Positions 1 through 34,445 of a stretch of DNA of 34,445 nucleotides are shown piece after piece. Within the stretch, counting starts at the first letter, position 1. Every line of letters begins with the position of its first letter. A program made the translations under genes and the position numbers. The notes beneath the pieces are model-generated. The model ran no database searches. It worked only from the letters and a program-made list of their open reading frames with translations, and had not been told where the DNA came from. Source of the DNA: Nitrosomonas sp. (GTDB lineage Bacteria > Pseudomonadota > Gammaproteobacteria > Burkholderiales > Nitrosomonadaceae); the NCBI GenBank assembly GCA_023257295.1, contig JALRCN010000161.1, positions 1 to 34,445 on the forward strand, in the 5' to 3' direction.

Positions 1-2
1 CG

Positions 3-1238
3 CCGACACTTTCCACGTTATATCTCGATAAACCGATGCAAGGCCATACGCTGATGCAGACCATCGCCCGCGCCAATCGCGTGACGTCGTGGAAGATTAA
101 CGAGGTGGAGAAGCGCAACGGAGAAATTGTGGATTACTACAATGTGTTCCGCAACATGAAGCTGGCACTGAAAGATTACGCACAAGGCGGCGACGAGACC
201 GAACCGCCGGTTAAGGAAAAAACGGAACTGTTTCGTTTGCTAGATGATGCGATTGAACAGGGCTTTGCGTTTTGCCACGAGAAGGCGGTTGCGTTGCGTG
301 AAGTGTCGGGAAGCGACGATGTTTTCAAGCAGGTCGGGCGATTTGAATCGTTTGCCGACACTTTGCTGGCAAACGATGAGTGGCGCAAGAGTTTCAACAT
401 GTATGAGAACACCATCACGTCGCTGTATGAAGCGTGCAAGCCGGAGGTTCTTGGGTATGGCAAAGGGCGTGAAGTGGCGGCGTTTCAGTATTTGCGCGGC
501 GTGATCGAAGCGCATATCGAACAGAAGGACATCGACGCGATCAGCTTGAAGATTGCCGAGTTGCTGGATGAAAGTGTAGTGGTGGATGGCGCAGAAGTGC
601 TTAAAGCACAACAAAACGATGCGGAATATCAGATTATTCAAAAGGGCAAAACCTGGGATTTGAGCAAAATCAATTTCGACAAATTACGCGAGGAATTCAA
701 ACAAGCGCCATACAAACATATCGAGATCGCCGATTTGCGCGCTTTTTTGCAACATAAATTGGAATTGATGCTGCAGCAGAATGCAACGCGAACAGATTTT
801 GCCCAGCGCTTGCAGCAGATTATTGATCAATATAATGCTGGCGGTTCCTCTACTGAAGACTACTACGAAAAACTGATGCAATATGCCGAGACCGTGCACG
901 CGGAAGAAGAACGCCATATTCGCGAAGGCTTGAGCGAGGATGAGCTGGAATTGTTCGATTTGCTGAAAAAAGACAAAATGACGCAGGACGAAACACAAAA
1001 AGTAAAATTGGCCGCGAAATCGTTACTGCATCGCTTACTGGAAGAACGTCCCCGTGTGTTGGTGCAGGATTGGTACAAGGATACGCAAACGCAGAAAACG
1101 GTTCGATCGGCGGTCGAGAAAATACTGGATCGCGATTTGCCGGAAAGCTATGACCGCGTGCTATTCCGCGAGAAATGCGACAATGTGTTTCATCTGGTGT
1201 TGGAATATGCCAGTCATGGTCGAAAGTGGGCGGCTTAA
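3..1238 (+). CDS. hsdR: Type I restriction enzyme R subunit (HsdR), C-terminal fragment cut by window edge
   Basis: The reading frame is open from base 3, upstream of the ATG at 36, and reads LSTLYLDKPMQGHTLMQTIARANRV. This is the helicase motif VI region of HsdR, so the gene begins outside the window and 411 residues are visible. HsdR is the ATP-dependent translocase/endonuclease subunit that works with HsdM and HsdS to cut unmethylated foreign DNA. What remains is the end of the second RecA-like motor domain (about residues 1-30) and the long charged helical C-terminal domain that docks on the methyltransferase core. The nuclease and Walker A parts are outside the window. The frame is intact to its TAA and ends 11 bases from the convergent pgpA, marking the edge of an accessory segment against housekeeping genes. 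Family identity is confident; whether the system is functional cannot be judged here. Confidence 0.88.
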   Translation, partial: PTLSTLYLDKPMQGHTLMQTIARANRVTSWKINEVEKRNGEIVDYYNVFRNMKLALKDYAQGGDETEPPVKEKTELFRLLDDAIEQGFAFCHEKAVALREVSGSDDVFKQVGRFESFADTLLANDEWRKSFNMYENTITSLYEACKPEVLGYGKGREVAAFQYLRGVIEAHIEQKDIDAISLKIAELLDESVVVDGAEVLKAQQNDAEYQIIQKGKTWDLSKINFDKLREEFKQAPYKHIEIADLRAFLQHKLELMLQQNATRTDFAQRLQQIIDQYNAGGSSTEDYYEKLMQYAETVHAEEERHIREGLSEDELELFDLLKKDKMTQDETQKVKLAAKSLLHRLLEERPRVLVQDWYKDTQTQKTVRSAVEKILDRDLPESYDRVLFREKCDNVFHLVLEYASHGRKWAA

Positions 1239-1249
1239 CAGACAGAAAA

Positions 1250-1792
1250 TTATATTTCAGGCATCACCCAGGCTTTCCATCCCGCCAAGCACAGCAACGT
1301 AAAGAATGCCGCCAGGATATCGTCGAACATGACACCGAATCCGCCTTTGATCCGATGGTCGTAATAGCGGATGGGTTGCGGTTTTGCGATGTCGAAGAGG
1401 CGGAACAATGCGAATGCGGCCAATTGCCATGTCCAATGATTCGGCGTGAAGTACAGCACCAGCAGAAAAGCAACCGTTTCGTCCCAAACCATGCCGCCGT
1501 GATCTGGGTCGCCCAATGCTTGGCCGCTGAGGCCGCAGGCCCAGATACCGGCGATAAAAAAAATGTCGATCAGCAGTAACAGGGCAAAGGGCGTCAAATA
1601 ATAATCGAGAACCCAGAACAACGGAAAGGCGACAAGCGTGCCCACCGTGCCCGGCGCAAACGGGCTGAGACCGGCGCCACCCGAGAATGCGATGAAATAG
1701 GCGGGATGGCTGTAGACCAGATCGAGGGTCGGTCTGAATGACGCCGGTTGCGCGCTGGAGAAATTATCGGTTTCCGGTGCTGAAGTGGTCAT
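1250..1792 (-). CDS. pgpA: Phosphatidylglycerophosphatase A
   Basis: PgpA removes the phosphate from phosphatidylglycerophosphate to give phosphatidylglycerol in the inner membrane. The 180-residue protein has the family motifs GLSPFAPGTVGT (about residues 41-52), DHGGMVWDE (97-105, acidic metal-binding cluster) and FDIAKPQPI followed by a GGFGVMFDD segment near the C-terminus. Hydrophobic stretches lie between them (about 53-86, 108-125 and 155-170). The N-terminal ~20 residues are a non-conserved extension. The start overlaps the end of thiL by 29 bases, which suggests translational coupling; nusB-thiL-pgpA is a widely conserved order. It is the last gene of the riboflavin/nusB operon and runs convergently into hsdR with only 11 bases between stops. 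No terminator hairpin fits in that gap. Confidence 0.93.
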   Translation of the reverse strand: MTTSAPETDNFSSAQPASFRPTLDLVYSHPAYFIAFSGGAGLSPFAPGTVGTLVAFPLFWVLDYYLTPFALLLLIDIFFIAGIWACGLSGQALGDPDHGGMVWDETVAFLLVLYFTPNHWTWQLAAFALFRLFDIAKPQPIRYYDHRIKGGFGVMFDDILAAFFTLLCLAGWKAWVMPEI

Positions 1793-2744
1793 AGCCTGTG
1801 GTCTCCAATGTCATGGTTTTGCCTTGCGCATCTTTTACGATCAAGCCTTCGCCCGATGAAATTTCGCCGATGCAAGTAAGCGGCATGCGCAGTTCTGCGG
1901 CAAGCATTGTAATTTTCGCGCGGTGCGCTGTCGGCGCGGTGAAGCATAATTCGTAATCGTCGCCGCCAGCCAACAGACAAGCCATCGCCACAGATTGTGG
2001 CAAGCGCTTTTTCAGAACCGGCGAGCAAGGGATGCTGTGCAGATGAATGACGGCAGATTTTTCCGAGTTCTGTAGGATATGGCCCAGATCCGCAACGAGT
2101 CCATCGGAAATATCGATTGCGCTGTGCGCCAAGCCGATGAGCCGCCGTCCCAATTCGATTCGCGGTGCCGGGGTTAATAATGCGGGTAAGCATTGGTCGA
2201 TTTCATCGGGGTTCAGCACAATTTTTCCAAGGAGGTGCTGCAAAGCCAGTGCGGCATCTCCCAGTGTGCCGGAGACCCAGATGTCGTCGCCGGATTTTGC
2301 GCCGCTGCGGCGTAACGCTTTTTCTTTCTCGACTTCTCCTAGGATTTGCACGCAGATATTCAGCGGCCCAGCGGTAGTGTCGCCGCCGATGAGTTCGACA
2401 TGATGCTGTTCTGCCAATGCGAAAAATCCTGCGCTGAATTGTTGCAACCAAGTTTGATTTTGTTGTGCCAGCGTTTCTGGTAGGGTCAGTGCCAGCAGTG
2501 CCCAGCGAGGTTTTGCGCCCATCGCCGCCATATCGGACAGATTGACGGCGAGCGATTTATGCCCGAGACGATAAGGGTCGGTATCGGCAAAGAAATGCTT
2601 GCCGCATACCAGCGTATCGGTGGAGATAGCGAGTTCGTTACCGGGAGTGATGTCGATTAGCGCGGCATCGTCGCCGATTCCAAGCGCCGCATTCGATGCG
2701 GCGCGTTTGAAATAGCGGCGGATGATATCGAATTCGGAGTTCAC
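1764..2744 (-). CDS. thiL: Thiamine-monophosphate kinase
   Basis: ThiL phosphorylates thiamine monophosphate with ATP to the active cofactor thiamine diphosphate. The ORF track extends to 2855, but that start would overlap nusB by about 98 bases and adds residues unlike the family. I choose the GTG at 2744, giving M-N-S-E-F-D-I-I-R-R-Y-F, the usual ThiL N-terminus, and 326 residues, close to the E. coli length. Visible motifs are GIGDDAAL (22-29, Mg/ATP binding), STDTLV, and HKSLAVNLSDMAAMGAKP (62-79), followed by GGDTTAGP and a DISDGLVADLGH segment typical of the PurM/AIRS-type fold. It begins 13 bases after the nusB stop and its end overlaps pgpA. There is no strong Shine-Dalgarno, so translation probably depends on coupling to nusB. 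Confidence 0.94.
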   Translation of the reverse strand: MNSEFDIIRRYFKRAASNAALGIGDDAALIDITPGNELAISTDTLVCGKHFFADTDPYRLGHKSLAVNLSDMAAMGAKPRWALLALTLPETLAQQNQTWLQQFSAGFFALAEQHHVELIGGDTTAGPLNICVQILGEVEKEKALRRSGAKSGDDIWVSGTLGDAALALQHLLGKIVLNPDEIDQCLPALLTPAPRIELGRRLIGLAHSAIDISDGLVADLGHILQNSEKSAVIHLHSIPCSPVLKKRLPQSVAMACLLAGGDDYELCFTAPTAHRAKITMLAAELRMPLTCIGEISSGEGLIVKDAQGKTMTLETTGYDHFSTGNR

Positions 2745-2757
2745 GCTGACAATGGTT

Positions 2758-3261
2758 TTATATCTGTTTCTTGGCTTGCTTGTGGGCTTCGATCTCAACG
2801 CTGCGCAATTGGATGGCCAGCTTGTCCAATACGCCGTTGACATATTTGTGTCCATCGGTACCGCCGTAGGTTCTGGCCAGTTCGATGGCTTCGTTGATGA
2901 TGGCGCGATAGGGGATTTCCGGGTGATGGATTAATTCGTACGCGCTGAGCAATAAAATGGCCGCTTCAACCGGGCTCAACTCGTTCAAAGAGCGATCCAG
3001 ATAAGGTTGGATGGCTTGTTCCAGTGCGGCGCTGTGTTGGATTGCGCCGTGCAGTGCTTGCGTGAAAAATTTTATATCGATATGCTTGAAATCGTCGGAT
3101 TCACGCAATTGTTGCTCGATAAAGTCGGCGCTGCCACCAGCTACGCGCCATTGATAGATACCTTGCACCGCGAATTCGCGGGCAATTCTGCGGCGGCTTT
3201 TGATTTTTTCGGTATTTGGGCGGCCAGCGGTAAGGTCGGGTTCTGTCAAGGCGTCGCTCAT
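2758..3261 (-). CDS. nusB: Transcription antitermination factor NusB
   Basis: NusB binds boxA RNA together with S10 (NusE) and supports antitermination of rRNA transcription. The protein has 167 residues. An N-terminal tail of about 20 residues precedes the all-helical core [16 protein letters not shown], and the family segments [17 protein letters not shown] and [33 protein letters not shown] are clear. The ATG overlaps the ribH stop by four bases (ATGA), so the two are translationally coupled. The ribH-nusB linkage is common in proteobacteria and is normally read as operon conservation rather than a shared pathway. Confidence 0.95.
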
Positions 3262-3740
3262 AAATCGGTTTCGTCGATATTGATATGCAGATTGGCCATT
3301 TCCAGCGCAACGCGGGCTGCATCTGCGCCTTTCTGGCTCATGCGCGCAATCGCCTGATCGTCGTCATCGGTCGTTAAAATGCCGTTTGCGATGGGCACGC
3401 CAGTTTCCAATTGCGCTATTGTGATGCCGTGCGCAGATTCGTTGGCGACGATTTCGAAATGATAGGTGTCGCCACGAATGACAGCACCGAGTGCAATCAA
3501 TGCGTCGAATTGATCCGACAGTGCGAGTTTTTTCAATGCCAGCGGGATTTCCAATGCGCCTGGTACGGTGATCAATAGCAGATTCGCATCCTGTACGCCG
3601 TTCTTTTTTAATTCTGCGGTACAAGCGCCGAGCAGCCCTTCGCCGATATCGAGGTTAAAGCGGCTCATGACAATGCCGATGCGTAACTCGGATCCGTTGA
3701 AAATCGGTTCAAACTCAAGGATGTCGTCGTAGTGCGCCAT
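3258..3740 (-). CDS. ribH: 6,7-dimethyl-8-ribityllumazine synthase
   Basis: RibH condenses 3,4-dihydroxy-2-butanone 4-phosphate (made by the RibB domain next door) with 5-amino-6-ribitylaminouracil to form the lumazine substrate of RibE. The 160-residue protein has the normal family length. Motifs are [15 protein letters not shown] (about 23-37), [11 protein letters not shown] (59-69, phosphate and ribityl contacts) and [18 protein letters not shown], where H94 is the expected general acid/base. It ends [25 protein letters not shown], as the family does. It sits 49 bases after ribBX and overlaps nusB by 4 bases, within the ribE-ribBX-ribH-nusB-thiL-pgpA run. Confidence 0.96.
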
Positions 3741-3789
3741 AATGAATTCCTTTATTGCTGTAAGTTGATGTCATGTTGCTGCGATTGGT

Positions 3790-4881
3790 TTATTTTTCAA
3801 CGTAACGGGTTACTTCCAGCCCGAATCCCGTTACGCTTGGCATTTTTCTCGGTGTTGCCATCAAGCGCATTTTGCCCACGTTGAGATCCTTAAGGATTTG
3901 CGCGCCGATGCCGTGATCGCGCAAATCCGTTTTGGGTGGATGGGGAAGATGCGATTCTTTCAATTGTACTCGCTCGATCAGTTTCGCCGGACTTTCTTTG
4001 CGATGCAGTAGCACAATGACGCCGCGTTTTGCTTCCGCGATCAATTGCATTGCGTCGTGAATGCTCCAGGAATGTGTGCTGTCCTGAATATCCAGCAGAT
4101 CGACCACGGATAGCGGCTCGTGCACTCGCACCAGCGTTTCGGTCGACGGATCGATTTCGCCTTTAACCAGCGCCAGATGCGTGGTGTTCGCGATTTCGTC
4201 GCGGTAGGCGATCAGCAGAAATTCGCCGTACAAAGTTTGAATGGCGCGTTGCGCAGCGCGGGTCACCAAGCTTTCGGTTTGGCTGCGGTATTCGATCAAA
4301 TCTGCAATGGCGCCGATTTTGAGTCGATGCTTGTGCGCAAATTCGATCAGATCCGGCAAACGCGCCATGCTGCCGTCTTCTTTCAGGATTTCGCAAATCA
4401 CCGAAGCCGGTGTCAATCCTGCCATGCGGGTCAAATCGCAACCCGCTTCGGTATGTCCGGCGCGTACCAGGACGCCGCCTTTTTGTGCCATTAATGGAAA
4501 AATATGTCCCGGTTGCACAATATCTTGCGGCTTGGCGTCGGGTTTGACGGCAACTTGGATAGTGTGCGCGCGATCGGCAGCGGAAATGCCTGTTGTGACG
4601 CCGCTCGCCGCTTCGATGGAGAGTGTGAAATTGGTGCCCAGCGGCGCGCGATTGGTCGATACCATCAGCGGCAGATCCAATTGGTGGCAACGCTCTTCGG
4701 TCAAGGTCAGGCAAATCAACCCGCGTCCGTGCGTGGCCATGAAATTGATCGCTTCCGGCGTTACGAAATCGGCGGCCAATACCAGATCTCCTTCGTTCTC
4801 GCGTTCTTCTTCGTCGACCAAAATCACCATCTTGCCTTGTTTTAGATCGGAAACGATTTCGTGAATGGCGCTGATGCTCAT
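3790..4881 (-). CDS. ribB: 3,4-dihydroxy-2-butanone-4-phosphate synthase fused to a degenerate GTP cyclohydrolase II-like domain (RibBX type)
   Basis: Residues 1 to about 200 are a complete RibB domain that converts ribulose 5-phosphate to dihydroxybutanone phosphate. It shows [11 protein letters not shown] (23-33), [14 protein letters not shown] and [11 protein letters not shown] (140-150), the acidic metal site and catalytic residues. Residues from about 205 to 363 align with GTP cyclohydrolase II, but the zinc site is gone. Where active RibA has a C..CDC cysteine set, this protein reads [11 protein letters not shown] then [11 protein letters not shown], with no cysteine. The gene is usually labelled ribBA by databases; on sequence it fits the proteobacterial ribBX variant, so cyclohydrolase activity is not expected and a separate ribA should exist elsewhere. 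The domain may regulate or stabilise RibB (inference). The gene lies 15 bases after ribE and 49 before ribH. Confidence 0.93.
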
Positions 4882-4896
4882 GAATAATAATCCCGG

Positions 4897-5496
4897 TTAA
4901 GCATTTAATAATCGCGCGACATAACGTGCCAGCATATCGGTTTCCAGATTCACCGCCATGCCAGGGGAGAGTGATTGTAAATTGGTCATGGCCAAGGTGT
5001 GCTGGATCAGGTTTACCGAAAATTGATTGCCTTCGATCCGGTTAACCGTCAAACTCACGCCGTTGACGGTAATTGAACCTTTTTGTGCGATGAAGCGCAA
5101 TAGCGGTTGCGGCGCGCGTACGATCAGTTCGATGCATTCGCCGACGGGTTCGAATTTAACCACAGTGCCGACGGCGTCGACATGACCGCTGACCAGATGA
5201 CCGCCCAGCCGATCCGATAACCGCATGGCCTTTTCCAGATTGACTTGTGCACCGGTTCGATTTAATCCTTGCGTGCAGTTTAATGTTTCCTGCGACACCG
5301 CGACGCTGAACTGGCGGTTATCCAATGCGGTTACCGTTAGGCAAACACCGTTGACCGCAATGCTGTCGCCGAGTTTGACATCGCTCAGATCCAAGCTGCC
5401 GGGAGCAATCGTTAACGCCAACCCGTTGCCGCTTTGTTCGTTCAGGGCAGTGGCTTGCATTATTTCTCCAATTGCTTCGATGATTCCGGTAAACAT
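4897..5496 (-). CDS. ribE: Riboflavin synthase, alpha chain
   Basis: This enzyme dismutates two lumazine molecules from RibH into riboflavin and the pyrimidine substrate. The 199 residues form two homologous beta-barrel lumazine-binding repeats. The first starts MFTGIIEAIGEI and carries SIAVNGVCLTVTAL and GGHLVSGHVDAVGTV. The second repeats the pattern with SITVNGVSLTVNRI and an IQHTL segment. Length is slightly shorter than E. coli RibE (213). No convincing Shine-Dalgarno precedes the ATG, and only 26 bases separate it from the CCA end of tRNA-Arg on the same strand. No FMN riboswitch is visible and none would fit in that gap. It is the first protein gene of the riboflavin-nusB-thiL-pgpA operon; ribD is not in the window. 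Confidence 0.95.
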   Translation of the reverse strand: MFTGIIEAIGEIMQATALNEQSGNGLALTIAPGSLDLSDVKLGDSIAVNGVCLTVTALDNRQFSVAVSQETLNCTQGLNRTGAQVNLEKAMRLSDRLGGHLVSGHVDAVGTVVKFEPVGECIELIVRAPQPLLRFIAQKGSITVNGVSLTVNRIEGNQFSVNLIQHTLAMTNLQSLSPGMAVNLETDMLARYVARLLNA

Positions 5497-5522
5497 GCTG
5501 AAAGAGATGTAGTCAAATGGTT

Positions 5523-5599
5523 TGGCGCGCCCAACACGATTCGAACGTGCGACCCCCGCCTTCGGAGGGCGGTACTCTATCCAGCTGAGCTATGGGCGC
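5523..5599 (-). tRNA. tRNA-Arg, anticodon CCG, CCA encoded
   Basis: Read on the minus strand, the 77 bases fold as a standard tRNA. The acceptor GCGCCCA pairs with TGGGCGC, followed by discriminator G and an encoded CCA. The D arm contains AGCTCAGCTGGATAGAG. The anticodon stem CCGCC/GGCGG encloses the loop CTCCGAA, giving anticodon CCG (Arg, CGG codons). The T arm is GCACG-TTCGAAT-CGTGT. Its 3' end is only 26 bases from the ribE start codon on the same strand, so ribE may be read through from the tRNA promoter. No integrase or duplicated tRNA 3' end is seen next to it. Confidence 0.97.
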
Positions 5600-5636
5600 T
5601 AGAATGAAAAATAGCTATCGCCATTTCCGGGCGACA

Positions 5637-5665
5637 GGATAACCGCTTTTATTATTCTCGTCCAA
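5637..5665 (-). promoter_or_regulatory. Candidate sigma70 promoter for tRNA-Arg (and possibly the ribE operon)
   Basis: On the minus strand TTGGAC (-35) is followed after 17 bases by TTATCC (-10), then a GC-rich stretch CTGTCGCCCGG, as often found at stringently controlled stable-RNA promoters. Predicted transcription starts about 30 bases before the tRNA. The -10 match is weak, so this is a candidate only. Confidence 0.4.
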
Positions 5666-5689
5666 CCCGATCGAATATCCGAGGACTGT

Positions 5690-6988
5690 TTAGTTTTTCT
5701 CAGCGGGCTTGATTTCCGTTTCCGTGATCGCAGGAAAAATTTTGACCGTTTTTACGACCCGATCCTTGGTTTGGATAATTTCCATCGGATACCCGGCGAT
5801 ATTGAGGCCGGTTCCGGCTTCCGGGATGTCTTCAAAGTATTCGAGGATCAGGCCGTTTAGGGTCTTCGGGCCGTCCAGCGGGAATTGGAAATCGAGTTTG
5901 CGATTGAGTTCGCGCAACAGTGTGCTGCCTTCGACGATGAAACTGCCGTCTTCTTGCTTTGCGAAGGTGCTGGTTTGGCTGGGTGCTTGCGTCGTGAACT
6001 CGCCGATGATTTCCTCGATGATGTCTTCCAGCGTGACCAATCCCATCCATTCTCCATATTCGTCGACAACGAGGCCGACGCGTTTTTGGTTTTCCTGGAA
6101 CAGGTGCAATTGCGAGAACAGCGATGTGCCTGACGGAATAAAATACGGTTTGCGCATCACTTTTTCCAGCGAGGTTGCGGTTATTTTGCCGCTTTGCATT
6201 TGATTGAGCACTTTGCGTACGTGCACGATGCCGACTATGTTGTCCATGCGTTCGCGATAAATCGGCAGACGCGTGTGATGACAGGTCAGCAATTGCGCAT
6301 GAATGACATCGTCATCCGCATCGAGATTGATCGCTTCGATTTGGCTGCGCGGTACGATGACATCGTCGACGGTGATTTTTTCCAGATCGAACAAATTCAA
6401 CAGGATGCTTTGGTGCTTATGCTGAATGAAATGGCCGCCTTCCAATACCAGTGTCCGGAGTTCTTCCGTGCTGATTTTTTGCTGCAATTCGCCTTGTTGC
6501 GGTTTAAGGCGGAACAATATCAGCAGTGCGCTGACGAACAGATTCACGAACCATACGATGGGATAACAAACGATCAGCAACGGTGTCAGCACATAACTCG
6601 AAGCCAAAGCAATGCGCTCGGGATATGCGGCGGCGATGACTTTGGGTGTGATTTCGCTGAATACCAGAATGGCGAATGTTACCGCGATGGTTCCCAGGAA
6701 TAAGGCGAAATCGTCGTGCGCAAACAGCGTGGCGACGATGATGGCCACTAACGTGGCCGATGCGGTATTCAGCAGATTGTTGCCCAGCAAAATGACGCCT
6801 AACAGTCGGTCGGTCTTCTCGAGCAATTTGATCGTCAGCCGCGCGCCGCGATGGCCTTGTTTGGCAAGATGGCGCAACCGGTAGCGGTTGATCGCCATCA
6901 TGCTGGTTTCCGATAGCGAAAAAAAGCCGGATAGAATCAATAAAATCGCCAATGCGATCAGCATGATATGAAGCGGCAAGTCTTCCAA
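5690..6988 (-). CDS. CNNM/HlyC-CorC family membrane protein with CBS domains (YfjD-like)
   Basis: The 432-residue protein has the DUF21 (CNNM) transmembrane domain in its N-terminal third: hydrophobic helices at about 6-26, 60-85, 95-115 and 125-160, with SGFFSLSETSMMAINRYRLRHL at 21-42. A pair of CBS domains follows (about 205-325; PRSQIEAINLDADDD, TRLPIYRERMDNIVGIVHVRKVL, RVGLVVDEYGEWMGLVTLEDIIEEIIGE). The C-terminal CorC/HlyC transporter-associated domain runs from about 345 to 425 (DGSFIVEGSTLLRELNRKL). Members are linked to magnesium, cobalt or sodium homeostasis; the actual ion cannot be read from sequence. It lies upstream of tRNA-Arg on the same strand, 90 bases away, as a probably separate transcription unit. 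Confidence 0.88.
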   Translation of the reverse strand: MEDLPLHIMLIALAILLILSGFFSLSETSMMAINRYRLRHLAKQGHRGARLTIKLLEKTDRLLGVILLGNNLLNTASATLVAIIVATLFAHDDFALFLGTIAVTFAILVFSEITPKVIAAAYPERIALASSYVLTPLLIVCYPIVWFVNLFVSALLILFRLKPQQGELQQKISTEELRTLVLEGGHFIQHKHQSILLNLFDLEKITVDDVIVPRSQIEAINLDADDDVIHAQLLTCHHTRLPIYRERMDNIVGIVHVRKVLNQMQSGKITATSLEKVMRKPYFIPSGTSLFSQLHLFQENQKRVGLVVDEYGEWMGLVTLEDIIEEIIGEFTTQAPSQTSTFAKQEDGSFIVEGSTLLRELNRKLDFQFPLDGPKTLNGLILEYFEDIPEAGTGLNIAGYPMEIIQTKDRVVKTVKIFPAITETEIKPAEKN

Positions 6989-7061
6989 CGGTTACCTCTG
7001 CAGGAGTGAGAAAGGATTGATCGATACACCTCTATTTCGAATCCGGCAATGCCTGAGTTTG

Positions 7062-7559
7062 TCAAACATGACTATCATCATCGGGTTGTACCAGAAAAAT
7101 AAGGACGATGGCAATGATGATCACCAGCCGGAATGCCGCTTGCTGTGCATTGGCTACGTCGGATTGCCACATCAAGAACCATTCTCCGCCGATTGTCATG
7201 AATCCGGTGAACCATAACAAAAAGCCCAGCATCAATCCTAAAATCGGTATGCGTTTAGCCTGATTGAATGCAAGCGGATCGTCGATATTTTTGTAAAGGC
7301 GTAACCCGCCTATCCAGCAACAAGCCGCTATGGCGATTTCCGCGCAGATAATCATGCCGTAAACGGCATGATGAATGAACGGCGATTCGATGGCACGCCA
7401 CATCGATCGATTATCGGCGAAGGTCGTGTCCATCGTCAGGACATGCGTGACGAGGAAGAAGTTGGCGTTGTAATCGGTGATATTGCCGAGAGCAACCAGC
7501 GATGCGTATAACGCAAAAGACAGCACCATCGAAACTTTGCATAGCCTGGTATACATCAT
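7062..7559 (-). CDS. DUF2165 family membrane protein
   Basis: The ORF track starts this frame at 7826, but the first ~89 residues overlap the Tim44-like gene and look like a shadow translation. The family-like start is MMYTRLCKVSMVLSFALYASLVALGNITDYNANF at 7559, giving 165 residues. Four hydrophobic helices are visible: residues about 8-28, 65-90, 107-130 and 145-162. A conserved-looking FLVTHVLTMDTTF segment lies between the first two. The C-terminus ends in acidic QPDDDSHV. The function of DUF2165 is not known to me. It follows the Tim44-like gene by 79 bases on the same strand and could be cotranscribed. Confidence is good for the family and moderate for the start (weak GGGTAG Shine-Dalgarno). 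Confidence 0.72.
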   Translation of the reverse strand: MMYTRLCKVSMVLSFALYASLVALGNITDYNANFFLVTHVLTMDTTFADNRSMWRAIESPFIHHAVYGMIICAEIAIAACCWIGGLRLYKNIDDPLAFNQAKRIPILGLMLGFLLWFTGFMTIGGEWFLMWQSDVANAQQAAFRLVIIIAIVLIFLVQPDDDSHV

Positions 7560-7638
7560 TGATCTACCCGGGTCGAGCGAGTCGGCGGCATAAGCGGCCC
7601 GATTGCCGGGTAGGGGCGGTGCAAATTTGACGGGCCTA

Positions 7639-8499
7639 TTAAGATACCTGCTGGATACCGGCCAGAAGCCAGGTGGCTTGCGGATCTTTGAGGTTTTTTT
7701 GCACATGCCAGATTTCATCGAATGCGTCCGGTTCGCCATCGGGCAGATCGCGTATTTGGCCGGTGAAACGCACACTGGCAATTGCTGCATCGCCGACGGT
7801 TTCCACTTCCAGCAGATTGGCATCAATGAACATTACTTCCGATTGCTGGTGAGGGCCATCCCTTTCCTTAATTTGCGCGTCGATTTCCGCGAGCATTTCC
7901 GGCGTGGTGTAATCGCGGATTTCTTCAATATCGCCGCGATCATGTGCGGCTTGCAGGGCGATGAACGATGCTTTGGCATGCTTCAGAAACGGTTCCACTT
8001 TAAAATCCGCCGGAATGTTAGGTTGTTGCGTTGCGCTATTGCCGGTATTTGCTGCCGCAGGCGAAAATGGCGGCGGCGTGAAGCGGTCTTGCGCCGCGGT
8101 GTTCATGCCTCCCGAATATTGCATCGCGGGCGATTGCTGTTCCGTGCGCGGTTTGCGCATCATGCGGATAATGAAGAATACTCCGCCGATCAATAGCGCT
8201 ATGATCAGCATGTCCATCATATTGATGTTTTCGAATGCGCCGCCCATAAACAGCGCTGCCAATAAACCGCCTGCGGCGAGACCGGCTAATGCACCGCCCC
8301 ATTTGCTGCCCGTGCTAGGCGCTGCTGCGGGTGCGGCGGCAGGTGCTTGTTTCGGGCTTGGTGCGGTTTGTTGCTGATTAATCGATTGACGTTGCGTGCC
8401 GAGATTCTTGCCGCCGCCCATACGCTTCGCTTCCGCATCGAATGCGAACAATCCAAAACTGAGAAAAGCGATGGTCAGAAAGGTGAGTGTTTGCTTCAT
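7639..8499 (-). CDS. Tim44-like domain protein, exported or membrane anchored
   Basis: The 286-residue protein starts with a hydrophobic segment MKQTLTFLTIAFLSFGLFAFDAEA (signal peptide or anchor). A low-complexity Gln/Ala/Pro linker (about 35-65) and a Gly/Ala-rich hydrophobic stretch follow (WGGALAGLAAGGLLAALFMGG.. to IALLIGGVFFIIRMM, about 67-112). The C-terminal globular domain (about 155-285) matches the Tim44/calcium-binding mitochondrial carrier fold (FLKHAKASFIALQAAHDRGDIEEIRDYTTPEMLAEI). Bacterial members are poorly characterised; the mitochondrial relative acts in protein import, but that role cannot be transferred. The start is supported by GAGGA about 9 bases upstream and by a well-formed promoter. 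Confidence 0.85.
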   Translation of the reverse strand: MKQTLTFLTIAFLSFGLFAFDAEAKRMGGGKNLGTQRQSINQQQTAPSPKQAPAAAPAAAPSTGSKWGGALAGLAAGGLLAALFMGGAFENINMMDMLIIALLIGGVFFIIRMMRKPRTEQQSPAMQYSGGMNTAAQDRFTPPPFSPAAANTGNSATQQPNIPADFKVEPFLKHAKASFIALQAAHDRGDIEEIRDYTTPEMLAEIDAQIKERDGPHQQSEVMFIDANLLEVETVGDAAIASVRFTGQIRDLPDGEPDAFDEIWHVQKNLKDPQATWLLAGIQQVS

Positions 8500-8531
8500 G
8501 GTTGTTTCCTCAAACCGGTGTTAAAAATTCG

Positions 8532-8559
8532 AGTATAGCATCAATCCGGTCGTGGTCAA
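8532..8559 (-). promoter_or_regulatory. Candidate sigma70 promoter of the Tim44-like gene
   Basis: On the minus strand TTGACC (-35) and TATACT (-10) are separated by 16 bases, each matching consensus at five of six positions. Predicted start is near 8525, giving a leader of about 25 bases that contains GAGGA before the ATG at 8499. The promoter sits immediately downstream of the DUF3293 gene, so the two genes are separately startable. Confidence 0.65.
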
Positions 8560-8563
8560 TTTC

Positions 8564-8992
8564 TCACCGCAGCAATAGCAAGCGCGGAACGGCATCGGCA
8601 CCGATCCGTACAATCGCATTTTGATTAAATTGCCGCCCGATGAATTGTGCGGTATCCGGATCGATACCGGACACAAAAAAACTTTTTTCGGCAGGCCATT
8701 GTGCGCATGGATCGATGTTCGACCCTTCGACGATGGAATAGCCTTGATGTTGCAGGCAATGTCGTAACGATCGGTGCGCCGTCAAATTTTCCTCAATGGG
8801 CAATGGCCGACTGAAAGGGTTATAGGCACTGACGATGGCCGCATGACGCGAATTCGTATCCTGCAACAGCAAGGCAAGTGGTGCCGAAAATGTATCGATA
8901 CGCAAGTAAACCGGCTCAGGGAAGGTGTCGATCCGGTAAATCGTTTTTGCGTAACTATCGACAAGCTGTTGAGGAATTGTCGAATGTGCCAT
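8564..8992 (-). CDS. DUF3293 family protein
   Basis: This small 142-residue soluble protein has no signal peptide. The C-terminal half carries the features I associate with DUF3293: SAYNPFSRPLPIEENLTAH in the middle, then WPAEKSFFVSGID, a QFIGRQFNQNAIVRIGADAVPRLLLLR ending. Its function is unknown. It lies between the cytochrome c gene (17 bases away, same strand) and the Tim44-like gene. The close spacing to the cytochrome gene suggests cotranscription, but nothing links the functions. The start lacks a strong Shine-Dalgarno. Confidence 0.78.
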   Translation of the reverse strand: MAHSTIPQQLVDSYAKTIYRIDTFPEPVYLRIDTFSAPLALLLQDTNSRHAAIVSAYNPFSRPLPIEENLTAHRSLRHCLQHQGYSIVEGSNIDPCAQWPAEKSFFVSGIDPDTAQFIGRQFNQNAIVRIGADAVPRLLLLR

Positions 8993-9009
8993 GAATAAAA
9001 AGGGTATGC

Positions 9010-9570
9010 TTATTCGTGCCTATGACCTTGATGCGCATGGTCGTGAGAATTGTCCTGTGCAGTTTGGATAATTTGCCGATATTGCTCCGGCGTCATCGCA
9101 TTCAATTCAAGTACGAAAGCCGCTATCGCCCAAATGCTGTCGTCGTCGTGGCTGAGTCCCCATGCTGGCATCGCGGTCATTTTTAGGCCATTCTTGATCA
9201 CCCAAAAATAAGCCTTGGCGCGTTCCAGTTTTTCGGTTTGATCCTTAATCGGTGCACGCTCGAAAAACTTGGGTGCTTGCGGGTACAATCCAAGCGATAA
9301 TTCGGTTGGTTGCATGCCTGGCGCAAGATGGCAGATAGTGCACATTGCGCTGTAATGCTCGGCACCTTGTAAACGTATCCATTCGTTGTCCATTGCGGGT
9401 ACTTGCTGTTCCTTGGCGCGTGCTTCGATTGAGTTGTTTCGTACCCAGGCGATGATTTTCTCGGTGATCGCCCAGTGTTTTTCCGTAGCTGCCATGTTAT
9501 ATGCGCCCGAGCTAAGTGTGATAAAGACAAGAATTGCTGATGTCACTAGAAAGCCAATAATCTTTTTCAT
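9010..9570 (-). CDS. Membrane-anchored c-type cytochrome, single heme, His-rich C-terminus
   Basis: The 186-residue protein begins with an uncleaved or cleavable hydrophobic segment (about 4-24). It has one heme-binding motif CTICH at 77-81, with M134 in KMTAMPAWG as the likely distal axial ligand. This is the layout of class I / cbb3-subunit-like cytochrome c domains (to about residue 155). The tail HDHAHQGHRHE (about 176-186) is unusually rich in histidine and may bind metal (inference). AAGGAG precedes the ATG by a short spacer. It is divergent from the secreted RTX-like gene across a 180-base region. An electron-carrier role in the periplasm is expected; the partner is not evident. Confidence 0.85.
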   Translation of the reverse strand: MKKIIGFLVTSAILVFITLSSGAYNMAATEKHWAITEKIIAWVRNNSIEARAKEQQVPAMDNEWIRLQGAEHYSAMCTICHLAPGMQPTELSLGLYPQAPKFFERAPIKDQTEKLERAKAYFWVIKNGLKMTAMPAWGLSHDDDSIWAIAAFVLELNAMTPEQYRQIIQTAQDNSHDHAHQGHRHE

Positions 9571-9678
9571 TTTTGACTCCTTGCAATCAATAAAACAAGA
9601 TCGATACGTTTGGATTGCTTGAAATTTTTGATTGTCGTGCCTGAGGCCCAGTTTCAGCGCAATGCATCAGTGTAATGT

Positions 9679-9692
9679 TTGATCCTGATCAA
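9679..9692. promoter_or_regulatory. FNR/ANR-type operator, TTGAT-N4-ATCAA
   Basis: TTGATCCTGATCAA is a perfect match to the FNR family half-sites with the standard 4-base centre. Its centre (9685.5) lies 41.5 bases upstream of the start predicted from the TATACT -10 hexamer of the plus-strand gene, the classic position for a class II activator. On the minus side no AT-rich -10 is seen at the mirror distance, so control of the cytochrome gene is less likely. Confidence 0.7.
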
Positions 9693-9714
9693 GCATAAAA
9701 TTTAATAAGAGAAT

Positions 9715-9750
9715 TATACTAAAAAAGTGACTAATTCGAAGGAGAAGAAA
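9715..9750 (+). promoter_or_regulatory. -10 element, predicted transcript start and strong RBS of the secreted RTX-like gene
   Basis: TATACT at 9715-9720 is a good -10 with no sigma70-like -35 hexamer, as expected for an activator-dependent promoter. The predicted start is about 9727, so the GTG that opens the ORF-track entry falls at the transcript start. AAGGAG at 9739-9744, six bases before ATG 9751, fixes translation at MAVFTL. Confidence 0.6.
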
Positions 9751-11181
9751 ATGGCAGTCTTTACATTATATAATCCCACAACACATACACTTTCCAGCTT
9801 AACCTCGGCTTTGTTGTCTTCTGGGTCGGGCATCTCGGTTACTGCCGGTTCGATCAGCGTGAAGTATGGAACGGGTACCTCATATGCGGATACGGTGCTC
9901 GCTACGACTTCGATTTCTTTTTATGATGGCAGTATTCCTGGCCTGGGCATCGGTGCAGGGTTGGTTCTGACATCCGGCGATGGCAATCCACCTTCATCGA
10001 ATACACAAACAGGTTATGGGGTCTCATTGACACCGTCGGAAACGGACGCTGGTCTCAACACTACAGTTCACGCTGCTTTTCCATCGGCAGGTGAAGTTAA
10101 GGATGCGACGGTGCTCGAATTCAGTTTCACCGTGTCGGATCCCGCGCTAACCAGCATTAAATTCAATCTCATTTATGCTTCCGACGAATATCCGGAATTT
10201 AGCGACAGCAGTTTCGTCGATATCGCGGGTGTTTATGTCAATGGCGTCAATTATGCATTGTTCAATAATCGCGCCGATCAGCCATTGAGTATCTTGGATA
10301 CCAACTTAGCCGCCGGTAATTACCGGAATAATGCAGGCGGTGCTATTCCGCTGGAATACGACGGTATTTCCAATATCTTGACGGTGATTGCGCCGGTGAC
10401 TACCGGTACGAACAAGATAAAAATAGCGGTCGCGGATACCGGCGATCAGATTTACGATTCAGGTATTTTTGTCGGAGATTTTCATGCCATCGATTTTGAC
10501 GGTTCCGGTTTGGCATTGGAAACCAAAGGCTCATCATCGGATGATTTGCTGGTGAAAGGGCACGATTTTAACGAATTTTTTGATCTCGGCAGTGGTAACG
10601 ACAATGCATTCGGCGGGAAAGGCGATGATGTTTTCGATGGCGGGGATGGTTTTGACTCGGCTATTTTCAGTGGAAACTTTTCCAGCTACGACTTCAGCAA
10701 GCTGTTCACCGATAATCTTATTTCCGGGCCGGATGGAAACGACAGTCTGAACGATATTGAGTTCGGCGTGTTTGGCGACGATCTTTTCTCATTCGATACC
10801 CAAGAGGGTGGCAGTACTTACAATATTTATGCCTTATTGGAGGCGGCGTTCGATCAAGCACCATCAACGGATTTGTTGAGCCAATGGGTTAAAGAAGGAA
10901 TGGATGGCGACGATACGGCGGCGCTGGCGCAGCAAATGATCAATACTTATGCGCCCGGTGTTTCAAATGAAACATTGATTGTTCATTTATTCAAGACCGT
11001 GGTCGGCATTACGCCGACACAGGCGCAGATCGATGAATTCAGTGCGTTGATCGGGCCTGGAAAAACCTTTGCAACCCAGGGCGATTTGGTTGCTTTCGCG
11101 GCATTGCTCGATCTCAATACCGACGATTTTGCTTCTATCGTCGGTACGCCGATTGCATTGGATTTGTCGCAATTTATTTGA
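9751..11181 (+). CDS. Putative type I-secreted protein: choice-of-anchor-L domain, RTX-like repeats, DUF4214-like tail
   Basis: The protein has 476 residues from the ATG chosen by the AAGGAG site (the track starts 8 codons earlier at a GTG). Residues about 10-250 match the choice-of-anchor-L pattern: GLVLTSGDG at 70-78, DATVLEFSFTV at 118-128 and the hallmark IYASDEYPEFSDSSFVDIAGVYVNG at 141-165. Residues 280-308 (GSGNDNAFGGKGDDVFDGGDGFD) are RTX-type calcium-binding repeats. A GPDGNDSLNDIEFGVFGDDLF motif (326-346), seen after such repeats, follows. Residues 357-465 resemble DUF4214. There is no Sec signal and the end is hydrophobic (IALDLSQFI), consistent with type I secretion; no transporter genes are in the window. 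It may be a surface or adhesive protein (inference). It is a single-gene unit with an FNR-type promoter and its own terminator. Confidence 0.8.
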   Translation: MAVFTLYNPTTHTLSSLTSALLSSGSGISVTAGSISVKYGTGTSYADTVLATTSISFYDGSIPGLGIGAGLVLTSGDGNPPSSNTQTGYGVSLTPSETDAGLNTTVHAAFPSAGEVKDATVLEFSFTVSDPALTSIKFNLIYASDEYPEFSDSSFVDIAGVYVNGVNYALFNNRADQPLSILDTNLAAGNYRNNAGGAIPLEYDGISNILTVIAPVTTGTNKIKIAVADTGDQIYDSGIFVGDFHAIDFDGSGLALETKGSSSDDLLVKGHDFNEFFDLGSGNDNAFGGKGDDVFDGGDGFDSAIFSGNFSSYDFSKLFTDNLISGPDGNDSLNDIEFGVFGDDLFSFDTQEGGSTYNIYALLEAAFDQAPSTDLLSQWVKEGMDGDDTAALAQQMINTYAPGVSNETLIVHLFKTVVGITPTQAQIDEFSALIGPGKTFATQGDLVAFAALLDLNTDDFASIVGTPIALDLSQFI

Positions 11182-11211
11182 GAAAGAAAGCGTAATCGTT
11201 TTTGTATAAAA

Positions 11212-11250
11212 ATAACCCGTTTGACTTAAATCCCAAGTCAAACGGGTTAT
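11212..11250. terminator. Bidirectional rho-independent terminator between the RTX-like gene and rpoH
   Basis: A perfect 16-bp inverted repeat, ATAACCCGTTTGACTT with 7-base loop AAATCCC, lies between two convergent genes. On the minus strand it is followed by a T-rich tract (TTTTTAT), and on the plus strand by GGTTTTAT. It should end the rpoH transcript well and the RTX-like transcript moderately. Confidence 0.85.
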
Positions 11251-11268
11251 GGTTTTATGCAGCTTGAT

Positions 11269-12117
11269 TTATGCGCCTGTTGTCATTGCGTCGCGAATTT
11301 TTTGCAGCGCTTTCGCTTCGATTTGGCGTATTCGCTCTGCTGAAACGCCCAATTCATCGGCCAGATCATGCAGCGTTGCTGTGTCTTCTTTTTCGCGCAA
11401 CCGGCGTGCTTCGATGATATGACGGCTGCGTTCATCCAGGCTTTCCAGAGATTGTTGCAAGCCTTTTTCGCGTAATTGAATTAATTGGTTGTTTTCAATA
11501 ATTCGAGAAGGCTCGTTGCCATCCGTTAAATAACTGATCGGTGTAAAGCGGTCGTCTTCGTCATCGGACGAGGGTTCGAGCGATACATCAGCGCCGTTGA
11601 AACGTTTCTCCATCTCCACCACTTCTTCCGGCTTCACGCCGAGCTGAGTGGCAATGGCATCGACTTCGTGCGGATTCAATGTGTCTAATCCTCGTTTCAT
11701 GCTGCGCAGGTTAAAAAACAATTTGCGCTGTTGCTTGGTGGTCGCAATTTTGACCAAGCGCCAGTTGCGCATGATGAATTCGTGAATTTCGGCTTTGATC
11801 CAATGCACCGCGAACGATACCAAGCGTACGCCTCGTTCCGGATCGAATCGCTTGACCGCTTTCATTAATCCGATATTGCCTTCCTGGATTAAGTCCGCTT
11901 GCGGCAAGCCGTAGCCTTTATAACCGCGCGCAATGGCAATGACAAAACGCAAATGCGATAAAATCAATTGTTGAGCGGCTTCCAAGTCGTCATGACTCCA
12001 CAGACGCCGCGCCAGCCTGGTTTCTTCCTCTTGAGAAAGAACAGGGAAAGAATTAGCTGACTGAATATAACTTTCAAGACTTCCTCCCATTGCGGGCAGT
12101 GTTAAAGCATTCGTCAT
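11269..12117 (-). CDS. rpoH: RNA polymerase heat-shock sigma factor (sigma32)
   Basis: Sigma32 directs transcription of chaperone and protease genes. I choose the ATG at 12117 (MTNALTLPAMGGSLESYIQ), preceded by GAGGAG, giving 282 residues (E. coli 284); the track start adds 13 residues upstream of that site. Region 2 (LILSHLRFVIAIARGYKGYGLPQADLIQEGNIGLMKAVKRFDPERGVRLVSFAVHWIKAEIHEFI) is nearly identical to the family. The RpoH box QRKLFFNLRSMKR follows it, and region 4 with a helix-turn-helix (LHDLADELGVSAERIRQIEAKALQKIR) ends the protein. It follows ftsY-ftsE-ftsX as in E. coli but has its own promoter covered by a CIRCE operator. A strong terminator follows. Confidence 0.97.
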   Translation of the reverse strand: MTNALTLPAMGGSLESYIQSANSFPVLSQEEETRLARRLWSHDDLEAAQQLILSHLRFVIAIARGYKGYGLPQADLIQEGNIGLMKAVKRFDPERGVRLVSFAVHWIKAEIHEFIMRNWRLVKIATTKQQRKLFFNLRSMKRGLDTLNPHEVDAIATQLGVKPEEVVEMEKRFNGADVSLEPSSDDEDDRFTPISYLTDGNEPSRIIENNQLIQLREKGLQQSLESLDERSRHIIEARRLREKEDTATLHDLADELGVSAERIRQIEAKALQKIRDAMTTGA

Positions 12118-12154
12118 AATAATCATCTCCTCGGTTAGGTTGTGCTTTTGTGTC

Positions 12155-12184
12155 ATTTTAGCACTCGCTTAATGAGAGTGCCAA
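12155..12184 (-). promoter_or_regulatory. rpoH promoter overlapped by CIRCE operator
   Basis: The plus strand reads TTAGCACTC-N9-GAGTGCCAA at 12158-12184, matching the CIRCE consensus TTAGCACTC-N9-GAGTGCTAA at 17 of 18 arm positions. On the minus strand the same bases hold a -35 TTGGCA (12179-12184) and a -10 TAAAAT (12155-12160) with an 18-base spacer. A bound HrcA repressor would therefore cover the promoter. It lies 41 bases upstream of the rpoH start codon. Confidence 0.85.
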
Positions 12185-12222
12185 CTTGCTGAAAAGTTTC
12201 ACCATTGAATCGGTATCATGGT

Positions 12223-13134
12223 TTACCGAGGCTCTATTTGCCACAGATGACTGGCAACGGATATGCGAGCACCTAACCAGCCAAGCCATGCGGAAAAAAT
12301 CAATAAACTGAGACTGTCCGTTATTGCAAGAAAGCGTAACTGAAAATCAGTGCTGTAAAGTTGCGTAAGATCAATAAGATGATTATTTATTCTGTCGATG
12401 AGGAATGCTACGATCAACCAGGCGACAATGCCGCCGCTCAAGCCCTGAATGGTACCGAAATACAAAAAAGGCCGTTGGATAAAGCTATCGGTTGCGCCGA
12501 TCAATTTGGAGATTTCAATCTCATCGCGTTTGGTGAGGATTTGCAGACGAATGGTATTGAACATGATCGCAACGATTGCGATGCTGAGCAACGTCGATAG
12601 CATCAACATGATCAAGCGGCCTAAATCGAGAATGGCATCGAGGCGCTCAACCCAATCAGAATCGAATTGCACCAATTCAATTTCAGGCCAATTTTGCAGG
12701 GTGGCGCGCAGTTGCTCCAAAGCCGCAGTGCTGTCCTTTTGCGTATGCACAATAAAAGCATCGGGTAAGGGATTACGTTCCAAGCTGGCGGCGATATTGG
12801 TCAATCCGTTGTCTTGTTGCAATTGCTGCAAAGCTGCGTCTTTGGAAATGAACTGAAAATCGACGATTCGCGTATCCGACTCAAGTCGTTGTTTGATACT
12901 GTCAATGTCCTGTCGGTCCGCGGTTGTTTTGACGAACAGGCTCATTTGCGGCGTGTTGGATACTTGCCCGGATAAGGATTGCATACTTTCCATCAGGATA
13001 TAAACGCCCGTCGGCAAGCTGAGTGCGATACCCATTACCAAGACACTGTATAAGTTGGTTATAGGATTTTGAATCAATTGCTTAATGGTCAATAAAAGAG
13101 CACGACCGTGCTGAGATAGCCACGCGTTTATCAT
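12223..13134 (-). CDS. ftsX: Cell division ABC transporter-like permease FtsX
   Basis: FtsX is the membrane partner of FtsE at the septum and controls cell-wall hydrolase activation. The 303-residue protein has a short cytoplasmic N-terminus, TM1 at about 27-48, a periplasmic loop (about 50-170; SLFVKTTADRQDIDSIKQRLES.. FISKDAALQQLQ) and three C-terminal TM helices. These three are at about 172-195, 222-246 and 270-295, with the MFNTIRLQILTKRDEIEISKLIGATDSFIQRPFLYFGTIQGLSGG permease signature between them. The start overlaps the ftsE stop by four bases (ATGA). It sits between ftsE and rpoH in the conserved order. Confidence 0.95.
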   Translation of the reverse strand: MINAWLSQHGRALLLTIKQLIQNPITNLYSVLVMGIALSLPTGVYILMESMQSLSGQVSNTPQMSLFVKTTADRQDIDSIKQRLESDTRIVDFQFISKDAALQQLQQDNGLTNIAASLERNPLPDAFIVHTQKDSTAALEQLRATLQNWPEIELVQFDSDWVERLDAILDLGRLIMLMLSTLLSIAIVAIMFNTIRLQILTKRDEIEISKLIGATDSFIQRPFLYFGTIQGLSGGIVAWLIVAFLIDRINNHLIDLTQLYSTDFQLRFLAITDSLSLLIFSAWLGWLGARISVASHLWQIEPR

Positions 13135-13784
13135 GCCGCCAATCTTCCCTGTTTTAGCGATAAAACGCGATGTTGCGTATCTTCCAATAAAGAGGCGTCA
13201 TGCGTGGCGATCAGAACGGTAACGCCCACTTGATTAAACGAGTTGAACATGGTCATGATGTCTCGGGCGTATGCGATATCCAAATTGCCGGTCGGTTCAT
13301 CCGCGATAAGAATCATCGGGCGATGTACCACCGCACGGGCAATGCATAACCGCTGTCTTTCTCCGCCGGATAATGCAATGGGCATGGATTTTTCCTTTTG
13401 CAGCAAGCCAACCTTATCCAGCGCAGCGCGTACGCGCGTTGCCATGGATCTGCTGTCGAAGCCGCTGATTTGCAGCGGCAACAAAACGTTATCGAAAACA
13501 CTGCGGTCGAATAGCAATTTGTGGTCTTGAAATACGAAACCGATTTTTCGGCGCAGGTAGGGGATCGCTGCCGGTTTGAGTTGCGCGATGTTTTGCCCGC
13601 TAATAGCGATAACGCCGGAAGTCGGGCGCTCTATCGAGGCAAGGAGCTTGAGCAATGTACTTTTCCCAGCGCCGGAGTGGCCGGTTAGAAATACCATTTC
13701 ACCGGCTTTTATCGCAAGATCGACATTATTCAGCGCAACAAAGCCATCTGGATAGCGCTTGGAAATATTCTTAAAAGTGATCAT
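13131..13784 (-). CDS. ftsE: Cell division ATP-binding protein FtsE
   Basis: FtsE is the ATPase that energises FtsX. The protein has 217 residues from the ATG at 13784 (MITFKNISKRYPDG); the track start is a TTG six codons upstream without better support. Walker A is GHSGAGKST (35-43), followed by the Q-loop in FVFQDHKLL, the ABC signature LSGGERQRLCIARA, Walker B MILIADEPTGNLD and the switch His in IATHD. It begins 24 bases after the ftsY stop and overlaps ftsX by 4 bases. Confidence 0.95.
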   Translation of the reverse strand: MITFKNISKRYPDGFVALNNVDLAIKAGEMVFLTGHSGAGKSTLLKLLASIERPTSGVIAISGQNIAQLKPAAIPYLRRKIGFVFQDHKLLFDRSVFDNVLLPLQISGFDSRSMATRVRAALDKVGLLQKEKSMPIALSGGERQRLCIARAVVHRPMILIADEPTGNLDIAYARDIMTMFNSFNQVGVTVLIATHDASLLEDTQHRVLSLKQGRLAA

Positions 13785-13808
13785 GCTGAGTCCGCGCGAC
13801 AAGCCATA

Positions 13809-14834
13809 TCAATCAAACATCGCATCGACAAAATCTTTGGCATCGAACGGACGTAAATCGTGCAGGCCTTCGCCGACGCCGATGAAGCGTAAAGCGGGTG
13901 GATTCTGGGGGTATTGTCCGGCAATAGCGGCAACCACGCCGCCTTTGGCGGTGCCGTCGAGTTTTGTCAAGATCAGGCCGGTAACGCCGAGTGCTTCGTC
14001 GAATGCTTTCATTTGCATGATCGCATTCTGACCGGTGTTGGCATCCAGTACCAGCAATACTTCATGTGGCGCATCGGGCATGGCTTTTGCAATCACGCGC
14101 TTTACTTTTTTGATTTCTTCCATCAAATGCATTTGTGTGGTCAGGCGTCCTGCCGTGTCCGCCAGCACGATATCGATGCCGCGCGCTTTGGCGGAATTGA
14201 CGGCATCGAAAATGACGGCTGCAGGATCGCTTTTTTTATCCGGATCGTTGTCCGGTGCGATCACGGTAATGTTGTTCCGCTCACCCCACACCATCAATTG
14301 CTCTCGCGCTGCGGCACGGAACGTATCGCCTGCCGCCAGCAGCACCGATTGGCCTTGCGATTGAAAGTATTTGGCCAGTTTGCCGATCGAAGTCGTTTTT
14401 CCGACGCCGTTGACACCAGTAATCATAATGACGAAAGGCTGGTGTAAAGTGTTATCCAGCGGCTTCTGCAGCGGTTCCAGCATGCTGACAAGCGCTTCCT
14501 TGAGTGCTTGTTTGAGTTGCGCGGAATCGGTCAGGGCATCCCGTTTGACTTGTTTGCGCAGATTTTCCAGCAACTGTTGCGTAGCGGTAACGCCGACATC
14601 GGCGGTCAGCAGGATGGTTTCCAGTTCTTCATACAGCGCTTCGTCAATCTTGCCTCCGCCGAATAACCCCGACAGTTGTTTGCCGAAATTTTGTCGGGTG
14701 CGTGCGAGACCTTGCTTAAGCTTGCTGGCAAAACCAATGGAATCTTCCGGTGCATTTTTCGGTTCGATTGTGGTTGCGGCCACTTCTTCGGCAGGTTCTG
14801 CGGAATCTTTTTTGGATTTAAAAAAACTAAACAT
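13809..14834 (-). CDS. ftsY: Signal recognition particle receptor FtsY
   Basis: FtsY is the SRP receptor GTPase that docks ribosome-nascent chain complexes at the membrane. The 341-residue protein has only a short charged N-terminal region (about 1-35), well below the long acidic A domain of E. coli FtsY. The N domain (about 38-125) and the G domain follow, with ITGVNGVGKTTSIGKLA (G1 at 140-148), AAGDTFRAAAREQL, DTAGRL, LTKLDGTAKGG and a final FIGVGEGLHDLRPFDAKDFVDAMF. It heads the ftsY-ftsE-ftsX cluster and is divergent from the M16 peptidase gene with 88 bases between start codons. Confidence 0.97.
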   Translation of the reverse strand: MFSFFKSKKDSAEPAEEVAATTIEPKNAPEDSIGFASKLKQGLARTRQNFGKQLSGLFGGGKIDEALYEELETILLTADVGVTATQQLLENLRKQVKRDALTDSAQLKQALKEALVSMLEPLQKPLDNTLHQPFVIMITGVNGVGKTTSIGKLAKYFQSQGQSVLLAAGDTFRAAAREQLMVWGERNNITVIAPDNDPDKKSDPAAVIFDAVNSAKARGIDIVLADTAGRLTTQMHLMEEIKKVKRVIAKAMPDAPHEVLLVLDANTGQNAIMQMKAFDEALGVTGLILTKLDGTAKGGVVAAIAGQYPQNPPALRFIGVGEGLHDLRPFDAKDFVDAMFD

Positions 14835-14922
14835 TCTGATAGGCTCTAAACGCTATAAAATAGACATTGTAATTTTAGAATGCCCCATTTTATTCTGTTT
14901 GCTCACATTTTGGTTAGTAAAA

Positions 14923-16317
14923 ATGACGCCCGATTATCGTATTGCTTATCCCCGGTTTTTTTCTTTTATTGTGCTGTTGATCCTGTTGTCGCCGTTTCAG
15001 ACGACAGCTAATCCGCATGAATTCATGTTAGACAATGGCTTAAAACTGATCGTGAAGGAAGATCGCCGCTCGCCGGTTGTGGTGGCGCAAATTTGGTACA
15101 AAGCTGGGAGTATCGATGAAGTCAACGGGGTATCCGGCGTTGCGCATGTATTGGAACATATGATGTTCAAAGGCACCAAGAAAGTACCGATGGGCGAGTT
15201 TTCCAAACAAATTGCGGCGGCTGGCGGTCGTGAGAACGCGTTTACCAGTTACGATTACACCGCATACTACCAGCAATTGCATAAACGCAGCCTGCCGATG
15301 GCAATCGAACTGGAATCTGACCGGATGCGTAACCTGGTGCTGACCAAAGAAGAGTTCGAGAAGGAAATCAAGGTCGTGATGGAAGAGCGAAGGTTGCGCA
15401 CGGACGATCAAGTGCGTGCGCTGGTGTACGAAAAAATGATGGCGGTCGCTTTTCAAGCGCATCCGTATAGAAATCCGATCATCGGCTGGATGAACGATCT
15501 GGAAAATATGCGCGTGGAGGATGCGCAGGAGTGGTACGACCGCTGGTATTCGCCGAACAATGCAGTATTGGTGGTTGTCGGCGATGTCGATGCGCAAGAA
15601 GTGTACCGATTGGTGCAAAAGCATTACGGTGCCATCGAAACGTACCCGGTGTTGCCATTGCATGCGCGCAAGCCGCAAACCGAGCCGCCGCAAACAGGAA
15701 CCAAGCGGATCGTTGTTAAAGCGCCTGCGGAGCTGCCTTATGTGATCATGGGTTATCACGCGCCCGCCATCCGGCATGTCGACGCGGATTGGGAGCCTTA
15801 TGCATTGGAGATTCTGGAGGGTATTTTAGACGGCCATGCTTCGGCCAGACTGAACAAATCGTTAGTGCGAGACAGTCAAATTGCCAATGCGGTTAATGCA
15901 AGCTACGGCGCTATGGCGCGCGGGCCGAGCATTTTCTTTCTCAGCGCAGTGCCGAGCGAAGGTAAAACGGTGGAAGATTTGGAGCGTGCTTTGCGTAGAG
16001 AAATTGAAAAAATCATCGTGGAAGGTGTGACGGAAGAAGAGCTGGCGCGCGTTAAAGCGCAAGTCGTCGCGAGTCATGTCTATCAGCGCGACTCGATTCA
16101 ATCGCAAGCGATGCAGCTTGGCAGAATGGAGAGCATAGGATTGTCCTTCCGCGATATCGATACGGTATTGGAAAAATTGAAAGCGGTAACGTCCGATCAA
16201 ATTCGCGCCGTGACAAAGAGGTATTTCACCGACGACGGCTTGACCGTTGCCATATTGGATCCGCAACCACTGGAGCAAAAAGCGCCCATACGAGCGCCGA
16301 GTGGATTGCGGCATTAG
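14923..16317 (+). CDS. M16 family zinc peptidase, exported (insulinase/processing-peptidase-like)
   Basis: The track extends this frame back to 14371 through the ftsY antisense region. The plausible start is the ATG at 14923 (MTPDYRIAYPRFFSF), giving 464 residues with a hydrophobic signal segment at about 12-29. The inverted zinc motif HVLEH lies at 75-79, and the third ligand is in VVMEERRLRTDDQ (E154 or E155), so the enzyme should be active. An N-terminal M16 domain and a C-terminal M16C domain (about 200-400) are present. Such periplasmic peptidases often come as a tandem of an active and an inactive M16 gene; here only the active one is found. It is divergent from ftsY. The Shine-Dalgarno is weak, so the exact start is moderately sure. 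Confidence 0.88.
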   Translation: MTPDYRIAYPRFFSFIVLLILLSPFQTTANPHEFMLDNGLKLIVKEDRRSPVVVAQIWYKAGSIDEVNGVSGVAHVLEHMMFKGTKKVPMGEFSKQIAAAGGRENAFTSYDYTAYYQQLHKRSLPMAIELESDRMRNLVLTKEEFEKEIKVVMEERRLRTDDQVRALVYEKMMAVAFQAHPYRNPIIGWMNDLENMRVEDAQEWYDRWYSPNNAVLVVVGDVDAQEVYRLVQKHYGAIETYPVLPLHARKPQTEPPQTGTKRIVVKAPAELPYVIMGYHAPAIRHVDADWEPYALEILEGILDGHASARLNKSLVRDSQIANAVNASYGAMARGPSIFFLSAVPSEGKTVEDLERALRREIEKIIVEGVTEEELARVKAQVVASHVYQRDSIQSQAMQLGRMESIGLSFRDIDTVLEKLKAVTSDQIRAVTKRYFTDDGLTVAILDPQPLEQKAPIRAPSGLRH

Positions 16318-16325
16318 TGTTCGAT

Positions 16326-16376
16326 AAAAAAAACGCTGACAACTACCGGAAAGGAGAGAGCCGGTAATTGTCAGCG
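16326..16376 (-). terminator. Rho-independent terminator of the EF-hand gene
   Basis: CGCTGACAACTACCGG (16334-16349) and CCGGTAATTGTCAGCG (16361-16376) form a 16-bp stem with one mismatch and an 11-base loop. Read on the minus strand, the stem is followed by eight consecutive T bases (16326-16333), ending the EF-hand transcript. It may also slow plus-strand transcription leaving the M16 gene, though no T run follows in that direction. Confidence 0.85.
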
Positions 16377-16392
16377 CTGGTGCCACGCTCTT

Positions 16393-16779
16393 TTATTTCT
16401 TAGAATCGCTATGGGTATGGCCGCCTTCCTTATTCCGGTTGCCATGGTCATGCATAGGCTTATGCCCCATCATATGATGCATTTCCGATTCATCCAGAAA
16501 ACCATCTTTGTTGCTATCTTTCTTGTCGAACATCAGTTCGTGGTGTTTGATGAATTCTTCTCTGCTAATCCTGCCGTCTTTATCGGTGTCGACGGATGAC
16601 ATTTTATGGTCGCACTGATGCTCGTGGCCATCAGCGGATTTTTTATCGGCGGGTTTTGCGGGGTGATGCTGATGTTTGTCTTCTTTTGTGGCATCGCTTG
16701 CCAAAACTGTTGTTGTGTTGAGCGTTAATAAAAGAACGGCCCCAATCGCGGTGAAAATCAAATTATTGTTAGCGCGCAT
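16393..16779 (-). CDS. Periplasmic His-rich EF-hand protein
   Basis: The 128-residue protein has a signal peptide (about 1-28, ending VLASDA). A His/Lys-rich linker follows (KHQHHPAKPADKKSADGHEHQCDH). Two EF-hand loops follow, DTDKDGRISREEF (about 64-76) and DSNKDGFLDESEM (about 88-100), each with acidic residues at positions 1, 3, 5 and 12. The tail is again His-rich (HHMMGHKPMHDHGN..GGHTHSD). Calcium binding by the loops is well supported; binding of a transition metal by the His-rich parts is inference. GGAGA precedes the ATG. The gene has its own terminator and an ECF-like promoter. Confidence 0.82.
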   Translation of the reverse strand: MRANNNLIFTAIGAVLLLTLNTTTVLASDATKEDKHQHHPAKPADKKSADGHEHQCDHKMSSVDTDKDGRISREEFIKHHELMFDKKDSNKDGFLDESEMHHMMGHKPMHDHGNRNKEGGHTHSDSKK

Positions 16780-16829
16780 CGTGATTCTCCAAAATGATGA
16801 ATAAGTGAAGGCAAAATTGCTTTCATTTT

Positions 16830-16857
16830 TTTAGAAATGACTATCGCGCGAAAGTTC
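16830..16857 (-). promoter_or_regulatory. Candidate ECF/sigmaE-like promoter of the EF-hand gene
   Basis: On the minus strand GAACTT is followed after 16 bases by TCTAAA, close to the sigmaE (RpoE) consensus GGAACTT-N15-17-TCTGA/TCTAA. The predicted start is about 45 bases before the ATG at 16779. An envelope-stress promoter would suit a periplasmic protein, but a chance match cannot be excluded. Confidence 0.4.
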
Positions 16858-16881
16858 TGAAAATAATTTGTTGGGAATCCG

Positions 16882-16959
16882 TCGGACTTAAATAATCAGT
16901 GAGCTAAGTGAGAAAATATGAATCATCTCATTGACGTAGTAGATTTGCCTTAAGTCCGA
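16882..16959. repeat. 10-bp inverted repeat in the orn / EF-hand intergenic region
   Basis: TCGGACTTAA (16882-16891) and TTAAGTCCGA (16950-16959) are perfect reverse complements 58 bases apart. Inside them TGAGA and TCTCA form a smaller nested stem. The structure starts 8 bases after the orn stop (minus strand) and lacks a T run, so it is not a clear terminator. It may be a fold in the orn 3' region. The rest of 16780-16966 holds the EF-hand promoter and no gene. Confidence 0.45.
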
Positions 16960-16966
16960 TAGATTT

Positions 16967-17512
16967 CTAGGCAATGATAAAATGTTGGCGATAATGTTTG
17001 AGCTCGGCGATCGAGTCGTAAATATCGGATAGCGCTTCATGTTTGCTGTCTTTGGTAAAACCGGCGGCGATTTCCGGTTTCCAGCGTTTGGCCAATTCTT
17101 TCAGGGTGCTGACATCCAGATTGCGATAATGGAAGTACGCTTCCAATTGCGGCATTGTGCGCACCATAAAACGACGGTCCTGGCAAATCGAATTGCCGCA
17201 CATCGGCGATACACCGGCGGGTACATGCTGTTTGAGAAATTCGAGCATTTGCGCTTCAACGTCGGTTTCCGAGAGCCTGGAAGCTTTGATCTTGCCGATC
17301 AAGCCGGACTTGGAGTGTGTCGATTTGTTCCATTTGTCCATGGCGTCCAGTACCGCATCGGGTTGGTGCACGACCAAGACCGGACCTTCCGCGACGGTGT
17401 TCAATTGCGAATCGGTAATCACCAATGCGACTTCAATGATGCGATCGCTATCGGGATTTAATCCGGTCATTTCCATGTCTACCCAGATAAGGTTATTGCT
17501 ATTTTGTGCCAT
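16967..17512 (-). CDS. orn: Oligoribonuclease
   Basis: Orn is the essential DEDDh 3'-5' exonuclease that degrades 2-5 nt RNA, including pGpG. I choose ATG 17512 ([29 protein letters not shown]), with an AGAGAAG Shine-Dalgarno, giving 181 residues as in E. coli; the track adds 16 residues upstream. Catalytic acids are in WVDMEMTGL, a later [13 protein letters not shown] segment, and [17 protein letters not shown] with the final His and Asp. It is divergent from the M48 peptidase gene. Confidence 0.97.
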
Positions 17513-17610
17513 AATGACTTCTCTTTTTTGAATTGAATGAAATGCTTTTAATTGTGTCATATCGCCGATAGTACGTCACGGCGAAAACTTTTGGTCCCAA
17601 GCGAAACACT

Positions 17611-18867
17611 ATGCAAAGTTTTACACTGATTTTTTTGATTACGCTCTCACTGACCACGCTGATCCAGATCGGGTTGTCGATACGGCATATCCGCTATATC
17701 CGGATGCATCAAAACAAGGTGCCGGAGCAATTTGCCGACCGGATCAGTTTGGCCGATCACCAAAAAGCTGCAAACTACACCTGTGCCAAAACACGTGCCG
17801 GTTATCCGCAGATTGTGTTGCACGTGGCGTTGTTGCTGGTTTTGACTTTAGGGGGCGGTTTGAATGCTGCGAGTGAATTTTGGTTGAGCCAGTTGGATGA
17901 TTCTTTAGTGCACGGCATGGCGCTGATCGTCAGCGTGCTATTGATCATGAGCGCCGCGGACATTCCTTTGCGCTATTACCGCACCTTTGTTATTGAAGCG
18001 CAATATGGTTTTAACAAAATGACACCGGCGATGTTTTTCGCCGATTTGATCAAGCAAGCCGTACTGGGTTTGGTGCTGGGGGTGCCGTTGTTATTGTGCG
18101 TTTTGTGGTTGATGGAAAAAATGGGCGAGAACTGGTGGATATATGCGTGGTTTGCCTGGGTCGCTTTTAATCTGTTCGTGGTTGCGATTTTTCCGACCTG
18201 GATTGCGCCATTGTTTAATAAATTCATTCCGCTGGAAGACGAAACTTTGAAGGCGCGCATCGAACAGTTGATGAATAAATGCGGTTTTAAAGCCAGTGGC
18301 TTGTTCGTCATGGACGGTTCGCGCCGCAGCAATCACGGCAACGCGTATTTCACCGGTTTTGGCAAAAACAAGCGTATCGTGTTTTTTGATACTTTGCTGG
18401 CGCGATTGAGTCCGGGAGAAATCGAGGCGGTGTTGGCGCACGAACTGGGACATTTTAAGCGCCGCCATGTAATCAAACACATCGCGATTTCTTTTGCGAT
18501 GAGCTTGGCTTTTTTATGGATCTTGGGAAATTTGATGCAGCAGGGTTGGTTTTATGAAGGATTGGGTGTGCAGGTTGCTCATGTGCCGTCAACCGCAATG
18601 GCATTGCTGCTGTTTTTCCTGGTGATGCCGGTATTTACTTTTTTGTTGCATCCAATATCGAGTTTTTATTCGCGTAAGCATGAATTCGAGGCCGATGCTT
18701 TCGCCGCAGAAAACTCATCGACCGACGATTTGATACATGCGCTGGTTAAGCTTTATCAGGACAATGCTGCGACGCTTACGCCGGATCCCTTGCATTCCGC
18801 ATTTTACGATTCGCACCCGCCGGCGTCGATTCGCTTGGCGCATCTACAAAGTCAGGGGCAAGTATGA
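17611..18867 (+). CDS. M48 family (Ste24-type) integral membrane zinc endopeptidase
   Basis: The 418-residue protein has several transmembrane helices (about 4-24, 66-84, 100-118, 145-166, 175-197, then 288-308 and 328-346). The zinc motif is HELGH at 277-281, with the third ligand in KHEFEADAFA (E358). The N-terminal part matches the CAAX prenyl protease / Ste24 N-terminal family (YRTFVIEAQYGFNKMTP, FVMDGSRRSNHGNAYFTGFGKNKRIVFFDTLL). Bacterial members probably act in membrane protein quality control; no prenylated substrate is implied. The stop overlaps the phhB start by 4 bases (ATGA). Confidence 0.93.
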   Translation: MQSFTLIFLITLSLTTLIQIGLSIRHIRYIRMHQNKVPEQFADRISLADHQKAANYTCAKTRAGYPQIVLHVALLLVLTLGGGLNAASEFWLSQLDDSLVHGMALIVSVLLIMSAADIPLRYYRTFVIEAQYGFNKMTPAMFFADLIKQAVLGLVLGVPLLLCVLWLMEKMGENWWIYAWFAWVAFNLFVVAIFPTWIAPLFNKFIPLEDETLKARIEQLMNKCGFKASGLFVMDGSRRSNHGNAYFTGFGKNKRIVFFDTLLARLSPGEIEAVLAHELGHFKRRHVIKHIAISFAMSLAFLWILGNLMQQGWFYEGLGVQVAHVPSTAMALLLFFLVMPVFTFLLHPISSFYSRKHEFEADAFAAENSSTDDLIHALVKLYQDNAATLTPDPLHSAFYDSHPPASIRLAHLQSQGQV

Positions 18868-19208
18868 ACAATAATGCCGGATGCGATTTGACGTCAAAAC
18901 AATGTAAGCCTTGTGAAGGCGGCGTGCCGCCGCTATCCGGCGATGAAGTTGCCGCTTTGTTGCAGCAACTGGACGGTTGGCAATGGCAGGACAAGCGGAT
19001 TACTAAAACTTATCGTTTCAAGAATTACTATCAGACCATGGCATTTGTGAATGCGGTGGCATGGATTTCTCATCGCGAGGATCACCATCCGGATATGTCG
19101 GTCGGTTATGGCCAATGTATCGTTACGTACATGACGCATGCCATCGGCGGGTTATCCGAAAATGACTTTATCTGCGCAGCAAAAATCGACAAGTTGTTTT
19201 CAATTTGA
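18864..19208 (+). CDS. phhB: 4a-hydroxytetrahydrobiopterin (pterin-4a-carbinolamine) dehydratase
   Basis: The 114-residue protein has the family core PPLSGDEVAALLQQLDGWQW, then ITKTYRFKNYYQTMAFVNAVAWISHREDHHPDMSVGYGQCIVTYMTHAIGGLSENDFICAAKID. HREDHHPD supplies the catalytic histidines. It dehydrates 4a-hydroxypterin formed by aromatic amino acid hydroxylases; no phenylalanine hydroxylase is in the window, so the physiological substrate is open. It overlaps the M48 gene by 4 bases, and its stop overlaps the TTG start of rsgA. Confidence 0.95.
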   Translation: MNNNAGCDLTSKQCKPCEGGVPPLSGDEVAALLQQLDGWQWQDKRITKTYRFKNYYQTMAFVNAVAWISHREDHHPDMSVGYGQCIVTYMTHAIGGLSENDFICAAKIDKLFSI

Positions 19209-20113
19209 GTGTTCGTGCCTCCAAGACCAAGCAGTGTGAGGCAGCCTTGATCGGGCAAGTTGTTGCGGCATTCGGCAGGCACTATACGGTTGAAACAAGC
19301 ACAGGGGAAACGATCTCGTGCGTAATGCGCGGCAAGAAAAGCGGTGTTGCCTGCGGCGATTGGGTTGAATATCAACCCACCGCAAACGAACAGGGTGTTA
19401 TCGAAGCGATAGAGCCGCGTACGTCCAAGCTGTATCGCAGCGATGCATTCAAAGAAAAAATCATTGCAGCCAACGTGACGCAAGTGATCGTCGTTGTTGC
19501 TGCAATTCCCAGTTTTAGCGAGGAATTGATCAATCGCTGTCTGGTTGCGGCTGAGAGTGAGAATATCGCTGTGTTGATTGTGTTGAACAAGGCCGATCTG
19601 ATCGAGCCGACCCGAATAGCGATGGATATGTTGTCGTGCTATCAGGATTTGGGTTGTCGTGTGCTAGTGTTGAGTGCATTGCACGATGTTTCATTGCTGC
19701 AGCCCTACTTAAAGAAACATTTGAGTGTTTTTGCCGGGCAATCCGGCATGGGTAAATCCACGTTGCTCAATGCATTGATTCCACAAGCAAAGCGCGCTAC
19801 TGCGGAAATCTCTTTGGCATTGGATTCCGGTTGTCACACCACCACACATTCGCGACTGTACCGGTTCGATGCGGAAAGTGCGATTATCGATTCACCCGGA
19901 TTTCAGGAGTTTGGACTCAATCATATTGCGCAAGAAAACCTGGCATGGGGGTTTGTTGAATTTCAGCCATACTTCGGGTGCTGTAAATTCAGCAATTGCC
20001 GTCATATCAACGAACCGGGCTGTGCCGTAATAGAAGCCGCGCGGCAGGGTAAGATCCAACCCAAGCGCTTGGCGTTTTATCATAAGCTGTTTTCTTCGCA
20101 TCAATGCAAATGA
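19205..20113 (+). CDS. rsgA: Small ribosomal subunit biogenesis GTPase RsgA
   Basis: RsgA is a late 30S assembly GTPase. The 302-residue protein has an N-terminal OB fold (about 12-70) and a circularly permuted GTPase. The G4 motif LNKAD precedes G5-like LSALHD, then G1 GQSGMGKSTLLNAL and G3 DSPGFQEF. A C-terminal zinc site CCKFSNCRHINEPGC follows. The start is TTG 19205, overlapping the phhB stop as TTGA; no in-frame ATG or GTG fits better. It is the last gene of the M48-phhB-rsgA overlap cluster. It may be slightly shorter at the N-terminus than family members with basic tails. Confidence 0.95.
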   Translation: MSVRASKTKQCEAALIGQVVAAFGRHYTVETSTGETISCVMRGKKSGVACGDWVEYQPTANEQGVIEAIEPRTSKLYRSDAFKEKIIAANVTQVIVVVAAIPSFSEELINRCLVAAESENIAVLIVLNKADLIEPTRIAMDMLSCYQDLGCRVLVLSALHDVSLLQPYLKKHLSVFAGQSGMGKSTLLNALIPQAKRATAEISLALDSGCHTTTHSRLYRFDAESAIIDSPGFQEFGLNHIAQENLAWGFVEFQPYFGCCKFSNCRHINEPGCAVIEAARQGKIQPKRLAFYHKLFSSHQCK

Positions 20114-20159
20114 ATTACCTGAAAATCCGGCCGTTTTTTGTCATCGCTGCGCGGGTGCG

Positions 20160-20188
20160 TAGAAAAATAAACCGTTTTCACGTATAAT
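20160..20188 (+). promoter_or_regulatory. Candidate promoter of carAB
   Basis: TATAAT at 20183-20188 is a perfect -10 followed by TCCACCC. The corresponding -35 position (AGAAAA/TAGAAA) is poor. The transcript would carry a leader of about 70 bases before the GTG at 20268. The 20114-20267 gap contains no gene or clear attenuator. Confidence 0.5.
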
Positions 20189-20267
20189 TCCACCCTCAAA
20201 GCCAGGCCAATACGATTGGTTGATCTGGGTCTGTTTCCATATCTTGTCAGCTTCCAAGGAGTTTTTT

Positions 20268-21419
20268 GTGTCACAAAGCACGCCCGCCATCCTCGCACTT
20301 GCCGATGGAACAATTCTTCGTGGCGTGTCTATTGGTATCGATGGAATTAAGACCGGAGAGGTCGCTTTCAATACGGCAATGACAGGGTATCAGGAAATTT
20401 TGACCGATCCGTCGTATTGCCAGCAAATCATCACATTGACTTATCCGCATATTGGCAATACCGGTACTAATTCGGAGGATTTCGAGTCCGGCAACGTCGA
20501 CAAGGTATATGCGGCGGGTCTGGTAATCCGCGATTTGCCGTTGACGGTGAGCAGTTTTCGTAAAACCCATACCTTATCCGAGTTTCTCCAAGCGCAGAAT
20601 GTCGTTGCCATCGCTGAAATCGATACCCGCAAGCTGACGCGCATTTTGCGGGAAAAAGGCGCGCAGGCCGGTTGCATTATGGCGGGCGAAGTCGATGAAG
20701 CCAAAGCATTGCAAGCGGCTAAGGAGTTTCCTGGATTGGCGGGAATGGATCTTGCCAAGGTGGTCAGTTGCGGTCAATCGTATACATGGACGGAAGGCGA
20801 GTGGTCGTTGGAATCGGGTTTCCAGACACAAGAGAATCCGCAGTACCATGTCGCGGCATTCGATTTTGGCATCAAGCGTACGATTTTGCGCAAGTTGGCG
20901 CAACGCGGCTGCAAGGTCACGGTATTTCCGGCGCAAACCCCAGCCGATGAGATTTTAGCGGCGCGTCCCGACGGCGTGTTTCTTTCCAACGGCCCCGGCG
21001 ATCCGGAGCCTTGCGATTATGCCATTGCAGCGACGCAAGCCATTCTCAATCAAAATATCCCGGTATTCGGCATTTGTCTTGGTCATCAGCTCCTGGGGCT
21101 GGCCAGCGGCGCGCGTACCGTCAAAATGAAATTTGGTCATCATGGTGCCAATCATCCGGTGCAGGATGTGGCGAGCGGAAAAGTGATCATTACCAGCCAG
21201 AATCATGGTTTTGCGGTGGATGCCGATACATTGCCCGCAACGGCGCGCATCACGCATGTATCGCTGTTCGATGGCAGTCTGCAAGGTTTCGAATTGACCG
21301 ATAAGCCGGCATTTTGCTTTCAAGGGCACCCCGAAGCTAGTCCGGGGCCGCACGAAGCGGATTATTTGTTTGATAAATTCATTCGAATGATGCGGCATCA
21401 TAAAAATAATCACGAATAA
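20268..21419 (+). CDS. carA: Carbamoyl-phosphate synthase, glutamine-hydrolysing small subunit
   Basis: CarA hydrolyses glutamine and channels ammonia to CarB for arginine and pyrimidine synthesis. The start is GTG 20268, placed six bases after AAGGAG, giving 383 residues beginning [15 protein letters not shown]; the track start is 16 codons too long. The N-terminal CPSase small-chain domain contains [17 protein letters not shown]. The class I amidotransferase triad is C270 in [12 protein letters not shown]354 and E356 in [11 protein letters not shown], matching E. coli numbering within one residue. carB follows after 27 bases. Confidence 0.98.
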
Positions 21420-21446
21420 TTACTGCGCAACGACTCGTTAGAAAGT

Positions 21447-24400
21447 ATGCCTAAACGTACCGACATTCAATCCATACTCATCATCGGCGCAGGTCCTATC
21501 ATCATCGGTCAGGCTTGCGAGTTCGACTATTCCGGCGTGCAAGCCTGTAAAGCGCTGCGGGAAGAAGGTTACCGCATCGTTTTGGTCAATTCCAATCCCG
21601 CTACCATCATGACCGATCCGGAAATGGCCGATGCGACCTACATTGAGCCCATTACGTGGACTATGGTGGAAAAGATCATCGCCATTGAACGGCCGCAAGC
21701 GTTGCTGCCCACCATGGGCGGGCAAACCGCGTTGAATTGTGCGTTGGATCTGGTTAAGCACGGTGTGTTGGAAAAATATGGTGTCGAGTTGATCGGTGCG
21801 TCGCGTGAGGCGATCGATATGGCAGAGGATCGCGAGAAATTCAAACAAGCGATGACGCGCATCGGTCTGAATTCGGCTCGTTCCGCAGTAGCGCACAGCA
21901 TAGAAGAAGCCGTACAAGTGCAAGCCATGCTGGGTTATCCGGCCATTATTCGACCCTCGTTTACCATGGGTGGCAGCGGCGGCGGTATTGCATATAATCG
22001 CGAGGAATTTCTGGATATTTGCGAGCGCGGATTGAAAATCTCCCCCACTAAGGAGTTGCTGATCGAAGAATCCGTGATCGGTTGGAAAGAATTTGAAATG
22101 GAAGTGGTACGGGATAAAAACGATAACTGCATCATTGTTTGTTCAATCGAAAATCTTGACCCGATGGGCGTACATACCGGTGATTCGATTACCGTCGCAC
22201 CGGCACAAACATTGACGGATAAAGAATATCAACTGATGCGCAATGCCTCGATTGCGGTGTTGCGTGAAATCGGTGTGGAAACCGGTGGTTCCAATGTGCA
22301 ATTTGCCATCAATCCGGATAACGGTCGCATGCTGGTGATTGAGATGAATCCGCGCGTTTCCCGCTCTTCCGCATTGGCCTCGAAAGCGACCGGTTTTCCG
22401 ATTGCCAAAATCGCGGCTAAACTTGCGGTCGGCTATACCCTGAATGAATTGGGCAACGATATTACAGGCGGCGTTACACCGGCTTCGTTTGAGCCGGCCA
22501 TTGATTATGTCGTCACCAAAGTGCCGCGCTTTGCATTCGAGAAATTTCCGCAAACCAACGATCGTCTGACGACGCAAATGAAATCGGTCGGAGAAGTGAT
22601 GGCGATTGGCCGCACATTCCAGGAATCCCTGCAGAAAGCATTGCGCGGATTGGAAACCGGTGTCGATGGATTGGATGAGAAAACCGACAACTTGGAAGCG
22701 ATTCGCACTGAATTGGCTAATCCAGGCCCTGAGCGGATTTGGTATGTCGCCGATGCATTCCGTTGCAACTTGTCCATTGAAGAAATTCATCAGCTGACGC
22801 ATATCGATTATTGGTTTTTGGCGCAAATCGAAGATTTGATCAAACAAGAGCAAGCGCTCACCAATAAAAGATTGGAAACCGTCGATCGTCCGACATTGCG
22901 TAAACTGAAACGCAGCGGTTTTTCCGACCGGCGGTTGGCGAAGTTGCTCAATACGGAGCAAACCGCAGTACGCATTTACCGGCATAAATTCGACCTGCGT
23001 CCGGTTTATAAGCGTGTGGATACATGCGCAGCCGAATTTGCTACCAGCACTGCTTACATGTATTCCACATATGAAGATGAGTGCGAATCCAATCCAGGCG
23101 ATAGAAAGAAAATCATGGTGTTGGGCGGTGGCCCCAACCGCATCGGTCAAGGCATCGAATTCGATTATTGCTGCGTCCATGCGGCATTGGCGTTGCGCGA
23201 AGACGGTTTTGAAACCATCATGGTTAACTGCAATCCGGAAACCGTATCGACCGATTACGACACTTCGGATCGTTTATATTTTGAACCGCTGACTTTGGAA
23301 GATGTGCTCGAGATTGTTGCGGTGGAAAAGCCCAATGGCGTGATCGTGCAATACGGCGGACAAACGCCGCTCAAACTTGCGCGCGATCTGGAAGCCAACG
23401 GTGTGCCGATTATCGGTACCAGTCCGGACATGATCGATTGCGCCGAAGATCGCGAACGCTTTCAAAAAATGTTGCAACGGCTGGGATTGAAGCAGCCGCC
23501 GAACCGTACCGCGCGCAATCCGGAAGCGGCATTGGTTGCTGCCGAGGAAATAGGCTATCCGTTGGTGGTTCGGCCCAGCTATGTGTTGGGCGGACGCGCG
23601 ATGGAAATCGTGCACGAAAAATCCGACCTGGAGCGCTATATGCGCGAAGCGGTTAAAGTTTCTAACGATTCGCCAGTGCTACTCGATCATTTTCTCACCA
23701 ATGCAACCGAAGTCGATGTCGACGCGATCTATGACGGCGAAACCGTTCTGATTGGCGGCATCATGGAACATATTGAGCAAGCCGGTGTTCATTCCGGCGA
23801 TTCTGCGTGCTCTTTGCCGACCTTTAATTTGTCGCCCGAGATGCTTAACGAATTGCGCTGGCAAACGGCTGAGATGGCGCGAGCATTGAATGTCGTCGGG
23901 CTTATGAATGTGCAGTTTGCGATTCAAGACGACACGATTTATGTGCTGGAAGTCAACCCGAGAGCATCGCGCACGGTGCCGTTTATTTCCAAAGCGACCG
24001 GTTTACAACTGGCAAAAATATCGGCGCGCTGCATGACAGGGAGATCCTTGATTGAACAAGGCGTCACCGAAGAAATAATCCCAGAATACTATTCGGTTAA
24101 AGAAGCCGTATTCCCCTTTATCAAGCTCCCCGGCGTCGATACGATTTTAGGTCCGGAAATGAAATCGACCGGTGAAGTGATGGGGATGGGCGCTACGTTT
24201 GCAGAAGCCTTCGTTAAATCGCAATTGGCAACCGATGTCCGGTTACCAGCTACCGGAAAAATTTTCATCAGTGTGCGGCAATCGGATAAACTTCACGCGG
24301 TAGAAATCGCGCGCAGCCTTGCGGAACTTGGCTTCACCCTATATGCTACACGGGGAACGGCGGCGGCAATTTCCGAAGCGGGTATCGATGTCATTATCAT

Positions 24401-24656
24401 CAATAAGGTGGCGGAAGGCCGTCCGCATATCGTGGATATGATTAAGAATGGCGAAATCAGCCTGATCATCAACACGGTAAAGAATCAGCGCAGCGCGATC
24501 CGCGATTCTTATTCGATTCGCCATGCCGCGCTGCAAGCGAAAGTGACTTATTACACCACGTTGGCAGGCGCGCGCGCGGCCTGCGTGGGTATTACCAATA
24601 AGCGCGAATTACAAGCTTATAATTTGCAAAAACTGCATGTGCAACTCAAGTCATAG
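21447..24656 (+). CDS. carB: Carbamoyl-phosphate synthase large subunit
   Basis: CarB makes carbamoyl phosphate from bicarbonate, ammonia and two ATP. The 1069 residues (E. coli 1073) contain two homologous ATP-grasp halves. The first carries [34 protein letters not shown] and [11 protein letters not shown]; the second carries [26 protein letters not shown] and [13 protein letters not shown]. An oligomerisation region (about 400-550) lies between them and a C-terminal MGS-like allosteric domain (about 935-1069, [18 protein letters not shown]) ends the protein. It is cotranscribed with carA and probably greA (43 bases downstream). No residue appears missing. Confidence 0.98.
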
Positions 24657-24699
24657 CATTTTTAGAAGAAGGATGTAGATTGAAAGGCAAAAAATTACC

Positions 24700-25176
24700 A
24701 TGAGCACGATCCCATTAACCGTTGCAGGCGCAGAGGCGTTGCGAAAAGAATTACACGAAATGAAAACCATACATCGCCCGGCGGTTATCGCGGCGATTGC
24801 GGAAGCGCGTTCTCATGGTGATTTGTCCGAAAATGCTGAATACGATGCCGCCAAGGAAAAACAAGGGTTTATCGAAGGCCGTATTGCCGATCTGGAAAGT
24901 AAATTATCCAGTGCGCAAATTATTAATCCGGCGTTGATCAATGCCGACGGTGCTTGCGTTTTCGGTGCTACGGTCGAATTGGAAGATATGCAAAGTGGCG
25001 AGGTTGTTACCTATCAAATCGTCGGTGATGACGAGGCCGATATCAAGCTTGGAAAAATTTCCATCAGTTCGCCTATATCGCGCGCATTGATCGGCAAGTT
25101 TGCGGGCGATATCGCCGAGGTTCAGGCGCCAAGCGGTATACGCGAATATGAAATTCTCGATGTCAAATACATTTAA
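24700..25176 (+). CDS. greA: Transcription elongation factor GreA
   Basis: GreA rescues backtracked RNA polymerase by stimulating transcript cleavage. The 158-residue protein has an N-terminal antiparallel coiled coil (about 8-75, [56 protein letters not shown]) with the tip acids in [16 protein letters not shown]-terminal FKBP-like domain follows ([32 protein letters not shown]). The carB-greA linkage is common in proteobacteria. Its stop is 13 bases from convergent yhbY. Confidence 0.97.
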
Positions 25177-25189
25177 GTTTCGATGATTT

Positions 25190-25543
25190 TTAGTTCTGAA
25201 AGCTGCGCTTGGTTCTAAAAGCTGCCGATTTCTTTTTATCCGTTGCACGAACGGATTTTTTCTCAGTTTCTTGCGGTTTGGGGCGGTAAACCACCAGAAT
25301 TTTGCCGATATGTTGTACCGGGGCCGCATTCAGTTGTTGGCAAATCTCTTCAAGCAATGCATTCCTCGCTATGCGATCGTCGATCTGTACTTTAATCTTG
25401 ATCAATTCGTGACTTAATAGTGCGCGATCCAATTCCTCGACAACGCTTGCGGATAATCCGGATTTTCCAATCATCACGACCGGACTCAGTGCATGAGCCT
25501 GTGCTTTTAATTCGCGTCGACGGTCGACAGTAAGTGTTAACAT
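25190..25543 (-). CDS. yhbY: YhbY-type CRM-domain RNA-binding protein
   Basis: The 117-residue protein is almost entirely one CRM domain (about 1-92): LTVDRRRELKAQAHALSPVVMIGKSGLSASVVEELDRALLSHELIKIKV then HIGKILVVYRPK. The family binds pre-50S ribosomal particles. The loop that is usually GxxG-like reads GKSG here. A basic C-terminal tail (93-117, RATDKKKSAAFRTKRSF) extends past the domain. It is divergent from rlmE with 30 bases between start codons. Confidence 0.93.
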   Translation of the reverse strand: MLTLTVDRRRELKAQAHALSPVVMIGKSGLSASVVEELDRALLSHELIKIKVQIDDRIARNALLEEICQQLNAAPVQHIGKILVVYRPKPQETEKKSVRATDKKKSAAFRTKRSFQN

Positions 25544-25573
25544 AAATTCTCTTTAAACTATTTATTTTACTTG

Positions 25574-26194
25574 ATGAAACGGGCTAAAACCAGTAAAGCT
25601 TGGATGAAAGAGCATGTCAATGATTTTTTCGTCAAGCAAGCCAAGAAAGAAGGATACCGTTCGCGCGCTGCGTATAAACTGCTTGAGATCAACGAACGGG
25701 ACCATATTCTAAAGCCTGGATTGATTGTAGTCGATCTGGGTGCTGCGCCCGGGAGCTGGTCTCAGGTTGTCAGCCAGAAAGTCGGCGATACCGGGAAAAT
25801 AATCGCATTGGATATTCTGGAAATGATGCCGTTGTCCAATGTAACATTTATTCAGAGCGACTTTAGAGAGGAACCGGCAATCTCCGAATTAAAGAATCAT
25901 TTGAGCGGACGGTCGGCAAATCTTGTTATTTCCGATATGGCCCCCAACATGAGTGGTATCGTAGTAAGCGATCAGGCGAGAAGCATGTATTTGGCAGAGC
26001 TGGCCTTGGCTTTTACCATGGAACAACTGAACTATGGTGGAAATTTTTTAGTCAAAGTTTTTCAAGGAAGGGATTTCGATCCATTTCTTCGTGAAATGCG
26101 CGCAAGTTTTCAGACTGTTGCGATAAGAAAACCCAAAGCTTCACGTGATCGCAGCAATGAATTGTATTTATTGGGACTTGGAAAAAAACAATGA
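25574..26194 (+). CDS. rlmE: 23S rRNA 2'-O-ribose U2552 methyltransferase
   Basis: RlmE (FtsJ/RrmJ) methylates U2552 in the 50S A loop using S-adenosylmethionine. The start is ATG 25574; the track begins at an upstream TTG. In the 206-residue product the SAM motif is DLGAAPGSW (54-62), and the K-D-K-E catalytic tetrad is complete: K35 (RAAYKLLE), D121 (ISDMAPN), K161 (FLVKVFQG) and E196 (RSNELYL). The yhbY/rlmE/ftsH neighbourhood is conserved. ftsH starts 134 bases downstream with its own leader. Confidence 0.96.
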   Translation: MKRAKTSKAWMKEHVNDFFVKQAKKEGYRSRAAYKLLEINERDHILKPGLIVVDLGAAPGSWSQVVSQKVGDTGKIIALDILEMMPLSNVTFIQSDFREEPAISELKNHLSGRSANLVISDMAPNMSGIVVSDQARSMYLAELALAFTMEQLNYGGNFLVKVFQGRDFDPFLREMRASFQTVAIRKPKASRDRSNELYLLGLGKKQ

Positions 26195-26328
26195 ATATAA
26201 TTGCTTCGAGATCAATGGATTCGCAGCGAGGTAGTGGGTTTATTTAATATGAACTCTTCTGTTATATTTTACGGAATAGAGTTAGAATCGTTAATCAAGG
26301 ATTTTAAGGTGCAAACCAAGGAGCTAAC
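26195..26328 (+). promoter_or_regulatory. ftsH leader / upstream region
   Basis: This 134-base gap is AT-rich (TTTATTTAATATGAAC, GTTATATTTTACGG) and probably contains an ftsH promoter. No hexamer pair stands out, and no sigma32-type CTTGAA..CCCAT sequence is visible. The AAGGAG at 26318-26323 decides the TTG start. Confidence 0.35.
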
Positions 26329-28245
26329 TTGAATAATTTAATTAAAAACATGGCCATCTGGCTGGTAATTGCACTTGTGTTGATGACTGTATTCAATCAG
26401 TTTAGCGTACGTCAACCGGTACAAGTACCGATGGAATATTCGCAATTCATCACTGAATTGAATCAAGGCAGAATTGCCAAGGTTGTTATCGAGGGACGGA
26501 CACTGAAAGGAACCAAGTCGGACGGCAGGCGTTTTACGACCTATGCGCCATCCGATCCATGGCTGGTAAGCGATTTACTGAAAGCTGGTGTGATTGTCGA
26601 AGCCAAACCCGAAGAAGAGCCTTCCATGCTGATGAGTATTTTTATCTCATGGTTCCCAATGCTGCTGCTGATTGCCGTATGGTTTTTTTTCATGCGACAA
26701 ATGCAAGGCGGCGGGCGTAACGGTGGCGCATTCTCGTTCGGTAAAAGTAAAGCGCGCATGCTCGATAAATCCAGCAATACCGTGACCTTTAACGATGTTG
26801 CCGGTTGCGAAGAAGCCAAAGAAGAAGTTGCTGAGCTGGTCGAATTCTTGCGCGACCCGTCTAAATTTCAAAAACTGGGCGGTCGTATTCCGCGTGGTGT
26901 TTTGATGGTAGGTAGCCCCGGAACTGGTAAGACATTGCTGGCACGGGCTATCGCTGGAGAAGCACAAGTGCCGTTTTTTAGCATTTCTGGTTCCGATTTC
27001 GTCGAAATGTTTGTCGGCGTCGGTGCATCCCGTGTACGCGATATGTTCGAGCAAGCCAAAAAACATGCACCTTGCATTATTTTTATCGATGAGATTGATG
27101 CAGTGGGTCGTCAACGGGGTGCAGGGCTTGGCGGAGGCAATGATGAGCGCGAACAAACCCTGAACCAATTATTGGTTGAGATGGATGGTTTCGAAGGGGC
27201 AATGGGCGTGATTGTGATCGCGGCAACCAACCGTCCTGACGTATTGGATCCCGCATTGTTGCGTCCTGGCCGTTTCGATCGTCAAGTAACCGTGCCGCTG
27301 CCGGATATTCGCGGTCGCGAACAAATTCTGAATGTACATATGCGTAAAGTTCCGTTGTCGCCGGATGTGAAAGCGGATATTTTGGCGCGTGGCACGCCAG
27401 GTATGTCGGGTGCCGATTTAGCCAATCTGGTCAATGAAGCTGCATTGTTTGCGGCACGCAGTAATAAGCGTCTGGTCGATATGGAAGATTTCGAGCGCGC
27501 CAAAGATAAAATTTTTATGGGTGCGGAACGCCGATCAATGGTGATGCCTGAGCATGAACGCAGAAATACGGCTTATCACGAATCCGGTCATGCGGTCGTG
27601 GCGCAGTTGTTGCCCAAAACCGACCCGGTTCACAAGGTAACGATCATTCCGCGCGGACGGGCATTGGGTGTCACCATGCAATTGCCGACGGAAGATCGCT
27701 TCAGTATGGAACGCGAGGAAATTCTGCAACGGATTTCCGTGATGTTTGGTGGTCGTATTGCCGAGGAAGTGTTCATGAATCAAATGACAACCGGGGCATC
27801 GAATGACTTTGAACGTGCGACCGAATTGGCGCGCCAAATGGTTACCCAATGGGGCATGTCGGACAGGCTTGGCCCAATGGTATATGGCGAGAATGAAGGT
27901 GAAGTATTTCTTGGTCGTTCGGTAACGACGCATAAGAATGTCAGTGAAGCGACCATGCAGAAAGTCGATGCCGAAGTTCGACGTATCGTCGATGAGCAAT
28001 ATGCATTGGCACGCAAGCTGATCGAGGAAAACAAAGATAAAATCGAAGCAATGACAAAGGCTTTGCTGGAGTGGGAAACGATCGACAGCGATCAGATCAA
28101 CGATATTATGGAAGGTCGCCCACCGCGTCCGCCTAAGCCGCCACAATCGACGTCTCCGAACGTGGACGATGAATCTTCGGCGGTAAAACCCAGTGATGAA
28201 AAAGAAACGCCGGCACCGCAAGAAATTGTCAAAGAGGCCGATTAA
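26329..28245 (+). CDS. ftsH: ATP-dependent membrane zinc protease FtsH
   Basis: FtsH degrades membrane and regulatory proteins (sigma32 and LpxC in E. coli). The start is TTG 26329, supported by AAGGAG five bases upstream. The 638 residues comprise TM1 (about 7-24), a periplasmic domain, TM2 (about 102-122), an AAA module and an M41 peptidase domain. The AAA module has Walker A GSPGTGKT (195-202), with S196 where many homologues have Pro, Walker B IIFIDEID (D254 E255) and the SRH region RPGRFDRQV. The peptidase motif is HESGH (417-421), with a downstream Asp in [13 protein letters not shown]. The tail from about 600 is Pro-rich and acidic ([12 protein letters not shown]). A terminator follows. 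sigma32 in this window may be a substrate (family knowledge). Confidence 0.98.
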
Positions 28246-28267
28246 TAATCGGAAATAGCCGACAATG

Positions 28268-28306
28268 CGGGATACGATGCTAAGATCGTATCCCGTTTTT
28301 TATTTT
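28268..28306 (+). terminator. Rho-independent terminator after ftsH
   Basis: A perfect 11-bp stem CGGGATACGAT / ATCGTATCCCG with loop GCTAAG is followed by TTTTTTATTTT. It lies 22 bases after the ftsH stop and separates ftsH from folP, so folP-glmM need another promoter or read-through. Confidence 0.92.
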
Positions 28307-28323
28307 CTAACTTCATTGCTATT

Positions 28324-29157
28324 GTGCTGCCATCACCGAAAAATTTCATTATCGCCGCCAATCGCCCTTTGATTATGGGCATCGTCAATGTGACACCGGA
28401 TTCTTTCTCGGATGGCGGGCTTTATCTGCCGAAGCAGCGAGCGGTCGAGCATGCTAAAAATCTCATTGCCGAAGGTGCCGATATCCTGGATATCGGCGGT
28501 GAATCGACCCGGCCGGGAAGCCGGCAAGTCAGTGCCGATGAAGAATTAAGGCGCGTGATGCCCGTGTTGCAAGCATTGACCGATACCGATATTCCGATTT
28601 CAGTCGATACTTCCAAACCGGAAGTCATGCGGTGCGCTATCGAAGCAGGCGCTTTCATGATTAACGATGTGAATGCGTTGCGTAGCCCAGGTGCATTGGA
28701 TGTTGTAGCGCTGCATGGCGATGTGCAAGTCTGTCTGATGCACATGCAAGGTACGCCGCAAAATATGCAGGCCAATCCAAGCTATCGAGACGCCGTTGCC
28801 GAAGTGATGGATTTCTTGCGGCAACGCATCGACGAGGCAAATGCAGCCGGTATTGCATCGGATCGTCTGGTAATAGATCCCGGTTTTGGCTTTGGCAAAA
28901 CGTTGCCGCATAACCTTGCATTGCTAAATCGTCTGGATGAATTTATAACGCTTGGCGTTCCCATTTTGGCAGGCTTATCGCGCAAATCGATGCTGGGGGC
29001 AATTACTGGAAACGATATCGATCGGCGCTTGCATGAAAGTGTTGCGGCCGCCTTGCTCGCAGTGGTCAAAGGTGCCAAAATTGTCCGCGTGCACGATGTT
29101 AAGGCGACCAAGGCAGCGCTCGCTGTTTATACGGCAATGATAAATGGCAATGTATAA
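28324..29157 (+). CDS. folP: Dihydropteroate synthase
   Basis: FolP condenses 6-hydroxymethyl-dihydropterin pyrophosphate with p-aminobenzoate; it is the sulfonamide target. The 277-residue TIM barrel shows MGIVNVTPDSFSDGG (18-32), DIGGESTRPG (about 57-66), SVDTSKPEV, MINDVNALR, MHMQGTPQNMQ and DPGFGFGKTLPHN. LAGLSRKSMLG and RVHDVKATKAAL end the barrel. The start is GTG 28324 without a visible Shine-Dalgarno, only about 20 bases after the ftsH terminator, so the N-terminus is the least certain part. The ftsH-folP-glmM order is conserved in beta- and gammaproteobacteria. Confidence 0.95.
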   Translation: MLPSPKNFIIAANRPLIMGIVNVTPDSFSDGGLYLPKQRAVEHAKNLIAEGADILDIGGESTRPGSRQVSADEELRRVMPVLQALTDTDIPISVDTSKPEVMRCAIEAGAFMINDVNALRSPGALDVVALHGDVQVCLMHMQGTPQNMQANPSYRDAVAEVMDFLRQRIDEANAAGIASDRLVIDPGFGFGKTLPHNLALLNRLDEFITLGVPILAGLSRKSMLGAITGNDIDRRLHESVAAALLAVVKGAKIVRVHDVKATKAALAVYTAMINGNV

Positions 29158-29220
29158 ACGATTGTTGCCCGGTGTTTGCCTCATTTGTGTTTTTCCAATC
29201 TCAACGCATTGTTTCTCAAA

Positions 29221-30582
29221 TTGACTAAAAAATATTTTGGAACCGATGGTATTCGCGGACGCGTAGGCAAAGATCCTATTACGCCGCAATTCTTCATGCA
29301 TCTGGGGTATTCCGCCGGTAAAGTACTGGCTGCTGCGAATTGGCATATGACAAAAGGGAGCCGCCCGGTTGTGTTAATCGGCAAAGATACGCGCGAGTCG
29401 GGTTATATGCTGGAATCAGCGCTGGAAGCGGGATTGATCGCAGCCGGTGTGGATGTTGAGTTGTCCGGTCCGATGCCGACACCGGCGGTGGCTTACCTTA
29501 TTCGTGCTTTGCGGCTACAAGCCGGAATTGTGATCTCGGCTTCGCACAATTTATTTGAAGATAACGGAATAAAGTTTTTTTCCGCTGCCGGCAGTAAATT
29601 GCCCGACGAATTGGAACACCGGATCGAAGCCGGTCTGAACGAACCCCTCGAAACCAAGCCGTCGGCGCAACTGGGCAAAGCACATCGCATCGACGATGCT
29701 GCGGGCCGTTATATCGAGTTCTGTAAAAGCACATTTCCTTATCATCTCGATTTGCGTGGACTTCGTATCGTGGTCGATTGCGCCAATGGCGCCGCCTATC
29801 ACATCGCACCGCATGTAATGCACGAATTAGGCGCTGATGTTATTGCAATCGGTGACGATCCGAATGGATTGAACATCAACCTTGACTGCGGTGCCACGCA
29901 TATTGCGACTTTGCAAGAAGCGGTCAAGCATCACCATGCCGACTTAGGGATTGCCCTCGACGGTGACGGCGATCGCGTCATGATGGTCGATAAGAACGGC
30001 AGGTGCTACGATGGGGATCAGCTGGTTTATATCATTGCCGAGCACCGCCAGCAAAAGAAAACGTTCACTGGCGGCGTTGTGGGCACGCTGATGACGAATC
30101 TCGCCATCGAGCATGCGTTCAAGAAAATGAAAATCCCATTTTTGCGAGCAAATGTGGGGGATCGTTACGTGTTGGAATTTCTGAAACAGCAGGGTTGGCA
30201 ATTGGGCGGAGAAAGCTCCGGGCATATCATTTGCTACGACAAGCATACGACTGGGGATGGCATCATTTCCGCGCTGCAAGTGTTATACGCACTGCGCGAC
30301 AATGACAAGACGCTGGCGGAATCGATGCGCGGCGTTTTGCTGTATCCGCAGCGATTGATCAATGTCAAAGTTCCCAAGAGCTTTGATCTTAGCCAAAACA
30401 GAGCGATAGCGGCAGCGCAGCAAGAAGCTGAAGCTGATCTTAACGGCAAGGGGCGTGTGCTGATTCGCGCGTCGGGTACCGAGCCGCTGGTTCGAGTAAT
30501 GGTGGAGGGGGAATCCGAGCAGAAAATTAATTATTGGGCGGAGTATATTGCTAAAACGGTGGAACGTTCTGATCAATCGTAG
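29221..30582 (+). CDS. glmM: Phosphoglucosamine mutase
   Basis: GlmM converts glucosamine-6-P to glucosamine-1-P for UDP-GlcNAc, feeding peptidoglycan and LPS. I place the start at TTG 29221 ([16 protein letters not shown]) by family alignment, giving 453 residues; the track uses TTG 29176. Neither has a clear Shine-Dalgarno. Domains in order: FGTDGIRGR at 6-14, phosphoserine loop ISASHN with S108 expected to be phosphorylated, the metal loop [11 protein letters not shown], sugar-binding GGESSGHI, and the C-terminal [15 protein letters not shown]. The residue after the SHN motif is Leu (L111) where the signature normally has Pro. It follows folP and precedes a Pho box by only four bases. Confidence 0.95.
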
Positions 30583-30585
30583 CCA

Positions 30586-30619
30586 TTGTCATAATTCTGT
30601 CATAATTTTCGCATAGCAT
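30586..30619 (+). promoter_or_regulatory. Pho box and -10 of pstS
   Basis: TTGTCAT-AATT-CTGTCAT (30586-30603) matches the PhoB consensus CTGTCAT-N4-CTGTCAT at all but the first base. A third, weaker copy AATT-TTCGCAT continues in 11-base phase to 30614. TAGCAT at 30614-30619 is a -10 candidate ten bases after the second repeat, the usual PhoB arrangement in place of a -35. Confidence 0.82.
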
Positions 30620-30671
30620 ACGCGTCGATTCATCGCGGTTTTTTATTACGTTATTTTTTGGAGCATAATCA

Positions 30672-31673
30672 ATGTCGAACGCATTTCACTTTAAAGTACT
30701 CACTACAGCCGCTATTCTCAGTGCAGCTATTGTTATCGGAACAGTTCATGCCAGCCCCATCGTAAAAATCGACGGCTCCAGCACGGTATTCCCGATTACC
30801 GAGGCCGTTGCGGAAGATTTTCAGATCGACAAGCGCGGCGCGGTGCGCGTAACTGTCGGTATTTCCGGTACCGGGGGTGGATTCAAGAAGTTTTGCCGCG
30901 ATGAAATCGATATCGTCAATGCTTCTCGTCCCATCACCGTGACGGAAATGGAAGCCTGTAAACAACAAGGCGTGCAATACATCGAAATGCCCATTGCATA
31001 CGATGCGCTGACTGTGGTTATCAATCCCAAGAATACCTGGAGCAAAACCATCACGGTAGACGAACTCAAGAAAATTTGGGAGCCGGAAGCGCAAGGAAAA
31101 ATTGTTAATTGGAATCAGATCAATCCCGAGTGGCCGGACAAAAAAATCAAGCTGTACGGTCCCGGTGCGGATTCGGGCACTTTTGAATACTTTACCGAAG
31201 CCATCGTCGGCAAAGCCAAATCAAGCCGGGGCGATTTCACTGCGTCGGAAGACGATAATGTCTTAGTGCAAGGGGTTGCCAGCGATAGCTATGCACTCGG
31301 CTTCTTCGGTTTTGCTTATTATATTGAAAATAGTAAGAAAATTTCCGCTGTCGCCATCGATAGCGGCAACGGCGGCGTGATTCCATCGGCTGCGGCGGTT
31401 GAAAACAACAGCTATAAGCCGTTGTCGCGACCGATATTCATCTATGTCAATGCCAAGTCTGCCGATAAGCCGGAAGTTGTGGATTTCGTGAATTTTTACA
31501 TGAAAAATGCACCGGAGTTGGTTGCCGAGGTCAAATATTTCCCATTGTCTAAAGCAATATACGATTTGAATCTCGATCATTTGAATAAGAGAAAAGTCGG
31601 TACGGTATTCGAACATGGCGCGGGCGTTAACGTAAAACTGGAAGAAGTGCTTAAGAAAGAACCGCGACTGTAA
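30672..31673 (+). CDS. pstS: Periplasmic phosphate-binding protein, PstS/SphX family
   Basis: This solute-binding protein of the high-affinity phosphate ABC importer has 333 residues with a signal peptide (about 1-28, ..GTVHA-SP). Phosphate-contact segments are DGSSTVFPITEAV, ISGTGGGFKKFCRDEIDIVNASRPI and GPGADSGTFEYF. GGAG lies 8 bases before the ATG. A Pho box upstream predicts induction by phosphate starvation. The importer genes pstC, pstA and pstB do not follow; cysG does, so the protein must use a transporter encoded elsewhere or act only in binding. It resembles the SphX-like branch more than E. coli PstS, as far as can be judged by eye. Confidence 0.92.
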   Translation: MSNAFHFKVLTTAAILSAAIVIGTVHASPIVKIDGSSTVFPITEAVAEDFQIDKRGAVRVTVGISGTGGGFKKFCRDEIDIVNASRPITVTEMEACKQQGVQYIEMPIAYDALTVVINPKNTWSKTITVDELKKIWEPEAQGKIVNWNQINPEWPDKKIKLYGPGADSGTFEYFTEAIVGKAKSSRGDFTASEDDNVLVQGVASDSYALGFFGFAYYIENSKKISAVAIDSGNGGVIPSAAAVENNSYKPLSRPIFIYVNAKSADKPEVVDFVNFYMKNAPELVAEVKYFPLSKAIYDLNLDHLNKRKVGTVFEHGAGVNVKLEEVLKKEPRL

Positions 31674-31692
31674 TTGCAATCGCTTCACATCG

Positions 31693-31733
31693 TGCGGCAA
31701 TGTCGGCTTTGTTCGTGAACCGGCATTGCCGCA
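31693..31733 (+). terminator. Possible terminator hairpin after pstS
   Basis: TGCGGCAATGTCGG and CCGGCATTGCCGCA pair over 14 positions with one G-T wobble and a 13-base loop, 19 bases after the pstS stop. The following ATATCGTTTATCC is a poor T tract, so termination may be partial or the hairpin may only stabilise the mRNA end. Confidence 0.5.
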
Positions 31734-31762
31734 ATATCGTTTATCCTGTGCCGTAATGAAAC

Positions 31763-33202
31763 ATGGATTTTCTGCCCGTCTTCCTAACCATTCGAAATAA
31801 AACTTGCCTGGTCGTGGGTGGCGGTGAAGTCGCCGCGCATAAAGTAGCGCTACTGTTGCAAGCGGGCGCGCAGGTTCTCGTGGTTTCCCAGGATTTATGC
31901 GCTGTGCTGCAAGACTGTCTGGCACAAGGAAAAATCCGGCATGAAGCAACGCGTTTTCAGTCCGGGCATTTACAGAATGCCCATTTGGTTATTGCCGCAA
32001 CCGATGACGGCAGTATCAATCGGTTTGTTTCCGAGCTTGCGCAGCAGCAACGTATCCCGGTCAATGTCGTCGATAACCCGGATTTGTGCAGTTTTATCAT
32101 GCCATCCATCATTGACCGCTCACCGTTAATGATCGCCATATCCAGCGGCGGGCAATCGCCCGTGCTGGCAAGATTGTTGCGGGCGCAATTGGAAACGATG
32201 ATTCCGGCCGCTTACGCGCGGGTTGCCGTGCTGGCCGGACAATTCCGCCAGCAGGTGCAGCGCCGTTTCACGTACCCGGAAAAACGACGCCTATTTTGGG
32301 AAAAGATCCTGCAAGGCTCTTTTACCGAATTGATTTTGTCGGGTAAGGAGCAAGCCGCACAAGATCATTTGCTGCAATCGCTGCAACAAGAAAGCGACGC
32401 ACCGCCGCAAGGTGAAGTGTATCTGGTCGGTGCCGGGCCTGGCAATCCGGATTTGCTCACGTTTCGCGCCATGCGCCTGATGCAGCAGGCCGACGTTGTC
32501 GTTTACGACCGCTTGGTTTCGCAGCAGATCCTCGACATGGTGCGCCGCGACGCAACGCGCATTTACGCCGGAAAGGAACGCAATCGGCATACCCTGGCGC
32601 AAGAATCCATCAACCAACTGCTGGTCAGATTGGCGCAAGAAGGCAAGCGAGTATTGCGACTTAAAGGCGGTGATCCGTTTATTTTCGGCCGGGGCGGCGA
32701 GGAAATAGAAACCCTGGCCGCACATCACATTCCGTTCCAAGTCGTGCCTGGCATCACCGCCGCATCGGGGGTTGCCGCCTACGCCGGAATTCCGCTCACG
32801 CACCGGGATTACGCGCAATCGTGTATTTTTGTTACCGGGCATCTGAAAAATAACACCATCGATCTGGATTGGCTGCAGCTCGCCCGTCCGAATCAGACTG
32901 TCGTAATTTACATGGGACTGCTGGGCTTGCCGGTTTTATGCCGGCAATTGATCGCACATGGTTTGCCGGATATGACGCCTGCTGCGATTATTCAGCAAGG
33001 GACTACGGAGCGGCAGAAAGTTGTCGTCGGGACATTGAAAACATTACCCGGCCTAGCCGAATCGGCTCATTTAACACCGCCCACGTTGATTATCGTCGGC
33101 GACGTGGTGAGGCTGCATCAACGGTTGGCCTGGTTCAACCCTGATTCCGCCACCGCAAAAGCCGGAATCATCCCGCTGCCGCCGGACACGAAAGATGCAT
33201 AG
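31763..33202 (+). CDS. cysG: Siroheme synthase (multifunctional: uroporphyrinogen-III methyltransferase / precorrin-2 dehydrogenase / ferrochelatase)
   Basis: CysG makes siroheme from uroporphyrinogen III for sulfite and nitrite reductases. The 479 residues split into an N-terminal NAD-dependent dehydrogenase/ferrochelatase part and a C-terminal methyltransferase. The first part (about 1-200) has CLVVGGGEVAAHKVALLL at 15-32, NVVDNPDLCSFIMPSIIDRSPLMIAISSGGQSPVLARLL, and VDN where Salmonella CysG has VDD. The second part (about 215-460) has VYLVGAGPGNPDLLTFRAMRLM, RLKGGDPFIFGRGGEE, VPGITAASG and YMGL. The order and length match full CysG (Salmonella 457). The ATG has a weak Shine-Dalgarno. It is convergent with nadC, with three bases between stops. 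No siroheme-dependent reductase is in the window. Confidence 0.96.
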   Translation: MDFLPVFLTIRNKTCLVVGGGEVAAHKVALLLQAGAQVLVVSQDLCAVLQDCLAQGKIRHEATRFQSGHLQNAHLVIAATDDGSINRFVSELAQQQRIPVNVVDNPDLCSFIMPSIIDRSPLMIAISSGGQSPVLARLLRAQLETMIPAAYARVAVLAGQFRQQVQRRFTYPEKRRLFWEKILQGSFTELILSGKEQAAQDHLLQSLQQESDAPPQGEVYLVGAGPGNPDLLTFRAMRLMQQADVVVYDRLVSQQILDMVRRDATRIYAGKERNRHTLAQESINQLLVRLAQEGKRVLRLKGGDPFIFGRGGEEIETLAAHHIPFQVVPGITAASGVAAYAGIPLTHRDYAQSCIFVTGHLKNNTIDLDWLQLARPNQTVVIYMGLLGLPVLCRQLIAHGLPDMTPAAIIQQGTTERQKVVVGTLKTLPGLAESAHLTPPTLIIVGDVVRLHQRLAWFNPDSATAKAGIIPLPPDTKDA

Positions 33203-33205
33203 CAG

Positions 33206-34063
33206 TTATGCGACAGGCTTTGCAAATCGCATCGACAAATCAATCGCTTTGACGTCCTTAGTCAGTGCGCCGATTGAGATTCTGTCAACGCCTGTTTCAG
33301 CTACCTGGCGAACATTGGCTAAAGTAATATTGCCCGATGCTTCCAATACGATTTCTTCACTGCCCTGTCGACGAATACTGGCCACCGCTTCGGTCAATTG
33401 GTCGACGGTAAAATTGTCCAATAATATCATTCTAGCGCCGGCTGCAACCGCTTGATGCAGTTGCGGTAGCGATTCCACTTCGATCTGAACGAAAACACTC
33501 GCTGACGCAATGGCTTGCGCGTTTTTTAATGCGGGGGCTATGCCTCCGGCGGCGAAAATGTGATTTTCTTTGATGAGAATTCCATCGTGCAAACCAAAGC
33601 GGTGATTTGTGCCGCCGCCGCATTTCACCGCGTATTTCTGCGCCAACCGTAGTCCGGGCAGGGTTTTTCGCGTATCCACGATTACTGCACCGGTACCGGC
33701 AATGGCATCGACATACCGCCGCGTTTGTGTCGCTACTGCCGATAGCAATTGCAAGAAATTCAGTCCAGAACGCTCGGCCGTTAACAAAGTGCGTGCATTG
33801 CCTTTGATGGCGCATAACTGCTGCCCGGCACGAATGTGATCGCCGTCCGTCGCCGACCACTCGATCCGCGTATCCGGTGCCAACGACAAAAAACAGGCGT
33901 CAAACCATTGCGTGCCGCATAGCACCGCATTTTTCCGGCTGATCACGGATGCATGTAATGCAGTATTCTCTGGAATCAATGAGGCAGTCAGATCACCGGA
34001 GCCAATATCTTCTTTCAGCGCATGTTGCACGTTGTCGCGAATTTCGTCGTGTAAGTCTTTCAA
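33206..34063 (-). CDS. nadC: Nicotinate-nucleotide pyrophosphorylase (carboxylating)
   Basis: NadC converts quinolinate and PRPP to nicotinate mononucleotide in de novo NAD synthesis. The start is TTG 34063, supported by TGAGGT upstream, giving 285 residues. Motifs are LTAERSGLNFLQLLSAVAT, VDTRKTLPGLRLAQKYAVKCGGGTNHRFGLHDGILIKENHI, EVES, MILLDNF, LEASGNIT and ISIGALTKDVKAIDLSMRF, all as in E. coli NadC. It is convergent with cysG and appears to be a single-gene unit here; nadA and nadB are not in the window. Confidence 0.96.
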   Translation of the reverse strand: MKDLHDEIRDNVQHALKEDIGSGDLTASLIPENTALHASVISRKNAVLCGTQWFDACFLSLAPDTRIEWSATDGDHIRAGQQLCAIKGNARTLLTAERSGLNFLQLLSAVATQTRRYVDAIAGTGAVIVDTRKTLPGLRLAQKYAVKCGGGTNHRFGLHDGILIKENHIFAAGGIAPALKNAQAIASASVFVQIEVESLPQLHQAVAAGARMILLDNFTVDQLTEAVASIRRQGSEEIVLEASGNITLANVRQVAETGVDRISIGALTKDVKAIDLSMRFAKPVA

Positions 34064-34107
34064 TCTTTTTTTACCTCAGTTGTTAATTAATCGAGAAATA
34101 ATGCCAT

Positions 34108-34136
34108 GATATACAAAAAAGTGATAAGTAGATCAA
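34108..34136 (-). promoter_or_regulatory. Candidate nadC promoter
   Basis: On the minus strand TTGATC and TATATC are spaced 17 bases apart, each with four of six consensus matches, giving a start near 34101 and a leader of about 38 bases with TGAGGT before the TTG codon. Confidence 0.4.
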
Positions 34137-34322
34137 AAGCCGCGTTTATCCGAATCGCAGAGCTGGTGTGACCGGGATGGCGTTAACCGTGCTGCCTGCC
34201 ACCACTTTTAGAGGTATAGTTCGGCAATTAGTAAATCCAATTGCCATTACCGATAAATACTATCGATTGGCATTGGATTGATAAGGCAGAAGATAGGGTT
34301 AATGACAGTTAATGAACTTACA
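34137..34322. other. Gene-free stretch between nadC promoter and IS481-type element, with a long imperfect hairpin
   Basis: Together with the nadC promoter this makes a gap of about 306 bases without a protein gene. At 34234-34279 AATCCAATTGCCATTACCGATA and TATCGATTGGCATTGGATT fold on each other around loop AATAC, with bulges. A direct repeat GTTAATGA-CA-GTTAATGA occupies 34298-34315, and the palindrome CTTACATGTAAG occupies 34317-34328. None is assigned. They could be remnants of mobile DNA or operators. Confidence 0.4.
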
Positions 34323-34445
34323 TGTAAGAATTTCTAGCGTTGTTTACAGTATTTGGGAGAATGCTGTAGATGAACATACATAAACGCACCCGCTTAACTT
34401 TACTGGATCGTCAGGAAATCTGGCGGCTCTACCAAACCCGAATCT
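34323..34445 (+). mobile_element. Probable left end of an IS481-family insertion sequence (partial)
   Basis: The transposase start is near the right edge and the preceding 47 bases (from TGTAAGAATTTCTAGCG) look like the terminal region of such an element, starting with TG as these ends usually do. The boundary is tentative because neither the inverted repeat partner nor a target duplication can be seen. Confidence 0.35.
34370..34445 (+). CDS. IS481-type transposase, N-terminal start only, cut by window edge
   Basis: The last 76 bases open a frame MNIHKRTRLTLLDRQEIWRLYQTRI, preceded by GGGAGA nine bases upstream. The opening MNIHK..RLT.L.R is typical of IS481-family DDE transposases, beginning their helix-turn-helix. 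Only 25 residues are visible, so family assignment is by this motif alone, and intactness cannot be judged. The element's left end probably lies at the TGTAAGAATTTC region near 34323, but no matching right end is available. Confidence 0.6.
   Translation, partial: MNIHKRTRLTLLDRQEIWRLYQTRI

Follow-up and report, generated by a model that had tools for sequence, protein, structure and literature searches.

Organisation of the locus

The window, i.e. the complete 34,445-nucleotide stretch of Nitrosomonas DNA that was analysed, harbours a 180-bp intergenic space separating a divergent c-type cytochrome gene (9010–9570, minus strand) from a gene on the plus strand (9751–11181) that encodes a 476-aa choice-of-anchor L/RTX protein. 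Within this space lies TTGATCCTGATCAA (9679–9692, plus strand; centre 9685.5), which matches all 10 specified positions of the FNR box, has perfect palindromic half-sites and represents the sole exact TTGAT-N4-ATCAA in the window, thereby confirming the perfect box described in the first-pass annotation. Its centre is located 65.5 bp before the ATG at 9751 and 115.5 bp before that of the cytochrome gene. When up to two mismatches were permitted, 28 FNR boxes were found across the window against 25.9 expected, i.e. without enrichment, and weight was therefore given to the perfect site only.

A gap of 22 nt (9693–9714) separates the box from TATACT (9715–9720, plus strand), which matches TATAAT at five of six positions. 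The transcription start is predicted at G9727 (plus strand) by counting from this −10 element, as opposed to mapping, and the centre of TTGATCCTGATCAA is then situated at −41.5. Hexamers positioned 15–19 nt from the −10 match the −35 consensus TTGACA at no more than two of six positions, and TATACT lacks the TG of an extended −10. A ribosome-binding site, AAGGAG (9739–9744, plus strand), precedes the ATG by 6 nt, and the homologues of the protein start at the same methionine, supporting this start codon. A recount thus reproduced the geometry that had been reported for the box, the −10, the missing −35 and the ribosome site.

The encoded protein and its probable export

The main recognisable domain of the 476-aa protein is choice-of-anchor L (residues 48–241; 9892–10473, plus strand), which matches NF038133 at 121 bits against a cut-off of 27; no paper naming this domain was found in a literature search. 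It is followed by a short putative block of RTX nonapeptide repeats of the GGxGxDxUx type (residues 270–303; 10558–10659, plus strand), for which the single-sequence match of 16 bits falls below the Pfam cut-off of 23, while the family profile matches the RTX portions of lipases, epimerases and adhesins with solved structures. The C-terminal helical region (residues 354–476; 10810–11178, plus strand), as predicted by an AlphaFold model of low confidence (pLDDT 56), belongs to a segment that recurs in many Nitrosomonas proteins, the matches falling within about residues 260–460. The earlier description of the product as an RTX-like secreted protein is fair but incomplete, choice-of-anchor L being the more prominent domain. 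While the protein resembles other choice-of-anchor L proteins in this domain, it differs from them in that the domain is joined to an RTX block and to a C-terminus of type I style.

No N-terminal signal was evident by eye, and a complete PrtDEF-type exporter is encoded elsewhere in the genome (PrtD at 768 bits, with adjoining HlyD-type and TolC-type genes), unlinked to gene 9751–11181. Type I export is thus likely, and the protein is probably exported by this PrtDEF-like system. The gene was rightly called lone at its own locus, the exporter genes residing at another.

The Fnr regulator and other members of its family

The genome encodes a genuine Fnr: one protein (L002) matches NF008365 of NCBIfam at 247 bits against a cut-off of 228, and its recognition helix carries ETVSR. 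Its cysteines at positions 46, 49, 55 and 148 form a C-x2-C-x5-C arrangement with the fourth cysteine 93 residues further on. The cysteines of E. coli Fnr, at positions 20, 23, 29 and 122, are spaced in the same manner. The fnr gene is adjoined by hemN in divergent orientation, and Fnr regulons in Nitrosomonas have been predicted independently (PMC8510549).

Besides Fnr, the genome encodes three further Crp-type helix-turn-helix proteins, and the FNR and DNR motifs are nearly identical (PMC8510549), both of which favour the possibility that another member of the Crp/Fnr family (e.g. a DNR/NnrR-type NO sensor) uses the box, in which case the signal would be NO or nitrite and not oxygen. However, among the frames read (L004 only in part), the Fnr cysteines and ETVSR were found in L002 alone, and the recognition helices of L001 (REMVSR) and L003 (RETVTR) are more like those of other subfamilies, making recognition of the box by such a protein unlikely.

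The divergent cytochrome gene

The box might alternatively serve or repress mainly the cytochrome c gene, its place before the choice-of-anchor L gene being incidental. In the nearest relative (L020), a one-mismatch box is situated 131.5 bp from the cytochrome ATG, similarly far as the 115.5 bp observed in the window, and a few other cytochrome orthologues carry sites matching at nine of ten positions at −81.5. Most cytochrome orthologues, however, are without the box. Furthermore, the cytochrome side bears TGAAAC, and hence no −10, at the class II distance, whereas the right-hand side has its five-of-six −10 at exactly 22 nt. A primary role in cytochrome expression therefore seems rather improbable.

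Orthologues and distant homologues

A match to the N-terminal half of the protein at E 1e-30 or better was identified in only five of 85 Nitrosomonas genomes. In the nearest orthologue (L020, 91%), the cytochrome c/rpoH neighbours are retained, but the intergenic region spans 364 bp, the one-mismatch box within it lies 233.5 bp before the ATG and the proximal promoter is a different one; no FNR box is present at −41.5. Alignment of this intergenic region with that of the window yielded no signal above shuffles. The orthologues L021 and L022 have no FNR box upstream, and in both the gene follows a GlcG-like gene and flanks the neighbouring genes on the side opposite to that seen in the window. 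The first-pass annotation had regarded loss of the box from close relatives as evidence against the promoter, and such loss was thus observed in part: L020 retains only a displaced, imperfect box and the other two orthologues none. FNR control would therefore not be ancestral to the gene, and the three contexts indicate that the gene has changed both its position and its promoter.

When the region 7062–11181 of the window is compared to L021, the gene is found on opposite sides of a DUF2165/Tim44/DUF3293/cytochrome c block, a placement that we read as a local relocation which changed the promoter of the gene. Additionally, L020 contains another perfect palindrome, TTGTTATGTAACAA (L020:1257–1270), centred 57.5 bp before the ATG of the orthologue and followed after 18 nt by TATAAT, from which its centre is counted at −37.5. 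That this palindrome represents a displaced FNR site seems doubtful, its half-sites and spacing being wrong.

A more distant homologue in genome G087 (40% over 385 aa) is a large protein in which choice-of-anchor L and RTX domains are combined with Ig-like and cadherin-like ones; its frame ends at approximately L133:10628, while an RTX C-terminus continues in another frame. Its promoter (G087:C1:23909–23950, equivalent to L133:7910–7951), located downstream of form II Rubisco-type genes, consists of TTGATATATATCAA, 22 nt and TATAAT, which places the box at −41.5, 69.5 bp before the ATG. The G087 genome contains just two such box/22-nt/−10 sites, and we estimate the probability of this coincidence among the homologues examined at ~1e-3 or less, a rough figure in view of the AT-rich surroundings. 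The site was recognised post hoc, albeit at the homologue itself. The homologues L134, L135 and L137, which differ in their N-termini, have no FNR box, nor does one occur upstream of a broken copy of the 476-aa protein with several stops (L136, G098:C187). Oxygen control, as predicted from these sites, is thus a derived feature within the gene family, although it occurs at two well-separated members.

Recurrence of the class II geometry

Based on its own composition, the 180-bp intergenic region is expected to contain 6e-4 perfect boxes, while the chance of a −10 matching at least five of six positions at one fixed offset is 0.017; the joint chance is thus ~1e-5 (6e-4 x 0.017), or, by our estimate, ~1e-4 over all intergenic regions of the window. 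Markov models predict 0.07–0.2 perfect boxes per window and (at order 2–3) ~11 in the whole genome, where 19 were observed, about twelve of them within genes. Since ~11 of the 19 are expected and most lie in coding sequence, an exact box alone constitutes weak evidence. A control using the reversed pattern (1 versus 19 boxes in the genome) was distrusted because this pattern contains TAG/CTAG, and it was replaced by the Markov expectation and the fixed-offset −10 test.

Around the 19 boxes of the genome, nine −10-like hexamers with at least five of six matches were detected over 40 offsets, and three of these nine are positioned at 22 nt, namely those of the window gene (TATACT), hemN (CATAAT) and a gene for an outer-membrane beta-barrel protein (TATCAT). 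With relatives added, five of 17 such hexamers occur at 22 nt. The boxes of hemN and the beta-barrel gene are both kept in the closest relative; that of the latter (L018:1183–1196) is a perfect box that is retained in G120 (L128) with one spacer base changed. Furthermore, a box combined with TANNNT was found 194 times at 22 nt as against 63 times at the control spacing of 26 nt over 85 Nitrosomonas genomes, counts that take in related genomes and are hence not independent, which applies equally to both spacings. From these counts it follows that the class II arrangement is real in the genus and that the window promoter fits it.

The geometry therefore forms the strong part of the evidence against chance, and although the Markov expectation and the absence of the box from this position in orthologues would accord with a fortuitous pairing of box and −10, the low joint chance, the enrichment of the 22-nt spacing in genome and genus and its recurrence at the G087 homologue render such a coincidence very improbable. 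The FNR class II reading proposed in the first-pass annotation is well supported by the Fnr of the genome, by the shared geometry at hemN and the outer-membrane gene, by the enrichment in the genus and by the distant homologue.

Among other boxes of the genus, those of L129 (G120) and L111 (G117) are followed at 22 nt by TATATT and TATAAA, respectively, before a gene for an Alginate_exp outer-membrane protein. A DksA/TraR-type zinc-finger gene also has a perfect FNR box (L005:1501–1514), 45.5 bp ahead of its first start codon, with no good −10 at the class II distance.

Discussion

A palindromic box centred at −41.5 from the predicted start, a −10 without a −35 and an fnr gene in the same genome are all present. 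Taken together, these data are best explained by a genuine FNR class II promoter that individual lineages have gained or lost, that controls a probable type I-secreted surface protein and that would be activated at low oxygen, a reading to which we assign a probability of about 0.68; the three alternatives considered above are weaker. We infer that, as oxygen falls, a [4Fe-4S] Fnr dimer would bind TTGATCCTGATCAA and, from −41.5, contact RNA polymerase at the TATACT −10, this class II activation substituting for the missing −35 and switching on a single gene, 9751–11181. The product would then leave the cell, probably via the type I (PrtDEF-like) system encoded elsewhere, fold with calcium outside it and function at the surface or as a secreted protein. 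The promoter would be lineage-specific, the gene having acquired new neighbours, and with them a new upstream region, within the genus.

This arrangement resembles FNR class II systems of the E. coli type and that of cld of Ideonella dechloratans (PMC7349173), in which a 14-bp TTGAT-N4-ATCAA at −41.5 is accompanied by a weak or absent −35 and by an Fnr carrying ETxSR and the four cysteines of the cluster; the class II site at 41.5 of this beta-proteobacterial cld has been tested (PMC7349173). Unlike those promoters, that of the window controls a probable exported protein and not a respiratory or detoxifying enzyme, and both its start and its Fnr dependence are predictions. It also recalls hly of uropathogenic E. 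coli (reviewed in PMC12846084), where low oxygen and Fnr are linked to the expression of an RTX-type protein secreted by a type I system, although the Fnr control is predicted in the present case and the window gene is without a toxin domain, an acyltransferase or a linked exporter, its RTX block being short. Precedents thus exist both for FNR class II promoters and for RTX expression linked to Fnr (PMC7349173, PMC12846084), and the mechanism is a textbook one.

Since the G087 relative is adhesin-like, the role in aggregation or biofilm formation that had been suggested for the product would be a reasonable one. More tentatively, independent events in Nitrosomonas may have brought exported choice-of-anchor L/RTX surface proteins under FNR class II control at least twice, namely at the window gene and at the G087 adhesin, such that low oxygen would switch the cell surface for attachment or aggregation, a generalisation that we consider doubtful at present.

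The designation of the organism as an ammonia oxidiser fits its genus, as AMO (PF02461) was present in four of eight members searched (G015, G003, G113 and G011), but AMO was not found in the assembly of the window itself (G000), nor in G120, G117 and G104; this absence possibly reflects a binning gap of fragmented assemblies. The main text of a paper on the transcriptome of N. europaea under oxygen limitation does not mention Fnr, RTX, secretion, biofilm, hemN or porin.

The FNR regulons of ammonia oxidisers are known chiefly through predictions, with many hypothetical proteins among the predicted targets (PMC8510549). Against this background, the window gene represents a concrete non-respiratory target: it probably encodes a surface protein, its transcription start is precisely predicted, and a second case exists in the genus. 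If true, the proposed control would link oxygen sensing to the cell surface of nitrifiers, which would be relevant to aggregates in low-oxygen reactors.
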